64,000 nucleotides of DNA from contig NZ_SODI01000001.1 of NCBI RefSeq assembly GCF_004365915.1, positions 2,356,001 through 2,420,000 of the forward strand. The letters are read 5' to 3'. How positions within the stretch are numbered: the first letter of the stretch is position 1; every line of letters starts with the position of its first letter. Below, one piece after another: positions 1-64,000 of the stretch. Under the pieces are notes generated by a model that saw only the letters and a list, made by a program, of their open reading frames with translations, was not told the origin of the DNA and did no database searches. The position numbers and the translations under genes are program-made. This stretch comes from Cryobacterium psychrophilum (GTDB lineage: Bacteria; Actinomycetota; Actinomycetes; Actinomycetales; Microbacteriaceae).

Positions 1-97
1 ATACCGGTGGCGCACAGGCATCAGCCGCCCGGTCATGCCCGTGCGTGTCTCCCGTGGGCCGAGGGGCGCCCGGCAGGAGTGGGAAGTCGGCCACGTG

Positions 98-1261
98 CTA
101 CGTCGCGTCCGCGGCGACAGCGGCGGCGTCGTTCCACGCCACGATCCCCCCGGTGAGTACGCACACATCCGTGAACCCGGCCTCACGCAGCGCGATCGCC
201 GCCCGGTTTGCGCGCGTCCCCGTATGGCAGTGCACGACGAGGGGCAGGTCGCGGGGGAGCGACGCCTGGCCCTGGGCGGTCAGGATGCTGTCGAGCGGCA
301 GGAGTCGGGCATCCGGAATCGCCGTTTCGGCATGCTCACTGGGCTCGCGCACATCGACCACGAGAAAGTCGTCGAGGCCCGCGGACCGGGCGGCGAGCCG
401 TGCCACCAGCTCCGGCGTCGTGATTTCGGGCACGCCGCTCGCCTCGGGAACGGGCGATTCGCCGGGCAGTGGGGCCGCGGCGATTCCGGTGCCCACGAGC
501 GGCACCTCGCTGAATCGTCCGGAGAGTGCGTCGATCACGAGCACCCGTCCGATCAGGGGGGAGCCGATGCCCGTGACGAGTTTGATGGTCTCGGTCGCCA
601 TGAGCGAGCCCACCTGGCCGCACAGGGCGCCGAGCACTCCCGCGTCGGCGCAGTTGGGCACCTCTCCCTCGGCGGGCGGGGTCGGGAACAGGTCACGCAG
701 GTGCACGCCGGTGATACCGCTCCCGGCGGGCGGGTTGGCCCAGAACACGGTGAGTTGGGCGTCGAAACGCAGAACGGATGCCCATACGAGTGGAATCCCG
801 AGCGCCGCGCAGGTGTCGTTCACGAGGAACCTGGTGGGGAAGTTGTCGGTGCCGTCGATGATCACGTCGTAATTGCCCAGGATGGCGGCGGCGTTCTGGG
901 CCACCAGGCGTTCGCTGTGCTGGATCACGGTGGCTTCGGGGGCGATGCGGGCGATGGCCTCCGCGGCGCTGGCGACCTTGGGACGCCCGACGTCGGTGAC
1001 GCCGTGCACGATTTGGCGCTGCAGATTGCTCGGCTCCACGTCGTCGTCGTCGACGATGCCGATGGTGCCCACGCCGGCCGCAGCCAGGTAGAGGAGCGCG
1101 GGCGATCCGAGCCCGCCCGCGCCGAGCACGAGGATGCGCGCGTTCGCCAGTCGGCGCTGACCGAGTTCGTTGAGCTGGGGCAGGCGCCGCTGGCGGGCGG
1201 TGCGAACGGATTCGGCGGCGCTGAGCCGGTCAACGGGCTCGACGAGAGGGGGGATAGCCAT
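98..1261 (-). CDS. moeB: MoeB/ThiF-type adenylyltransferase with C-terminal rhodanese domain (MoeZ-like)
   Basis: Predicted E1-like enzyme that adenylates the C-terminus of a sulfur-carrier protein (MoaD/ThiS/CysO class) and passes sulfur to it, in molybdopterin, thiamine or cysteine synthesis; cytoplasmic. The 387-aa product has the nucleotide-binding GAGGLGS at about residues 47-53, the DDDDVEPSNLQRQ stretch just after it, and the PNCADAGVLGALCG region near the adenylation site. A rhodanese domain occupies the last ~110 residues, with active loop HCHTGTR and Cys at about residue 345. I chose the ATG at 1261 because the conserved MAIPPL start lies there; open frame continues upstream but has no family resemblance. 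It diverges from the molybdate-transport operon, which fits a role in molybdenum cofactor synthesis. The paralogue-level assignment (MoeB, MoeZ or ThiF) is inference. Confidence 0.9.
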   Translation of the reverse strand: MAIPPLVEPVDRLSAAESVRTARQRRLPQLNELGQRRLANARILVLGAGGLGSPALLYLAAAGVGTIGIVDDDDVEPSNLQRQIVHGVTDVGRPKVASAAEAIARIAPEATVIQHSERLVAQNAAAILGNYDVIIDGTDNFPTRFLVNDTCAALGIPLVWASVLRFDAQLTVFWANPPAGSGITGVHLRDLFPTPPAEGEVPNCADAGVLGALCGQVGSLMATETIKLVTGIGSPLIGRVLVIDALSGRFSEVPLVGTGIAAAPLPGESPVPEASGVPEITTPELVARLAARSAGLDDFLVVDVREPSEHAETAIPDARLLPLDSILTAQGQASLPRDLPLVVHCHTGTRANRAAIALREAGFTDVCVLTGGIVAWNDAAAVAADAT

Positions 1262-1438
1262 GGTGTTAAGGCTAGGCGGTGTTTGCGCCGCGTGCGACCG
1301 GGAGCCAAACCGTGGCGGTCGTCGCTCCTTCCCGCGCCGCGCAGGGGTATTTTCTACGCCGGCGGCGTGTGGTCGCCATGCGCGAAGGCGGGAAGAAATC
1401 CAGTAAAGCGACGCAGATGCGGTGATAATATGCACAGT

Positions 1439-1843
1439 ATGGCTCAGTATCGAATCAGTGAGGCGGCCCAGCTCCTGGGCGTCAGTGATGACACCGTGCG
1501 TCGCTGGGTTGATGCCGGTCGAATGGATGCCGCGGTGGATTCCGCCGGTCGTCTCGCGATTGACGGCGCCCAACTCGCCGCCTTCGCAGTGGAACAGGCG
1601 AGCGCACTTGCCGACCCTTCCCTCGTGGGGCGCAGTGCTCGCAATCGTTTTGTGGGAATCGTGACCGCGATCACCATGGACACCGTCATGGCCCAGGTCG
1701 AGTTGCAGTGCGGTGCGCACCGCGTGGTCTCGCTCATGTCGAGCGAGGCCGTGCGTGAGCTCGGCCTCGAAATCGGCTCGCTCAGCGTGGCCGTGATCAA
1801 GGCCACGAACGTGATCGTCGAAACCCCGGCCCGCCCGGCATGA
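1439..1843 (+). CDS. HTH (excisionase/MerR-like) plus TOBE/Mop molybdate-binding regulator
   Basis: 134-aa protein. Residues 3-50 are an excisionase/MerR-like helix-turn-helix (ISEAAQLLGVSDDTVRRWVDAG), and residues ~65-130 are a Mop/TOBE domain of the kind that binds molybdate or tungstate. The likely role is a molybdate-responsive transcription regulator or a molybdate store; I infer it controls the operon it heads. The stop overlaps the modA start in an ATGA. Two ATGs are possible (1430, 1439). I prefer 1439 because TAATAT at 1426-1431 sits seven bases upstream and there is no Shine-Dalgarno, the pattern of a leaderless start seen elsewhere in this window. Confidence 0.85.
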   Translation: MAQYRISEAAQLLGVSDDTVRRWVDAGRMDAAVDSAGRLAIDGAQLAAFAVEQASALADPSLVGRSARNRFVGIVTAITMDTVMAQVELQCGAHRVVSLMSSEAVRELGLEIGSLSVAVIKATNVIVETPARPA

Positions 1844-2607
1844 GAGCGCGCCTGGTCCTTGCTGCCACGCTGATCGTGGCCCTCGCCGGCTGCGCGAGTA
1901 CGCCGGTTGCCCGGCCGTCCGGCACGAACGACCTTCACGGATCGGTCATCGTGTTCGCCGCGGCCTCGCTCACGGCCCCCTTCACCCTGATGAAGGCCGC
2001 CTTCGAAGCCGAGCACCCCGGAACGACGATCACCCTCAACTTCGCGGGTTCCTCCGACCTGGTCACCCAGATCATCGAGGGCGCACCGGCCGACGTTTTC
2101 GCCTCCGCTGACACCAGGAATATGGCCAGGCTGACGGAGGTGTCCCTCGCCGACGCCCCCGTTGACTTCGCCTCGAACACCCTCACCATCGTCGTGCCGC
2201 CGGGAAATCCGGGTGGCATTGAATCGTTCGACGATCTCGCTCGAACCGGAGTGTCGACCGTGGTCTGCGCCCCGCAGGTGCCGTGCGGAGCGGCCGCCGT
2301 CGCCGTCGAGGCGGCGACGGGCGTCGCGCTCACACCGGTCAGCGAGGAATTCTCCGTGACCGACGTGCTCGGCAAGGTGAGCTCACGTGCAGCGGATGCC
2401 GGCCTCGTCTACGTCACGGACGCCTTGGCCGCGGGGAGCGCCGTCGAGGGCATCGCGTTCCCGGAGTCCGCCGGAATCGTGAACACCTACCCGATTGCGG
2501 CCCTTACCGATTCGCGCAACCCGGCTCTCGCGGCGGCCTTTGCCGTCTGGGTCGCGAGCGCGCCCGCCCAGAAGATTCTGCGGGTGGCCGGCTTTGGCCG
2601 CCCCTGA
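1840..2607 (+). CDS. modA: molybdate ABC transporter substrate-binding lipoprotein
   Basis: 255-aa periplasmic-type binding protein that captures molybdate (or tungstate) outside the membrane. A lipoprotein signal is clear: a hydrophobic segment after MRARLV and the lipobox LAGC, with Cys at about residue 18 for lipid attachment. The mature part has the family hallmarks VFAAASLT near residue 40, the [12 protein letters not shown] stretch and the ADVFASAD motif. It starts inside the stop of the upstream HTH-TOBE gene (ATGA) and is followed by modB and modC, so it is the second gene of a four-gene operon. Length is normal for ModA. Confidence 0.95.
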
Positions 2608-3448
2608 CGCCCGGCGCGCCACCACCGTCTCCGCGGCCGGGACGGCGCACTTCGCATCCGTTCCGGGCTGGGTCATGGCCGTTGCCGCCGTCGGTTCGGT
2701 GTTTGTGGTGCTTCCGCTCGTGGCGATGGTCACCCGGGTCAACTGGGGCAGTTTCCTCGAACTCGTCACGAGCGAGTCATCCATTGCCGCGCTGCTGCTG
2801 AGCCTGCGCACATCCAGCATCGCCACCGTGCTCTGCGTGCTCGTGGGCGTGCCGATGGCCCTCTCCCTGGCTCGAACGCGGTTCCCGGGGCAAGGCCTGC
2901 TGCGCCCGCTCGTTCTCCTGCCGCTCGTTCTGCCGCCGGTTGTCGGCGGAATCGCCCTGCTGTATACGTTCGGGCGCCGCGGACTGCTCGGCGAGACCTT
3001 CGAGGTGCTCGGGATCCAGATCGCGTTCTCCACGACGGCCGTCGTGCTCGCGCAGACCTTTGTGGCCCTCCCGTACCTTGTGCTGAGTCTGGAAGGCGGA
3101 CTCCGCGCCGTCGGAACGCGATACGAAGCCGTCGCCGCCACCCTCGGAGCGGCGCCGACCACGGTGCTGCGCCGGGTCACTTTGCCGCTGGTCCTGCCCG
3201 CCATCGTCTCCGGCGCGGTCTTGTCGTTCGCCCGGGCGCTCGGAGAATTCGGCGCGACGCTCACCTTCGCCGGAAGCCTGCAGGGAGTCACCCGAACGCT
3301 GCCCCTGGAGATCTACTTGCAGCGGGAAATCGACCCCGATGCCGCCGTGGCCCTCTCGCTCGTGCTCGTCGTGGTGGCCGTGCTCGTGGTGGGCTTTGCA
3401 CACCGCGGCGCGAACCCGGCCACCGGTTTTCTGCGCAGGGCCGCCTGA
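2594..3448 (+). CDS. modB: molybdate ABC transporter permease
   Basis: Inner-membrane permease of the molybdate transporter, about 284 aa with five to six hydrophobic segments. The cytoplasmic EAA-like loop that contacts the ATPase is visible ([20 protein letters not shown], near residues 190-210), followed by [14 protein letters not shown], typical of ModB. I place the start at TTG 2594, overlapping the end of modA by 14 bases, because this gives a normal N-terminus before the first membrane segment. ATG 2675 would cut close to that segment, and the ATG at 2495 lies deep inside modA. The exact start is uncertain. The stop overlaps the modC ATG by one base. Confidence 0.9.
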
Positions 3449-4578
3449 TGCTGCACCTCAGTGCACGGATGCCCGAGCGCGGCCTCGACGTGCGACTGCA
3501 CGTTGAGCGCGGCGAGACCGTCGCCATCCTCGGGCCGAACGGCGCCGGAAAATCCACGCTCCTCGGGGTGCTCGCCGGCCTGGTGCGCCCGGAAACCGGT
3601 CGGGCCGCACTCGCCGGGCGCGCCCTCTTCCGTTTGGGATCAGAGTCGGCCGACGATCAGCACGGTCACGCGTCCCGGGAATTCGCCGCGCCGGGCGGCT
3701 CCCGCACCGGCCGCCCCCAAGACACCTGGCTGCCGCCGCATGCCCGCGGTGTCGCGCTCCTCGCCCAGGATGCCCTGCTCTTTCCCCACCTGAGCAGCGC
3801 CGCCAATGTGGCCTTCGGCCCGCGAAGTGCCGGGGCAACCCGGCGAGAGGCCCAGGCCAGGGCGCTCCACTGGCTGGGTGAGGTCGATGCAACCGACCTC
3901 GCCGCACGCCGCCCGGCACGGCTCTCGGGCGGGCAGGCGCAGCGGGTGGCCGTCGCCCGTGCCCTCGCCGCGGAGCCGCAACTCTTGTTGCTCGACGAGC
4001 CACTCGCCGCGCTCGACGTGGCCGCGGCGCCCGTGCTACGGCGCATGCTCCGCCGGGTGCTCGCCGACCAGACCGTGCTCATCGTGACCCACGACGTGCT
4101 CGACGCCCTCACCCTCGCGGACCGGGTCGTGGTGATGCACGAGGGGCGCATCATCGAACAGGGTCCCACCCGCGATGTTCTCGAGCGCCCCCGCACGCGT
4201 TTCACCGCCGACCTCGCTGCCCTTAACCTCATCACCGGAACGAACACGCACGCCGGTGTGGTGATGGATGCCGACGCAACCGTCATCCTGCCCTGCCCCT
4301 CCGGCGCCCCGGCCGACATGCCGGCAGGTTCGCGCGTCGGTGTGGCCGTTCGTCCCGCGAACGTGCTCGTCTCGCTCACCGAACCCCGGGGCCCGAATCT
4401 CACGGTGCTGCCCGCGCTTGTGCGCGACCTTGAGCCTCGCGGCGACGTCGTGCGGGTACGCTCCGACGGACTCTTCGCCGATCTCACTCCCCGGGTGATC
4501 GCCGATCTCGATCTCGGGCCGGGCATCCGCGCCTACTTTTCGTTCGCCGCTGTCGACGCCGTCACTTACCCCCTCTGA
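3448..4578 (+). CDS. modC: molybdate ABC transporter ATP-binding protein
   Basis: 376-aa ATPase that energises molybdate import. Walker A GPNGAGKST is at residues 29-37, the ABC signature LSGGQAQR is near 159, and Walker B LLLLDEPLAALD is near 180, followed by the H-loop THDV. After residue ~260 comes a TOBE-like domain (ATVILPCPSG... VAVRPANVLV), the usual ModC regulatory tail. The ATG overlaps the modB stop (TGATG). This is the last gene of the operon; a palindromic repeat starts 14 bases after its stop and may serve as a terminator or mRNA stabiliser. Confidence 0.95.
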   Translation: MLHLSARMPERGLDVRLHVERGETVAILGPNGAGKSTLLGVLAGLVRPETGRAALAGRALFRLGSESADDQHGHASREFAAPGGSRTGRPQDTWLPPHARGVALLAQDALLFPHLSSAANVAFGPRSAGATRREAQARALHWLGEVDATDLAARRPARLSGGQAQRVAVARALAAEPQLLLLDEPLAALDVAAAPVLRRMLRRVLADQTVLIVTHDVLDALTLADRVVVMHEGRIIEQGPTRDVLERPRTRFTADLAALNLITGTNTHAGVVMDADATVILPCPSGAPADMPAGSRVGVAVRPANVLVSLTEPRGPNLTVLPALVRDLEPRGDVVRVRSDGLFADLTPRVIADLDLGPGIRAYFSFAAVDAVTYPL

Positions 4579-4592
4579 CCCGCCGGCCCCAC

Positions 4593-4669
4593 GCAAAACC
4601 GGTGATGCTGAGACACGCCGGGCCGGTGTGCCACCCGGCACGGCGCGTCGCGAAATGTGCCGGTTTTAG
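4593..4669. repeat. REP-like palindromic repeat, copy 1
   Basis: 77-bp element with arms GCAAAACCGG, eight spacer bases, then GAGACACGCCG on the left, and a complementary right arm ending in CCGGTTTTAG. It lies directly after modC. It belongs to a family of five in this window (see copies at 11407, 11565, the split copy at 12631/17779, and 17901). Confidence 0.85.
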
Positions 4670-4741
4670 CAGGCGTCAGGGTCGACGGATGCCTCCCCGG
4701 CCCGGAACGCCCGGCACCTGAGCGGACCTGACGAACAGAAA

Positions 4742-4779
4742 AGGACCATAGCTCCCGGTAAGCCGGGAGCTATGGTCCT
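4742..4779 (-). terminator. Rho-independent terminator of tRNA-Ser
   Basis: Perfect 17-bp inverted repeat (AGGACCATAGCTCCCGG and its complement) around a TAAG loop. Read on the minus strand, it is followed by a T-rich run (CCTTTTCTG). It lies 12 bases beyond the tRNA 3' end. Confidence 0.9.
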
Positions 4780-4791
4780 GTGTGAGTAGGG

Positions 4792-4879
4792 TGGCGGAGA
4801 ATGGGGGATTCGAACCCCCGAGGGCTTTCACCCAACACGCTTTCCAAGCGTGCGCCATAGGCCACTAGGCGAATTCTCC
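4792..4879 (-). tRNA. tRNA-Ser (GGA)
   Basis: Read on the minus strand, a class II tRNA. The acceptor stem GGAGAAT pairs with ATTCTCC, the anticodon loop CTTGGAAAG gives anticodon GGA, a long variable arm follows, and the T-loop is GGTTCGAATCC. Discriminator G and an encoded CCA are present at the 3' end (4792-4795). It decodes UCC/UCU serine codons. Confidence 0.95.
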
Positions 4880-5023
4880 TGGCCGGCCGTTTCCCAAGGG
4901 AACGGCACCAGAGAATCCTACCTGTTTCTGGCGGCGTCTGCTGCCACCGCTGCTTCGGTCACTCAAACCGCCGGGAAATGGCGGGTGTGAATGATGCGGC
5001 CCGATCTCGCCTAAGCTAGTGTA

Positions 5024-5113
5024 CGGCTCCTCGCGTGGCGCCATCCAGGCCAATTCCCCCAGGACGGAAACGTAGCAAGGGTAACCGGGCTCTGGCGGGT
5101 GCGCGGGGGGTCC
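5024..5113 (+). ncRNA. ffs: signal recognition particle RNA (4.5S type)
   Basis: RNA scaffold of the bacterial signal recognition particle. It binds Ffh and targets membrane and secreted proteins. The conserved helix-8 tip is recognisable at 5050-5080 (CCAGGACGGAAACGTAGCAA followed by GGGTAACC), and the flanking strands pair: GGCTCCTCGCG at the 5' end with CGCGGGGGGTCC at the 3' end. A run TTCTCTTTTT follows at once, a natural terminator. TAAGCT at 5012-5017 could be the -10 box. Exact ends are inferred from the pairing. In many actinobacteria this gene sits next to dnaX; here dnaX is 13.5 kb away. Confidence 0.88.
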
Positions 5114-5237
5114 TTCTCTTTTTAAGGATCCGCACCCGGAGTCCGCCCGAAGTCGGGACCGATGGCCCTTGAGCGGTCGTGACGGCATCCCTAAACTGGC
5201 CCGGTGCGGCCGCCGCGCCGTGGGATGCGAAGGACCG

Positions 5238-7697
5238 ATGCCTGATTCGACGACCACCCCCGTGACCTCCTGGCCTGCGCAACCGCCGGCGCCTCTGGAC
5301 GCCGCAGCGCTCGCGAGCATCGATGCGTGGTGGCGGGCCGCGAACTACCTCTCGATCGGGCAGATCTATCTGCTCGGCAACGCCCTGCTCCGGGAGCCGC
5401 TTCGCGCTGAGCACATCAAGCCGCGGCTGCTCGGGCACTGGGGCACAACGCCCGGACTGAATTTTCTCTATGCGCACCTCAATCGGGCCATCCTCGAGCG
5501 CAAGCTGAGCACGCTCTATGTGACCGGCCCCGGTCACGGCGGCCCCGGCATGGTCGCGAACGCCTACCTTGACGGCACGTACTCCGAGATCTACAGCGAC
5601 ATCGAGCAGACCGAGGCCGGGGTGCAGAAACTCTTCCGGCAATTCTCCTTCCCCGGCGGCATCCCCAGCCACGCCTCACCGGAGTTGCCGGGGTCGATTC
5701 ACGAGGGCGGCGAGCTCGGCTACGCCCTGAGTCACGCCTACGGGGCGGCGTTCGACAACCCCGACCTGCTGGTGGCGGCCGTGGTCGGCGATGGCGAAGC
5801 GGAGACCGGTCCCCTCGCCACCAGCTGGCACTCGAACAAGTTCATCGACCCCCTGCACGACGGCGTCGTGCTGCCCATCCTGCATCTCAACGGCTACAAG
5901 ATCGCCAACCCCACCGTGCTCGCCCGCATCCCCGAGGCCGAGCTGCTGAACCTCATGCGCGGCTACGGGCACACGCCGCACATCGTGTCCGGCGGCTTCC
6001 ACGGCGAAGACCCGATGCTCGTTCACGCGCGCATGGCCGAGACCCTCGACGTGGTGCTGAACGAGATCTCGGAGATCAAGCGCGCCGCCGCGCAGGCGAA
6101 CGCCGCCGGTGAAGACTTCGCGCGGCCGCTGTGGCCGATGATCATCCTCCGAACTCCCAAGGGCTGGACCTGCCCGGCCGAGATCGACGGTCTTCCGGTC
6201 GAGGGAACGTGGCGCGCCCACCAGGTGCCGCTCGGCAACGCCCGCGACACCGAGGCGCACACTCGACTGCTCGAAGAGTGGATGCACTCCTACCGTCCGG
6301 AGGAACTCTTCGACGAGAGCGGCGCCCCCGCGGCAGGCATCACCGCGCTCGCCCCGAGCGGACCCCTGCGCATGAGCGCCAACCCGGTGTCCAACGGGGG
6401 ACTGCTGCGCCGCAATCTTGACCTGCCTGACTTTCGCGATTTCGCCGTTGACGTGCCCGCGCCGGGGGCGACGCTGGGCGAGGCCACGCGCGTGCTCGGC
6501 GGTTACCTGGCCGAGGTCATCCGCTTGAATCCGGACAATTTTCGCATCTTCGGCCCCGACGAGACCGCGTCGAATCGGTTGGCGCCGGCCGTGTATGAGG
6601 CGACCGATAAACAGTGGAACGCCGAGATTCGGCCCAATGACATGAACCTGGCGCGGGCCGGCCGGGTGATGGAGATGCTCAGTGAGCACCAGTGCCAGGG
6701 CTGGCTCGAGGGCTACCTGCTCACCGGCCGGCACGGCCTGTTCAACTGCTACGAGGCGTTCATTCACATCGTGGATTCCATGTTCAACCAGCACGCCAAG
6801 TGGCTCAAGGTCACCGCCGACATCCCGTGGCGCGCACCGATTTCGAGCCTCAACTACCTACTGAGTTCGCACGTGTGGCGGCAGGACCACAACGGGTTCT
6901 CGCACCAGGATCCCGGCTTCATCGATCACGTCGTGAACAAGAGCGCCGATGTCGTGCGGGTGTATCTGCCGTTCGACGCGAACACACTGCTCAGCACCTA
7001 CGACCACTGCCTGCGCAGCGTGAACTACGTGAACGTCGTCGTGGCGGGCAAGCAGCCGGCACCCAACCTGCTCACCATGGAGGAGGCCGTGGCCCACTGC
7101 ACCCGCGGCCTCGGCATCTTCGACTGGGCCGGCACCGAGACGCCCGGGATGTCGCCCGACGTGGTACTCGCGGCTGCCGGCGATGTTCCAACGCTGGAGG
7201 TACTCGCCGCTGCGGCGATCCTGCGCGAGCACCTGCCGTCCCTCGCGGTGCGCGTGGTGAATGTCGTCGACCTCATGCGGCTGCAATCGGCCGAGGATCA
7301 CCCGCACGGTCTCTCCGACCGTGAGTTCGACGCGATCTTCACGCCGGACAAACCGATCGTGTTCGCCTACCACGGCTACCCCTGGCTGATCCATCGGCTC
7401 ACTTACAAGCGCACCGGGCACGACAACCTGCACGTGCGCGGCTACAAGGAGATCGGAACCACCACGACGCCGTTCGACATGGTGATGCTCAACGACCTCG
7501 ACAGGTACCACCTCGTGATGGACGTGATCGATCGAGTTCCCGGCCTCGGCGCCAGGGCCGGCTTGCTGCGGCAGCAGATGCAGGATGCCCGACTGCTCGC
7601 CCGCCAGTACACGCGCGACCATGGGGAAGACGCGCCTGAGGTCGCCGATTGGGCCTGGGGACAGGCCCCCGAGGCGGCTGCTGAGCCTCCTGTTTAG
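5238..7697 (+). CDS. xfp: xylulose-5-phosphate/fructose-6-phosphate phosphoketolase
   Basis: 819-aa thiamine-diphosphate enzyme that splits xylulose 5-phosphate (and often fructose 6-phosphate) with phosphate to acetyl phosphate plus glyceraldehyde 3-phosphate (or erythrose 4-phosphate). Signatures: [19 protein letters not shown] near residues 96-115, and the diphosphate-binding GDGEAETGP near 184. Length is the family norm. I start at ATG 5238 (MPDSTTTP), preceded at three bases by AAGGA, rather than at the in-frame ATG 23 codons upstream, which lies close to the SRP RNA. Downstream pta and ackA would turn its acetyl phosphate into acetate and ATP or into acetyl-CoA, as in the bifid shunt. 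A 245-base gap before pta suggests a separate promoter there. Confidence 0.95.
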
Positions 7698-7942
7698 GGG
7701 AACCTGACTGGCGGTGACAAAGTGAAGGGGCATACTAGGCAGGTTGGCCCTGCGTTCCGTTCGGCGATCCACGCCAGCACTGGCCGCTGAGATTTCGCCG
7801 GAGAACCGCCGGTCAACACTTTCAAAACGGTGCGTCCTCTCGCAGGGGCCACACCAGTATTTAGTTGCGATTCGGTCGATGTTGCCCGTTCCACGGGCAG
7901 GGAACACCGCGTCCTGCACTCTCTCATCCGCAAGAAGATTGA

Positions 7943-10159
7943 ATGGATACCGTGGCACGAAGCATCTACATCACCTCGGCCGAAGGCAACACCGGCAAGT
8001 CCACCATCGCGCTCGGCGTGCTCGACACCCTCACCCATTCGGTGCAGCGCGTCGGTGTGTTCCGCCCGGTTGCTCGCTCGACGGACGAACCCGACTACGT
8101 TGTCGAGCTGCTGCTTCGGCACCTGAACGCCGGCGAGCCGGCCGGCGCGGTCTCCGCTCAGGACTACGAGCAGAGCATCGGAGTCACCTACGACGCGGTG
8201 AACAGCGACCCGGACGCCGCGCTCGCCCGCATCGTGCAGCGCTACAAGGCCGTCGAGGCGGTGTGTGACACCGTCGTCATCGTTGGCAGCGACTACACCG
8301 ACGTGGGCAGTCCCACCGAGCTCGCCTTCAACGCGCGCATCGCCGCCAACCTCGGCGCTCCCGTGCTGCTCGTGCTCGGCGGACGCGTGGGCCAGGGGCA
8401 GGGAGAATGGCTCGGCCAGAGTGACCCGCGCTCCACGAGTGACATCCGTCAGCAGACCGACGTGGCGCTCGCCGAGTTGCGCGACGAACACGCATCCGTT
8501 CTTGCCATCGTCGTGAACCGAGCGGATGCCGCACAGCTCAACGAGGTCGTCGCCGCCGTTCGGACAGTGGTCGATGCACCGAGCAACCGCGGGGAGTCCA
8601 CCGTGGGCATCCCCGTGTGGGCCGTGCCCGAAGACCCCTACCTCGTGGCGCCGAGCATGAAGAGCATCATGCAGGCCGTGGACGGCGCGCTCATCAAGGG
8701 CGACCCCGAACTGCTCGCCCGCGAAGCGCTCGGCGTGGTCGTGGCGGCTATGTCAATGGTCAACGTGCTGCCACGGCTCATCGAAGGCTCCGTCGTGGTG
8801 GTGCCCGGCGACCGCGAGGACGTGCTGCTCGCCGTGCTGATGGCCAACTCGGCCGCCACCTTCCCCTCTATCGCCGGCATCGTGCTCAACGGCGGCTTCG
8901 AGCTGCCCGAGCAGATCCAGCGCCTGATGGAGGGGCTCACCCCCTCGCTGCCGATCATCAGCACCAAGCTCGGCTCGTACGAGACGGCGCTGCGGGTCAC
9001 CCACACTCGCGGGCGCCTCGCCGCCGATTCACAGCGCAAGCATGACACCGCGCTGGCCCTGTTCGAGAAGCACGTCGACGCATCCGCTCTACTCGAACGC
9101 CTCGAGGTGAGCCGCGCCGACGTCGTGACCCCGCTCATGTTCGAGTATGCCCTGCTCGAGCGCGCCCGCAGCAAACGCCGCCACATCGTGTTGCCGGAGG
9201 GCGACGACGACCGCGTGCTGCGCGCCGCCGCCACGCTGCTCGCCCGAGACGTGGCCGACCTCACCATCCTCGGTGAGGAGATCGAGGTGCGCTCCCGCGC
9301 GATCGGTCTTGGCCTCGACATTTCGAAGGCGCACATCCTGAGCCCGTTCGACGACGTGCTGCGTCTGCGTTTCGCTGAGGAATACGCTCGGCTGCGCGCC
9401 CACAAGGGCGTCACCCTGGACCAGGCACGCGACACCGTGACCGACCTCTCCTTCTTCGGAACGATGATGGTGCAGCTCGGCATCGCCGACGGCATGGTTT
9501 CCGGCGCCACCCACACGACCGCGCACACCATCCGGCCGAGCTTCCAGATCATCAAGACCCGGCCAGGCGTCGGCGTGGTGTCGAGCGTATTCCTGATGGC
9601 GCTCGCGGACCGCGTGCTCGTCTATGGCGACTGCGCGATCATCCCGGACCCCACGGCCGAGGAGCTGGCGGACATCGCCATCTCCGCCTCCGAGACTGCC
9701 GTGCAGTTCGGCATCGAGCCCCGCATCGCGATGCTCTCCTACTCCACGGGCGAGTCGGGCGAGGGCGCCGACGTTGACAAGGTGCGCGCCGCGACCGCCC
9801 TCGTGCGCCAGCGCCGCCCCGACCTGCTGGTCGAGGGGCCGATTCAGTACGACGCCGCAGCGGATGCCGCGGTGGCGGCCACGAAGATGCCCGGTTCCCA
9901 GGTCGCCGGCCGGGCCACCGTGTTCATCTTCCCCGACCTGAACACCGGTAACAACACCTACAAGGCGGTGCAGCGCTCGGCCAACGCCGTCGCGATCGGA
10001 CCGATCCTGCAGGGCCTGCGCAAGCCGATCAATGACCTGTCCCGCGGAGCGCTTGTGCAGGACATCGTCAACACCGTCGCCATCACGGCCATCCAGGCAG
10101 CCTCCCTCGATGAGGCGGCCGCCGCCGCGGTGTCGGCCGCGGCCGGGGTGCACGCATGA
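7943..10159 (+). CDS. pta: phosphate acetyltransferase, long form with regulatory N-terminus
   Basis: 738-aa enzyme interconverting acetyl-CoA and acetyl phosphate. The N-terminal ~350 residues form a P-loop dethiobiotin-synthetase-like domain (SAEGNTGKST at residues 12-21) and a DRTGG-type domain. The catalytic PTA_PTB domain fills residues ~400-725 (HIVLPEGDDDRVLRAA, later SYSTGESGEG and the C-terminal NTYKAVQRSANAVAIGP). This long architecture is known from enterobacteria and many actinobacteria, where the N-terminal part is regulatory. Start ATG 7943 has only weak upstream pairing; GTG 7952 is an alternative. The last four bases are the ATGA that starts ackA, so the two are translationally coupled. 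Confidence 0.95.
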   Translation: MDTVARSIYITSAEGNTGKSTIALGVLDTLTHSVQRVGVFRPVARSTDEPDYVVELLLRHLNAGEPAGAVSAQDYEQSIGVTYDAVNSDPDAALARIVQRYKAVEAVCDTVVIVGSDYTDVGSPTELAFNARIAANLGAPVLLVLGGRVGQGQGEWLGQSDPRSTSDIRQQTDVALAELRDEHASVLAIVVNRADAAQLNEVVAAVRTVVDAPSNRGESTVGIPVWAVPEDPYLVAPSMKSIMQAVDGALIKGDPELLAREALGVVVAAMSMVNVLPRLIEGSVVVVPGDREDVLLAVLMANSAATFPSIAGIVLNGGFELPEQIQRLMEGLTPSLPIISTKLGSYETALRVTHTRGRLAADSQRKHDTALALFEKHVDASALLERLEVSRADVVTPLMFEYALLERARSKRRHIVLPEGDDDRVLRAAATLLARDVADLTILGEEIEVRSRAIGLGLDISKAHILSPFDDVLRLRFAEEYARLRAHKGVTLDQARDTVTDLSFFGTMMVQLGIADGMVSGATHTTAHTIRPSFQIIKTRPGVGVVSSVFLMALADRVLVYGDCAIIPDPTAEELADIAISASETAVQFGIEPRIAMLSYSTGESGEGADVDKVRAATALVRQRRPDLLVEGPIQYDAAADAAVAATKMPGSQVAGRATVFIFPDLNTGNNTYKAVQRSANAVAIGPILQGLRKPINDLSRGALVQDIVNTVAITAIQAASLDEAAAAAVSAAAGVHA

Positions 10160-11379
10160 CCGCGGTGCTCGTGGTCAACTCCGGATCCTCGTCGTTCAAA
10201 TACCAGCTGATCGAGATGAGCACCGAGACGACTCTCGCGAGCGGCCTCGTCGAGCGCATCGGCGAGCTGATGGGCCAGTCCTCGCACACCGTCGCCTCCG
10301 GGTCGACGGATACCGCGGCATCCGTTCGCGAAACGGCGACCACTGAGCGGGAGCTGCCCATTCCCGACCACACGGCGGGCTTCGCCGTGATGCTGGAGGC
10401 GTTCCGTGACCACGGACCGTCGCTCGATGACCACGCGCCCGTGGCCGTCGGGCACCGCGTCGTGCATGGCGGAGCTCGTTTTCACGAGCCGACGGTCGTG
10501 ACCGAGGCGGTCGAGCGCGACATCGACGAGCTCGCCGGGCTCGCGCCGCTGCACAACCCCGGCGCCCTGCAGGGCATCACGGCCGCGATCGAAGCGTTCG
10601 CGTCGGTGCCGCACGTGGCCGTCTTTGACACCGCCTTTCACCAGACGCTGCCGCCCGAGGCCTTCACCTACGCCATCAACGCGGACCTCGCCGAACGTTT
10701 TCGGGTGCGCCGGTACGGGTTCCACGGCACCTCACACAGTTTTGTTTCCCGCGCCGGCGCCGACTTCCTGGGCCGCCCCGTGGAGGACCTGAACCAGATC
10801 GTGCTGCACCTCGGCAACGGCGGCTCCGTCTGCGCCGTGCGCGCCGGCCGCTCGGTCGAGACGAGCATGGGCATGACCCCGCTCGAAGGACTCGTCATGG
10901 GCACCCGCTCCGGCGACATCGACCCGGGCGTCTTGTTCCACCTGCACCGCAAGGCCGGCCTCGACATCGACGACCTCGACGCCCTGCTCAACCGGGGGAG
11001 CGGCCTGCTCGGGCTCACCGGACGCGGCGACCTGCGCGACGTGGTCACGGCCGCCGACTCCGGCGACGGGCCGTCCCAGCTGGCCCTCGACGTGTACGTG
11101 CACCGGCTCAAGGGTTATGTCGGGTCGTACTACGCCCAGCTCGGCCACGTCGACGTCATCACCTTCACGGCCGGCGTCGGCGAGAACAGCGCTCTCATAC
11201 GCGGCCGTGCCCTGGCCGGGCTCGAGGCGCTCGGCATCATCATCGACGCGGAGCGCAACGAGGCACGCACGCGCGGCCCGCGGCGCATCTCGACCGACGA
11301 CTCCGCCGTCACCGTGCTCGTCATCCCCACCAACGAGGAGCTCGAGATCGCCCGCCAGACCCTCTCCAAGGTCGGCTAA
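10156..11379 (+). CDS. ackA: acetate kinase
   Basis: 407-aa ASKHA-fold kinase making ATP and acetate from acetyl phosphate, or the reverse. Family signatures are present: VLVVNSGSSSFKYQL at the N-terminus, the RRYGFHGTSH motif near residues 178-187, LGNGGSVCA near 221, and VFTAGVGENS-like FTAGVGENS near 337. It overlaps pta by four bases (ATGA) and completes the phosphoketolase-Pta-Ack route. Two palindromic repeats lie downstream, between it and a convergent gene, and could stop transcription from both sides. Confidence 0.96.
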   Translation: MTAVLVVNSGSSSFKYQLIEMSTETTLASGLVERIGELMGQSSHTVASGSTDTAASVRETATTERELPIPDHTAGFAVMLEAFRDHGPSLDDHAPVAVGHRVVHGGARFHEPTVVTEAVERDIDELAGLAPLHNPGALQGITAAIEAFASVPHVAVFDTAFHQTLPPEAFTYAINADLAERFRVRRYGFHGTSHSFVSRAGADFLGRPVEDLNQIVLHLGNGGSVCAVRAGRSVETSMGMTPLEGLVMGTRSGDIDPGVLFHLHRKAGLDIDDLDALLNRGSGLLGLTGRGDLRDVVTAADSGDGPSQLALDVYVHRLKGYVGSYYAQLGHVDVITFTAGVGENSALIRGRALAGLEALGIIIDAERNEARTRGPRRISTDDSAVTVLVIPTNEELEIARQTLSKVG

Positions 11380-11406
11380 CCCCGCACCAACCCGGCCACC
11401 CTTCCC

Positions 11407-11483
11407 GCAAAACCGGTGTTTTCGAGACACGCCGAGCTGCCGCGCCGCGCGGGCCGGCGTGTCGCGAACTTTGCCGGTTTTAG
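11407..11483. repeat. REP-like palindromic repeat, copy 2
   Basis: 77-bp palindromic element 27 bases after ackA. Its left arm is GCAAAACCGG, then TGTTTTC, then GAGACACGCCG. It is nearly identical to copy 3, including the central GC-rich part, which suggests a recent local duplication. Confidence 0.88.
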
Positions 11484-11564
11484 GGTGACGTGCGGCTCGG
11501 CGACGGGTGACGGATGTCCCGGGGAGCCGGGAGCGTCGGCATCCGCGTGCGGTGTGCGGTGTGC

Positions 11565-11640
11565 GCAAAACCGGTGTTTTCGAGACACGCCGAGCTGCCG
11601 CGCCGCGCGGGCCGGCGTGTCGTAAATGTGCCGGTTTTAG
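11565..11640. repeat. REP-like palindromic repeat, copy 3
   Basis: 76-bp element in direct orientation to copy 2, almost the same sequence; 81 bases of unique sequence separate them. Its right arm (GCCGGTTTTAG) contains, on the minus strand, the TAA stop codon of the neighbouring DUF559 gene (11637-11639), so gene end and repeat overlap. Confidence 0.88.
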
Positions 11641-12530
11641 TGGTGGTGCCGAGCCCGACGCGCGTCGACGACCGTGCGGTCTATCGCGGCGAGTGTGGTC
11701 GGCCACTCGAACAGGATCTGCGCGTACGTGAGGCGAAGGGTCGGGCGGCCCAGACCCGCCGCCTGCAGATCGCGGGTGTGGTCCGGGTGAAACCGGCTCT
11801 CACCGTGCCACTCCTGCCCATCGATTTCGACGGCCACGCAATCCTCCACAACGAGATCTTCCGGGGGCATCGTTTCGGTTCCCGGCTGTCCGACGCGCAC
11901 CTGGGCATCCACTCGGTATCCCTCATGGCGCAGGCGCCGGCGTACGACCGTTTCGAGCCCGGAATCTGCGGTTAATTCCATCTCCCGGATGCCTCGGTGC
12001 AGGCGGGCCGGAGCATGCGCGCAGATGCGACGCACCTCGTTGATGGTGAGGAATTTCTCGTGCACGGCGGACTCAAGGCAGGCGATGGCGTGCTCCTCGT
12101 CCAGACAATGGATGCCTTGCCACACGGCTTCCATGGGGCTCACCAGCCAACACCTCGCGCCCTCGTCGAAGCGGGGCACCCCCCAGTGGTAATGGATCTC
12201 CCGCCCATCGAGAGCTTCCGTCGGGCGCGGGTGACTCGTGTATCCGGTGCCGCGCGCCCCGGGTGGAAGCGCCAGGTGCAGGGAGAGATCGAGGCCGGCC
12301 CATACTCTCCCACGGCGCAGTGCACTGAGGCACGCGATTCGAGCATGATTCGCCGCGGCGATGTTCTGCTCGGGATCGACGTGGGCGCACACGTACGTTC
12401 CTCGGGAAACCCGAGAGATCATTCCACCGGCCACGGCCGCTCGAATCTCCGTTGCGGCAACGCCGCGCGTGCGGAGCTCGTGGGTGGAGGCGACATGCCC
12501 GAGAGAACACAACAGAAGAAGGGGGCGCAT
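11637..12530 (-). CDS. DUF559/Vsr-like endonuclease-domain protein with AbiEi-like N-terminus
   Basis: 297-aa protein. The N-terminal ~55 residues resemble the winged-helix segment found in AbiEi-type antitoxins (GMISRVSRGTYVC). The C-terminal ~100 residues carry a DUF559/very-short-patch-repair nuclease-like fold: a conserved Glu/Asp region VAVEIDGQEWHG and then the hydrophobic RPTLRLTYAQILFEWP tail. Proteins of this kind are abundant and of unknown role in Microbacteriaceae; nuclease activity is inferred from fold resemblance only. The ATG at 12530 begins the recognisable domain. It is a single gene facing ackA, with its stop inside a palindromic repeat. Confidence 0.75.
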   Translation of the reverse strand: MRPLLLLCSLGHVASTHELRTRGVAATEIRAAVAGGMISRVSRGTYVCAHVDPEQNIAAANHARIACLSALRRGRVWAGLDLSLHLALPPGARGTGYTSHPRPTEALDGREIHYHWGVPRFDEGARCWLVSPMEAVWQGIHCLDEEHAIACLESAVHEKFLTINEVRRICAHAPARLHRGIREMELTADSGLETVVRRRLRHEGYRVDAQVRVGQPGTETMPPEDLVVEDCVAVEIDGQEWHGESRFHPDHTRDLQAAGLGRPTLRLTYAQILFEWPTTLAAIDRTVVDARRARHHH

Positions 12531-12630
12531 GCATCGAGGGTGGACCCCGGCGCCGCGATGGGGTCGGTCCTCGACCGACCCGGGGGAGTGTTTCTCCGGA
12601 ACCGTCCTGTGGAGGAGAACCGACCGCCCC

Positions 12631-12668
12631 GCAAAACCGGAGAATCTGAGACACGCCGGGCTGGCGCG
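12631..12668. repeat. REP-like palindromic repeat, left half of split copy
   Basis: Left 38 bp of an element interrupted by the transposon at 12669. It has GCAAAACCGG then GAGACACGCCG. Joined to 17779-17817 it gives exactly 77 bp, the length of copies 1 and 2. Confidence 0.85.
12661..12668. repeat. target-site duplication, left copy
   Basis: CTGGCGCG directly outside the left transposon end; the same eight bases flank the right end at 17771-17778. Confidence 0.8.
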
Positions 12669-12694
12669 TGTGGACTTCGGCGCTCTTTGGCGGC
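12669..12694 (+). repeat. left terminal inverted repeat of the transposon
   Basis: Begins TGTGGACTTC and ends TGGCGGC. It matches the right end (17745-17770, read on the other strand) at 18 of 26 positions. Confidence 0.75.
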
Positions 12695-12716
12695 GTTCTG
12701 TGATCGCTCTGTGTCG

Positions 12717-13529
12717 CTAATTCCCGGTGACGAGGATGCTGGCGGCAGCTTCGATGACGTCGTCAGTGATGGTCTCAAGCTGGTTGATCTTGAGTACTCG
12801 GTTGATCTGGGGGAAGAGCCGTTCGAGGAGGCGGAAGTTGCCGCGCGTGATGCGTTCGATCGCGGCGATGGCTTGCGCGTCGGTGAAGTCGTCGGGGTCG
12901 AGGGTTCGGCCGAAGCGTTTCCAGTGGCGGTCGAGCACGAAGAGGAGTTCATCGCGGCCGAGGGCACGGTAGTGGTGGGAGAATCCGAGTCGGCTGTATA
13001 GCTGGGGGTAGTGGCGGAAGCGCTGGTCGATTCCGGGCATGCCGATGAGGATTATCGCGAGGTGGGATCGGTCGTGCCGGTCGCGGAGGAGTTCAAGCGC
13101 GACGGGGGTGAGTCGTTCGGCTTCGTCGATGATGAGCAGTTCCACCAAGTGCGTGACCATGCCCTCGCGTTTTCGCGGTGCGGGGTCGAGCGTGCGCAGG
13201 TGCTCATCGGCGCAGATACCGACCTTGATCTGCCAGTGGTCAATTTCGTTCATGAGGGTCTTGGGGCGACAGAGCACTTCGGGTGTGTAGAAGACGGTAC
13301 GGGATCGGTTGGCGAGGGCGTAGTGCTTCGCGTCGTGGTCGCCGCGGGGTCCCCACTCGTTGATGTAAGGCTCGAGAGCGTCCCAGTTCGCGTAACGGCG
13401 AGCGGAGTTGGTCTTGCCGACGCCAGCATCGCCGTGGCAGATGCCGATAGTTCGCTCCTTTCGGACGGCGTTGGCGAACTCGGTGAAGCGGCGAGGCTCC
13501 TTGGTCACGATGAATGCCTCGTTCATCAC
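12717..13529 (-). CDS. TniB/p271-like AAA ATPase, transposition regulator
   Basis: 270-aa AAA+ ATPase of the TniB/TnsC/IstB kind, which in relatives binds target DNA and activates the DDE transposase. Walker A is CHGDAGVGKTNSARR (residues ~32-46), and Walker B is LLIIDEAERL near residue 133, followed by a sensor region IILIGMPGIDQRF. Size equals the p271 protein of Tn552. It overlaps the transposase gene by four bases (ATGA), so the pair is translationally coupled. The stop is only 48 bases from the left transposon end. Confidence 0.88.
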   Translation of the reverse strand: MMNEAFIVTKEPRRFTEFANAVRKERTIGICHGDAGVGKTNSARRYANWDALEPYINEWGPRGDHDAKHYALANRSRTVFYTPEVLCRPKTLMNEIDHWQIKVGICADEHLRTLDPAPRKREGMVTHLVELLIIDEAERLTPVALELLRDRHDRSHLAIILIGMPGIDQRFRHYPQLYSRLGFSHHYRALGRDELLFVLDRHWKRFGRTLDPDDFTDAQAIAAIERITRGNFRLLERLFPQINRVLKINQLETITDDVIEAAASILVTGN

Positions 13530-14911
13530 TCGTCTTCTTCGTAGGTGCGCAACCGCGACCGCCGGGACGGTGGTGCTTGGTCCCTTGGTTCTTCGCGGAC
13601 GGCGACGGCCGGGATGCGTTCGTTGATGATGTGACGGAGTTCGCGCCGGCGGGCGCGGCGGGCAGCCTCGATGTCGCGCAGGCTGAGTCGGAGGTTGGGG
13701 TGCTCTTCGTCGACGGCGACGCAGACGAAGGTGTCGCGGTCGTAGACGCGGATCTCGGAAATGTCGCGGGGGTCATAACGGATCGTGATGGTGTGCCCGA
13801 CGAATGGGGCGAGCGTCGGCGCGAGGTATCGCTGGCCTTGGAAGTGGATGCCGTCACGCTGCACTACGCGGTTCTTGGGGACGGTGAGGAGGAGCCCGTC
13901 GAGTTCTTCGAGGCTGTCGGGCATCCGGGGAAGCCAACCGTCGGCAACCCATGCGTCCCGTGGCGAGATGCCCAGCTCGCTGTGCGGCCGGGCGTTGTAG
14001 GTAGCGATGAACTCTCCGATGGCGCGATCGAGTCCCGGAAGATCGAGGACTGGTTGCGGTGTTCGACGGCCGGGTCCCAGGTGCCCGGGGAGGGCTGCGA
14101 GCAGCTCGGTGTTGATGGTGCCGAAGAAGCGCTCGATCTTGCCCCGTCCCTGTGGTCGGCCGACGATGGAGTGGATGATGCGGATGTGCAGTTCGATGGC
14201 GGTGCGTTCGAGGTGGTGGCTGGTGAAGTCGGACCCGCGGTCGACGTGCAGGATGTCGGGGATACCGCACATCGCCCACGTCGGATCGGTCTTGCGCCAG
14301 ATCGCCTGCCGCAGAGCCAGGGCAGTGTTGATGGCTGAGGGGGCACCGGTGAAGACCATGTACCCGCAGATGGCACGGGAGCAGTCGTCCATCACTGTGG
14401 TCAGCCAGGGGCGATCGCGTTTTCCGTCGGCGCCGACGATGAGGATGTCGAGTTCGGTGTGGTCAGATTGCCAGGTCTGGTTGGGGCGTTCCGCGCGACG
14501 GCGGAAGACGAGCTCGTACTTATCCCGATAGGAGGCCGGCCCTTCGAGCGCCAGGGTAACAAGGGCCGGATTGAGCGCTTGGATAATTTGTCGTACGGTC
14601 GCATAGCTCGGCGAGGGCAGCTCGTGCGCTTGCGCATCCGCGACGGCAAGACGATGCAGCGTGGCGACACTGGGCCGTGGCCGAGTCAGCGCCAACCGCT
14701 CGACGAACGCGACCGTCTCGGCCGAGGTTCGGCGGACACCCTTGTCTGTGCGCGCATGAGGGTCAAGGGCTGCGACGCCGCCTACTCGGTAGAGCTGGTT
14801 CCAGCGTTGCAAAGTCCGGCTAGAGATCCCGGTCTCCCGGGCGAGGACCGCGAGTGGTATCTGGTCTTCGATATGCAGCCGAAGAACACGCCATCGCTCC
14901 GCCGAATCCAC
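13526..14911 (-). CDS. DDE transposase, TniA/p480-like (Mu-type C-terminus)
   Basis: 461-aa integrase-core transposase that would cut and join the element ends. The N-terminal ~60 residues form a helix-turn-helix (ARETGISSRTLQRWNQLYR). The catalytic triad is visible in WQSDHTELDI (Asp near residue 150), HVDRGSDFTS (Asp near 222) and GRGKIERFFGTI (Glu near 258). A Mu-transposase-like beta-barrel follows (QRYLAPTLAPFVGHTITIRYDP). The acidic C-terminus may contact the ATPase. It lies between the resolvase gene (7 bases) and the coupled ATPase gene. All three read the same way, as in Tn552-like operons. Confidence 0.9.
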   Translation of the reverse strand: MDSAERWRVLRLHIEDQIPLAVLARETGISSRTLQRWNQLYRVGGVAALDPHARTDKGVRRTSAETVAFVERLALTRPRPSVATLHRLAVADAQAHELPSPSYATVRQIIQALNPALVTLALEGPASYRDKYELVFRRRAERPNQTWQSDHTELDILIVGADGKRDRPWLTTVMDDCSRAICGYMVFTGAPSAINTALALRQAIWRKTDPTWAMCGIPDILHVDRGSDFTSHHLERTAIELHIRIIHSIVGRPQGRGKIERFFGTINTELLAALPGHLGPGRRTPQPVLDLPGLDRAIGEFIATYNARPHSELGISPRDAWVADGWLPRMPDSLEELDGLLLTVPKNRVVQRDGIHFQGQRYLAPTLAPFVGHTITIRYDPRDISEIRVYDRDTFVCVAVDEEHPNLRLSLRDIEAARRARRRELRHIINERIPAVAVREEPRDQAPPSRRSRLRTYEEDE

Positions 14912-14918
14912 GAGTCAC

Positions 14919-15515
14919 CTACACGGTGGTGCTCTCGCGCGCCGCGAGGGCCTGCTGGTGGCGATACAAAGTGGCCCGGCTCCACCCGACAAGCTTTGCC
15001 GCATCCTCCGCAGTGCGGCCCTTCGCTCGGGCTTCCGTGACGAGCTTGAGTTTGTCGGCGACGACGACGGGATCTGACAGGGGCCGACCGAACTTGGTAC
15101 CCCCGTTCCGGGCGGCTGTGATGCCGGCGTTCACACGCTCGGTGATCAGTTCGCGTTCGTACTCGGCCAGGGTGGCGAGCATGTTCAGCATCAGGCGGCC
15201 CGAGGTCGTCGATGGGTCGATTCCGTCCGAGATGCTCTTCACCTGTACGGCCCGCTCTCGGAGCAGCTTCACCGTGTTGAGAACATCGATGAGTGACCGC
15301 CCGAGCCGATCGACCCGCCAGACGACGACGGTGTCACCGGGCTTGGCGTACTCGAGCAGTTTCTTCATTCCGGGGCGTGAGATCGCGGTCCGGCTGCCCG
15401 AGGTGACGTCGGCGAAAATGTCACGCTCCTGGACACCCGATTTGACCAAGGCGTCGACCTGCAGTTTCGCGTCTTGGCTTCTGGTGCTGACCCGTGTGTA
15501 CCCGAGATGTCTCAC
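14919..15515 (-). CDS. serine resolvase/invertase (TniR-like)
   Basis: About 198-aa small serine recombinase that would resolve cointegrates at the nearby res-like site. The catalytic Ser lies in LGYTRVSTRSQD near the N-terminus. Also visible are the conserved VVWRVDRLGRS (near residues 65-75), the YERELITERVNAG helix, and a C-terminal Hin-type helix-turn-helix (TAEDAAKLVGWSRATLYRHQQAL). I choose GTG 15515 because it puts the LGYTRVS motif where family members have it; TTG 15533 is an alternative with six extra residues. It is transcribed toward the transposase and ATPase. Confidence 0.88.
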   Translation of the reverse strand: MRHLGYTRVSTRSQDAKLQVDALVKSGVQERDIFADVTSGSRTAISRPGMKKLLEYAKPGDTVVVWRVDRLGRSLIDVLNTVKLLRERAVQVKSISDGIDPSTTSGRLMLNMLATLAEYERELITERVNAGITAARNGGTKFGRPLSDPVVVADKLKLVTEARAKGRTAEDAAKLVGWSRATLYRHQQALAARESTTV

Positions 15516-15556
15516 CAGACCATTCTGCCTCAATAAATGCTAAAAGCAGCGGAGGG

Positions 15557-15676
15557 AAGACACTTTGCGGTAAGACATGTTTCCAAGACAAGTCGCGTCC
15601 CGGAAATCCGCCACACGTTCCTGCAGCTCGGGGGGAGGTGTTGAGTGTCTCGGAAACCTTTAGCTTTTCGGGACAC
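15557..15676. promoter_or_regulatory. res-like recombination site and resolvase promoter region
   Basis: The 120 bases upstream of the resolvase hold repeated half-sites of the form TGTCTYGGAAA in both directions. A clean dimer is at 15645-15676 (GTGTCTCGGAAA facing GTGTCCCGAAAA). A further half-site GTTTCCAAGACA is at 15579-15590, and AAGACA copies lie at 15558 and 15572. Position and layout match resolution sites of serine resolvases; binding is inferred. Confidence 0.6.
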
Positions 15677-15966
15677 AGAACCTCATGATCGTTCTGATGG
15701 TGACCTATGTCGTTGAAGGCCGCTCGACAGCGGGCTGACGTTGACTGGCACGCTTCCAATAGGGTTATGCGCCAAGTTCCCGTCCATCCCCTCATTCTCC
15801 GGAACCAGATGCGCGGATAACGATCGCTCCCGCCAGTCTTCCTCGTGCGCACGAAGCGCAGCGGCTCTAACAAGCAGACATATTTGTCCCATTTAATGCC
15901 GACTTGCCCGGCCCCAGGTACGGCTGGGTAACTGGGTCAAGTAATGACACTCAAAAGGGGGAACTC
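15677..15966. other. non-coding stretch inside transposon, between res-like site and cargo
   Basis: About 290 bases with no convincing gene on either strand. The only clear signal is the purine run AAAAGGGGG at 15952-15960, the ribosome-binding site of the following secreted-protein gene. Confidence 0.5.
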
Positions 15967-16560
15967 ATGAGAAGGAATTTTGCAATTGCTATCGGGATCG
16001 TGGGTTCGTTGCTGACATTGGGGGTAGCTGGCCCTGCGAATGCAGCGAAGGACTCGGGTGCTGAATTCGATGATTCCAACCCGGGTTGGTATGCCGTTGC
16101 GCCAGCCAATGGGGAAGTTTTTCTTCCTGGCGAGACGGATATTTGGGTGGACACAGAATCCGAGCCCGGCACGGTATCTCCAATGCTTTTAGACCCGGCC
16201 GATTGGTGGGAGTGCCACAGCAACAACAACTCGAGCTGGGTGATCGTCGACTACCCGTTCTGGTGGGACGGGATCGAGAAGACGATGAAGCTTCAGTGCG
16301 GGGTCTCGGAATCCTACGGGTGGTTCCACATTCGCGATGGGCACATGGAGCAGTGGAAGAATCGCATCACGCAGGCAACGCCCAACGCGAGCACTGATCC
16401 CTGGGACGACTTGATGTGGTGGGGAGCCACAGGCGCACTGGACTCCCCCTACAGCAGTTCGGGCCCCACGAGTGGGAAACTTTGTGTAACGACACAGATT
16501 GACATGTACAACACGAGCACTCAGCAGCACGTCTACACGTTTTATCCGACGTACTCTTAG
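15967..16560 (+). CDS. secreted protein of unknown function (transposon cargo)
   Basis: 197-aa protein with a typical Sec signal peptide: MRRN, a hydrophobic stretch, and cleavage expected after GPANA near residue 27. The mature part is acidic, rich in Trp, Ser and Tyr, and has two Cys in its first half (WWECHS, LQCGVS) and one near the C-terminus (KLCVTT). I recognise no family; three Cys and many aromatic residues suggest a small extracellular beta-rich domain, which is only a guess. A strong ribosome-binding site (AAAGGGGG) lies six bases before the ATG. Codon use is less GC-rich than in neighbouring housekeeping genes, consistent with horizontal arrival on the transposon. Confidence 0.8.
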   Translation: MRRNFAIAIGIVGSLLTLGVAGPANAAKDSGAEFDDSNPGWYAVAPANGEVFLPGETDIWVDTESEPGTVSPMLLDPADWWECHSNNNSSWVIVDYPFWWDGIEKTMKLQCGVSESYGWFHIRDGHMEQWKNRITQATPNASTDPWDDLMWWGATGALDSPYSSSGPTSGKLCVTTQIDMYNTSTQQHVYTFYPTYS

Positions 16561-16630
16561 TCGCTAACCAACGACAGACTTATCACTGGCTACCCGTCGT
16601 CCAATCCAGACTGTTGAGCGGAGATCCCAT

Positions 16631-16960
16631 TTGAACCACTCGTCCGACCGCACGACCGTTCGCCTTCTCAACGATGGACCCATGAAATGGCCACTCTGGT
16701 TCGGGAACGCGGTTGCAGATGATCGAAGCGGGCAGCCGATCTCAGATGCTCTTGAGTTGGAACTTTTGGAATGGACGAGGTTCTACCATGAGCACTGTGA
16801 CGACGAGTGGGACAGTATCGAGAACTCCATACGCTACAACGAAATGGGATGCGCTGTCGCACAGGGAGTTTCAGCGGAGCTCGGCTCGGACTACCGCGTT
16901 CTCTTGCAACTCCAGCGAACGGCATCAGAACCGCAGAGGTGGATCGAAGTGGGTCTCTAG
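16631..16960 (+). CDS. hypothetical protein (transposon cargo)
   Basis: 109-aa acidic soluble protein, not recognised. It begins at TTG 16631, with GGAG seven bases upstream; ATG 16682 is a possible internal start. The centre is rich in Glu/Trp (LELELLEWTRFYHEHCDDEWDS), and no signal peptide or membrane segment is seen. It lies 70 bases after the secreted-protein gene in the same direction, so the two may share a transcript. Real-gene status rests on codon periodicity, the ribosome-binding site and context. Confidence 0.6.
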   Translation: MNHSSDRTTVRLLNDGPMKWPLWFGNAVADDRSGQPISDALELELLEWTRFYHEHCDDEWDSIENSIRYNEMGCAVAQGVSAELGSDYRVLLQLQRTASEPQRWIEVGL

Positions 16961-17009
16961 GCTCTGGCTCAATGCACAACAGGGGCGTTGTTGCAACTGT
17001 GCCCCTGTT

Positions 17010-17589
17010 GTGTGCGCGGCACCCGTTCGAGCTGGGCGATACGTCGGCACAGGGTGGCTCGGGATTAGGTTGGCCCTGCCGTCTTATATCGCATCGGTTT
17101 TGAGCGAGACTCGCAGCTCTGGAGGATTTCAACAGTCCTATGCCAAGCTGCCGGGTACGGACGCTGACTCCTGTTTGACTTACCCTGACGTTCGCGACGT
17201 CTTCCTCTGCCACGCTTGGGATGACCGGCTCGGTGCTGCCAAGGAGCTGCACGACCTGCTCGAGTCCAAGCACGTGTCGGTCTGGTCAGCTAGAAGGACG
17301 TCATGCTCGGCAGCAACGCCGATCCGCGTAATCGACGAGGGCCTAGCGAAGTCGCGTGCCGGGCTCGTGGTCACCCTGCACTGCTGACCCGCCTCGCGTC
17401 GGAGGGGGATCGCTGACAAAGGACCTCGGAGCTCCTGGCGCGCGACCAGCTCCTCCCCATTGTGCACGGGACGACGTAAAGACTCTCCGGGCGGTCAGTC
17501 CCCTGCTCGGCAAGCGAAGCGGGTTGAGCACTGCAGAATATTCGATGGCAGACATCGCGGCCAAGATCCCCGAGCTGGTCGACGTGTAG
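17010..17589 (+). pseudogene. decayed TIR-domain protein gene
   Basis: Fragments of one TIR domain can be read only by switching frames. Frame 1 gives DVRDVFLCHAWDDRLGAAKE and then SKHVSVWS. A second frame gives KDVMLGSN, the loop expected right after VW. Frame 1 resumes with VIDEGLAKSRAGLVV. A third frame gives SELLARDQLLPIVHG, and the last piece reads VKTLRAVSPLLGKRSGLST. The order and spacing match intact bacterial TIR proteins, where these motifs include the NAD-site region and the final helices. At least three frame changes and an internal stop at ~17385 show it is dead. The part before the TIR (CAAPVRAGRYVGTGWLGIRL) resembles the short leader of such proteins. Intact relatives often act in antiphage defence; that role here is inference. 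Confidence 0.75.
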
Positions 17590-17744
17590 GACCTGTTCGG
17601 ACTGAGGTGTGAGGGTCACTGGGCGCTGTTGCCTGCGACCTCGACGCGCGCCGGCGTGCCGCGCGCTTCTGCAATTCCTCGGAGCGGCGTCCGATAGGCC
17701 ATCGGCTTGCGAGCATCAAAGGTGACATTTAGCGTTGCGAAAAG

Positions 17745-17770
17745 GCCGCCATATATCGCTGGGATTCACA
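17745..17770 (-). repeat. right terminal inverted repeat of the transposon
   Basis: Read inward on the minus strand it begins TGTGAATCCC and ends TGGCGGC, pairing with the left end at 12669-12694. Confidence 0.75.
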
Positions 17771-17778
17771 CTGGCGCG
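17771..17778. repeat. target-site duplication, right copy
   Basis: CTGGCGCG, identical to 12661-12668. Confidence 0.8.
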
Positions 17779-17817
17779 CCACGAAACACGGCGTGTCTCG
17801 AAAAGGACCGGTTTTGC
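17779..17817. repeat. REP-like palindromic repeat, right half of split copy
   Basis: CGGCGTGTCTCG then CCGGTTTTGC, the complement of the left arm at 12631. It completes the 77-bp element interrupted by the transposon. Confidence 0.85.
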
Positions 17818-17900
17818 GCACAGGCCCCGGGATGCCGACCCTCCCGGGGTTCACCGGGCATCCGTCACCCCGTGCCCACCGCGCGTCCGGCCCGGAGTCA

Positions 17901-17976
17901 CGAAAACCGGTCATTCTGAGACACGCCGTGCCAGGTGGCAGCGCAGACGGCGTGTCTCGAAAAACACCGGTTTTGC
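17901..17976. repeat. REP-like palindromic repeat, copy 5
   Basis: 76-bp element whose two arms are the most symmetrical of the family: GAAAACCGG, spacer, GAGACACGCCG on the left, and CGGCGTGTCTCG, spacer, ACCGGTTTTGC on the right. It lies 64 bases beyond the 3' end of the VOC gene. Confidence 0.88.
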
Positions 17977-18039
17977 GGAGGGGGAGGTGGAGGGGGAGCA
18001 GGGCCCGAAACTAGCAGCCGACGGGTGGCTGGCGCAGCG

Positions 18040-18408
18040 TCACCGGGAAATCTGCTGCAGCGCCCAAGAGTTGCCGTCGGGATCTGTGAAGAAGGCGTAG
18101 CGAACTCCGCCGCCCATATCGTTGACATCCGAGACGTCAACCCCGTTGTCAACGAGCGTGCGGCGCGCGACCTCGACGTCGTCCACGACCAGGTGAAGAC
18201 CGAGAACGGGCGCGGCGTCCGGACTGCTGATTCCACCGCCGATCACGATGGAGCAGGCCGATCCCGGCGGGGTGAGCTGCACGATGCGCATCCCGTTGCC
18301 GGGCTCGATGTCGTGATCGAGCACGAAGCCCACCCGGCCAATGTAAAAGGCCTTGCTGCGCTCCACGTCCGACGAGGGCAACGGCACGAGTTCAAGTCGC
18401 ATGTCCAC
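18040..18408 (-). CDS. VOC-superfamily (glyoxalase/bleomycin-resistance-like) protein
   Basis: 122-aa single vicinal-oxygen-chelate domain. It begins LELVPLPSSDVERSKAFY, continues with the GFVLDHD strand and a central GLHLVVDDVEVARRTL repeat, and ends FFTDPDGNSWALQQ. Members are metal-dependent lyases, dioxygenases or drug-binding proteins; the substrate cannot be told. I place the start at GTG 18408 (VDMRLELVPLP), with AAGGAG five bases upstream; ATG 18402 is an alternative with a longer spacing. It is a single gene, convergent with the transposon side and divergent from dnaX. Confidence 0.85.
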   Translation of the reverse strand: MDMRLELVPLPSSDVERSKAFYIGRVGFVLDHDIEPGNGMRIVQLTPPGSACSIVIGGGISSPDAAPVLGLHLVVDDVEVARRTLVDNGVDVSDVNDMGGGVRYAFFTDPDGNSWALQQISR

Positions 18409-18653
18409 AGGTACTCCTTCCGGCCGCACGCATGGCACGACTGCCAGTATTCATGCGAGCGTACAACGGATGCCGCGGCCGGTTCGCACGCACGGCCACG
18501 CCCCGGGTGCATCCGGCGAGTCGTTCAGTTGTCGGAACGCGTCTGTCGGCACGCGCTCGTTCACACCGGATGCGGCGGCTCGGCCGGCGCCGCGGCATCC
18601 GTCTTTCGAGCAGCGCGCGGCATGGTGTCGGCGGGGCCAAGTACCATTGATCT

Positions 18654-21377
18654 GTGGTTACCGCACTGTATCGCCGCTACCGGCCAGAGACCTTCGCCGA
18701 GATGATCGGGCAGTCGCAAGTGACTGAACCGCTCATGACGGCCCTGCGCACCAACCGGGTGAATCACGCCTATCTGTTCAGCGGGCCGCGAGGCTGCGGC
18801 AAGACCACCTCGGCACGCATCCTGGCACGCTGCCTCAACTGCGCGGAAGGCCCCACCGACACCCCGTGCGGCGTCTGCCCGAGCTGCGTGGAACTCGCGC
18901 GCGACGGCGGCGGTTCGCTCGACGTCGTGGAGATCGACGCGGCCAGCCACAACGGCGTCGACGATGCCCGCGATATTCGGGAGCGCGCGATCTTCGCGCC
19001 CGCTCGCGATCGCTACAAAATTTTCATCCTCGATGAGGCGCACATGGTGACGCCGCAGGGTTTCAATGCCCTCCTCAAGATCGTGGAGGAGCCGCCCGAG
19101 CACGTGAAGTTCATCTTCGCCACGACCGAACCAGAGAAGGTCATCGGCACGATCCGCTCGCGCACTCACCACTATCCGTTCCGGCTTGTGCCACCTGCAC
19201 CCATGCTCGACTACGTGGCGCAGATGTGCGAAAGCGAGAAGGTGCAGGTCGCTCCCGGCGTGCTGCCGCTCGTGGTGCGGGCCGGTGGCGGCTCTCCACG
19301 TGACACGCTCTCCCTGCTCGATCAGCTGATGGCCGGCTCCGACGGACACACCGTGGAGTACGAGCGCGCGGTCGCCCTGCTCGGCTACACGAGCGCGACC
19401 CTGCTCGACGACGCGATCGATGCCCTCGGCGCACGCGATGCCGGTGCAGCCTTCGACGCGGCAGACCGGGTGATCCAGACCGGTCAAGACCCGCGCCGCT
19501 TTGTGGAAGACCTGCTCGAGCGCATGCGGGACCTCATCGTCGTTGCCGCCACCTCCGCTGCGGGAGCCGCGGCAGTGCTGCGCGGAGTGCCGCAGGACGA
19601 GATCGATCGAATGGCGGCGCAGGCCACCCAGTTCGGGCCCGCAGAATTGTCCCGCACCGCAGACATCCTGAACGCCGCGCTCACCGAGATGTCCGGCGCC
19701 ACGTCGCCCCGCCTGCACCTCGAACTCATGATTGCGCGGGCGCTCATCCCCGCAACGGACGACTCCGTTCGCGGGGCGCTGGCTCGTGTTGAGCGCCTCG
19801 AACGTCGAATTGGCGTGGATGGGGCGCCGCCTCGCCCCGCCGCTGAGCCCGCACCGGTCGCACCGCCTCGCCGCTCGGCGGAGCCGGTCGCGCCCGCGGC
19901 GCCTCGCCCCAAGGCCGAGCCGGCGCAAACGGTGCCGTCGGCGGCGTCGGCTGCGTCGACTGAGCCGGTCGAGACCGCGCCGTCGGTCGGCGTGGGTCGC
20001 GTCGAGTGGGCCACGCCAGCGGCCGAGCCAGCCACCACGCCTTCAACTACGCAGGCGACCACGCCTGCAACCGTCCCGGCGGCGCCTGCGGTATCGACCG
20101 AGCCCGAGCCCGAGGCCGACACGTCGGGTGTTGCGCCGGCATCCGATCGGGAAACCGTGCCAAACGACTCTGCGCCAAACGACTCTGCGCCAAACGACTC
20201 TGCGCCCAACGACACCGCGGCCAGGGACTCTGCGCCGCCGGTGCGCGTGATGCCCACGGGCCCCGTCACGTTCGCGCAGCTCAGTGACGCCTGGCCCGAA
20301 ATTCTCGATGCCGTGCGCACGGCCAAGGTGAGCGCGTGGCTCGTGGTCTACACGGCGCACCTGATCGACCTGCGCGGCGACGTGCTCGTGCTGTCCTTTC
20401 CGAGTGAAGCCGATGTCGCGAGCTTCAAACATTCGCCCGCGCCCGGCATGGGCGTGAGCGACTTTCTCCGCACCGCGATCCTGGCGGTCCTGGGCCTCAA
20501 GGTGAAGTTCATCGCCCGTGAGGAGCCACGTCCGCCCTCCGGTCCCGCGCCCGACGCGCCCATTGTCCCGGTGGTATCGCCGTCGACAGCACCCGATGTC
20601 GATGCGCCCCACGACGAACCGCGGGCCACCGGCCCGAGCATGGGTGCCGGTGCCGTTTCGGCCACGGATGCCGGTCCCAGCGCTGAGATCGCCGCCGCAG
20701 GCACGGTCGACGACTCGGCGCGCCCCGGCGCACAACCGGTGCCGCACGCCCCGAGCGAGACCACCGCTGTGGACCGACCCGTGGCCACGACCGGTTGGAA
20801 CACGGTCGTGATCCCCGGTTCTGCCGCCGCCCCCCTCGCGTCGGCGCCGGCCGCCCCGGCGCCGGCCGCCCCGGCGCCGGCCGCCCCGGCACCAGCCGCC
20901 CCGGCGCCGGCCGCCCCGGCACCAGCTGCCCAGACTCGCCCGGCGCCCGGCGCACCGGCCCCGGAGCGCACTCCAGCCCGCAGTGAGCCGGAGGAGCCGC
21001 CGTTCAACGATGTTCCCCCGCCCTTCGACGACGACGTGGAGCCGGAGCGCGGTGGCCCCCGCGAGGAGCGGGTTCCCTCCCACCAGGAAGCGTCCGCAGC
21101 GAACCCGATCAGAGTCGCATCCGGGGCAACGGCTACGACGTCCGTCGCTCCCGCCCCGCAACCTGGCGCGCCAGGGGCATCCGCTGGTAGACGCCCGACA
21201 GCCCAGGCACGCCCGACAGCCCAGGCACGCCCGACAGCCCAGGCACGCCCGACGCCGGGGCCCAGCTTTGCCGAAAAACAGCGCTACGGCGAGGCGGTCG
21301 TACGCGAGATTCTTGGCGCCACATTCATTGAAGAACAGCCGTACTCCGCGGCACCGCCGCGACCGAGAGGCGACTAG
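18654..21377 (+). CDS. dnaX: DNA polymerase III subunit gamma/tau
   Basis: 907-aa clamp-loader ATPase. Walker A is GPRGCGKTTSAR near residues 45-55; the zinc-binding CLNCAEGP...CGVCPSC follows near residues 63-80; Walker B FILDEAHM is near 125; sensor and arginine-finger regions follow. After residue ~370 the protein turns into a very long Pro/Ala-rich linker with tandem repeats (NDSAP, AAPAP and an AQARPT 6-mer), interrupted by one folded tau-like segment near residues 540-620. The end (SFAEKQRYGEAVVREILGA) is a conserved C-terminal tail of actinobacterial DnaX. It starts with GTG at 18654, six bases after TACCAT, with no Shine-Dalgarno, so it is probably leaderless. recR follows three bases later. 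Confidence 0.96.
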   Translation: MVTALYRRYRPETFAEMIGQSQVTEPLMTALRTNRVNHAYLFSGPRGCGKTTSARILARCLNCAEGPTDTPCGVCPSCVELARDGGGSLDVVEIDAASHNGVDDARDIRERAIFAPARDRYKIFILDEAHMVTPQGFNALLKIVEEPPEHVKFIFATTEPEKVIGTIRSRTHHYPFRLVPPAPMLDYVAQMCESEKVQVAPGVLPLVVRAGGGSPRDTLSLLDQLMAGSDGHTVEYERAVALLGYTSATLLDDAIDALGARDAGAAFDAADRVIQTGQDPRRFVEDLLERMRDLIVVAATSAAGAAAVLRGVPQDEIDRMAAQATQFGPAELSRTADILNAALTEMSGATSPRLHLELMIARALIPATDDSVRGALARVERLERRIGVDGAPPRPAAEPAPVAPPRRSAEPVAPAAPRPKAEPAQTVPSAASAASTEPVETAPSVGVGRVEWATPAAEPATTPSTTQATTPATVPAAPAVSTEPEPEADTSGVAPASDRETVPNDSAPNDSAPNDSAPNDTAARDSAPPVRVMPTGPVTFAQLSDAWPEILDAVRTAKVSAWLVVYTAHLIDLRGDVLVLSFPSEADVASFKHSPAPGMGVSDFLRTAILAVLGLKVKFIAREEPRPPSGPAPDAPIVPVVSPSTAPDVDAPHDEPRATGPSMGAGAVSATDAGPSAEIAAAGTVDDSARPGAQPVPHAPSETTAVDRPVATTGWNTVVIPGSAAAPLASAPAAPAPAAPAPAAPAPAAPAPAAPAPAAQTRPAPGAPAPERTPARSEPEEPPFNDVPPPFDDDVEPERGGPREERVPSHQEASAANPIRVASGATATTSVAPAPQPGAPGASAGRRPTAQARPTAQARPTAQARPTPGPSFAEKQRYGEAVVREILGATFIEEQPYSAAPPRPRGD
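20159..20204 (+). repeat. 15-bp in-frame tandem repeat in dnaX linker
   Basis: Three near-exact copies of CCAAACGACTCTGCG encode NDSAP units; a fourth has diverged. Confidence 0.85.
20842..20932 (+). repeat. 15-bp Ala/Pro-coding repeats in dnaX linker
   Basis: About six copies of a unit like GCCCCGGCGCCGGCC encode AAPAP. Confidence 0.85.
21193..21246 (+). repeat. 18-bp in-frame tandem repeat near dnaX 3' end
   Basis: Three perfect copies of GCCCGACAGCCCAGGCAC encode an ARPTAQ unit. Exact identity suggests recent expansion. Confidence 0.88.
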
Positions 21378-21380
21378 CCC

Positions 21381-21980
21381 ATGTATGAAGGTATTGTTCA
21401 GGAACTGATCGACGAACTCGGGCAGCTGCCGGGAATCGGGCCCAAGTCGGCCCAACGCATTGCCTTTCACATTCTGCAGACCGAGAAGGTCGACGTGACC
21501 CGGCTCGCCAACGTACTGCTCGAGGTTCGCGACAAGGTGCGATTCTGCGACATTTGCGGCAACGTGTCCGAGCAGCCCACGTGCATGATCTGCCGCGATC
21601 CGCGTCGCAACGCGGCGCTCATCTGCGTGGTGGAAGAGGCCAAGGACGTTGTGGCGATCGAGCGCACTCGCGAGTTCAAGGGGCTGTACCACGTGCTCGG
21701 CGGGGCGATCAGCCCCATCGACGGCGTGGGTCCCGATGACCTTCGCATCCGCCAGCTGATGCAGCGCCTCGCCGACAACACGGTTCAGGAGATCATCATC
21801 GCGACCGATCCGAACCTCGAGGGAGAGGCCACCGCCACCTACCTGTCCCGGCTGCTCACGACGCTGGAGATTCGGGTGACCCGCCTGGCCTCGGGCCTCC
21901 CAGTTGGCGGCGACCTCGAGTACGCCGACGAGGTCACCCTCGGCCGTGCCTTCGAAGGGCGCCGCGAGGTCGCCCACTAG
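21381..21980 (+). CDS. recR: recombination protein RecR
   Basis: 199-aa recombination mediator acting with RecF and RecO to load RecA at gaps. It has the helix-hairpin-helix [18 protein letters not shown] near residues 9-27, the four-Cys zinc site CDICGN...CMICRDPRR near 54-72, and a Toprim domain ([14 protein letters not shown], later [15 protein letters not shown]). The ATG lies three bases after the dnaX stop, with GAGGCGA upstream inside dnaX, so the two are one operon. The YbaB/EbfC gene that often sits between dnaX and recR is absent here. Confidence 0.96.
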
Positions 21981-22139
21981 CTTCCGGCACCGGTGCTCGA
22001 CGCGCAGGGTCAGAGTCGGAAAGGGCCATCCCGACGTGTCTCTGGGCCACACGGCGTCATATGGTGGGAGCCGCACGGCGCGACATTTATACTGGGGGCT
22101 TGGGGCCCTGCCCATCTTCCCCCAGCTCAGGAGTGCTAC

Positions 22140-24553
<2,414 letters not shown>

Positions 24554-24769
24554 CCGCGCCGGACATGGGCGTTCCCCGGCGCCCATATTCGGAAGGGTGC
24601 ATGGGCCCGGAGACGACGATGCCGCGCCCGCCCGCAGAGTGATCGGAAACAAAGCCCCTCCGCGCGGCCGGAAAGCTGCGATGGCTGCGAGATGATCAGC
24701 AGGGCTGCCCGGGGCAGGGGCGCCCTGTCGGCCCCCGAACTGGTGGCGCTCTGCACTACACTCTGGCTT

Positions 24770-27202
24770 GTGAGGCGTAATCGGTTGTGGGACGGACTAC
24801 GGCGGGCCGGGTTCGTGATTTTCATGGCCTACGGGATCGCCGCGATCGTCGGCGCCGTGACCCACCTGTTCCGGGGAACGATCACAGACTGGGTCATCGC
24901 CGCCATTGGCGTGGTATGCGTCGCCGCGCTCGAGAGCTACCGGTTCTGGGTGGGAGGGCCACCGTACCGCAGTCTTTCATTCACTCTGCCCGTCATTGCG
25001 TTGCCCATTCTCGCTCCTATGCTTGGGGACCCGGCTGCCGTGGGAGTGTTGGCCATTGGCACCGCCGTGCGCGCCATCGCTCGCACACATCGCTGGTCAT
25101 TTTCCGCCTACGCTTCGGGCCTGGTTGGCGTGGGAGCTACCGTTAACCTCGTAGTCTTTCACGCGCTTCGCGGCGCTGACGTGGCGCAGGTCATGGCCGT
25201 GCTCATTGCGGCCGTCGCGTTCGTGGTGACGATCCTGACCGTGGAGACTGGGCGTCGCATGAGCATCGCGGCCCCGTGGGTGTTTGACGCCGCGGTCCCG
25301 ACGTCGCCGTTGCGCGTCGCCATCGTTTTCGTCGGAGCAGCGGGCCTCACGGCCCTCGCCTCGTTGTGGAACAACCCTGCCCTGCCCTACTTTGATGAGT
25401 CGGTCCAGGCACGCAACGCGCTCGTCGTGCTTCTGCTCCTCACCCTGGTCACCGTGGCGGCACGGGGATCGGTGCGCCTGGCCAACATGCGACGGAGATT
25501 CAACGGCCTGATCCGCGGGACAGCCGCGCTCAACGCGAAGTCGTTCAGTCACGCTGCGGATTCCGAATCCTTCGCTGATCTCCTACGCCGTGCCGTCGGC
25601 GAGGCCATTGGAGCAGAAACGGTGAACCTGCGCAGCCATCCCGGTGACCCCCACGACATTGCCGCGGCCGTCACCCTCGTTGAGGGGCAGCTCCTCTTCA
25701 TCGTTGCTCACCGAGATGGTATGGACGTCGCGTTCAGCCGCGATGACCAGCTCGCCCTCAATGCTCTCGCGCACACGACCGACGTTGTCGTGCAGACTCG
25801 GGACGACATCGGTGGCCTGACGCTGAGGGCCAATACCGATCCGCTCACCGGACTCCCCAACTATGGTGCCTTCCAGGAGGCGCTCGCCAACATCAACGAT
25901 CACCGCGGCTACTCCGAGGCGCTTGCCGTGCTCTTTTTGGATCTCGACGATTTCAAGCGCCTCAATGATCGGCTCGGCCACCAGGCCGGCGACGACGTTC
26001 TTCGTGCGCTCGGTCATCGGTTGCATCTCGCCGTGCGTCCCTTCGACGTGGTCGCCCGCGTCGGCGGCGATGAATTCGTCATCATCCTCACGAGGTTGTC
26101 GTCGCTCGCCGAGGCCAAGCTCCTGGCCGAAAGCATCATGGCCGCGTCGGGGGAGCCGATGGTGATCGACAACACCACGGTGCATCCGCTTCTCAGCATC
26201 GGTTTGGCGTACTCCGCTCACCGTGAAACGGATGTCTCCCAGCTCGTTGTCGACGCCGACCGGAGCATGCTGTCGGTCAAGGAATCCCGCCGAAGTGGCG
26301 GTCCCGCCCATGAGAGCAGCATCAGCATTTCAGACCACCGGTCGCCGCAGGTGAACGATAGCGTGATCGACGCCATTCGAGAGAACCGTCTGGAAATGGC
26401 CTACCAGCCGATCGTGAGCCTCGTCACGAGCCAGATCTGGGCGTTCGAGGCGCTCGTGCGGTTCAGTGACCCCGAGATCGGTTCGCTGTCGCCGCCCGCG
26501 CTCGTGGCAAAGGCCAAGGGTCTGGGGCTGCTGGACGACCTCACGCGGCAGGTGGCCGAGAAGGCCATGGCCGCAGCGGCCGCGTTCCGGCTCGTTGAAC
26601 CCCGCATTCTGTGCATGACCGTCAACGTGGAGGCGATGCAGGTTCTGCCCGAACGCCTGGGTATTTTCGTGGAAGAACTTGCCCATCGCTACCCTGAGAT
26701 CTCCCTGTGCCTCGAACTGAACGAGCGCTCGGTGGCACGCGTATCACCGGCGCTGCGCGCCCAGGTCGACCACCTTCGAGACATCGGCATTCTCATCGCC
26801 CTCGATGACTACGGGTCGGAGGATTCCTCGGTGGACTCGCTCGTGCGGGTGCCGATGGACATTCTTAAGATCGACAAGAGCCTCGTGGACGATCTCGACG
26901 ACGTGCGACAGCAGGAGGTGCTTATGGCGCTGCAGGGCTTTGGCGACAATCTCGAGTACTCCATGATCGTCGAGGGCGTCGAGGACGAGGTCATGGCGTC
27001 CCACCTGACCCGACTGGGTATTCGTGGTGCACAGGGCTTTCACTACGGCACCCCGCAGAGTACTGAAGACACGCTCGCCAGGCTCGAGAAGCACGGCGTT
27101 GAGGCCGTGGTGCCGCACCAACCGTTTGTGCCGGAGAACACCGCCCCGCCCCTCGTCTCGCTCGCTGAGGACAACGACGCCGTCGCGGTGTCCGGGCCGT
27201 GA
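24770..27202 (+). CDS. membrane GGDEF-EAL protein (c-di-GMP turnover)
   Basis: About 810-aa membrane signalling protein. Residues 1-230 hold six to seven hydrophobic segments. A GAF-like stretch follows, then a GGDEF domain with the intact motif RVGGDEFVIIL, then an EAL domain with FEALVRF, the LELNE glutamate, IALDDYGSEDSS, KIDKSLV and VEGVEDE. Key residues of both domains are kept, so it may make and break cyclic di-GMP; which activity dominates cannot be told. I choose GTG 24770: TACACT at 24757-24762 is seven bases upstream and there is no Shine-Dalgarno, suggesting a leaderless start. ATG 24692 is an alternative with 26 more residues. Confidence 0.9.
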   Translation: MRRNRLWDGLRRAGFVIFMAYGIAAIVGAVTHLFRGTITDWVIAAIGVVCVAALESYRFWVGGPPYRSLSFTLPVIALPILAPMLGDPAAVGVLAIGTAVRAIARTHRWSFSAYASGLVGVGATVNLVVFHALRGADVAQVMAVLIAAVAFVVTILTVETGRRMSIAAPWVFDAAVPTSPLRVAIVFVGAAGLTALASLWNNPALPYFDESVQARNALVVLLLLTLVTVAARGSVRLANMRRRFNGLIRGTAALNAKSFSHAADSESFADLLRRAVGEAIGAETVNLRSHPGDPHDIAAAVTLVEGQLLFIVAHRDGMDVAFSRDDQLALNALAHTTDVVVQTRDDIGGLTLRANTDPLTGLPNYGAFQEALANINDHRGYSEALAVLFLDLDDFKRLNDRLGHQAGDDVLRALGHRLHLAVRPFDVVARVGGDEFVIILTRLSSLAEAKLLAESIMAASGEPMVIDNTTVHPLLSIGLAYSAHRETDVSQLVVDADRSMLSVKESRRSGGPAHESSISISDHRSPQVNDSVIDAIRENRLEMAYQPIVSLVTSQIWAFEALVRFSDPEIGSLSPPALVAKAKGLGLLDDLTRQVAEKAMAAAAAFRLVEPRILCMTVNVEAMQVLPERLGIFVEELAHRYPEISLCLELNERSVARVSPALRAQVDHLRDIGILIALDDYGSEDSSVDSLVRVPMDILKIDKSLVDDLDDVRQQEVLMALQGFGDNLEYSMIVEGVEDEVMASHLTRLGIRGAQGFHYGTPQSTEDTLARLEKHGVEAVVPHQPFVPENTAPPLVSLAEDNDAVAVSGP

Positions 27203-27299
27203 GGGTCGAGCGCCGCCTCCCGGCACGGTTTCGCGCCACGCCGGCGGGGGAATGCGCCCCGGCCTCGCATGGTATCCGCTCAGTGACTAGCGTTAACAC

Positions 27300-27746
27300 G
27301 TGAAACAACCACCTGTACCCGCGGAGGTTGAGGATTACTTCTTCGATCTTGCCCCGTCCGCCCGTGCCGTTCTGTACCCCGTGATCGACGCGGTGCGCGA
27401 CGCCATGCCGCGCGGATACGAGCTCGGGATGCCGCACGGCATGCCCGGCTGGGTGATTCCGCTCAGCACCTACCCGAAGACCTACAACGGCCAGCCTTTG
27501 TCGTATGTGAGCCTCGCGGCGCAGAAGAATTACCACTCGCTGTATCTCATGGCGCTGTATGGCAACCCGGCAGCGGACGCCGCCTTCCGTGCCGAGTGGG
27601 CCGCCACCGGCCTCAAACTCAACATGGGGAAAAGCTGCCTCAGATTCAAGACCCTCGCCGACATAGACCTTGACATCGTCACCCGCTCGGTCGCAAGTCT
27701 GTCGGTCGAGGACTTCCTCGCCACCTACGAACGCATCAAGCGTTAG
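27300..27746 (+). CDS. DUF1801 family protein
   Basis: 148-aa soluble protein of the DUF1801 family (YdhG-like fold). Typical features are the start PAEVEDYFFDLAPSARAVLYPV, then GMPGWVIPLSTYPKTYNG, and a conserved NMGKSCLRFKTLADID stretch. The biochemical role is unknown. The GTG start at 27300 has TAGCGT six bases upstream and no ribosome-binding site, fitting the leaderless pattern. It stands alone between the GGDEF-EAL gene and mqo. Confidence 0.8.
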   Translation: MKQPPVPAEVEDYFFDLAPSARAVLYPVIDAVRDAMPRGYELGMPHGMPGWVIPLSTYPKTYNGQPLSYVSLAAQKNYHSLYLMALYGNPAADAAFRAEWAATGLKLNMGKSCLRFKTLADIDLDIVTRSVASLSVEDFLATYERIKR

Positions 27747-27859
27747 TCCCGACCAGCCCCGGGGGAGCGGGCGTCCCCGCCGTTCCCCCGTCGGCCCGTG
27801 ACCCGGTTGGGCTCCCGGCCCGGCTTAAGGCGCTCCGGCGCCGCGATACACTCGGAAGC

Positions 27860-29338
27860 GTGAATTCAACGGAACCCGTAGACGTCGTTCTCATTGGCGG
27901 CGGTATCATGAGCGCTACTCTCGGCACCCTCCTTAAGGAGTTGCAGCCGTCCTGGCGGATCGAAGTGTACGAGCGACTGGGGGAAGCAGCGCAGGAAAGT
28001 TCAAATCCCTGGAACAACGCCGGCACCGGCCATGCGGCGCTGTGTGAGCTCAACTACATGCCGGAAGTGCCCGGGGGAAAACTCACCGCAGATAAGGCCG
28101 TGAGTATCAACGAGCAATTCCAGATCAGCCGTCAGTTGTGGGCGCACCTGGTCACGACCGGTGCGTTGCCCGAACCGGAGAAGTTCATCAACTCCACCCC
28201 GCACATGACCTTCGTGCGCGGCAAGGCGAACGTCGCCTACCTGCGCGAGCGTCATGAGGTGCTCAAGAATCAGCCGCTTTTCGCGGGCATGGAGTTCAGC
28301 GACGATCCGGAGGTCATTGGCCGCTGGACACCGCTGATCACCAAGAAGCGCCCGTCCGGGCAGAAGATCGCGGCCACGCGCAGCGATCTCGGAACCGACG
28401 TGGACTTCGGCGCCCTCACGACCTACATGTTCGATAACCTCGCCAAGCACGACGTCGAGGTGAAGATGAACCGACAGGTGACCAACCTGCAGCAGAACGT
28501 CGACGGCACCTGGCGCATCAACCTCCTGCGCCAGGTGGGGCAGACCCGCAGTACCGTCAACGCCAAATTCGTGTTCGTCGGCGCCGGCGGTGGCGGGCTC
28601 GCGCTGCTGCAGAAGAGCGGAATCCCCGAGATCAAGGGATTCGGAGGCTTCCCGATCAGCGGGCAGTTCCTGCGGACCACCAATCCCGATCTCGTGGCTC
28701 AGCACCAGGCGAAGGTCTATGGCAAGGCCGGGGTTGGTGCTCCGCCCATGTCGGTCCCGCACCTCGACACCCGCATTGTCGATGGCGAGATGTCGCTCCT
28801 GTTCGGCCCGTACGCCGGGTTCAGCCCGAAGTTCCTCAAGACCAGCACGTGGTTCGACCTGCCGTTCTCAATTCGCGCGCACAACCTCGGTCCCATGCTC
28901 GCCGTCGCCCGGCACAACTTTGACCTGATGAAGTACCTTGTCGGCGAGGTGTTCGCCTCCCGCAAAGCCAAGCTGAAGGCGCTGCAGGAGTTCGTTCCCA
29001 CCGCCAAGATGGGCGACTGGGAGCTCATCACGGCCGGCCAGCGCGTGCAGGTGATGAAGAAGGATGCCGCCAAGGGTGGAATCCTGCAGATGGGTACCGA
29101 GGTGATCACCTCCGCCGATGGCAGCATCGCCGGACTGCTCGGGGCCTCGCCCGGAGCATCCACAGCCGCCCCGATCATGGTGGATCTGCTGGCCCGGTGC
29201 TTCCCCGACCGCATTGCGGGGTGGGAGCCGAAGATTCGCGCCATGATTCCGAGCCACGGCACCAAGCTGTCCGATGACCCGGCCGCTGCCGCCGCCTCGC
29301 TCGCCGCTACCGCCGCGGTTCTGCACCTCACCGCGTAG
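27860..29338 (+). CDS. mqo: malate:quinone oxidoreductase
   Basis: 492-aa FAD-dependent, membrane-associated enzyme oxidising malate to oxaloacetate and passing electrons to quinone (TCA cycle). The N-terminal FAD-binding VVLIGGGIMSATLGTLL is followed by NPWNNAGTGHAALCELNY, a hallmark of Mqo, and later GAGGGGLALLQKSGIPE and the C-terminal GASPGASTAAPIM. The GTG at 27860 has TACACT seven bases upstream and no Shine-Dalgarno (probable leaderless mRNA). A strong terminator follows 22 bases after the stop. Confidence 0.96.
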   Translation: MNSTEPVDVVLIGGGIMSATLGTLLKELQPSWRIEVYERLGEAAQESSNPWNNAGTGHAALCELNYMPEVPGGKLTADKAVSINEQFQISRQLWAHLVTTGALPEPEKFINSTPHMTFVRGKANVAYLRERHEVLKNQPLFAGMEFSDDPEVIGRWTPLITKKRPSGQKIAATRSDLGTDVDFGALTTYMFDNLAKHDVEVKMNRQVTNLQQNVDGTWRINLLRQVGQTRSTVNAKFVFVGAGGGGLALLQKSGIPEIKGFGGFPISGQFLRTTNPDLVAQHQAKVYGKAGVGAPPMSVPHLDTRIVDGEMSLLFGPYAGFSPKFLKTSTWFDLPFSIRAHNLGPMLAVARHNFDLMKYLVGEVFASRKAKLKALQEFVPTAKMGDWELITAGQRVQVMKKDAAKGGILQMGTEVITSADGSIAGLLGASPGASTAAPIMVDLLARCFPDRIAGWEPKIRAMIPSHGTKLSDDPAAAAASLAATAAVLHLTA

Positions 29339-29360
29339 CCCGGCACCGCAGCCCGCGTCG

Positions 29361-29392
29361 AAAACACCCTCCCGGTTCCGGGAGGGTGTTTT
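29361..29392. terminator. Rho-independent terminator after mqo
   Basis: Perfect 15-bp hairpin (AAAACACCCTCCCGG and its complement) with a two-base loop, ending in TTTT. The A-run on the other side would let it work in both directions. Confidence 0.9.
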
Positions 29393-29451
29393 CTGCGTCA
29401 ACGGATGCCGACAATCTTGCACTCCGCTCGAAGTTGTGTTCGAATTGATGT

Positions 29452-30579
29452 ATGCGATGGACGGGACAGGAACTCACGACGGAGCAGCCCGGGGCACTTC
29501 CGGGTCTCGCGCGTCTGAACAACTTCGTGCGCAGCGTGCAGACGCCGGATTTCGCCGGGATCACGTTTCACGAGATCCTGGCCAAGAGTGCGCTCAACCG
29601 GGTGCCCGGACAGAGTGAGTTGCCCTTGGGGTACACGATCAATCCCTACCGGGGTTGTTCGCACGCGTGTGCCTACTGCTTCGCTCGGCCGACGCACGAG
29701 TATCTCAACCTGGATGCGGGCAAAGACTTCGACAGCGAAATCATTGTCAAGGTGAACGTGGCCGAGGTGCTGCGCACAGAGCTCGCGAAGCCAACGTGGG
29801 GACGGCATCCGGTTGCGCTCGGTACCAACACTGATCCCTACCAGCGGGCGGAGGGGCGCTACCGGCTGATGCCCGGCATCATCGCAGCGCTCGCGGAGTC
29901 CGGCACGCCGCTGTCGATACTCACCAAGGGCACCCTGCTGCGCCGCGACCTGGACCTGCTCGCCGAAGCAAGTCGGCTCGTGCCGGTTGACCTTGCGCTC
30001 TCCATCGCCATCTACGACGATGATCTGCAGCAGTCCGTCGAGCCGGGAACGCCGTCCACCACGGCTCGGCTCGGCACGGTCACCGCGGTGCGCGAGCGCG
30101 GCCTGGAGTGCGGGGTGTTCATGATGCCGATTCTGCCGTTCCTCACCGACACTCGGGCGCACCTCGACGAGGCGCTCCGCCAGGCGAAAGCGGCCGGTGC
30201 ATCGAATGTGCTGTACTGCGCGCTCAACCTCAAGCCCACCGTGAAGCAATGGTATTTCCAGTGGCTTGAGCGTGAGCACCCCGAGCTGCTGCCGCAGTAC
30301 CGGGAACTGTTTGCCGGTGGCACCTATGCCGCGAAGGGCTACCGAACCTGGCTCGGGGAGCGCATGAAGCCCCTCGTTCGTGCGCATGGTCTCGAGCGGG
30401 GGCGCACTGATCCGGCCACAGGGGGACCGCGCTCGAGCGCCCTGGATGCCGCGCTCGCCACTGGCTCCGGGCCGCGGGCCGCCCCCGACGTTCGCCCTCC
30501 CGGTGACCTCATGGCCGGTTCGGCTCGGTCGCTCATCGCCGAGGAGCTTCCACCGCAGCTGTCGCCCCGACTCTTCTAG
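29452..30579 (+). CDS. Rv2578c-family radical SAM protein
   Basis: 375-aa radical S-adenosylmethionine enzyme. The 4Fe-4S site is RGCSHACAYCFAR (residues ~68-80, a CxxxCxYC pattern typical of the spore-photoproduct-lyase-like subgroup). TNTDPYQ and LTKGTLLRRDLDLL follow, as in the mycobacterial Rv2578c family. The substrate is unknown for the family; a DNA-repair link is only suggested by resemblance to spore photoproduct lyase. The C-terminal ~70 residues are Pro/Gly-rich and variable. It is a single gene after the mqo terminator. Confidence 0.88.
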   Translation: MRWTGQELTTEQPGALPGLARLNNFVRSVQTPDFAGITFHEILAKSALNRVPGQSELPLGYTINPYRGCSHACAYCFARPTHEYLNLDAGKDFDSEIIVKVNVAEVLRTELAKPTWGRHPVALGTNTDPYQRAEGRYRLMPGIIAALAESGTPLSILTKGTLLRRDLDLLAEASRLVPVDLALSIAIYDDDLQQSVEPGTPSTTARLGTVTAVRERGLECGVFMMPILPFLTDTRAHLDEALRQAKAAGASNVLYCALNLKPTVKQWYFQWLEREHPELLPQYRELFAGGTYAAKGYRTWLGERMKPLVRAHGLERGRTDPATGGPRSSALDAALATGSGPRAAPDVRPPGDLMAGSARSLIAEELPPQLSPRLF

Positions 30580-30737
30580 GCGGCACCGAAACCGACCAGA
30601 GCAATTCATGCCCTCACGCCCTCCCGGCACGCCGGTGTCCGGCGGAAGATTTCTGCTCGCGGGCGGCGCGCTCGTGCCGCCCATGATGCGGGCGGACTCC
30701 AAGCCTCAGATGGCATACTTAAACTGAAGGGGATTTG

Positions 30738-31964
30738 ATGACTCTTGGATTACCGGGATACCTTGTTCAATCAGCGCTCAGTCGCGCCCTCGCACGGGCC
30801 GCCCACTGGTTTGGCCTGGTCTGCCTCACTGGCGCTCTCGCATCCGTTGCCATCCTGAGTTCCACCCGGGCCGGAGCCGAACTCTCCCTCACCATCGCCG
30901 TCATCCTCGCCATGGCCGGCCTCCTCGTTCTTCTCGCACGCCGCCGCAGCCTCCTCACCTCCTTCGCGTACCTGCTCACCGGCACGTTCTGCGTTTACGT
31001 CTTCAGCGACACCGTGCTGGGCGTTCCGGAGGAGATCTCGGCGTCGACCGTTTTTCTCATCGCCCTGCCCAAGATGGCCCTGATCATGGTGGGTGGCGCC
31101 GGGTCGGGACTTGTGGTCGGTGTCTTCTGGAGCACGGCCGGTTTCCTCCTCGCCGAGACGGCGGCTCTGCTCGCCGTCGTCCATTCCGGGGTCAATGCTG
31201 GCCGCGATTTCTTCACGGTGTCCGCCTATGTGTTCCTGACGGCGGTGTTGCTCGTCGCCGCACTCGGACGCCGCCGTGGAGCGCTCGCGCAGCCGGCGCT
31301 GCTCCGCGCTGCCCAGAACGATGCGGCGAGCCAGCTGCGGCATTCGCTTGACAACCGTTCGATCGCCGTGCTCAACGACACGATCGTCAGCCAACTCGTG
31401 ACCCTCTCGCTGTCCGCGCCCGGTGAGCTCACCCCTCATGTTCGCGCGGGATTGCGCAACACGCTCGACTCCCTCCGAGGCACCGACTGGCTCGCTGACG
31501 ATGGCGTCGACCCGCACGCCCCGGGCACCGGCTTACTCGCCGCCAGCGCGCTCTTTGCCGCCGTTGACCGATGCCGCACCGCAGGCCTCATGGTCGACGT
31601 GACGGGAGAGGCCGACGCACTGGATCGCCTCGACTCCTCGGTCGACCGCGAGCTCGCTCTCGCGGTCGAACACTGCCTCAATAACGTGCTGCTGCATGCC
31701 GGAATCGCAGCGGCCGAGGTCAGTGTTGAGCGCGACTCGGAGGGCGTTTCGGTGATGGTGGCGGATGCCGGTCGCGGCTTCACCCTGTCGGGTTCCGGTC
31801 GCGGGCGTCTCGGACTTCGCCAGTCCGTGCGTCGACGCATCGACCGAGTGGGAGGCTCCGTCACCATATGGACGCGGCCCGGCGCCGGCACCACCGTGCG
31901 CCTGACCGTACCGTTCGCAGCGCCGGTCCAGCCCGCGCCCGCCGCGTCACCCGGAGTGCGATGA
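30738..31964 (+). CDS. membrane histidine-kinase-like protein with Asn in place of phospho-acceptor His
   Basis: 408-aa protein. Residues ~15-185 hold about six membrane segments. A dimerisation-like helix follows, then an HATPase_c domain: N-box AVEHCLNNVLLHAG near 310, VADAGRGF near 345, GRLGLRQSV and a terminal GAGTTVRLTVP. In the helix where the coupled protein at 34866 has LVHDSVIS, this one reads VLNDTIVS, so the phospho-acceptor His is Asn213. It therefore probably cannot autophosphorylate by the usual route. ATG 30738 has AAGGGG five bases upstream; a TTG three bases earlier is rejected. The stop overlaps the next start (ATGA), so it and the 441-aa protein are made together. Function is unknown; I propose a sensor or regulator pair. 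Confidence 0.8.
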   Translation: MTLGLPGYLVQSALSRALARAAHWFGLVCLTGALASVAILSSTRAGAELSLTIAVILAMAGLLVLLARRRSLLTSFAYLLTGTFCVYVFSDTVLGVPEEISASTVFLIALPKMALIMVGGAGSGLVVGVFWSTAGFLLAETAALLAVVHSGVNAGRDFFTVSAYVFLTAVLLVAALGRRRGALAQPALLRAAQNDAASQLRHSLDNRSIAVLNDTIVSQLVTLSLSAPGELTPHVRAGLRNTLDSLRGTDWLADDGVDPHAPGTGLLAASALFAAVDRCRTAGLMVDVTGEADALDRLDSSVDRELALAVEHCLNNVLLHAGIAAAEVSVERDSEGVSVMVADAGRGFTLSGSGRGRLGLRQSVRRRIDRVGGSVTIWTRPGAGTTVRLTVPFAAPVQPAPAASPGVR

Positions 31965-33286
31965 ACGCCCCCGATGCCACCCAGCAGCGGCTCGACCCGA
32001 TCGGCGGGCTCGCCGTCTGGCCCCTGGCCCTCGTCACCGCCCTCATCGTGGTGGCGTACGCCGTTTTCTCCACGCTCACTCAGGCCGGCGAAGTGCGGTA
32101 CCCGATGTTCGCGGCGCTCGCCGTGGTGTCCCTCGTTGGTGCGGCGGGCCTCCTCGTGTGGGCCTCGCTCCCCGAAAGCGCCCCGTTCCAAGCCGGCTCG
32201 AGTCTGGTCATGGTCGGGCTGGCCCTGCTTGCGTACATCCTTGAACAGGTTGGGATGTGGGGACACAACGCCTCTGTCCACAACGACTTCGGCCAGATTG
32301 CCCTCGGCCTCCTCATCATGGCCCTCGCACCTTTTCGGCCGTGGAGGGAGATTGCCCTTCTGGCCGCCGCCGCCGCGGTCGTCGTGGCGTGCGGGGCCTG
32401 GGTCCAGGCCGCCTACTTCGCCACCGGCACTCCGGCGCTCTTCGCCATCCTGGCTACCGTTCAGCTGCTCGCGCCGGCGCTGGCCGGCGCCGCCTACTGC
32501 CGTCAGGTGGTCAAGTCCATCCGCATCTGGCAAACGGATGCTCAACGGTCCATCCGTCTCCATACGGAAGCGAGCCGGGTGTCCCTGGCCGGACTGGTCG
32601 TTCACCAACGCCTCTGCGACCTCGACGCGAACGTGCTTCCCTTCCTGAGCGAGGTCCTCCAGCGCGGTTCCGTCACGGCCGTGGAGATCGACCGGGCGCG
32701 TCGCCTTGCCGATGAAGTGCGCGGCGCCCTGGTGGCCGAAACCGATCGAACCTGGCTGGATGACCTCGTGGCTCGCGAGAGTGCGGCGCTGACCGAGATA
32801 CCGGCCGTGGTGCCCGCGAATGGTGCGGGCCCGAATGGTGCGGGCCCACTCGGCCTGGGCGTCGGCCGCGTGCACGATGACGAGCGCCGTGCCGCACGGT
32901 TCACTCCGCGGCAGCGCGCCGCTTTCGGCGCCCTTGTCGTGATGCTGTGCGCGCAGCCCGGGTTCGACCCGTCGAGCCTGGCCATTCTCATCTCTAGCGC
33001 GCGACAGGCCGAGTCCGCTGTCGACGCCGACGATGCCCGGCACTCCGAGGGCGCCGCGGTCGTGTTGCTTGAAGCCTCCGTCGCCTTGCCCGCCCGGCAC
33101 CTTCGCGCCGTCGTGCACCCCTTCGTGGCCGTGTTGCGTGTCGAATTTTCCCGCGTTCACGTGGCGATACGTGGCCACCGACTGACCGTTCATCTCGACG
33201 CCGAGCACAGTGAAGCCGGGTACCGCAACGCCGACCGCGTGCAGGCCGGGGCCCTTCCGGTGGCCCCAACCAGAAACGAGCATTGA
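31961..33286 (+). CDS. membrane protein, partner of the kinase-like protein
   Basis: 441-aa protein with about seven membrane segments in residues 15-190, then a soluble region. The soluble part has a helix (DRARRLADEVRGALVAETDR), a low-complexity insert with PNGAGPNGAGP, and a final ~130-residue alpha/beta section. It resembles the second half of the 792-aa protein at 34866 in plan: membrane part, helix with a (L/A)RDA-type motif, alpha/beta end. No HATPase motifs are seen. It overlaps both neighbours (ATGA upstream, TGATG with tdk downstream). Not a named family that I recognise; the comparison is by eye. Confidence 0.75.
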   Translation: MNAPDATQQRLDPIGGLAVWPLALVTALIVVAYAVFSTLTQAGEVRYPMFAALAVVSLVGAAGLLVWASLPESAPFQAGSSLVMVGLALLAYILEQVGMWGHNASVHNDFGQIALGLLIMALAPFRPWREIALLAAAAAVVVACGAWVQAAYFATGTPALFAILATVQLLAPALAGAAYCRQVVKSIRIWQTDAQRSIRLHTEASRVSLAGLVVHQRLCDLDANVLPFLSEVLQRGSVTAVEIDRARRLADEVRGALVAETDRTWLDDLVARESAALTEIPAVVPANGAGPNGAGPLGLGVGRVHDDERRAARFTPRQRAAFGALVVMLCAQPGFDPSSLAILISSARQAESAVDADDARHSEGAAVVLLEASVALPARHLRAVVHPFVAVLRVEFSRVHVAIRGHRLTVHLDAEHSEAGYRNADRVQAGALPVAPTRNEH

Positions 33287-33915
33287 TGGCTAAACTCTAC
33301 TTCCGCTATGGCGCGATGAATAGCGGGAAGAGTACCTCCATGCTTCAAGCGGCATATAACTATGAGGAGCGTGGGCACCAGGTGTTGCTTGCGAAGCCAT
33401 CGGTCGACACCAAGGGTGATCGCGGCATCCTCTCGCGGCTGGGCGTGACGCGAGCCGTCGACTACCTGTTGACGCCCGACACGGATGCCCTCGCGACGTT
33501 CCAGCAGCATCGCGCGACAGTGCTAGCCGTAACCGGCCTCGACGTGAGCGCGCTTCTCCTCGACGAGGCGCAATTCCTCACTGAAACGCAGGTCGACGAT
33601 CTGCTGCGCATCGCGATCCTCGAAAACGTGCCGGTGTTGGCGTACGGGATTCGCACGGACTTTCAGACGGTGGCGTTTCCGGGTAGCCGGCGTTTGCTTG
33701 AGGTCTCGCACAGTCTCGAGGAGCTCAAGACGATCTGCCGCTGCGGCCGGAAAGCCGTGTTCAACGGGCGCAAGATCGACGGCGTGTACGTGTTCGATGG
33801 CGACCAGGTGGCCATCGATGGTGCGGAGGTTACCTACGAATCCTTGTGTGGGTCGTGCTATCTCGAGGAGAGTCACGGCGTTCTGAACGCCCGCAGCAGG
33901 GTGCAGCGAGGCTAG
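33286..33915 (+). CDS. tdk: thymidine kinase (type II)
   Basis: 209-aa salvage enzyme phosphorylating thymidine with ATP. P-loop GAMNSGKSTSML is near residues 8-19, the catalytic LLLDEAQFL is near 86, the lasso substrate loop YGIRTDFQTVAFPGS near 120, and the zinc site uses CRCG near 150 and CGSCY near 190. ATG 33286 shares its first base with the stop of the upstream membrane-protein gene, which couples the two. Why a salvage kinase is tied to a signalling pair is unclear; it may simply ride on the promoter. Confidence 0.94.
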   Translation: MAKLYFRYGAMNSGKSTSMLQAAYNYEERGHQVLLAKPSVDTKGDRGILSRLGVTRAVDYLLTPDTDALATFQQHRATVLAVTGLDVSALLLDEAQFLTETQVDDLLRIAILENVPVLAYGIRTDFQTVAFPGSRRLLEVSHSLEELKTICRCGRKAVFNGRKIDGVYVFDGDQVAIDGAEVTYESLCGSCYLEESHGVLNARSRVQRG

Positions 33916-34215
33916 GTCTTCCGAGCAGCTCCGCGCCGGAGATTTCCCGTGCGCTTCTGCCCCTGGTGCAAAAAGGTGAGGCGCTCGCGCGCTTTCTGCT
34001 CAGGAAAGTCACGAACGCCCCAACACCCCCGGTCCCCCCGATAATGTTCCCCAGGGTCTACTGTAGGTATACCCTAAGCCCTGTGCCAGCCGTCATTTCT
34101 TATGGCCCCCAAAAAAAGGCGTATCTCGTTCATTGGACACGGTCGGGGTATCTGTTCGGACACGGTTGTCGTGTGGATACACAAACCGGTCTGTCCCCCC
34201 ATTAGGGTAGTCAGT
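33916..34215 (+). promoter_or_regulatory. promoter region of the response regulator gene
   Basis: Three hundred bases with no gene. TAGGGT at 34203-34208 lies seven bases before the ATG and probably is the -10 box of a leaderless transcript. An imperfect inverted repeat (AGGGT, then ATACCCT) spans 34052-34075 and could be a regulator site. Confidence 0.4.
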
Positions 34216-34869
34216 ATGTACCGCTACAGAGTCGCGCTGATCGATGACCACGAAATCGTCGCACGCGGCTTTGCCGAGCTCTTTTCGACCATCCACAACA
34301 TCTACGTAGTGGCAACGGTTGCAACGGTCTCTGAGCTTCTTGAAGCGACGTCCCAAGAGGAGAAGATCGACCTCGTCATCCTCGATCTGCGCCTATCCGA
34401 CGGGTCCACTGTTTCCAGCAACGTGCGCAGGCTCAGGGAGGCCGGCGCCGACGTGCTCGCCTTCACCGGGGGCGACGACGCGGCTCTGATGCGCGCGGCC
34501 GCCCGATCCGGCGTGCTCGGCGTGGTGCGCAAGTCCGAAGCGGCCAACGTTTTGCTCGACGCGGTGGCCCGTGCCGCAGTGGGGGAGACCATCGCGTCAA
34601 CGGACTGGGCCGCGGCCCTCGACGGCGACCCCGAACTCTCCGACGCCGCGCTCAGCCCGCGCGAGCGCCAGGTTCTGTCGCTCTATGCAGCGGGGGCCAA
34701 AGCACCCCTCGTGGCTTCGCGAACCGGACTGTCCGAGTCCACGGTGATTGACTACATCCGTCGTGTGCGGTCGAAGTACGAACGTGTCGGCCGGCCGGCG
34801 AACACCAAGATTGACCTGTACAAACGCGCACTTGAGGACGGCATCCTGCCCATACCCGGCCGCCCGTGA
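34216..34869 (+). CDS. NarL/FixJ-type response regulator
   Basis: 217-aa transcription regulator. The receiver domain has LIDDHEIVARG (acidic pocket near residues 9-11), phospho-acceptor Asp in VILDLRLSDG near residue 57, and a Lys in VVRKSEAANV near 105. A LuxR-type helix-turn-helix follows (LSPRERQVLSLYAAGAKAPL, SESTVIDYIRRVRSKY). ATG 34216 lies seven bases after TAGGGT with no ribosome-binding site, so it is probably leaderless. The stop overlaps the GTG of the 792-aa kinase gene (GTGA), making a cognate pair almost certain. Confidence 0.9.
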   Translation: MYRYRVALIDDHEIVARGFAELFSTIHNIYVVATVATVSELLEATSQEEKIDLVILDLRLSDGSTVSSNVRRLREAGADVLAFTGGDDAALMRAAARSGVLGVVRKSEAANVLLDAVARAAVGETIASTDWAAALDGDPELSDAALSPRERQVLSLYAAGAKAPLVASRTGLSESTVIDYIRRVRSKYERVGRPANTKIDLYKRALEDGILPIPGRP

Positions 34870-37244
34870 CCAGGGCCATCCCGGTCGACGTCGGTCCTGT
34901 CGAGCCCGACGGCGAGCACGTATTTGCTGCCGATGGTCCCCGGGACCGCCTGGCTCGCCTGCTCTACGGTGCGGTCGGTGCGGGTGCCATCATCTTCGGT
35001 GGGCTGTCGATGCAGCCCTTTCTCGCCCAGGTAGACATTCCCTCCCTCGTCTGGTCCTGGACCGCCTGGTTGATGGTTTTCCTGCTTCCCGTCCTCCCTG
35101 CGTCGCTGTCCCGCCGAGCGCCGCTGTCCATCTTGCGTGGCCTCGCTCGCGTGCATGGCGCCGTGTTTGTCATCATCCTCGTGGGCTGGCTCGTCCTCGG
35201 CGCCCATGCCCTGCCGGTGGGACTCGGTATTCCCTGGGTGCTCTCGTTCACCGGGGTGCCGTGTGTGGCGGTCGCCGTGTCCGAACGTGCCACTATCGCG
35301 TGGGCATTCGTCGTCGTGGCCTGCACCCTGAGCGGCGTCGTGCGGGCCGTCACGACGCCGGGCGAACGGCCGGCCCTCGTCGGCCTGCAAGACGGACTGT
35401 ACTCTCTGCTGCTGATCAGTGTTTTCGTTGGCTTCACCCTCGCGCTCCGCCGGAGCGCCTCGCGCGTGGAGGCCGCCACCCGTTTGTCCCGGGCAGCGGA
35501 TGCTCGGGTCGCCGCGTGCACCGCACGCACGCTGGAACGCCAGATGATTGACGATCTGGTGCACGACAGCGTCATCTCGACGCTGCTCGTGGCGGGCCTC
35601 GGCCGGGCCGACAATGCGGTCATCTCCCGCCAGGCGGCCACGACCCTCGAGAAGCTCGACTTCCTCAGTATGCCCACGGAATTCGAAGTGGTTGCGCGTT
35701 CCCTCGTGTGGGCACGGCTCGAAGCCCTCACGTCAGACCTCGCGCCCGCGGCCATCCTGCGCGCCGAGCTTCACCTCGATCGAATGATCCCCGTGCGCGT
35801 TGGCGATGCCGTCGTGGGCGCCGTGGGGGAGGCGCTTCGCAATTCGGTGGCGTCGGCCGCTATCGGTCACCGCCACCCGGTTACCCGCCGGGTCACGGTG
35901 CGACCGTCGGGAGGTGGCATCCAGGTGCTCGTCAGCGATGACGGCGCCGGTTTCGAGCCATCGCTTGTGCCCGCGGAACGACTCGGAATCGCGCAGAGCA
36001 TCGTTGGTCGCATGAAGCGCGTGCCCGGAGGGGCGGCGGTTGTCCGGTCGCGTCCCGGCCATGGTACCGAGGTGCTCATCACCTGGATCCCCCCGGCCGC
36101 GATCACGGGAGTTCCGTCGGTCGCTCCGAGGCGCGCCGTCGCCGATGGCGTCGCCTCGGCACAGGAGCGAGACATCCCGGCCGTCGCCAGCAGGGAGGGA
36201 AAGCCACAACGTCCCGACAACGCCCCTCGACTCATGTCGCTGACGGGAACCGTCGCTCCGTCAATCGGCCTGGCCAGGGGAATCCTCGGACTGTTCATCG
36301 GTGTGCACGTTCTGCTCGCCGTCGCGGAGTGGGAGCACGTCGGTCGGTTTCCGGTCGGTCCCGCGGTTGACGTGCTCGCCCTGCTCGCGGTCTCCGCGGC
36401 CGGGCTGTGGAGCATCCTGCCGGCCCGCGATCCGTTCCCGCGCTCTCGCACGCTCGGCATCCTCGGTCTGTGTGGCGTCGCAGGGGGGCTCATGTTCCTG
36501 CACGTCTCCCCGCTCGACGAGCGCCCCTTCGCACAGTGGCACCTGGGAGCCGTCACGCTTGTTCTTGTGGTTCTGGTCGCGCGCGGACGCCTCGGTTGGG
36601 TCTGGGTGGGCTACGCCGCCCTCGCGGTGTCCACGGTGGCCTGGGGGCTCGCCTACGGGTTGTCGATAGCGGATGGCGTGGGTCTCGTTATTCGCCACGC
36701 CGGAACGCTCCTGGTCGGGACACTCTTTGCTGTGGGGCTGCGTCGCTCCGGCCGCAGCCTCAATGTGCTCATTCTGGATGGCAGTCAACGCGCGGCAGGC
36801 AAGGCTGCGAGCGACGCGGTCGCCAAGGAGCGCGCGGTGCAGCTTGCGCGCTTCAACGCGCTGGCTCGCCCCGCCCTCGAAGGCCTGGTCGAGCCGCACG
36901 AGCTCAGCCGTGCCGAGCAGGCCGAGTGCCTGCTTGTGGAGGGCAGCCTGCGCGACGCCATCCGCGCCAGAAGCCTGTTCATTGAACCCATCGTCTCGGC
37001 GACGCGCGCCGCGCGGTCCCGCGGAGTCGAGGTGACTCTGCTGGATGACAGTGGCGACTTTCAGCCCGCCGATGTGAGCGTCCTCGCCCGGCTCGTGTGC
37101 GATGAGCTCGACGCGTTGAACTTCGGCCGGTTCACGGCCCGCATCCTTCCCTCGGGACGCGTCGACCTGGCCACCGTTGTGGTCGAGGCGGTCGAACACC
37201 GCATGCTCGTGGTGGCGCGCGACGGCACCGCCCGCGACGCCTAG
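34866..37244 (+). CDS. two-module membrane sensor kinase (fused form of the 409/441 pair)
   Basis: 792-aa protein built of two halves. Half one (1-~420): about six membrane segments, a dimerisation helix with LVHDSVISTLL (His233, the expected phospho-acceptor), then HATPase_c with N-box GEALRNSV near 320, VSDDGAGF and RLGIAQSIVGR. Half two (~460-792): a second set of about six membrane segments, a helix ERAVQLARFNALARPALEGL, then a conserved-looking LLVEGSLRDAIRARSLF segment and an alpha/beta end. The same order is found in the separate coupled genes at 30738 and 31961, so this looks like their fusion, or they its fission. It is coupled to the upstream response regulator by GTGA. What it senses is unknown. 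Confidence 0.85.
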   Translation: MTRAIPVDVGPVEPDGEHVFAADGPRDRLARLLYGAVGAGAIIFGGLSMQPFLAQVDIPSLVWSWTAWLMVFLLPVLPASLSRRAPLSILRGLARVHGAVFVIILVGWLVLGAHALPVGLGIPWVLSFTGVPCVAVAVSERATIAWAFVVVACTLSGVVRAVTTPGERPALVGLQDGLYSLLLISVFVGFTLALRRSASRVEAATRLSRAADARVAACTARTLERQMIDDLVHDSVISTLLVAGLGRADNAVISRQAATTLEKLDFLSMPTEFEVVARSLVWARLEALTSDLAPAAILRAELHLDRMIPVRVGDAVVGAVGEALRNSVASAAIGHRHPVTRRVTVRPSGGGIQVLVSDDGAGFEPSLVPAERLGIAQSIVGRMKRVPGGAAVVRSRPGHGTEVLITWIPPAAITGVPSVAPRRAVADGVASAQERDIPAVASREGKPQRPDNAPRLMSLTGTVAPSIGLARGILGLFIGVHVLLAVAEWEHVGRFPVGPAVDVLALLAVSAAGLWSILPARDPFPRSRTLGILGLCGVAGGLMFLHVSPLDERPFAQWHLGAVTLVLVVLVARGRLGWVWVGYAALAVSTVAWGLAYGLSIADGVGLVIRHAGTLLVGTLFAVGLRRSGRSLNVLILDGSQRAAGKAASDAVAKERAVQLARFNALARPALEGLVEPHELSRAEQAECLLVEGSLRDAIRARSLFIEPIVSATRAARSRGVEVTLLDDSGDFQPADVSVLARLVCDELDALNFGRFTARILPSGRVDLATVVVEAVEHRMLVVARDGTARDA

Positions 37245-37369
37245 CGCCGCTGAACCGCCGCCCCGGTGCGGCCCGCCGACCGCAACCTGTTCATTGCCGA
37301 GATCACGCCGCGGTTCCAGGCCTTCGCGACGCCGAAATTGCATACAATTGACCGATTGGTCAGGTCGCC

Positions 37370-37672
37370 CTACGTGAGGTTTGGTTCCGCCACGACCTGT
37401 AGCCCCGCCGACGAATTCGCCGAGAGCGAGAGGGCTTCGATCCACTCCCGGTTCAGCATGGGAATACGGCTGCCAAAGTACTTGTAGGCGAGGGGGATGC
37501 TCGGGTGCAGCCAGATCGTGCTGCGTCCACCGCCTGCCAATGGGTCGTCCCGCCAAGAGAAGTAGAAACTCTCGCCGCGGCGGAGCTTCGTGCCGATCAC
37601 GAGCTGGAGGTGGGCGAGGATTCGATCGTCAAAGTCGGCCGTCAGACTTGAGTCGTAGGTCAGCTTGCCCAT
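37370..37672 (-). CDS. DUF7882 family protein (small Microbacteriaceae protein)
   Basis: 100-aa soluble protein typical of Microbacteriaceae: MGKLTYDSSLTADFDDRILA, then GESFYFSWRDDP, STIWLHPSIPLAYKYFG and NSSAGLQVVAEP. Some members are annotated as ATP-dependent DNA-ligase-like, without evidence of activity. I start at 37672, where GTGGAG lies seven bases upstream; open frame continues further but without family resemblance. It is a single gene facing the kinase operon. Confidence 0.8.
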   Translation of the reverse strand: MGKLTYDSSLTADFDDRILAHLQLVIGTKLRRGESFYFSWRDDPLAGGGRSTIWLHPSIPLAYKYFGSRIPMLNREWIEALSLSANSSAGLQVVAEPNLT

Positions 37673-37876
37673 GTTCATGCTCCACTTATTTTCAGACGGA
37701 CCCAGACGGAATTTGCTGATCGCGCTGCAAAAACAGCACAACTCACGTCCTCATTCCCAAGGTGGGGTTTGATTTCCCAAGGCCCTCTCAGTTTAGTGAT
37801 TGCAGTCGCTGCAAGGCGGGCAGGGTTCCGCCCAAGTACGCCCCAAATCGGGGGGTGGCAACGGTTCCAAAATGGG

Positions 37877-38596
37877 CTAGGAGGGCAGCAGCGCGGGAAC
37901 GACGATCAGGGCGTTGAACGTCACGTGCGCAACGACCGCCCCGCCCAGCCGCCCGGTCAATGCGGCGAGCACGGCCGCGGAGGTGCCGAACACGAAGGTT
38001 GACACGCCCCCCACCACAACCGCGGTGGGGGTGCCCGCGGTGAGCGTATGCACAAGCGCGAACACGAGTCCGCTGACCAGGACGGCGATGACCACGGACG
38101 ACACGGCGCCGCCGCCCGCCCTGCGCGTCGAACCGAGCACCGAGCGCAGCAGCAACCCGCGAAAGAACAGCTCCTCCACTATCGGAGCGATCAGCACGGG
38201 AGCGGCAAGAGCGCCAAACATCCACCACCCGTCGTACACGGTCTCGCCCAATGTCACCGGTCCGGTCCCCAGCCTCCCGTAGCCGAGCATCTCCAAGGCA
38301 CTCGCAACCGACCGTGCAAGCAGTCCAACAGACAGCCCCCACAAGAGGTCGAGCGGTCGAAACCGCAGCCTGAGGTTGTGCCCGTGCCAATACCAGGCCA
38401 CCCCCACGGCTCCCAGCAGCGGAATCCACACGGCCAGGTAGCTCAGCAGTACACTCACGTTCGGGTCCGTGACCCAGAACTTCGAGGCGGCGAGCCCCGC
38501 GAACACAACGAAAAGCACGGCGAGGACTAGGCCCGCCGTCGCATCCGTCAGCCCGCGCTGCGGGTCGAATTCTCGGGAACTGCTGACCTTACTCAC
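37877..38596 (-). CDS. CPBP-family intramembrane metalloprotease
   Basis: 239-aa protein with about seven to eight membrane segments. The CPBP/Abi motifs are all present: EELFFRGLLLRS near residues 142-153 (paired Glu and Arg), FALVHTLT (His) near 183, and HVTFNALIV (His and Asn) near 224. Members are prenyl-endopeptidase-like membrane proteases, sometimes linked to bacteriocin immunity; the substrate here is unknown. A single gene. Confidence 0.88.
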   Translation of the reverse strand: MSKVSSSREFDPQRGLTDATAGLVLAVLFVVFAGLAASKFWVTDPNVSVLLSYLAVWIPLLGAVGVAWYWHGHNLRLRFRPLDLLWGLSVGLLARSVASALEMLGYGRLGTGPVTLGETVYDGWWMFGALAAPVLIAPIVEELFFRGLLLRSVLGSTRRAGGGAVSSVVIAVLVSGLVFALVHTLTAGTPTAVVVGGVSTFVFGTSAAVLAALTGRLGGAVVAHVTFNALIVVPALLPS

Positions 38597-38667
38597 GTCA
38601 CCAAACTACTTCCCTTCGGTGACGGATGCCCCGCTCTCCGCCCGCACGCCCTGAGAAAGGTCGTCGA

Positions 38668-39003
38668 GCGGAACTTCGCGATTACATTCGCATTTTGCGT
38701 AAAAGTTGGGTTCTTATCCTGTTGCTCGTTCTGGTCGCGTCGGGCCCAGCGTCGGTCCACTCGATCGTGCAGACGCCCCAGTACAACGAGACCCCTTGAG
38801 ACGCGACTTCGCAACGAACGCGACGCGGAACAGGTCACCGCGGCACCCCTCCTCGGCGGCATCGTCTTCGACCTGAAGGCACAGGAACGTCTGCTTATCG
38901 TGCACGTCGACCCGCGCAGGCCGCGTGCCGAGTCGTTCCGCACCCTGAGCGCCAGCCTCCAGTTTCTCGACGTGGGTCGCGCCGACCGCGGCTCGTCGCG
39001 AAC
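38668..39003 (+). pseudogene. remnant of a Wzc/CpsD-like exopolysaccharide tyrosine kinase gene
   Basis: Two pieces of a gene closely related to the intact one at 45420. Piece one (38668-38796) reads ELRDYIRILRKSWVLI, with the start codon changed from GTG to GCG, and runs into a stop after about 43 codons. Piece two (38798-39000), in another frame, reads ETRLRNERDAEQVTAAPLLG and continues through VHVDPRRPRAESFRTL. About 155 codons between the pieces are missing compared with the intact copy, and the sequence breaks off before the ATP-binding part. Clearly dead. The intact paralogue is 6.8 kb downstream. Confidence 0.9.
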
Positions 39004-39095
39004 GAACCGCGCCGGGACCTCGCGAAATACAGCAGAATGGTCACATCGACCACTCGGTCCATCGCCCCGGCGAACCTCCGCGGCCTGGAGCCCTC

Positions 39096-40334
39096 ATGAA
39101 CCTTGACCACGACCACGACCTCGACCGCGACCTCGTTGCTGTGCAGCGGCGCACGGTGCGGGTGTTGATCAGTGGCCAAATCCTCGGTGGCCTCGCTATC
39201 GGAGCGACTCTCTCGATCGGCTCCGTACTGGCCGCCGACATCTCCGGTTCCGATGCCTGGGCGGGTGCCGCTGCCACGATGACCACCCTCGGTGCTGCCA
39301 TCGCAGCGCTTCCCCTTGCCCGGCTCGCCCAGGAACGCGGACGCAGGTTCTCCCTCACCACCGGAGTGCTCACCGCAGCCTTCGGTGCAATGGTCACCAT
39401 CGCTTCCGCTCAGGCCAGCTCGTTCCCTCTCCTTCTCCTGGGGTTCGTGTTGCTGGGCAGTGGCTCGGCCGTGGGCCTGCAGTCGCGGTTCGCCGCAACT
39501 GACGTTGCGAGTCCGAAGCATCGTGGTCGTGACCTGTCCGTTGTCGTCTGGTCGGCCACCATTGGAGCGGTCGTTGGACCAAACCTCTTTGGTCCCGGCG
39601 AGGTCATCGCGGGCTGGTTCAATATGCCGCCTCTCACCGGGTCTTTTGTTATCGCCATCGTGGCGCAGGTACTCGCTGCCATCGTCTTCCTCGTGGGTCT
39701 CCGTCCCGATCCGCTCCTGATCAGTCGCACCCTCCCGGTGCCCGCCACCTCCACCGCGCAGGGCGGTATCGAGGCCAAAGCGAGGCTGGTCTTCGCCATC
39801 ACCGCGATTGGCCTCAGCCACGCGGTGATGGTGGGAATCATGTCCATGACCCCGGTGCACATGAAAAACCACGGTGACAGCCTCACCATCATCGGCCTCA
39901 CCATCAGCATTCACATCGCGGGAATGTATGCCCTGTCGCCCGTCTTCGGATGGTTGAGCGACCGCGTCGGGCGCGTCGCCACCATCCTTTTCGGCCAGGC
40001 GCTCTTCGCCGTGGCGCTGGTGACGCTCGGGCTCGGGGCCGCGAACGCCACACTGGTCATGGTCGGCCTCACTTTTCTCGGGCTCGGCTGGAGCGCATCC
40101 ACCGTGGCCGGATCGGCGCTCGTGGCCGATCTCGTCACCGGTGCCGCACGCACGCGAGTTCAGGGGCGCACCGACCTTGTGATGAATCTCTCGGGAGCGA
40201 TCGGGGGAGCCGCGGCCGGCCCGGTGCTCGCTCTCCTCGGGTACTCCGGGCTGGCCTGGGCCGCGAGCGTCCTCGTGCTCGTCGTGGCAGTGGGTGCCCT
40301 TGCCAATCGCGCCCACGTGCCGGCCGAGGCCTGA
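39096..40334 (+). CDS. MFS transporter
   Basis: 412-aa membrane protein with about 12 predicted membrane segments. The major-facilitator loop motif appears after segment 2 as ARLAQERGRRFSL and again in the second half as GWLSDRVGRVATI. The N-terminal ~20 residues are unusually rich in Asp and His (NLDHDHDLDRDL), which could bind metal or just be a charged tail. Substrate unknown; the mild drug-exporter look is a guess. ATG 39096 has GGAG eight bases upstream. It directly follows the dead Wzc-like copy. Confidence 0.88.
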   Translation: MNLDHDHDLDRDLVAVQRRTVRVLISGQILGGLAIGATLSIGSVLAADISGSDAWAGAAATMTTLGAAIAALPLARLAQERGRRFSLTTGVLTAAFGAMVTIASAQASSFPLLLLGFVLLGSGSAVGLQSRFAATDVASPKHRGRDLSVVVWSATIGAVVGPNLFGPGEVIAGWFNMPPLTGSFVIAIVAQVLAAIVFLVGLRPDPLLISRTLPVPATSTAQGGIEAKARLVFAITAIGLSHAVMVGIMSMTPVHMKNHGDSLTIIGLTISIHIAGMYALSPVFGWLSDRVGRVATILFGQALFAVALVTLGLGAANATLVMVGLTFLGLGWSASTVAGSALVADLVTGAARTRVQGRTDLVMNLSGAIGGAAAGPVLALLGYSGLAWAASVLVLVVAVGALANRAHVPAEA

Positions 40335-40459
40335 GCCACAGCCTGTCCGGGCTTCCTGCCCGGCTCTGATTCCGAGGTGCTCGTGACAGCGCCCGAACGG
40401 TAGCGGTACCCTGAGGGAACCGTCTTCAGGCGGTGCCCCTGGACAGGAATGAGACCAGC

Positions 40460-41515
40460 ATGAAAGCCGCTCGCTACTACGCCAAAAACGACATCCGCAT
40501 CGAAGATGTTCCCGTACCCGAGGTGCGCCCAGGGACCGTGGCGATCGACGTCGCCTGGTGCGGCATCTGTGGCACCGACCTGCACGAATACCTTGACGGG
40601 CCAATTTTTGTGCCGGCGCCGGGGCATCCTCACCCGATTTCGGGCGAAGAAGCGCCGGTCATCATGGGCCACGAGTTCTCGGGCACCATTACCGCGCTTG
40701 GCGAGGGCGTCACCGACCTTGAGGTTGGGCAGAACGTCGTTGTGGAGCCCTACATCATTGGTTCAGACGTCAAGATTGGGCCGGGCGAGTCATACCAGCT
40801 GTCGGCGAACATGAATTTCATCGGCCTCGGCGGTCACGGTGGAGGACTCAGTGAGAAGATCGTCGTTGAGCGCCGCTGGGTGCACCCGATCGGCGACATT
40901 CCGCTTGATGTGGCTGCGCTGATTGAGCCGCTGTCGGTGGGACACCACGCCTTCGTGCGCAGTGGTGCGAAGGCCGGGGACGTGGCGCTTATCGGCGGCG
41001 CCGGTCCCATTGGCCTGATGCTGGCCGCAGTGCTCAAGGCCGAGGGGCTGACCGTGTTCATCTCGGAGCTCAGCCAGGCCCGCAAGGACAAGGCGTCGAG
41101 CACCGGCGTCGCTGACGTCGTGCTCGACCCGAGTGAGGTCAACGTGGCCGAGAAAGCACGCGAGCTCACGGGCGGTCGCGGCGTCGACGTGGCCTTCGAA
41201 TGCACCAGCGTAAATTCGGTGCTCGACACCCTGCTGGATGCGGTGCGGCCCTCCGGCGTTATCGTGAACGTGTCGATCTGGGGCCACCCGGCCACCGTCG
41301 ACATGCAGAAGCTCGTGCTCAAAGAGATCGATCTGCGCGGAACGATCGCGTACGCGAACGACCACCCGGCCACGATCAGGCTCGTGCAGGAGGGCAAGGT
41401 CAACCTCGAGCCGTTCATCACGGCTCGAATTGCCCTCGACGATCTCATTACGGAGGGCTTCGACGCGCTCATCAACCACAACGACACCCAGGTGAAGATT
41501 CTCGTTCACCCGTAG
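40460..41515 (+). CDS. (R,R)-2,3-butanediol dehydrogenase-type zinc alcohol dehydrogenase
   Basis: 351-aa medium-chain dehydrogenase, probably interconverting acetoin/diacetyl and butanediol with NAD(H). Catalytic zinc residues are in WCGICGTDLHEY (Cys near 37) and MGHEFSG (His-Glu near 70). The nucleotide fold is LIGGAGPIGLMLAAVLKAEG near 180. The four Cys of the structural zinc lobe are absent: the lobe reads IGSDVKIGPGESYQLSAN. The same loss is known in Bacillus BdhA, so it is a subgroup trait. ATG 40460 opens the conserved MKAARYYAKNDIR. A single gene; the specific substrate is inferred. Confidence 0.85.
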   Translation: MKAARYYAKNDIRIEDVPVPEVRPGTVAIDVAWCGICGTDLHEYLDGPIFVPAPGHPHPISGEEAPVIMGHEFSGTITALGEGVTDLEVGQNVVVEPYIIGSDVKIGPGESYQLSANMNFIGLGGHGGGLSEKIVVERRWVHPIGDIPLDVAALIEPLSVGHHAFVRSGAKAGDVALIGGAGPIGLMLAAVLKAEGLTVFISELSQARKDKASSTGVADVVLDPSEVNVAEKARELTGGRGVDVAFECTSVNSVLDTLLDAVRPSGVIVNVSIWGHPATVDMQKLVLKEIDLRGTIAYANDHPATIRLVQEGKVNLEPFITARIALDDLITEGFDALINHNDTQVKILVHP

Positions 41516-41933
41516 GCTTCCACGGGCCGAGGCGGCCGTTCGACGCCTCGGCCTTGGCGCCCATGCCGGGGAGATCGAGACCACCGTGCCGGGCATTCGG
41601 GGTCACCGGGCCTTCCCAGGTTGTGCCGCTGTGACGGCCGCCGCCGGCCGGATGCTCCGGGCCTCGAGATGACGGGTGCTTGGTTCGACGCCACGTGGCC
41701 TTCTCGAAGCGTTTGAGTCAACCAGACGGCCACCAAAGCGGACGATCCCGCTCGCGGAGCCGGAGCCGGAGCCGGATCGCGGGGAAGAGGGGCCTGAAAG
41801 TGTGCCGAATGACCAGTATGGGACCTGCCTCTAACCTGCCAAGCGGTGAAGGTGCCAGAGGACGGGGGCTTGAATATCACTCGGCGCCTGCTGACGACGT
41901 GAAGAGCTCTCACATAATCAGATAGGTTTCAAA
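41516..41933. other. intergenic region before the LASTG surface-protein gene
   Basis: 418 bases with no convincing gene on either strand. A short CGGAGC repeat (41756-41775) is the only visible structure. The promoter of the following gene should lie near 41880-41920, but I cannot fix it. Confidence 0.4.
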
Positions 41934-42479
41934 ATGGGGAAAAAGACTTTCGCGGCAATCGCACTGGCGGTTCTCGCAGTATTCGCAGTTCCGGCCGCAG
42001 CCAACGCTGCTGGCTATGTTCCGGCCAGTGACGTTTCGGTCTCGGGTTCCGCAACTGCCAGCAGTACCGTCACGGTGGACGTTGAAGAGGGACCCTTCCT
42101 TCTTGGCGAAGAGGTGAACTTATCCGTTGACGGCGCAGGCACGGCGGTGCGCTCGACCTTCAAGGCCGCTACCGTGTCCCTCGTCAAGACCGCTTCCGCC
42201 ACCGGCGCAGCAACGGTCAACGTGACGCTTCCGACCGACGCAACCGGCACCTACGCGGTTACCGCAACCGGACTCACCTCCGGCAACGTCGCCACCGCGG
42301 CAATCACGGTCGTTGCAGCGGATGTCGGCGCAGCCGCTAACGCAGCCGGCGACCTCGCATCCACCGGTTACCCGACTCCGGTTGCCGCCATCTGGGCTGC
42401 AGCTGGCGCCCTGCTGCTCGGTGTTGCACTGGTTGCAGTCCTCACCCTGCTGCGTCGCCAGCGCGCGACTGCCTACTAA
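41934..42479 (+). CDS. sortase-E-type cell-wall-anchored surface protein (LASTG)
   Basis: 181-aa exported protein. Signal peptide: MGKKT, a hydrophobic stretch, and cleavage expected after AANA near residue 25. The body is an Ala/Thr/Val-rich beta-type domain of about 100 residues without Cys. The C-terminus has the full wall-sorting signal: LASTG near residue 145, a membrane segment, and RRQR at the end. LAxTG is the motif used by class E sortases of high-GC actinobacteria. The gene is monocistronic, with a very strong terminator 18 bases after it. The role is unknown; its length suggests a stalk or coat protein. Confidence 0.82.
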   Translation: MGKKTFAAIALAVLAVFAVPAAANAAGYVPASDVSVSGSATASSTVTVDVEEGPFLLGEEVNLSVDGAGTAVRSTFKAATVSLVKTASATGAATVNVTLPTDATGTYAVTATGLTSGNVATAAITVVAADVGAAANAAGDLASTGYPTPVAAIWAAAGALLLGVALVAVLTLLRRQRATAY

Positions 42480-42496
42480 CTCGCACCACTCGGATT

Positions 42497-42541
42497 CAGC
42501 CCGCACATACCCTGGTCAATGATCAGGGTATGTGCGGGCTG
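42497..42541 (+). terminator. strong hairpin terminator after the LASTG gene
   Basis: Perfect 18-bp inverted repeat (CAGCCCGCACATACCCTG and its complement) around a nine-base loop. There is no long T-run, only GATTCTG. Confidence 0.8.
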
Positions 42542-42769
42542 ATTCTGTACCCACTGCTCTAGTGCGCGCGGCGGGTATCGTCCGGGGGTGCCTCGCCAGC
42601 CGGTGGGCCCTATGCGGTGTTGGACATGTCCAACTGAGGCGCGATTGCCGGGGCGTCATCATGATTACTATCACGAGGAGCAACGTGGAGCGGGAGAACC
42701 GCCGCGTTTACAGCCGATGACTGGTCAGGCGCTGCGCAGCGCGTCTGCGTCCCGAGCAGATGCGCGTCG

Positions 42770-43480
42770 ATGACGGTGCGGGAACTGTCGCCCCAGGATA
42801 TGCGGGAGCTCAGTTGGAGCCTGGAGTCCGGTCGGTAACATCGTGTTGTGGCTCTGAACCTCGCGGGTATCGAGGCTCCACGCATCCAAGCCCTTCCGGT
42901 GAAGGGGCTGTCGCTCATTCACGTGGAGACTCCGCGCTGCGAGGGGCACGCTGTTTGCCAAGCGCGTCTTCGACATCGTCGTGTCCTTCCTCATTATTGC
43001 TTTCCTCAGCGCCCCTGCAGCGATCACGCTCATTGTTCGCCTCAGTTCACCCGGACCGGTGGTGTTTCGTCAGAATCGCGGGGGTCTCAATGGGGAGAGC
43101 CTCACCGTGCTCTTCACAATGAAGCACGACCCGCGAATCACGCGGGTCGGGAGGGTGCTTCGGAGCTTCCGCCTCGATGAGCTACCGCAGCTGTTCATCG
43201 TGTTGCTGCGGAGCATGTCGCTCGTCGGACCGGGGCCGCTGCTCGAGCGCGAGGTCAGCAGGTACGAGGCTCATGTGCACCGTCGCTTTCTGGTGAAACC
43301 CGGCATCGCGGGGCCGTGGCAGGTGGGAGGCCATCCAACGTCTGGTGGGAATGCTCCGTCCGCCTTGACCTGTACTGCCTTGACCTGTACTGCGTGGAGG
43401 ACTGGTCGATCAGGGGTGACATCGTTATTCTGTGGCGCACCGCGAGAGCGGTGCTTACCCGTGACGGAGTGGTCTCATGG
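42770..43480 (+). pseudogene. decayed undecaprenyl-phosphate sugar transferase (WcaJ/CpsE-like)
   Basis: Fragments in at least three frames follow the order of one polyprenyl glycosylphosphotransferase. The first is LSPQDMRELSWSLESGR. Next come LAGIEAPRIQALPV and GLSLIHVETPR. Then FDIVVSFLIIAFLS and FRQNRGGLNGESLTV lead into MKHDPRITRVGRVLRSF and LDELPQLF. SLVGPGPLLEREVSRYE and VKPGIAGPWQV follow, and in another frame VEDWSIRGDIVILWRTARAV. About 30 codons between LTV and MKHDP are missing, including the catalytic region. A 15-bp tandem duplication (CCTTGACCTGTACTG) sits near 43365-43394. In life it would start exopolysaccharide assembly by loading the first sugar on undecaprenyl phosphate. 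Confidence 0.88.
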
Positions 43481-43526
43481 TGGGGTTGCCGCCAACTTCC
43501 GGGGGCAGTTCTGGTTGAATACTGAA

Positions 43527-45317
43527 ATGGCTTCCCACCCCTCCGCGCGACCCGTCCGACGCAATCGCCCACGCAAAATCGTTCTGTGGGGACTTGCCGG
43601 TGTGCTTGTTCTTGGTGTGGCGAGTGCGGCGTGGGTTGGCGTGCGCGGGGTTATGGCCAAGGGCGAACTGGAAAGCGCCATTCCCCTGGCCTCCACAATT
43701 CAGTCACAGGTGCTGGCCGGGGACTCGACTGCCGCAGCGTCATCCGTGGAGAAATTGGCTTCGCACTCGAAGCGGGCGGCGTCGCTGACCAGCGATCCGG
43801 TGTGGCGCGCCTTCGAACTGTTGCCGTGGGCGGGAAACAACCTGACGGGCGTTCGGCAGATTGCCGCCGTGGTCGACGATGTGTCCCAGAACGTGGTGGG
43901 GCCGTTGACAGCGATCGCCGGGGTCATCGACCCGGAGGATTTCAAGCCGGTGGACGGTGCCATCAACACGCAGCCCCTCGTGGACGCCCAGCCGCAGATT
44001 GTCGCAGCCAACGCAGCCCTGCTGGCCGCGGAGGCGGACGTGGCAGTCATCGACACGCGGGACACGATTTCCGTCGTGCAGGATGCCGCTGACAGGCTGC
44101 ACGAGACCGTATCGACGGCCGCCGCGAGTGTCAGCTCACTCAATCGAGTCGTGCACATTGTGCCGGCCATGCTCGGGGCTGACGGCCCGCGCAATTACGT
44201 GCTGATGTTCCAGAACCCGGCAGAGCTGCGTTCTACCGGAGGTAACCCTGGTGCCCTCGCCCTGTTGCGCACGGAAAACGGCAGGCTGGAACTGACCCAG
44301 CAGGCGTCCAGTGCCGATTTTCCACGCTATGAGTCGCCGGTCATCGAGCTTCCCAACGACACCCGAAGTATCTACGGTGACATTACCGGCCAGTTCGTGC
44401 AGGATGCCACGCTCACGCCACAATTCCCGATGACCGGTGAGATCGTTCGGGAGATGTGGCTGCGTCAGTTCGGCGTCACTGTGGATGGCGTCATCTCCCT
44501 TGACCCCGTCACCCTCAGCTACGTCCTGAACGCGACCGGGCCGATCACCCTGGAAACCGGCGATGTCCTCACCGCTGCCAACGCCGTTCAGCTTCTCTTG
44601 AGTGAGGCCTACGCCCGCTATCCGCGTGCAGATGCCCAGGACGCTTTTTTCGCCGCCGCGGCCGGATCGGTGTTCCAGGCAGTCGCGGGTGGCAGCGCCG
44701 ATCCGGTGAAGCTCATCGAACAGCTCGGGAGGGCCGGCGCCGAGCATCGAGTGCTGGTCTGGAGCGCCCACGAGGATGAGCAGGCCGTGCTGCTGGACAC
44801 CACCATCGCCGGCGGACTGCCCGTGAACGACCGTGTGGAAAAAAACTTCGGCATCTACATGAACGACGGGACAGGATCCAAGATGGACGTGTATCTCGAC
44901 GTGAAATACGCCGTCGGGCAGACCACGTGCCGCCTGGACCGCAGGCCCACCTATGGCGTCGACGTGACGCTGACCAACACGGCACCGTCGGACGCGGCCA
45001 CATCCCTGCCGGGGTATGTGACCGGGGGCTTCGCATTCGGGGTTACCCCGGGAAACATCAAGACCATGGTCTCCGCCTATGGGGCGCCTAGCATGGAAAA
45101 CCGTGGGATGACCAGGGACGGCGCCGAGATTTCGTATCACCCGGCCACGGATGAGGGATATCCGGTGAGCTCGATCGACGTGGAGCTCGCACCGGGGGAG
45201 AGCACGGTGTTGCATTTCGGGTGGCTCGGAGCGGAGCCGTTTGACGGCCTGCTCAACATTCAGAGCACGCCCCTGATCAACCTGCCGAAAACGACCGAGC
45301 TCACGGTTACCTGCTGA
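43527..45317 (+). CDS. DUF4012 membrane-anchored extracellular protein
   Basis: 596-aa protein. A basic N-terminus (RPVRRNRPRK) precedes one membrane segment (residues ~19-42). The rest is extracellular: a helical part to ~200, then the DUF4012 domain (PRNYVLMFQNPAELRSTGG near residue 225, later LNATGPITL and the C-terminal beta part). DUF4012 proteins are common in actinobacterial exopolysaccharide clusters; their activity is unknown. ATG 43527 opens MASHPSARP. Open frame continues upstream into the dead sugar transferase, an accidental in-frame join. It is followed by the Wzc-like kinase. Confidence 0.88.
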   Translation: MASHPSARPVRRNRPRKIVLWGLAGVLVLGVASAAWVGVRGVMAKGELESAIPLASTIQSQVLAGDSTAAASSVEKLASHSKRAASLTSDPVWRAFELLPWAGNNLTGVRQIAAVVDDVSQNVVGPLTAIAGVIDPEDFKPVDGAINTQPLVDAQPQIVAANAALLAAEADVAVIDTRDTISVVQDAADRLHETVSTAAASVSSLNRVVHIVPAMLGADGPRNYVLMFQNPAELRSTGGNPGALALLRTENGRLELTQQASSADFPRYESPVIELPNDTRSIYGDITGQFVQDATLTPQFPMTGEIVREMWLRQFGVTVDGVISLDPVTLSYVLNATGPITLETGDVLTAANAVQLLLSEAYARYPRADAQDAFFAAAAGSVFQAVAGGSADPVKLIEQLGRAGAEHRVLVWSAHEDEQAVLLDTTIAGGLPVNDRVEKNFGIYMNDGTGSKMDVYLDVKYAVGQTTCRLDRRPTYGVDVTLTNTAPSDAATSLPGYVTGGFAFGVTPGNIKTMVSAYGAPSMENRGMTRDGAEISYHPATDEGYPVSSIDVELAPGESTVLHFGWLGAEPFDGLLNIQSTPLINLPKTTELTVTC

Positions 45318-45419
45318 TCCAGGAGCGGGCACCCGACCGGCGCACTGCCGGATGTATGAGAAAATAACTTCGGGGTTTATCTTGAGCCTTTTATTCCGTG
45401 TCAAGGGGAAGGCCGCAGA

Positions 45420-46850
45420 GTGGAACTTCGCGACTACATTCGCATCCTGCGCAAGAGTTGGGTCCTGATTGTGCTGCTGGCCCTCGTAGCCGTGGGCGCA
45501 GCATCCACCTATTCGATTCTGCAGACGCCGGAGTTCAGCGCTTCCTCGAAGGTTTTCGTGTCGACACAGTCGAGCGGAACAACCTCAGAGCTGGCCCAGG
45601 GCAACAGCTTCACGGTGCAGCGCGTGAAGACTTACTCCGACCTCGTGAGTACCCCCATCGTGCTGCTGCCGGTGATTGGCTCGCTCAATCTCGGAGTGAC
45701 GTCAGATGAGCTCGCCAAAAAGGTGACGGCGTCGGCACCTCTCGACACCTCGATCATTGACATCACCGTGACCGACACCGACCCGGTGCGTGCCGCCGAG
45801 ACGGCAAACGCCATCTCCGAGAGCCTCACCGCCGTGGTCGCAGAGATCGAGACGCCCGTCGGCGCTGACGCGGTGTCCCCGATCAAGCTCACCCGCGCAC
45901 AGCAGGCCACGGTGCCGTCCATCCCGGTGAGTCCGAATGTTCCGCTCAACATTGCGCTCGGTTTCCTCGTGGGACTGGCGCTCGGCGTCGGCATCGCTGT
46001 CCTGCGCGAAACGCTGGATACCCGCATTCGCAACGAGCGCGATGTGGAACAGGTGACCGACGTTCCCATCATCGGCGGCATCGTGTTCGACCCCAAGGCG
46101 CAGGAGCGCCCGCTCATCGTGCACGTCGACCCGCGCAGCCCGCGTGCCGAGTCCTTCAGAACCCTGCGGACCAATCTGCAGTTCCTTGACGTGGAGCGGG
46201 CCGACCGCGCCTTCGTCGTCACCTCGTCGATTGAGACCGAGGGCAAGACCACGTCCGGTGCCAACCTCGCCATTGCCCTGGCCGACTCCGGCTCGCGTGT
46301 GCTGCTCGTCGACGCCGACCTGCGCCGACCCAAGCTCGCCGACTACATGGGTATCGAGGGAGTAGTGGGGCTCACCGATGTGCTCATCGGCAAGGCCGAG
46401 CTCAAGGACGTCATCCAGCCGTGGGGCCGCGCGCAGCTGTTCGTGCTCCCGGCCGGGCACATTCCGCCCAACCCCAGCGAGTTGCTGGGGTCTGCACGTA
46501 TGACGCACATCATTGCCGAGTTCAACCGCGCGTTCGACGTGGTCATCTTTGACTCGCCGCCGCTGCTTCCTGTAACGGATGCCGCGGTGCTCGCCAAAAA
46601 TGTGGGCGGCGCCATCGTCATCGTGGCTGCCGGCCGCACGCACAAGAACCAGCTGCAGGGTGCCCTTGCCGCACTCTCGAACGTGGGAGCGCCCGTTTCC
46701 GGAGTTGTGCTCACGATGCTCCCGACCAAGGGGCCGGATGCCTACGGCTACGGAAACTACGGCTACGGGTATGGCTACGGCTCTGACCTTGAGGCCAATT
46801 CCCCGGCCAATGGCAAGGGTGGCCCGCGTCAGTCGCGGGTGAAGGCGTGA
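45420..46850 (+). CDS. Wzc/CpsD-like bacterial tyrosine kinase with Wzz domain
   Basis: 476-aa polysaccharide co-polymerase/autokinase controlling chain length and export. N-terminal Wzz domain: first membrane segment near residues 14-34, second near 180-200. The cytoplasmic BY-kinase domain has Walker A SIETEGKTTSG near 275, Walker A' LLVDADLRRP near 299, and Walker B VVIFDSPP near 378. The C-terminus is a Tyr cluster (YGYGNYGYGYGYG near 440-455), the usual autophosphorylation site. GTG start at 45420. It overlaps the phosphatase gene by GTGA, matching the Wzc-Wzb kinase/phosphatase logic. A dead paralogue lies at 38668. Confidence 0.92.
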   Translation: MELRDYIRILRKSWVLIVLLALVAVGAASTYSILQTPEFSASSKVFVSTQSSGTTSELAQGNSFTVQRVKTYSDLVSTPIVLLPVIGSLNLGVTSDELAKKVTASAPLDTSIIDITVTDTDPVRAAETANAISESLTAVVAEIETPVGADAVSPIKLTRAQQATVPSIPVSPNVPLNIALGFLVGLALGVGIAVLRETLDTRIRNERDVEQVTDVPIIGGIVFDPKAQERPLIVHVDPRSPRAESFRTLRTNLQFLDVERADRAFVVTSSIETEGKTTSGANLAIALADSGSRVLLVDADLRRPKLADYMGIEGVVGLTDVLIGKAELKDVIQPWGRAQLFVLPAGHIPPNPSELLGSARMTHIIAEFNRAFDVVIFDSPPLLPVTDAAVLAKNVGGAIVIVAAGRTHKNQLQGALAALSNVGAPVSGVVLTMLPTKGPDAYGYGNYGYGYGYGSDLEANSPANGKGGPRQSRVKA

Positions 46851-47494
46851 GCTCAGGCGAGATTCTCGGGCGCAGGGCCGCGAGGGAGGCTCTGGCTCGC
46901 CAGGAGGCTGCCGCCGTCGCGCCGCTCAAGGTTCTGGTTGTCTGCACGGGCAACATCTGCCGGTCTCCCCTGGCGGAGCAGGTGCTGAGAGCCCGATTTG
47001 CGGCCGCTGGGGTGGAGGCCCACGTCGCCAGTGCGGGAACACGCGCGCTCGTGGCACATGACATGACTCCCGAAGCTGCCGCCCTGGCTGTGGAGTATGG
47101 CGGCGGTGGGGAACGTCACAGCGCGCAGTTGCTCACCGCCGAGTTGATCGCAGACGCTGACCTCGTGGTCACCGCCACCCGGGAGCACCGGAGCGCCGTG
47201 GTGTCGATGTACCCGAAGAGTACGCGGTATGCGTTTACTCTGAATCAGCTGGCTCGTTTGACGGCCGGCTCGACGGTCGAACCTTCTCCGACCCATCCAG
47301 AAACAATCATGTCCTACGTTGAGGCGATTGCGGCCTCCCGTGGGCTGGCGCCGCCTCCCGTGGATGCCGGCGATGACGACATCGAAGACCCCTATCGGCA
47401 GTCCGCAGCGGTTTACGCACGGGCTGCGGCGGCCATTGACGCAGCCGTGACCACCATCACCACGGGCATCACCGCCTTCATCGGAAAGCGGTAG
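46847..47494 (+). CDS. low-molecular-weight protein-tyrosine phosphatase (Wzb-like)
   Basis: 215-aa enzyme expected to dephosphorylate the Tyr tail of the upstream kinase. The P-loop VCTGNICRSPLAEQV is near residues 33-47 (CX5R plus Ser), and the general-acid Asp is in DDIEDPYRQS near 183. About 28 N-terminal residues come before the catalytic fold, longer than the minimal enzyme. GTG 46847 overlaps the kinase stop, so kinase and phosphatase are made from coupled translation. Confidence 0.92.
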   Translation: MSSGEILGRRAAREALARQEAAAVAPLKVLVVCTGNICRSPLAEQVLRARFAAAGVEAHVASAGTRALVAHDMTPEAAALAVEYGGGGERHSAQLLTAELIADADLVVTATREHRSAVVSMYPKSTRYAFTLNQLARLTAGSTVEPSPTHPETIMSYVEAIAASRGLAPPPVDAGDDDIEDPYRQSAAVYARAAAAIDAAVTTITTGITAFIGKR

Positions 47495-47497
47495 ACC

Positions 47498-48469
47498 ATG
47501 TCCCGTCGTCCTGTTCGTCACGTTCCCAAAGACTCCTCGCGCCGTCGCGTCTGGGTGTATGCGGCCGTGAGCGCGTTCATTCTCTTCGACGTTGCACTGA
47601 TCGCCTTTGCGCTCGGAACCACCAAGGCCGATGCCGACGTTGCGCCGGGCGTTGTTCCCACGCCCTCCTCATCGGTCACGTCCACGCCGAGCGCGTCGCC
47701 CGTGCCGGAGGCCGCAGCTGTTGCCGCAAGCACGATCGTGGCCGTGCCGGCCACCCGCCTGCTCTCGGCCGTTGACGGCACGACGGCCTGGCGGGCCACT
47801 ACCGGTACCTGCCCGGCGGCCGTGGCGTCCCCCGAGGTCACCACGGACTCCGGTGCCACGTGGACCACGACGGATGCAACCGGTCCCACCGACGTGACGA
47901 GCGTGCAGGCCCTGTCGGCGCAGAGCGGCAGCGTCGTTGAAATCGTGGGCCTCGACATCGCCGATTGCGCCCCGGAGTTCGTGAAGACGTTCGTGGGTGG
48001 CGACAACTTTCGCGCGTACCCCGGGCAGCTCGATGACCAGTGGTATGTCGACCCGGCCAACCGTGCCGAGGTGCATGCGCCGTCCGGTGCCTCACCAGCG
48101 CCCTGCGACGCCGTGCTGGCACTCGCTCCGCGCGGCCCCGCTGCGGCTGCCGCGCTCTGCGACGGCGACCAACTGTTCGTGACGACCGATGGCGCCGCCA
48201 CCTGGTCGCCGCCGGTGAGCCTGCCGGGCACGGTCAATCTGGCTTCGACCGAGACGGGCTACGTCGCGGCAGTGGCTGGCGCGGCAGGGTGTTCCGGCGT
48301 GCAGATTCAGGCGCTGTCGCCCGAACTTGCCGCCACCGTGAGTGGATGCCTGGCCGTGGCGGGCGACCTGGCTGGCAACGTCGCCCTGTCATCGGCCGGT
48401 GGCACCCTCTGGGTGTGGGCAGGAGACACTGTGGCCCGCAGCGCCGACGCCGGGGCCACCTGGCAGTAA
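47498..48469 (+). CDS. membrane-anchored extracellular BNR-repeat-like protein of exopolysaccharide cluster
   Basis: 323-aa protein with a basic N-terminus (RRPVRHVPKDSSRRR), one membrane segment at residues ~18-42, and a Ser/Thr/Pro-rich linker. The outer domain has repeated strands of the sialidase/BNR type: TTDSGATWTTTD, TTDGAATWSPP and a final RSADAGATW. Such Asp-box repeats build beta-propellers; catalytic activity is not implied. It starts three bases after the phosphatase gene, so it is part of the same operon. Function is inferred only as cell-envelope or exopolysaccharide related. Confidence 0.78.
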   Translation: MSRRPVRHVPKDSSRRRVWVYAAVSAFILFDVALIAFALGTTKADADVAPGVVPTPSSSVTSTPSASPVPEAAAVAASTIVAVPATRLLSAVDGTTAWRATTGTCPAAVASPEVTTDSGATWTTTDATGPTDVTSVQALSAQSGSVVEIVGLDIADCAPEFVKTFVGGDNFRAYPGQLDDQWYVDPANRAEVHAPSGASPAPCDAVLALAPRGPAAAAALCDGDQLFVTTDGAATWSPPVSLPGTVNLASTETGYVAAVAGAAGCSGVQIQALSPELAATVSGCLAVAGDLAGNVALSSAGGTLWVWAGDTVARSADAGATWQ

Positions 48470-48732
48470 GAACGCCCCCGTCCACTGGAGGTAGTTCCCG
48501 AGTCGGGCCAATCGTCTTCTCGCCATCGTTCGTCGGCAGCGCGCAACCGCGTAGCTCTCGTCGTTGGCTTCTTTCGACACGGTGGAGGGCGCTGAGAGTT
48601 CGTTAGCGTGAAGCAGTGCCCCGGGATCTGTTTCCGGGCCTTGCTTTTGTATGCCCGTCGCTCCCCGGCAGGGCACGGATGGCAGAAAGGGCGTACTTCG
48701 CGCCGATAGGGTCAATGTATGAGGATTCAAGC

Positions 48733-50046
48733 ATGAAGATATCTGTCATCGGCTGCGGCTACCTTGGTGCGGTTCACGCTTCCGCCATGGCGGAGCTCGG
48801 TCACGAGGTGATCGGGATCGACGTTGACGCCGCCAAGATTGCGCACCTCTCCGAGGGCAGACCGCCATTCTTCGAACCGGGGCTGCCTGCGGTTCTCACC
48901 TCGGCCATGGCGTCCGGTCGGCTTCGTTTCAGCTCCGATATTGCCGACGCCGCTGGCGCTCGGGTGCATTTCATTGCCGTGGGCACGCCCCAGAAACCGG
49001 GCAGCTATGCCGCCGACCTCACCTACGTTGACTCTGCGATTGAGGCGCTCCTTCCGCACCTGAACGCCGGCGACCTCGTCGTGGGCAAGAGCACGGTGCC
49101 GGTGGGCACCGCGGCTCGCCTCGCGGGCGTCATGGAGGCCTCCGGTAGCGGGGCAAGTCTCGCCTGGAATCCCGAGTTCCTGCGGGAGGGGTTTGCGGTG
49201 CAGGACACCATCAGCCCCGACCGCCTCGTTTATGGCGTGCCGGACGGCGAGCCAGGCACGCACGCGACCGCCCTGTTGAGCGAGGTGTACGCCGCGGCAC
49301 TCGTTGCGAACACGCCGCTCGTCGTCACTGACTATGCCACCGCCGAACTCGTGAAGGTGGCCGCGAACGCCTTCCTTGCCACCAAAATCAGCTTCATCAA
49401 CGCCATGGCTGAAATCGCCGAGGTCACCGGTGCCGACGTCACCCAGCTGGCGGATGCCATCGGCTACGACGTGCGCATCGGCCGCCGCTTCCTGAACGCC
49501 GGCGTGGGCTTCGGTGGTGGTTGCCTGCCGAAGGATATTCGTGCATTCACCGCTCGCGCCGAAGAACTGGGCCGCGGCGAATCGGTGGCCTTCCTGAAAG
49601 AGGTCGACGGGATCAACCTCCGACGCCGCAAGCGCGTGATAGACCTCGCCGTCTCCGCCCTGGATGACTCGGCATACAACAAGAAGGTTGCGGTGCTCGG
49701 GCTGAGCTTCAAGCCGCACTCGGACGATGTGCGTGACTCGCCGGCACTTGATGTTGCGGTGCAGCTGCGCGGGTTGGGCGCCGACGTGACGGCGACGGAT
49801 CCGCAGGCGATTGAAAATTCACGCGCGCGGCATCCGCAGCTGAACTACTCCACCGATATCGAGGAGACCCTGCGCGATGCCGATGCCGTCGTGCTCGTGA
49901 CGGAATGGCCGGAATTCAAGGAGATTGATCCCGTGTGGGCGAAGTCCCTGGTGCGCACCGCCACGATCATCGACGGCCGCAACACCCTTAACGCGGAAGC
50001 CTGGCGTGCCGCCGGTTGGAACTACCAGGCACTCGGCCGCCCGTAG
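48733..50046 (+). CDS. ugd: UDP-glucose 6-dehydrogenase
   Basis: 437-aa NAD-dependent enzyme oxidising UDP-glucose to UDP-glucuronate for envelope polysaccharides. N-terminal fold MKISVIGCGYLGAVHA, the AVGTPQ motif near 85, catalytic Cys in GFGGGCLPKDIRAF near 260, and C-terminal GLSFKPHSDDVRDSPA near 325. I choose ATG 48733 because GAGGA lies eight bases upstream; ATG 48715 is possible. TAGGGT at 48707-48712 may be its -10 box, so it may be transcribed apart from the upstream cluster. Confidence 0.94.
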   Translation: MKISVIGCGYLGAVHASAMAELGHEVIGIDVDAAKIAHLSEGRPPFFEPGLPAVLTSAMASGRLRFSSDIADAAGARVHFIAVGTPQKPGSYAADLTYVDSAIEALLPHLNAGDLVVGKSTVPVGTAARLAGVMEASGSGASLAWNPEFLREGFAVQDTISPDRLVYGVPDGEPGTHATALLSEVYAAALVANTPLVVTDYATAELVKVAANAFLATKISFINAMAEIAEVTGADVTQLADAIGYDVRIGRRFLNAGVGFGGGCLPKDIRAFTARAEELGRGESVAFLKEVDGINLRRRKRVIDLAVSALDDSAYNKKVAVLGLSFKPHSDDVRDSPALDVAVQLRGLGADVTATDPQAIENSRARHPQLNYSTDIEETLRDADAVVLVTEWPEFKEIDPVWAKSLVRTATIIDGRNTLNAEAWRAAGWNYQALGRP

Positions 50047-50114
50047 TCAGCAGCACCAGTGTCTTCGGGGCTGGCCCTGGCCCGCCCCGGGCGGCCTGGC
50101 CCGGATAGCTGGGG

Positions 50115-51071
50115 CTAGACGACCGATCTGGCACGCAACGCGGCCCCGAGCAGGGTGGAGTCGGGGCCGAGGATAGCGGGCAGCACCGTCGGTCGTCGAT
50201 GAAAGCTCAAAAGGTCGTCGAGCCGGCGGCGGAGCGGAACGAAGAGTTCGTCCCCGGCTCGCGCGACTCCGCCGGCGATCACGATGGCCTCCGGTGCGAT
50301 CACGGCCGCAACCTGGGAAATAGCGAGTGCGAGCGCTTCGAGCGCGTCATTCCACACGCCCTCGGCGGCCGTGTCGCCGTTGCGGGCCCGTTCGAGTACG
50401 TCTTCTGCCCCGGTCACCGCGTCGCCCGTGAGGTTGGCGTAGCGGCGAACGATCGCGCCGCCGGAGGCGACAGTGTCGAGGCAACCGTGAGAACCGCACA
50501 GGCACTTCTCGCCCTGGGCGTCAACAATGGAATGGCCGATTCCGCCCGCGAAACCGCCGCCATCGTGGGCCTTGCCGTCGATGAACAGGCTCGCGGTTAT
50601 GCGGGTGCCGAAACGCACGACCACAACGTTCTTGTACGGGCGGGCCGCGCCGAGACGAAACTCTGCCTCACCGATCGCCCGCGCCGTGTTGGAGAACGTG
50701 CTTGGAAGGCGTAGCCGGTCTTCCGTGAGCCTCTTGTATGGAACGTTTGCCCAGCGCAGGCTCGCGGAGAGAATAGCGATGCCCGCGTGGTCATCGACGA
50801 TGCCGGGGGCGATCAGGCCGGCGGCGGTCGGGGTGACCTTCGGAAAATCCCGTGCGAACTGCGTGGTGAGGTCTTCGATGTGCAGCATCAAGGACTCAGC
50901 GGGTGTGACGTCGCACACGGGAGTCGAGGTGTGACTGAAGCCGAGCATCTGTCCGCTGTTGTCGAAGAGCGCAGCCTTCGTGCTGCCATGGCGCGCGTCG
51001 AAAGCCAGCACGGCCGCCCCCTGACCAAGTGGAAGAGGATGTAACGATGTCGCGGTGTCAGCGGTGTGCAA
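50115..51071 (-). CDS. ROK-family protein with degenerate kinase motifs
   Basis: 318-aa member of the ROK (repressor, ORF, kinase) family by overall order. The phosphate-1 strand reads FDARHGSTKAALFD where sugar kinases have DxGGT. The region that should hold the catalytic Asp (END) reads FSNTARAIGEAEF. The GTGIG loop reads FGTRITASL. The zinc motif CLCGSHGCLD is intact. With three catalytic positions altered, a normal sugar-kinase role is doubtful; it may sense a sugar or act on an unusual substrate. There is no N-terminal DNA-binding domain. TTG 51071 follows AAGGA. It lies downstream of manD on the same strand, so it may belong to the glucuronate cluster. Confidence 0.78.
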   Translation of the reverse strand: MHTADTATSLHPLPLGQGAAVLAFDARHGSTKAALFDNSGQMLGFSHTSTPVCDVTPAESLMLHIEDLTTQFARDFPKVTPTAAGLIAPGIVDDHAGIAILSASLRWANVPYKRLTEDRLRLPSTFSNTARAIGEAEFRLGAARPYKNVVVVRFGTRITASLFIDGKAHDGGGFAGGIGHSIVDAQGEKCLCGSHGCLDTVASGGAIVRRYANLTGDAVTGAEDVLERARNGDTAAEGVWNDALEALALAISQVAAVIAPEAIVIAGGVARAGDELFVPLRRRLDDLLSFHRRPTVLPAILGPDSTLLGAALRARSVV

Positions 51072-51340
51072 AATGGATCCTTGGAGTCAGTGGGGCGCGC
51101 GCACGCGGTCGATAATGCACCGCTGGATCAGCCTACGACTCAAAATTTTGGATCGGTAGGTTGTGAACATCTGTGCGAACATTCTAGGGGTTGGTTCCCA
51201 CCCATTTCGTCGTTCCGTCGAGCGTGCCGGTTATCGGGTCACAGGTTCGCGGGCATCGAGCCCGTGCAGCTCGCTGCGCCGAGGCATTCCCTCCCCATCG
51301 CCCGTAACCGGATGCCGGACGGCATAGACCTGAATGCCCG
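51072..51340. other. gap between ROK gene and manD
   Basis: 269 bases without a gene. A 10-bp palindrome CAAAATTTTG lies at 51141-51150; it differs from the operator-like palindrome at 54222. Confidence 0.4.
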
Positions 51341-52573
51341 CTACCAGTCGTGCATCGTGCCGTCGCGCTGTAGCCGGTTCACCGGCAGATACGCCTGCGT
51401 GTACTCGAAGCCAGCGGCCAGCTCTTCGTTGTACCCCACGCCGAGTCCGGGGTTGTTGCCCGGGTGAAGCAGTCCGTTCTCAAAGATATAGCTCGTGTCG
51501 AACACCGAGAGTGTGTCCTCGGAGTGCTTCATGTATTCCTGAATACCGAAGTTGTGAATGGCCAGGTCGAGGTGCAGGGCTGCGGCCTGTCCGACCGGCG
51601 AGATGTCGGTCGGTCCGTGGAATCCGGACTTGATCTGGTAAATGGCGGCGAAGTCCATGATCTTCTTCAGGGCGCTAATTCCCCCCGTGTGCGTCACGGC
51701 ACTGCGCACGTAGTCGATGAGCTGCTCGGTGATGAGTGTCTGGTAGTCGAAGACGGTGTTGAAGATCTCGCCGATGGCGAGCGGCGTTGTGGTCTGGGCG
51801 CGCACCCGCCGCAGGGCTTCCTGGTTTTCGGCGGGCGTGCAGTCCTCCAGCCAGAAGAGGTCGTAGGGCTCGAGTGACTTGCCCAGAATTGCGGCTTCGT
51901 TGGGTGTGAGTCGGTGGTGCCCGTCATGCAGCAGCGGCAGGTCGTGACCGAACTCCTCGCGGACGGCCGCAAAGATCGTGGGGATATGCCGCAGATAGGC
52001 GCGGCTGTCCCATGCCTCCTCCGTGGGAATCGAGGTGCGCCTGGCCGGTTCGTAGTCGTAGCGTTCGCCCGGTTTCTGATTGGAGGCCACTCCGTAGACC
52101 TGTCCGAGGCCCGGCACTCCGGTCTGAACGCGGATCGCCTTGAATCCCTGGTCCAGGTGATTTTGGATGGAGGCGAACAGCGAAGGCAGGTCCGAGCCGG
52201 AGGCATGGCCGTAGGCAAGGGCACCGGTTCGGGAGGCGCCTCCGAGCAGCTGGTACACCGGTTGGCCGGTCACCTTGCCCTTGATATCCCACAGGGCCAC
52301 GTCAACGGCGGCGATCGCGGCCATGGTGACGGGACCGCGGCGCCAGTACGCCCCGCGGTAGAGGTACTGCCAGGTGTCTTCGATGTTCTGCGGGTCCCGG
52401 CCGATCAACAGGGGAACGATATGTTCCCGCAGGTAGGCCACAACCGAGAGTTCGCGCCCGTTCAGCGTGGCATCGCCGAGGCCGGTCACGCCGTCCGAGG
52501 TGGTGATGCGGAGGGTGACGAAGTTTCGTCCGGGACTCGTGACGAAGACCTCGGCGCGTTCAATGACGCTCAT
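51341..52573 (-). CDS. manD: mannonate dehydratase, enolase superfamily (ManD/RspA type)
   Basis: 410-aa enzyme expected to dehydrate D-mannonate to 2-keto-3-deoxygluconate. It has a capping N-terminus ([17 protein letters not shown]), a barrel with metal ligands in [14 protein letters not shown] (Asp near 215), WLEDCTPAE (Glu near 240) and AIGEIFNT (Glu near 266), and the C-terminal [10 protein letters not shown] with His near 316. These features and the long 150s loop ([16 protein letters not shown]) match the ManD subgroup rather than UxuA. It overlaps uxaC by four bases (ATGA), forming one operon for glucuronate breakdown. Confidence 0.92.
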
Positions 52574-54054
52574 CGCGCGGCTCTTTCCTGTTGGGGGGTC
52601 TGTGCTGGTGTGCTCGCGGTCTCGCCCGCATCCCGGCGTTTGTAGGCCAGGAGGGGAAGCGTATAGGCGAGGTCGATGGCGGTTTCGGTTGCCTCATCGA
52701 AGCTGAGGCGATGTTCGGCGACCAGCTTGGCGAGGTATCCGGCGTCGATGCGCCGGGAGAGATCGTGACGCGCCGGAATAGAGGTGAATGCCCGGGTGTC
52801 GTCGACAAAGCCGCTCGTGTTGTAGAAGCCGGCCGTTTCGGTGACGAGCTCGCGGAAACGCGCCATGCCGCCGGGGGAATCGAGGAACCACCATGGTGCC
52901 CCGAGGCGCACGGAGGGATACGCGCCGGCAAGCGGAGCGAGTTCGCGCGAGTACACGGTCTCGTCGATCGTGAAGAGAATGATCCGAAAACGAGGGTCGA
53001 GCCCGAAAGCGTTCAGCAGGGGGTGGATTCCCCGTGTGTAGTCGATCGCACGCGGAATATCGAAGCCGTGATCGGGCCCGAACGTCTGCGCGATCTCGTC
53101 CGAGTGGTCGCGCTGCACCCCCGGGTGCAGTTGCATGACGAGTCCGTCCTCAACCGACATGCGCGCGCTCTCGAAGAGCATGTTCGCGGCGAACGCTGCG
53201 CCCTTCGCGGCATCGACGGGGCATTGGAGGGCTTCGGCGAAGATTCGCTCGGCATCCGAAGCCGACAGCGGGGTCGTGTCGGCGCTCAGGTGACCGTGAT
53301 CCGTCGCGAGCGCACCCGCTGCCACGAACGCGAAGCGCCGCTCCTGCACCGCGGCGAGAAAGCTCCGGTAGTCGGTAATGTCGGTGCCGTTGCGGGTGGC
53401 GAGCGAGCGAATCGATGCTCTCCAGCCTGCACGGTCGGGGTAGAAGATTCCGTCGGGTCGGAAGGTGGGAATGACGCGCGCGCCCCAACCGTCGGCGGCC
53501 AGCGCTGCGTGCTCGCTCAGGTCGGAATCGGGCGCATCCGTTGTGCTCAGGACCTCGATATTGAACCGGTTAAACAGCTCTCGGATACGAAATTCCGGCC
53601 TGGCGAGGGTGGCCGAGAGCTGGTCGTAGATCGCGTCGGCGCTCGCCGCGGAGGGCTCTTCGGTGATCCCGAAGACCTCCACGAGCTCGTGCTCCATCCA
53701 GTAGCGCGTGGGGGTGCCCCGAAACAGCTTCCAGTTTTCGGCGAACCGACGCCACACAGCGCGATGGTCCGTCTCGTACCCGGCCGCAGGATCGAGGGGG
53801 CGCACACCGAGGTCCTCGGTGCGCAGGCCCTGAGATACGAGCATGCGCACGAGGTAGTGGTCCGGAATGATCAGCAGCTCGGCGGGGTCACCGAAGGCGT
53901 CGTTGCGATCAATAGCGCCGACGTCGATGTGGCCGTGCATCGAGATGATCGGCAGCTCGGCACTGCTCGCGTAGATCTCCCTGGCGATTTCTCGCTGCAG
54001 GGGGTCGGTGGGGAGCGCCCGGTCGGGATGAAGTCTCCATGTCGGCTTCGCCAT
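52570..54054 (-). CDS. uxaC: glucuronate isomerase
   Basis: 494-aa amidohydrolase-fold isomerase converting D-glucuronate to D-fructuronate (and galacturonate to tagaturonate). N-terminal [19 protein letters not shown], metal-binding [13 protein letters not shown] (His-x-His near 38-40), the GRAW-type C-terminal region ([16 protein letters not shown] near 415) and the final [20 protein letters not shown] 54054 has GAGGAGGAGG upstream, an unusually strong ribosome-binding site. It is the first gene of the minus-strand operon and is divergent from the LacI-type regulator. Confidence 0.94.
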
Positions 54055-54287
54055 TCTCTGCCTCCTCCTCGAAACAAAACAAAAGTTGTTGCAGTTCACG
54101 AGCGGCACGGGGTCCGATCGGTTTGAACCAACTATATGCACGCATTGCGGCCCGGCGCGAGGGAATGGTTGCCGCTAGGCCGTCAAATCTTGCCCTCATC
54201 ATATTGGCACTTGACGAAACACTGCAAAGCTTTGCAGACTTGTCTTGTGCTCGAACATCGTCAGATGCGAAGAGGGTGGTGCCCAAC
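54055..54287. promoter_or_regulatory. divergent promoter region of uxaC and the LacI-type regulator
   Basis: Holds the palindrome at 54222. TTGACG at 54211-54216 and CAGACT at 54235-54240 are spaced 18 bases and could be the plus-strand -35 and -10 boxes, with the palindrome between them. Confidence 0.55.
54222..54237. promoter_or_regulatory. LacI-family operator
   Basis: Perfect 16-bp palindrome CTGCAAAGCTTTGCAG, with the TGCAA-TTGCA core typical of LacI/GalR-family sites. It sits between uxaC and the LacI-type gene, over the predicted plus-strand promoter, so it probably controls both directions. Confidence 0.75.
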
Positions 54288-55298
54288 ATGTCTGTGACAA
54301 TTCGTGATGTCGCCCGTGTCGCCGGAGTCTCCATCTCCACGGTCTCCCGCGCCCTGGCCAACCCGGAGCAGGTCGCCGAGGCCACGCGCCACCAGGTGCA
54401 GGAAACGGCTCGAACCATGGGCTACCGGCCAAACCGCAACGCTCGCGCGCTCATCACCGGGCGTACCGGGAGCATTGGCCTCGTCGTGCCCGATTTGGAA
54501 AACCCGTTCTTCGGCTCAATTTGCAAGGGGGTGCAGGCCCGCGCCCGCGCCGCCGGCTACGCCGTGTTCATCGCCGACACCGACGAGGACGCCACGCTGG
54601 AGGACGAGGTCGTGCGAAGCCTGGGGAAACAGGTCGACGGCGTCATTCTCTGCTCGCCGCGCGGTTCCGACGAGAACGTGGCGAAAGCGGCTGAGGACGG
54701 TGCCCTCATTGTGATCAACCGCACGCTGGCCGACATTTCGTCAATCACGTTTGACAACAGTGGCGGAGCGCGATCGGTCATGCGCCATCTCGTAGCCCTG
54801 GGGCATCGCCGAATCGCCTACGCGGCCGGGCCGCTCAACTCCTGGTCCAACCGGGAACGGGCGCTGGCCCTCCGCGAATATACGGCCGAGACCGCTGGCA
54901 TTGAGCTCGTCGAAATCGGAAATTTTCCGCCAGTGTTCGCCGGTGGGGTCCAGGCGGCAGACCTCGCGATCGCGAGCGGCGCGACGGCCATCGTTGCCTT
55001 CAACGACCTCGTTGCCGCAGGACTCGTGGATCGCCTGCGTCATCGCGGCCTGAGCGTTCCGGGCGATATCAGCGTGGCCGGCTTCGACAACGTGCCAATG
55101 TCCGCCCTGGTCTGGCCCAACCTCACCACGGTGGATTCTCCGCGCATCCAGATGGGGCGAGCCAGCGTTGATGCCCTGCTTGACACCGTGCTGGGCCGTT
55201 CCACGGCGCCCCCATCAAATCTTGAGATCCCCGTGGAGCTCGTCGTGCGGCAGTCAACCGGCGTGGTTCGTAGGGCCTGGAGAATCCATGACGAGTGA
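54288..55298 (+). CDS. LacI-family transcription regulator of glucuronate use
   Basis: 336-aa repressor. The N-terminal helix-turn-helix TIRDVARVAGVSISTVSRAL and hinge RPNRNARALITGRTG are followed by the periplasmic-binding-like effector domain (SIGLVVPDLENPFFG onward, ending SVAGFDNVPMSAL and IQMGRASVDALL). ATG 54288 opens MSVTIRDVA. It probably represses itself, uxuB and the divergent uxaC-manD operon through the palindrome at 54222, with a uronate-derived inducer; that is inference from layout. It overlaps uxuB by 11 bases. Confidence 0.93.
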   Translation: MSVTIRDVARVAGVSISTVSRALANPEQVAEATRHQVQETARTMGYRPNRNARALITGRTGSIGLVVPDLENPFFGSICKGVQARARAAGYAVFIADTDEDATLEDEVVRSLGKQVDGVILCSPRGSDENVAKAAEDGALIVINRTLADISSITFDNSGGARSVMRHLVALGHRRIAYAAGPLNSWSNRERALALREYTAETAGIELVEIGNFPPVFAGGVQAADLAIASGATAIVAFNDLVAAGLVDRLRHRGLSVPGDISVAGFDNVPMSALVWPNLTTVDSPRIQMGRASVDALLDTVLGRSTAPPSNLEIPVELVVRQSTGVVRRAWRIHDE

Positions 55299-56838
55299 AA
55301 CCGCATCCGAACGCCTGTCCCTTGCGACCCTGATCCGACTCGCCGGCACCAGTGCCTCGGTCACTCTGCCGGCTATCGACCCGGCGGGCTTATCGATCGG
55401 TATCGTGCACTTGGGTATCGGAGCCTTCCACCGCGCGCACCAGGCGGTCTTCACAGAGGATGCTGCCGCGGCTGCGGGGGAGACGAACTGGGGAATTCTC
55501 GGGGTCACGGGCCGATCAGAATCGGTCGTCGACCAATTGCGCCCACAGGATTGCCTGTACGGCGTGCTGCAGAAGGGCGCAGAGCACACGTCGTTGCGGG
55601 TCGTGGGATCGGTGCGCGAGGTCGCATGGCCGGGCCGCGACTCCCAACTGGTTGTCGAGACACTTGCCAGGCCGACGACGCACATCGCGACGCTCACCAT
55701 CACCGAAAAGGGCTACCTCCGAGCCGCCGACGGCCGCATCGACCTTGATCTGCCAGCGGTGCAGCACGATCGTGACCTCGTCAACAGCGAGTTGCGCGGC
55801 GAGCCCCGCCTTCACGGTGACGAGGCCTTCCCTGCCTCCCACACGCCCATCGGCTTGCTCGTTCGCGGGCTGGCGCGCCGCTTCCGTGAGAACGCGAGGC
55901 CCTTCACCCTGCTCTCCTGCGACAACCTCGTCGACAACGGCTCGGTCACCGGCGCCGTCGTCGGATCGCTCGTGGCGGCGCTCGAACCCTCGACAACGCG
56001 CGACGAGTTCGAGGCGTGGCTCAAGGCATCCGTCACATTCCCCTCGAGCATGGTCGACCGCATCTCGCCGGCCACAACGGACGCCGACCGTGCGGAGGCG
56101 GCGCAGCTGCTGGGCCTGGGGGACGCCGCCCTGGTCGTGGCCGAACCGTTCATTCAGTGGGTGATCGAAGACAACTTTGGGGGTCCGAGGCCCGCCTGGG
56201 AGAAGGCTGGGGCTATTCTGACAACGGATGTGTCCCCCTACGAGCGTACGAAGCTGCGCATCTTGAATTCCACCCATTCGCTGCTCGCCTACCTCGGCGC
56301 GCTGAAGGGCTACGCCACAATCGCACAGGCGATTGCTGATCCAGTCCTGCGGGCCGCGGCACGGTGTGTCATTGACGAAGATATTCTTCCGACTTTGGAG
56401 ACGCCGCCGGGCCTCGACCTGGCGGAATACAGCGATAGCGTGCTTGAACGTTTCACCAACCCGAACCTGCCGCACACCACCGTGCAGGTGGCAATGGACG
56501 GCTCGCAGAAACTCCCCACCCGCATCCTGGGTACCGTCGTGGATTGCCTGGCCGCTGCACACACGCCCGAGGGGCTCGCCCTGACCGTGGCGGCATGGAT
56601 CACCTTCGTTGTTTCGACGCTGACCGTGCACGGAACCCGCCTCGATGACCCGCTCGCCGAGCTACTGCAGAAAACGGCGGCGCGTGCCGACGCGATCGCC
56701 GAGGACCCCGTCGGGCTCGTAGAACGTTTTCTGGCCCTGGAGCAGATCTTCCCCGCCGACGTGCGCGAGTCGGCCGCCTTCCGCGACGCGATCGTGCGGC
56801 AGCTCGGGAGGGTGCAGGAACTCATCGCGGCGAGCTGA
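55288..56838 (+). CDS. uxuB: fructuronate reductase / mannitol dehydrogenase-family oxidoreductase
   Basis: 516-aa polyol-type long-chain dehydrogenase. The N-terminal IVHLGIGAFHRAHQAVFTED is the dinucleotide-binding signature, SCDNLVDNG lies near residue 212, and the catalytic KLRILNSTHSLLAYLG (Lys, Asn, His) near 320-335. By family alone it could act on mannitol or fructuronate. Lying with uxaC and manD and sharing their regulator, reduction of D-fructuronate to D-mannonate is most likely. Together the three enzymes take glucuronate to 2-keto-3-deoxygluconate; no KDG kinase or aldolase is present in the window. GGAG lies five bases before ATG 55288. Confidence 0.9.
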   Translation: MTSETASERLSLATLIRLAGTSASVTLPAIDPAGLSIGIVHLGIGAFHRAHQAVFTEDAAAAAGETNWGILGVTGRSESVVDQLRPQDCLYGVLQKGAEHTSLRVVGSVREVAWPGRDSQLVVETLARPTTHIATLTITEKGYLRAADGRIDLDLPAVQHDRDLVNSELRGEPRLHGDEAFPASHTPIGLLVRGLARRFRENARPFTLLSCDNLVDNGSVTGAVVGSLVAALEPSTTRDEFEAWLKASVTFPSSMVDRISPATTDADRAEAAQLLGLGDAALVVAEPFIQWVIEDNFGGPRPAWEKAGAILTTDVSPYERTKLRILNSTHSLLAYLGALKGYATIAQAIADPVLRAAARCVIDEDILPTLETPPGLDLAEYSDSVLERFTNPNLPHTTVQVAMDGSQKLPTRILGTVVDCLAAAHTPEGLALTVAAWITFVVSTLTVHGTRLDDPLAELLQKTAARADAIAEDPVGLVERFLALEQIFPADVRESAAFRDAIVRQLGRVQELIAAS

Positions 56839-56947
56839 TCGCACGTGATCGTTGCAGGCGGGCAGGCGGGCAGGCGTGACGTGAAGGGCTCTCGTGGACT
56901 GGCTACGCGTTCCTGCCGCACCGCACGAGCGGTCTGTTCCCCGGTTC

Positions 56948-58426
56948 TTAGAAGGGGGTGTCGGTGGCGTAGGTGAGGGGTTGGGCCCAGTGGTCGATTC
57001 GGGGTTTTTTGACCGGGGGTGGGGTGAGGTCTGGGGGTAGGAGTGGTGGCCGGATTCTGCTGGCGGGGTGGGTGGCGTAGTGTTTGCCGGCGGGGCTGGT
57101 CCAGGTGAGGGTTCCCTGGTCGTTTTGGCTCACGTCCCAGCCGGTTTCGTGCTTGAGTTTGTGCGATCGGCCGCAGAGCGCGGCGAGGTTGCTGAAGGTG
57201 GTTTCACCGCCGAACTGCCATGCCGTGGTGTGGTCCATGTCGCAGTGCCGGGCTCTTCTGTTGCAGCCGACGAAACGGCAGGTCTCGTCGCGCACCTCCA
57301 GGTAGCGACGGAGGGCTTTGGGCACCCGGTAGGTGTCGCGGCCGAAGGAGAGCATCGCGCCGGTCTCGGGGTGGATGAGGATGCGGTGAAACCCGGTGGC
57401 AGTGCCGGCGAGTCGGCGTGCGGTCTCGGGGTCGATCGGCCCGAATCCTTCGAGCATGGCGGGTTCGTCGCCTTTGCCCATCAGGGTGAGGATGGGGATG
57501 GTGACGTACACGTTGCCGACGACGCCGGCGCCGAGCCCGGTTTCGGTGACGCCCTTCAGCAGCAGGTCGACGGCCACGTCGCAGCGCAGCTGCGGCAGGG
57601 TGCGCTCCTCACCGGTGACGCGGAGGCTGCGCGCCATCGCTTCGACCCGGTCGTTGATGGCGCTGGCATCATCGTTGGTCAGGGTCATTTCGAGGTACGC
57701 CATGCCGTCACGGGCCGGATGCACCCCGAAACAGCGGTCTTTGACGGCGGTGGTGTGCCGGGCCCGGCTTGTCTCCGGGTGGGAGAGTTCCCGCAGGGTG
57801 ATGGCCTTCTTCTTCAGTTGCGGCACCGTGAGGGTCTCGGCGTCGGTGAGCACCTCCGTCTCGTAAGTGTCCATCGCTGAGTCGGGCAACGCTAGGGCGT
57901 TGTCGATGATGACCTGCGCGTGCCGGTAACTGATGTCCCCGTCCAGCAGCGCCCGGTGTGTGCGCGGCAGGTTGTACTGGAGCAGCTCACTCTCGGTGAG
58001 CAGGTTCCGCGCGGATCCCTCGGGAAGCTTCAGCAGTGCGGCGAGCTCGGCGATGAATCCTTCGTGTGCGGCCGTCGCATCGGACCACTGAAACTCGGTG
58101 AGGTCGTGCGACCCGTTGGGCCGCCCGGACTGCGCGGTGCTCGTTGTCCACCGGTGCGCGTCCGCGATGACGACCGCGCGGGCGGCGTGAGCCATGTTGA
58201 TCAGCCGGTCGAACGCGGTAATACTGTCGAGTAGTACGGCCTGGGCGTTGTCGATCACCCGGCGAATGCGCGCAACGTCAGACGGACGAACGTCACCGTT
58301 CGTAATGGCCAGCATTGGCTTCACCGGGGTCGTCAGGGGTGTCGGGTCGGGTGCAGTTGCGGGTGTGTCGGGCGGGACGGGGCCCGCGGCATCCTCTTCT
58401 GGAGGCACTTCTTCGTTGTTCTCCAT
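56948..58426 (-). CDS. DUF222 and HNH-endonuclease domain protein
   Basis: 492-aa protein of the large 13E12-like actinobacterial family. Residues ~1-45 are Pro/Thr-rich and disordered-looking. DUF222 fills ~50-330. The C-terminal HNH motif is CDMDHTTAWQFGGET near 400, with the metal His pair and downstream LAALCGRSHKLKH, plus Cys residues (CRFVGCNRRARHC). These genes occur in many copies per genome and are repeat-like; nuclease function is plausible but not shown. ATG 58426 is chosen; a TTG four codons upstream is possible. A single gene, convergent with uxuB. Confidence 0.87.
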   Translation of the reverse strand: MENNEEVPPEEDAAGPVPPDTPATAPDPTPLTTPVKPMLAITNGDVRPSDVARIRRVIDNAQAVLLDSITAFDRLINMAHAARAVVIADAHRWTTSTAQSGRPNGSHDLTEFQWSDATAAHEGFIAELAALLKLPEGSARNLLTESELLQYNLPRTHRALLDGDISYRHAQVIIDNALALPDSAMDTYETEVLTDAETLTVPQLKKKAITLRELSHPETSRARHTTAVKDRCFGVHPARDGMAYLEMTLTNDDASAINDRVEAMARSLRVTGEERTLPQLRCDVAVDLLLKGVTETGLGAGVVGNVYVTIPILTLMGKGDEPAMLEGFGPIDPETARRLAGTATGFHRILIHPETGAMLSFGRDTYRVPKALRRYLEVRDETCRFVGCNRRARHCDMDHTTAWQFGGETTFSNLAALCGRSHKLKHETGWDVSQNDQGTLTWTSPAGKHYATHPASRIRPPLLPPDLTPPPVKKPRIDHWAQPLTYATDTPF

Positions 58427-58595
58427 AACCCAATTCAAGCAGACACCACCGACATTCCTGATTCCTGCTCAGGTTCCGATTCCACCAGCAGCGTGGGCGT
58501 GAGCGAGGTCGTCTGCGCGCGGGCGGCTAGGCTTGCATGTGCCCTACGGCGCCGGGGCGCTGGCGGCTGGGGCCGAACTGTGAGGAACAACACCT

Positions 58596-59366
58596 ATGAC
58601 TGCACTGCCCCGCCTGGTGGCCTTTGATCTCGACGACACCCTCGCTGCGTCGAAGTCCCCGCTCGACCCGCGCATGGCCGCCCTCTTGGTGCGCCTGCTC
58701 GACGTGGCCGTGGTGTGCGTCATCTCCGGCGGTAACTTCTCGCAGTTCAGAATGCAGCTCGTTGACAACCTCGAGAACGTCTCCGATGAGGCGCTCACCG
58801 GCCTGCATCTGCTGCCCACGTGCGGCACGCAGTACTACCGTCATTCCAAGGGCGACTGGACCCAGGTGTACGCGGAGAACCTCAGTGACGACGAGAAGTC
58901 CCGGGCACTCGCCGCCGTGGAGGCCGCAGCGCGCGAGCTCGGCTACTGGGAGTCCGACACCTGGGGTCCGATTCTCGAAGACCGCGGCTCACAGATCACC
59001 TTCTCGGCGCTCGGGCAGTCCGCCCCGGTAGCCAGGAAGGTGCAGTGGGATCCGACCGGGGAGAAGAAGAATTCCCTGCGTGAGAAGGTTCAGGCCCTGC
59101 TGCCCGACCTCGAAGTGCGGTCGGGAGGATCGACATCCGTGGATATCACCCGCCGCGGCATCGACAAGGCCTACGGTATGAAGCGCCTCGCGGTACTGAC
59201 CGGCGTGCCGCTCTCGGACATGCTGTTCATTGGTGACCGCCTCGATGAGAACGGCAATGACTACCCCGTGAAGGTTCTCGGTGTCGAGTGCGTGGCTGTT
59301 GAAGGTTGGGAAGACACTGCGGCCTACCTCGAGACGCTCATTCCCACGCTCGCCGCGGGGGCCTAG
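58596..59366 (+). CDS. HAD-superfamily phosphatase (IIB type)
   Basis: 256-aa hydrolase. HAD motif I FDLDDTLAASK is near residues 9-19 (nucleophile Asp), motif II VISGGNF near 44, motif III Lys around 190 (RGIDKAYGMKRL), and motif IV MLFIGDRLDENGND near 210. The cap resembles the phosphomannomutase/sucrose-phosphatase subgroup, so a sugar phosphate is the likely substrate. AGGAA lies ten bases before ATG 58596. A single gene. Confidence 0.88.
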   Translation: MTALPRLVAFDLDDTLAASKSPLDPRMAALLVRLLDVAVVCVISGGNFSQFRMQLVDNLENVSDEALTGLHLLPTCGTQYYRHSKGDWTQVYAENLSDDEKSRALAAVEAAARELGYWESDTWGPILEDRGSQITFSALGQSAPVARKVQWDPTGEKKNSLREKVQALLPDLEVRSGGSTSVDITRRGIDKAYGMKRLAVLTGVPLSDMLFIGDRLDENGNDYPVKVLGVECVAVEGWEDTAAYLETLIPTLAAGA

Positions 59367-59380
59367 ACCTTAGCGGGCTG

Positions 59381-59539
59381 TTAGAGAACGGTGCTGGCGT
59401 GCCATTCGGCACGGTGATCACGGCAGCAGAATCGTAGCGCGCCATAACGCGCAACCGGTGCGTGGGTCTTGACGCCGCACAGGGCGCACTGGCGTCGGTT
59501 CCGCAGCTTTCGCAGTAAACGACGTAAGGAATCCAGCAC
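59381..59539 (-). CDS. 52-aa zinc-finger-like small protein
   Basis: A short gene easily missed because of its size. The product begins VLDSLRRLLRKLRNRRQ (basic helix), then CALCG, about 16 residues later FCCRDH and RAEWHAS. The Cys-x2-Cys and Cys-Cys-x2-His pairs make a plausible single zinc-binding knuckle. GTG 59539 lies seven bases after TAGAGT (minus strand) with no ribosome-binding site, the same leaderless layout as larger genes here. A longer reading frame on the same strand lacks such organisation. Function unknown; nucleic-acid binding is a guess from the basic helix. Confidence 0.7.
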   Translation of the reverse strand: MLDSLRRLLRKLRNRRQCALCGVKTHAPVARYGALRFCCRDHRAEWHASTVL

Positions 59540-59576
59540 AACCCCCACTCTAGGGGCCTTGTCGCGCAGCGCTGAT

Positions 59577-60068
59577 CTAGGGGGTATATGACCTATGCGC
59601 AGTGGGGGGCCGTGGGCCCGCTACGGGTAATACATGCACGAGACCGAGCACAACGAGTGCCCCTACCGTGCCGATCACGGCCCCGGAGGTATTGGCGATC
59701 ACGTCGTTCACGGTGGCAAATCGGCCGGGCAGAAAGATCAGCTGCCCGAATTCAATAAAGAAGCTAGCGACAAAGCCCGCGGAAATGGCGAGCCACCAAC
59801 GCCGCGCCCCGAGCAGGATCACGCCGAGCAGGCCCACCGGTACGAAGAGAGCGATATTGGCCGCGAACTCCACGAAATTGTAAGTCAGCCAGTCGGGAGC
59901 TCCATGGCGCTGAAGCGAGGCGAGTATCGAGATTAGGGGGCCATGAGCGCCGCGATCCACGGGAGTGGGCCAGAAGGCGATGAGGGCGAGTGCCGCGAGA
60001 TAGGCAACGCTCAGCACGATCGCGAGGCGGTGCAGGGAAGCATGACGCCGCAAACGTGCGTCGTTCAT
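59577..60068 (-). CDS. VanZ-family membrane protein
   Basis: 163-aa protein with four to five membrane segments. The VanZ pattern is clear: LIAFWPTPVDRG near residue 30, NFVEFAANIALFVPVGLLG near 63-80, FFIEFGQLIFLPGRFATVNDVIANTSGAVIG near 105-135, with the conserved Glu and Asp residues. The family includes a low-level teicoplanin-resistance protein; most members are of unknown role. ATG 60068 has GGAGG seven bases upstream, so I reject the in-frame ATG further up. Confidence 0.9.
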   Translation of the reverse strand: MNDARLRRHASLHRLAIVLSVAYLAALALIAFWPTPVDRGAHGPLISILASLQRHGAPDWLTYNFVEFAANIALFVPVGLLGVILLGARRWWLAISAGFVASFFIEFGQLIFLPGRFATVNDVIANTSGAVIGTVGALVVLGLVHVLPVAGPRPPTAHRSYTP

Positions 60069-60225
60069 GCTCACACCTCCACTTCTGGGCAGTGGGTGCA
60101 TGGCAAAAAGGCACAACCCGGCCGCTCACCATTGATCTCATAATGATAGACACTCCGGAAAGCTCCGGCGTCAGAGAGTCGAGCAGCCTGCGAGTTGGTC
60201 GGGAAAAAGGAGCGGCTGTCGCAAT

Positions 60226-61725
60226 CTAGAAGGCCGCTGCGACGCGCTTCGGGAGAGCGAAGACCAGCACGAGGGCAATCACGCTGAAGGCTGCGCTGAC
60301 GGCCATGGCGTTCGTGGCGCTTGCCGTGAAGGCCGTTGCGAGGGCATCGGGACCAGGCCCGCTCACGGTGAGGGTGCCGAACAAGACGCTCCCGATCACC
60401 GCGATGCCGATTGCGCTGCCCACGCGCTGCATCACGCCGACGACGGCACTGGCCGCGCCGGCCTCTGTGCGATGCACGGTCGCCACGATGAACTGCACGT
60501 TCGGTGCGATGAAGCATCCGCTGCCGAGCCCCGCGATGAGCAGCGGCGCGAGCAGGTGCCAGTTGGTGAGGTCGCCCACCGGGGTGACCAGCAGAACGAG
60601 CCAGATCCAGATGAGGCCCACGGTGACGAGCGCCACCCCGATCACGAGAATGGTACGGCCGAGAAGCTCAGCGAGTCGATGGCTCTGTGACGCCCCAATG
60701 ATGCTGCCGATGGCGAACGGAATGGACACGATCCCCGACTCGAGCGCGGTGTGGCCGAGGCCGGCCTGCCACAGGATCGAAATGGTGAAGAAGATACTGG
60801 TGAACGCGGCGAAGTACACGAGCGCGAGGATGACACCTCCGGTGAAGGCCGGGTGGCTGAACAGGCGCGGCGGAACAATCGGGCTGAGTCCGCGCCGCGC
60901 GTACGCGACCTCCCACACGGCGAACAGCACAATGAGCACCACGGCGCTGGCGAGCGAGACGAAGGTCCACCACGGCCAGCTCTGGTCCTCACCCTCGATA
61001 AGCGGTACCAGCAGGGCGACGAGGCCCGCGGAGACGAGCAGCAGGCCCACCCAGTCGAGGGCGACGCGGGCGGGTGCTGCGGCGCCGGGTGTGCCGCCAC
61101 CGGCAACGGATGCCTCGGCGCGCGAGGGCAGCAACCGGGCAGCGGCGATCAGCGCCACGACACCGATGGGGAGGTTCACCCAGAATACGAGTCGCCAGCC
61201 GTTTTCGTCGCCGAAGGCCTGGATGATGAGCCCGCCCACGATCGGTCCGAGGGCGGTGGACACACCGATGACCGAGCCCAGGATCGCGAACGCCTTGCCG
61301 CGAGCCCGCGGCGGGAACATCAACTGGATGACCGCGGTGACCGCGGGGACGAAGATTCCGCCGGCGAGGCCCTGGACCACGCGGGCAACGATGAGCTGCA
61401 GGTCATTCTGCGCGAGACCGCACGCCAGGCTCGCCGCCGTGAAGAGCGCGAGTCCGGTGAAGAACACCCACTTGTGCCCGATCCGGTCGCCGATGCGACC
61501 GGCCGGGATGAGCGCGAGTCCGAAAGCCAGGGCGTAGCCGGAGATGATCCAGGAGAGTGTTGCTTCGGAGGCGTCGAGGCTCGTTCGAATTGTGGGGAGC
61601 GCCACGTTGACGATGGTGGTGTCGAGCAGCGCCATGAACATTCCGGCGAGGAGCACGATGAGCGCTTGCCATGCCCGGCGAGAGATGACCGGGGCGGAGC
61701 GGAGCTGAGGGTCAGTTTTCGACAT
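60226..61725 (-). CDS. EmrB/QacA-type MFS drug exporter (14 TM)
   Basis: 499-aa proton-driven multidrug exporter of the DHA2 family. Family motifs: LDTTIVNVALPTI in segment 1 (near residues 34-46), GRIGDRIGHKWVF in the loop after segment 2, and GPIVGGLIIQ in segment 5. About 14 membrane segments in total. ATG 61725 opens MSKTDPQL. The frame continues upstream into the tRNA-Pro, which cannot be coding. A terminator and tRNA-Pro lie upstream on the same strand. Confidence 0.92.
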   Translation of the reverse strand: MSKTDPQLRSAPVISRRAWQALIVLLAGMFMALLDTTIVNVALPTIRTSLDASEATLSWIISGYALAFGLALIPAGRIGDRIGHKWVFFTGLALFTAASLACGLAQNDLQLIVARVVQGLAGGIFVPAVTAVIQLMFPPRARGKAFAILGSVIGVSTALGPIVGGLIIQAFGDENGWRLVFWVNLPIGVVALIAAARLLPSRAEASVAGGGTPGAAAPARVALDWVGLLLVSAGLVALLVPLIEGEDQSWPWWTFVSLASAVVLIVLFAVWEVAYARRGLSPIVPPRLFSHPAFTGGVILALVYFAAFTSIFFTISILWQAGLGHTALESGIVSIPFAIGSIIGASQSHRLAELLGRTILVIGVALVTVGLIWIWLVLLVTPVGDLTNWHLLAPLLIAGLGSGCFIAPNVQFIVATVHRTEAGAASAVVGVMQRVGSAIGIAVIGSVLFGTLTVSGPGPDALATAFTASATNAMAVSAAFSVIALVLVFALPKRVAAAF

Positions 61726-61776
61726 TCGCGTCGGTCCATTCGCCAGAGGATGAGTATCACTTGGGGAAACAATAAA

Positions 61777-61800
61777 ACCCCCACTCCGAAGAGTGGGGGT
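61777..61800 (-). terminator. Rho-independent terminator of tRNA-Pro
   Basis: 10-bp hairpin ACCCCCACTC with a CGAA loop. On the minus strand it is followed by TTTTATTG. It lies 13 bases past the tRNA 3' end. Confidence 0.9.
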
Positions 61801-61813
61801 GTTATCCCTACAG

Positions 61814-61887
61814 TCGGGGTAACAGGATTTGAACCTGCGACCTCGTCGTCCCGAACGACGCGCGCTACCAAGCTGCGCCATACCCCG
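61814..61887 (-). tRNA. tRNA-Pro (CGG)
   Basis: Minus strand. The acceptor CGGGGTA pairs with TACCCCG, the anticodon loop TTCGGGA gives anticodon CGG, and the T-loop is GGTTCAAATCC. Discriminator A is at 61814; CCA is not encoded. It decodes CCG proline codons. Confidence 0.95.
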
Positions 61888-61977
61888 ATGGCCCGTGGGC
61901 CTCACTCAGTATAGGTCCTGTTGGGCCCGTCTGGCTAACCGAACGATGGCGGGCGTTTCCCCGAGTGGAGCAGCGGA

Positions 61978-63042
61978 TCAGGCCGCAGTCAGTGTGAGCA
62001 GGGTCGCTTCCGGACGGCAGGCGAAACGCACCGGAGCGTAGATCGAGGTACCGAGGCCGGCAGACACGTTCAGGAAAGCCGTGCGGAGCCCCAGATTCCA
62101 CAGGCTGAGTCCCTTCACCTGACGTCTGGGAATATCGCAATTGGTCACGAGCGCACCGAACCCGGGAACGCACACCTGGCCGCCGTGCGTGTGCCCGGCA
62201 AGGATGAGCTGGGCACCGTGGTTGACGAGAGAGTTCAAGACGCGCTGGTAGGGCGCATGCGCCACCCCGATCGTCACCGTCGGGCGAGGTTCGGCCGCCG
62301 TCTCCGGGTCGGGCCAGTGCTCATCGGCCAGGGGATCGTTCGCACGCATGTCATCGATCGCACGCGTGATCAGGTCGAGACGATCGCGCCCGATGTGCGG
62401 GTCGTCCACGCCGAAGAACTCCACGTGCGTGCCGTTGAGATCACGCGCTTCCGCGGCGTTGTTGATATCGGTCCAGCCGAGGTCAGCGAAGACACCGCGC
62501 AGCTTGTCCGTGTCGAGGCCGTCGCTCGGGCCGCCGTTGTCCCGCCGCTTCGATGGGCCACTGAAATAGCGAAATGGGTTCTTCGGCTGCGGCCCGATGT
62601 AGTCATTTGAGCCGTTCACGAACACGCCGGGCACGCCCTTGAACGGCGCGAGGGCAAACGCAACGCCGTCGATCCCGTCTGCGTGACCGAGGTTGTCGCC
62701 CGTGTTCACCACGAGATCGGGCTTCAGCACCGCGAGAGTGCGAATCCACTCCTGCTTGTCCCGCTGCCACGGGGCCATATGCAGGTCGGAGATGTGCAGC
62801 ACCCGAATCGGCGCCGCCCCGGGCGCGAGCACGGGCACGGTTGCTTCACGCAGGGTGAAGCGCCGGCGCTCAACGAGCGCGCCCCAGGCGAAGGCCGCGA
62901 GTCCGGTCGCCGCGACGAGAACGGATGCCGCGGCCACGACGCGCCCGCCGCCGCCCGTGCGAGAGGGGGTCGCCCGTGCCACGTGCACGGCGTCCTGCAG
63001 CTTCAGGAGGTCAAGGATGTCCGCCGAGCTCACCCGGGTCAT
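61978..63042 (-). CDS. membrane-anchored metallophosphoesterase
   Basis: 354-aa calcineurin-like phosphoesterase. The N-terminus is cytoplasmic, with one membrane segment near residues 33-55, then a catalytic domain with all metal motifs: HISDLHMAPW (DxH near 84), VVNTGDNLGH (GD near 112), VNGSNDYIG (GNxx-type Asn-Asp near 143), and AGHTHGGQ near 283. Substrate unknown; similar proteins act on envelope lipids or nucleotides. It starts inside the stop of the upstream penicillin-binding-protein gene (ATGA), a coupling common in actinobacteria. Confidence 0.92.
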   Translation of the reverse strand: MTRVSSADILDLLKLQDAVHVARATPSRTGGGGRVVAAASVLVAATGLAAFAWGALVERRRFTLREATVPVLAPGAAPIRVLHISDLHMAPWQRDKQEWIRTLAVLKPDLVVNTGDNLGHADGIDGVAFALAPFKGVPGVFVNGSNDYIGPQPKNPFRYFSGPSKRRDNGGPSDGLDTDKLRGVFADLGWTDINNAAEARDLNGTHVEFFGVDDPHIGRDRLDLITRAIDDMRANDPLADEHWPDPETAAEPRPTVTIGVAHAPYQRVLNSLVNHGAQLILAGHTHGGQVCVPGFGALVTNCDIPRRQVKGLSLWNLGLRTAFLNVSAGLGTSIYAPVRFACRPEATLLTLTAA

Positions 63043-64000
63043 TCCTTCGCCGCCTGACCCGGGGGAGTCCCGGCAGCGGGCGGCGTCATCTTGCCCACCA
63101 CGATGGTCACGGCCGCGCCCGGCTTCGCGCCGGTTCCACCCTCCGGCGACATCGAGATGACCTTGCCGTTCTGGTTCGGGTCGGTCACGTCCTGGTCGGT
63201 TTTGGTGACCTTGAACTCATAGGGCGCGGCGGTGAGTATGGCCTTGGCTTCGGCCTCGGTCTTGCCGACCGTGTCCGGAATCACCACCCCGCTTCCGTTG
63301 CTCGAGGACACCCTGACCGTCGAACCACGGTCGGCAGTGGTGCCACCGGCTGGGTTGGTGCTCGCGACTGTTCCTTCGGGCAGTGCCGAGTCGATGGCTC
63401 CACTGTCGGTGAACTCAAAGCCGGCGGCTGTCAGCTTGGACTTGGCCTCTGACATGGACTTGCCGCGGAGGTCGGGCACCTTCACCTGAACGGCCCGCAA
63501 CACGGCGTTGGAGGCCTCCATAAATGCGTCTCCGCCGTACTTCGCGTTGGCGACCGACATGATGTCGGGCCACATGCGGTGTCGCGCGGTCGATGCGTAG
63601 CCGCTCGGGAAGCGAGTGGTGCGCTGGTTTTGGTAGGTTCCGCTCACGTTCACGACGCCGACAACCGTGGCCACGTTGCTGCTTGAGCCGCTCATCCAGG
63701 TGTCTTTCGCGGAGTCGGTGGTGCCGGTCTTGCCGATCACGGGAACGCGCGGTGATGTGGCCGCATAGGACTGCTGGGCGGTTCCACTGGTCATGACGCG
63801 CGACATGGCGTACGTCATTCCGGCAGCGACCTCGGGTTCAACCGACTGGGTGCAGACGGACTTCGGCACGGGCAGGTCGGTTCCGTCGGCGGCCACCATC
63901 GACTCGATGGCGATCGGCGTGCAGGTTGATCCGTTGTTGGCGATGCCGGCAAACGCGGTGGCCATGGTGAGCGGAGCGATCTCGTTGGTGCCGAGAACCG
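63039..64000 (-). CDS. class A penicillin-binding protein, C-terminal part (partial)
   Basis: The last ~320 residues of a bifunctional peptidoglycan synthase; the 5' part lies beyond the window. The visible part begins in the transpeptidase domain (GTNEIAPLTMATAFAGIANNG), has the KTG motif in VIGKTGTTDSAKDTW, and ends with two PASTA domains (VKVPDLRGKSMSEAKSKL... and VVIPDTVGKTEAEAKAIL...) and a Pro-rich tail. PASTA domains bind muropeptides or regulate cell-wall synthesis. It overlaps the metallophosphoesterase gene by four bases. The ATG at 63965 is internal, not the start. Confidence 0.93.
   Translation of the reverse strand, partial: VLGTNEIAPLTMATAFAGIANNGSTCTPIAIESMVAADGTDLPVPKSVCTQSVEPEVAAGMTYAMSRVMTSGTAQQSYAATSPRVPVIGKTGTTDSAKDTWMSGSSSNVATVVGVVNVSGTYQNQRTTRFPSGYASTARHRMWPDIMSVANAKYGGDAFMEASNAVLRAVQVKVPDLRGKSMSEAKSKLTAAGFEFTDSGAIDSALPEGTVASTNPAGGTTADRGSTVRVSSSNGSGVVIPDTVGKTEAEAKAILTAAPYEFKVTKTDQDVTDPNQNGKVISMSPEGGTGAKPGAAVTIVVGKMTPPAAGTPPGQAAKE

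What the first reader, a model, noticed from the sequence alone, without database searches (positions are those of the whole stretch)
12631..17817. Complete Tn552/Tn5053-like transposon inserted into a palindromic repeat
Both ends read TGTG inward and share 18 of 26 bases, including an identical TGGCGGC. CTGGCGCG is duplicated exactly outside both ends. Removing 12669-17778 joins two half-repeats into a 77-bp element, the exact length of other family members. Inside are transposase, AAA ATPase and serine resolvase with sizes like Tn552 proteins, but an 8-bp duplication and short ends, so it may be a new actinobacterial lineage. The insertion is probably fairly recent because both half-repeats are still clear.
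Basis: partly seen in the sequence, partly recalled or inferred. Interest (0 to 1): 0.72.

Follow-up and report, generated by a model that had tools for sequence, protein, structure and literature searches.

The report
Transposon inside a resolvase-site lookalike
A complete jumping element in a Cryobacterium chromosome has landed in the middle of a palindrome that carries the same short DNA word that the element's own recombinase site is built from, which suggests how such elements can be lured to chromosomal sites.

Summary
A 5,102-bp element (12669-17770) is flanked by CTGGCGCG. A relative has the same neighbours with an uninterrupted 77-bp palindrome and no element. The same end type closes 62 of 80 relatives; 32 two-ended copies show 6-10 bp duplications, most often 9. 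It is a Tn552-like element (DDE transposase, AAA ATPase, serine resolvase, no TniQ found) of a large actinobacterial group; Tn5053 membership fails.

The new part is the target. Relatives insert beside resolvase genes like 'res-site hunters': 11 of 22 external resolvase frames listed start 65-99 bp from an insertion. The family's own res site I is two GTGTCTCGAAAA half-sites. That 12-mer occurs 5 times in the 3.68-Mb genome, 4 in these palindromes, one of them 22 bp from this insertion. Half-site-like words pointing away are enriched 15-29 bp from insertions in relatives and in a second, plasmid set.

Best reading (0.68): the transposon was drawn to a chromosomal mimic of a res-site spacer. 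Resolvase binding is inferred, not shown.

The parts
12669..17770 (.). transposon, 5,102 bp
   Evidence: conserved ends, 8-bp duplication, empty site in a relative
12661..12668 (.). target duplication CTGGCGCG, left copy
17771..17778 (.). target duplication CTGGCGCG, right copy
12669..12694 (+). left (ATPase-side) terminal repeat TGTGGACTTCGGCGCTCTTTGGCGGC
   Evidence: same end type in relatives
17745..17770 (-). right (cargo-side) terminal repeat TGTGAATCCCAGCGATATATGGCGGC
   Evidence: 18 of 26 identical to the left end
12717..13529 (-). AAA ATPase, 270 aa
   Evidence: AAA_22 3.7e-19; TniB 0.0035, below its cut-off
13526..14911 (-). DDE transposase, 461 aa (Mu-C, rve; TnsB-like)
   Evidence: Pfam; PDB TnsB 1.6e-40
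14919..15533 (-). serine resolvase, 204 aa
   Evidence: Resolvase 4e-41
15645..15676 (-). own res site I (two inverted half-sites)
   Evidence: conserved about 131 bp upstream of the resolvase domain in relatives
15580..15591 (-). half-site of a probable res site II (a further weaker half-site of opposite orientation lies at 15595-15606; its role is unclear)
12631..12668 (.). left part (38 bp, with the duplication) of the 77-bp palindromic repeat
17779..17817 (.). right part (39 bp) of the 77-bp palindromic repeat
17793..17804 (+). perfect half-site GTGTCTCGAAAA in the target repeat, 22 bp from the element counting the duplication
12643..12654 (-). second, weaker half-site GTGTCTCAGATT in the target repeat, 14 bp from the element counting the duplication
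11409..11481 (+). intact palindromic repeat with one perfect half-site (11419-11430)
11567..11638 (+). intact palindromic repeat with one perfect half-site (11577-11588)
17903..17974 (+). intact palindromic repeat with one perfect half-site (17952-17963)
4595..4667 (+). intact palindromic repeat with weak half-sites
15967..16560 (+). cargo: putative secreted protein of unknown function, 197 aa from an internal ATG (the listed ORF starts at 15904)
   Evidence: 4 relatives found, best 80% identical, Cryobacterium; no Pfam or PHROG match
16631..16960 (+). cargo: small protein of unknown function, 109 aa
   Evidence: no Pfam or PHROG match at E <= 0.01
17199..17372 (+). cargo: part of a TIR domain (57 of 122 profile positions)
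   Evidence: TIR_2 4.9e-05, below the curated cut-off

Best explanation
This is a complete Tn552-like transposon of an actinobacterial group whose members often insert beside resolvase (res) recombination sites. SHOWN: its borders, duplication, empty site and gene set. SHOWN by statistics: in relatives, half-site-like words of the family's resolvase are enriched 15-29 bp from the insertion, pointing away from it. SHOWN: the chromosomal palindrome it entered holds one perfect and one weaker such half-site pointing away from each other across a 28-bp spacer, with the insertion in that spacer. INFERRED: a serine resolvase, most simply the incoming element's own, binds these boxes; the ATPase/transposase complex then treats the spacer as the gap between res sites I and II, as res-site hunters are reported to do, and joins the element there with an 8-bp stagger. 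So the repeat acted as a decoy res site in the chromosome.
For: Empty site in G032. Own-res half-site consensus GTGTCTCGAAAA, from 60 half-sites of 30 relatives with the window left out. In the 64-kb window the four perfect matches are all in the palindromes and the next three are in the element's own res. Perfect 12-mer: 5 in the genome, 4 in the palindromes, 1 in neither a palindrome nor the element. Everted GAGACAC-N20..36-GTGTCTC: 2 places in the genome, both palindromes; the target before insertion would be a third. Relatives, window excluded, 84 flanks: 9 away-pointing matches at 15-29 bp against 1.5 expected (this bin was picked after seeing the profile). Second set, plasmid copies, 14 flanks, same bin: 4 against 0.26. 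All 98 flanks: 13 observed, mean 2.2 with column-shuffled matrices, 0 of 1,000 as high. Everted boxes on both sides, 31 bp apart with the insertion between, also in L046 and L178, which insert beside the resolvase of another such element. Literature passage: res-site hunters mostly use the box I-box II spacer (PMC12217951).
Against: No resolvase gene stands beside this insertion, and binding to the palindrome was not measured. The half-sites are everted, not inverted as in site I, and the second one here is weak (11.2 bits against 21.5). Most flanks show no such word: 13 matches in 98 flanks, and several copies that do sit beside a resolvase (for example L021, L025, L038, L100, L158) have none in that bin; this is expected if their targets belong to other resolvases, but not proven. 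Only this copy was seen in a palindrome: of the flanks checked, only the window's two carry two arm words within 70 bp; L047 has one lone arm word. None of the 9 flanks of 7 other Cryobacterium copies does. Res-site hunters can also land, rarely, at non-res sites (passage in PMC7765201).
Confidence: 0.68

Rival explanations
1. Chance: the element landed at a random tolerated intergenic site that happened to be one of the repeats.
For: Rare non-res insertions of res-site hunters are reported (passage in PMC7765201). Only one copy in a palindrome was seen.
Against: The 21 intact repeats found (a lower bound) cover about 0.04% of the genome, and the 5 perfect half-sites with 40 bp on each side about 0.013% (my arithmetic). 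Offset and orientation match those enriched in other copies.
Confidence: 0.14
2. Shape, not sequence: the element prefers cruciform or terminator-like palindromes, as several IS families prefer REP sequences.
For: The target is a strong palindrome. IS families IS3, IS110, IS4, IS256 and IS5 are reported to use REPs as targets (passage in PMC1525189).
Against: Dyad symmetry around 27 insertion sites, the window included, is not above control positions (Mann-Whitney P = 0.14), whereas half-site words and resolvase genes are near insertions.
Confidence: 0.1
3. Another host DNA-binding protein occupies the repeat and recruits the transposon; the likeness to the resolvase half-site is coincidence.
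For: The repeat is spread through the genus (37 of 57 genomes at E <= 1e-5), so it may have a host function; several boxes read GTGTCGCG, off the resolvase consensus.
Against: Four exact 12-bp matches to an independently derived consensus are hard to get by chance; column-shuffled matrices never reached the target repeat's score (0 of 5,000).
Confidence: 0.08

Closest known systems
Tn552 and Tn552-like elements of Firmicutes plasmids (yardstick: L155, Listeria innocua pLI100)
   Same: Gene set of transposase, AAA ATPase and serine resolvase, no TniQ annotated; transposase 38.7% and ATPase 38.6% identical; a further recombinase gene lies just beyond the ATPase in the yardstick
   Different: In the yardstick the resolvase gene is divergent from the transposase gene, here they run the same way; 8-bp (group mostly 9-bp) duplications and short, imperfect ends, where Tn552 itself is recalled to have 6-7 bp duplications and inverted repeats over 100 bp. 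Tn552's own sequence was not fetched, and no convincing ends were found for the yardstick
Tn5053/Tn402 res-site hunters
   Same: Targeting next to res sites; box I-box II spacer preferred (passage in PMC12217951)
   Different: No TniQ found; not 5-bp duplications; a transposase beside an annotated TniB gene (L157) is only 26.5% identical over 80% of the query. Tn5053 and Tn402 themselves were not fetched
Elements in other actinobacteria, e.g. Cryobacterium arcticum pP27867_2 (L158)
   Same: Same end type, same three genes (resolvase 94%, transposase 86%, ATPase 87%), 9-bp duplication, 74 bp from a plasmid resolvase gene
   Different: Sits beside a plasmid resolvase gene, not in a chromosomal palindrome
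IS elements that target REP palindromes (IS1397, IS621, ISPpu9 and others)
   Same: Mobile DNA inserted in a repeated chromosomal palindrome
   Different: Other transposase families; the word resolvase does not occur in that paper's main text (PMC1525189, passages)

Membership tests
Tn552-like (transposase, ATPase, resolvase; no TniQ) | DDE transposase with Mu-C domain of about 460-480 aa | tested here: met
Tn552-like (transposase, ATPase, resolvase; no TniQ) | AAA ATPase of about 270 aa directly after the transposase gene | tested here: met
Tn552-like (transposase, ATPase, resolvase; no TniQ) | own serine resolvase with an upstream multi-part res | tested here: met
   gene; site I clear, site II probable, site III only suggested
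Tn552 proper | 6-7 bp target duplications (recalled) | tested here: not met
   8 bp here; 15 of 32 copies 9 bp
Tn552 proper | long (over 100 bp) terminal inverted repeats (recalled) | tested here: not met
   18 of the first 26 identical, 32 of 60 over 60
Tn5053/Tn402 family | tniA, tniB, tniQ, tniR | tested here: not met
   no TniQ match in the six reading frames tested
Tn5053/Tn402 family | 5-bp direct repeats | tested here: not met
   8 bp
res-site hunters (behaviour) | insertion beside a resolvase gene at res | tested here: inconclusive
   met for part of the group: 10 of 27 two-ended copies have an external resolvase domain start within 400 bp, pointing away; not met for this copy
res-site hunters (behaviour) | needs a cognate resolvase bound at the target | not testable with these tools
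   experimental

The most novel reading that the evidence does not exclude
The palindromic repeats found across Cryobacterium are chromosomal serine-recombinase binding sites: everted GTGTC-N-CGAAAA boxes at fixed spacing. They work as decoy res sites that steer res-hunting transposons from plasmids into safe chromosomal gaps.
Probability: 0.25. Interest if true: 0.72.

Novelty: new variant of a known kind. Interest (0 to 1): 0.5.

Why it matters
It ties an unnamed repeat family to a recombinase recognition word, and gives a testable answer to how res-hunting transposons can find chromosomal homes. It also documents res-side insertion and mostly 9-bp duplications for a large actinobacterial transposon group, for which the searches listed no description in the held papers.

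Tried and rejected
Dyad symmetry as a general target rule was rejected (P = 0.14). A resident chromosomal resolvase with the same half-site was looked for: besides the element's own, one search lists ten matches; the five near full length (38-43% identity, one with a stop) have upstream regions with at best moderate matches (12.8 bits or less), so none is a clear candidate; the five partial matches were not examined. Rfam gave two tRNAs and the SRP RNA. In the transposase tree the rows L002 and L004 were translated on the wrong strand and are meaningless; L003, L157 and L155 are on very long branches; only the actinobacterial part is used. My first join used a wrong right border and was redone. 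The set of 27 two-ended copies was picked by me's best matches, leaving out those whose two ends did not resemble each other. L056 had an 8-bp duplication but was dropped. Of the 12 plasmid loci, two gave no end and one (L181) a doubtful one that was kept; L158 had already been looked at, so that set is not wholly blind; L175's two ends are identical at 26 of 26 and may belong to a composite. The site I search used a pattern written after seeing the alignment and found 36 sites among 72 loci with an own resolvase; 30 were used (the window, L049 as misplaced, and L043, L050, L062, L069 as redundant left out). Ends of the Listeria innocua and Dinoroseobacter yardsticks were sought and not convincingly found.
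Full report
WHAT IS THERE. The element runs from 12669 to 17770 (5,102 bp). Its ends begin TGTG and agree at 18 of 26 positions; CTGGCGCG is repeated directly outside both. Reading inward from the left end there are an AAA ATPase (270 aa), a DDE transposase with rve and Mu-C domains (461 aa; best solved relatives are TnsB proteins, 1.6e-40) and a serine resolvase (204 aa). By eye the transposase keeps D, D and a DX35E pair, the ATPase its Walker A and B motifs and the resolvase its active serine (motifs recalled). The remaining 2.2 kb is lower in G+C (58%) than the transposition genes (64%) and the window (66%), and holds a putative secreted protein, a small protein and part of a TIR domain.

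EMPTY SITE. Genome G032 of the genus has the downstream glyoxalase gene (81% identity) and, in register with the window, three palindromic repeats; the third is uninterrupted where the window has the transposon. The joined window flanks align across it: 77% over 935 bp, then 78% over 447 bp on the glyoxalase side.

THE FAMILY. One scan of genome contigs gave 128 confirmed relatives, of which the best 80 are kept, all actinobacterial by title. The plasmid collection gave 42 records at 60% identity or more; the 30 records listed are all actinobacterial. In the genus, 15 of 57 genomes have a match at E <= 1e-60. An ATPase-side end was found in 62 of the 80 relatives. Two-ended copies with exact duplications number 32 with the window and five plasmid copies: 9 bp in 15, 6 bp in 8, 8 bp in 4, 7 bp in 4, 10 bp in 1; in the Curtobacterium-type clade, five of seven have 6 and two have 7. 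Exact matching can overstate a length by chance and understate one with a mutation. In the tree the window lies in a supported set of 11 actinobacterial rows (99/94) that includes the C. arcticum plasmid copy.

RELATIVES OFTEN SIT BESIDE RESOLVASES. Of 27 two-ended copies (window included), 10 have an external resolvase domain start within 400 bp pointing away from the insertion; the window has none. Of the 22 external resolvase entries listed across the loci with an end, 11 start at 65-99 bp. No formal control was run on these distances. In the plasmid set 2 of 12 loci have one (74 and 82 bp). The Listeria innocua and Dinoroseobacter yardsticks also have a recombinase gene just beyond the ATPase. 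The literature describes Tn5053/Tn402 elements as res-site hunters (listing, passages) that mostly use the spacer between box I and box II (PMC12217951) and rarely transpose without an external resolvase (PMC7765201).

THE KEY LINK. Aligning the DNA upstream of the group's own resolvase genes shows an inverted pair ending about 131 bp upstream of the resolvase domain: GTGTCTCGAAAA - 8 bp - TTTTCGAGACAC, res site I. A matrix from 60 half-sites of 30 relatives (window left out) was run over the window's 64 kb, both strands: its only four perfect matches are in the palindromic repeats (11419, 11577, 17793, 17952), followed by three in the element's own res and then two unrelated places at 16.3 and 16.2 bits. 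Genome-wide the 12-mer occurs five times; the fifth, at 969868, lies outside the repeats. The palindromes carry these boxes back to back, pointing away from each other. In the target the spacer between GAGACAC and GTGTCTC is 28 bp and the transposon sits inside it. Intact pairs of that form (spacer 20-36) occur at two other places in the genome, both palindromes.

DOES THE GEOMETRY MATCH OTHER COPIES? Partly, and significantly. With the window and two near-identical flanks (L048, L061) left out, away-pointing matches (score 4 or more) number 9 in the 15-29 bp bin of 84 flanks against 1.5 expected, with 8 toward-pointing at 30-44 bp against 1.3, as for a complete inverted site starting about 20 bp out. 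That bin was noticed in this set, so the plasmid set is the better test: 4 in 14 flanks against 0.26, and 3 toward-pointing against 0.31. With 1,000 column-shuffled matrices the combined count (13 in 98 flanks) was never reached. Best scores within 120 bp also exceed control blocks without the window (Mann-Whitney P = 8e-8), though only 2 of 86 flanks pass the controls' 99th percentile. The window has boxes at 22 and 14 bp. In L046 and L178 the target lies beside the resolvase of another transposon of this kind, with everted GAGACAC and CGTCTC or GTGTCTC words 31 bp apart around the insertion (spacing counted by eye). The palindrome thus looks like the gap between two res subsites. Against this: most flanks have no good match, several resolvase-side copies have none in that bin, and palindrome symmetry is not a group rule.

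THE REPEAT. A covariance model from 25 copies finds 42 strand-wise matches at 21 places in the genome (150 of 7,727 candidates were scored, so a lower bound) and matches in 37 of 57 genomes of the genus (strict filters, 86 candidates scored per genome). A stricter word pattern matches 9 of 57 genomes. Of the 16 copies with fetched DNA, 14 have at least one box scoring 9 or more at the expected place. In the window one copy lies 30 bp after the acetate kinase gene, so a host role such as a terminator is possible. What binds the repeat is unknown. Of the flanks checked, only the window's carry two arm words.

VERDICT. An ordinary kind of element with an instructive landing site. The element's identity is secure (my estimate 0.95); the res-mimic mechanism is an inference at 0.68. 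The searches listed no description of this repeat or of res-hunting by this actinobacterial group; I saw listings, and passages of three papers; most subscription papers are not held.

Noticed in passing
G000:C1:2439463-2439487 (locus L172): A lone end-like sequence of this transposon type, with no transposase or ATPase in the 15.5 kb read, lies about 160 bp upstream of another resolvase match (2439649): perhaps a relic of an older res-side insertion. No second duplication copy was found, and the loose end pattern also occurs 4 times in 27.7 kb of control loci, some of which overlap this element's own ends.
   Followed up: partly
L044, L099, L100 (cargo-side ends); L175 (flank beyond the ATPase end): The cargo-side end TGTGGCTTCGTTCGCTTGGTGGCGGGG is the same in L044 and in L099/L100, whose transposases lie in different clades, and appears again just outside the element in L175. 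Elements may swap cargo ends by recombination at res site I.
   Followed up: no
relatives' own res site I: The outer (cargo-side) half of site I looks more variable than the inner half, as expected if cargo is exchanged by crossover at site I; the search pattern fixed part of the inner half, so this needs an unbiased test.
   Followed up: no
window 11405-11640: Two near-identical palindromic repeats in tandem lie between the converging ends of the acetate kinase gene and a gene with weak AbiEi and restriction-type matches; a tandem pair is at the same place in G032 (C64:17682 and 17861).
   Followed up: partly
L158 (Cryobacterium arcticum pP27867_2): A close relative of the element carries genes annotated as heavy-metal regulator, alkylmercury lyase and oxidoreductase between the same ends.
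   Followed up: no
window 17199-17372: Partial TIR domain in the cargo; possibly what is left of a defence gene.
   Followed up: no
G001:C53:147878-149072: Decayed copy of the transposase with internal stops in another genome of the genus.
   Followed up: no
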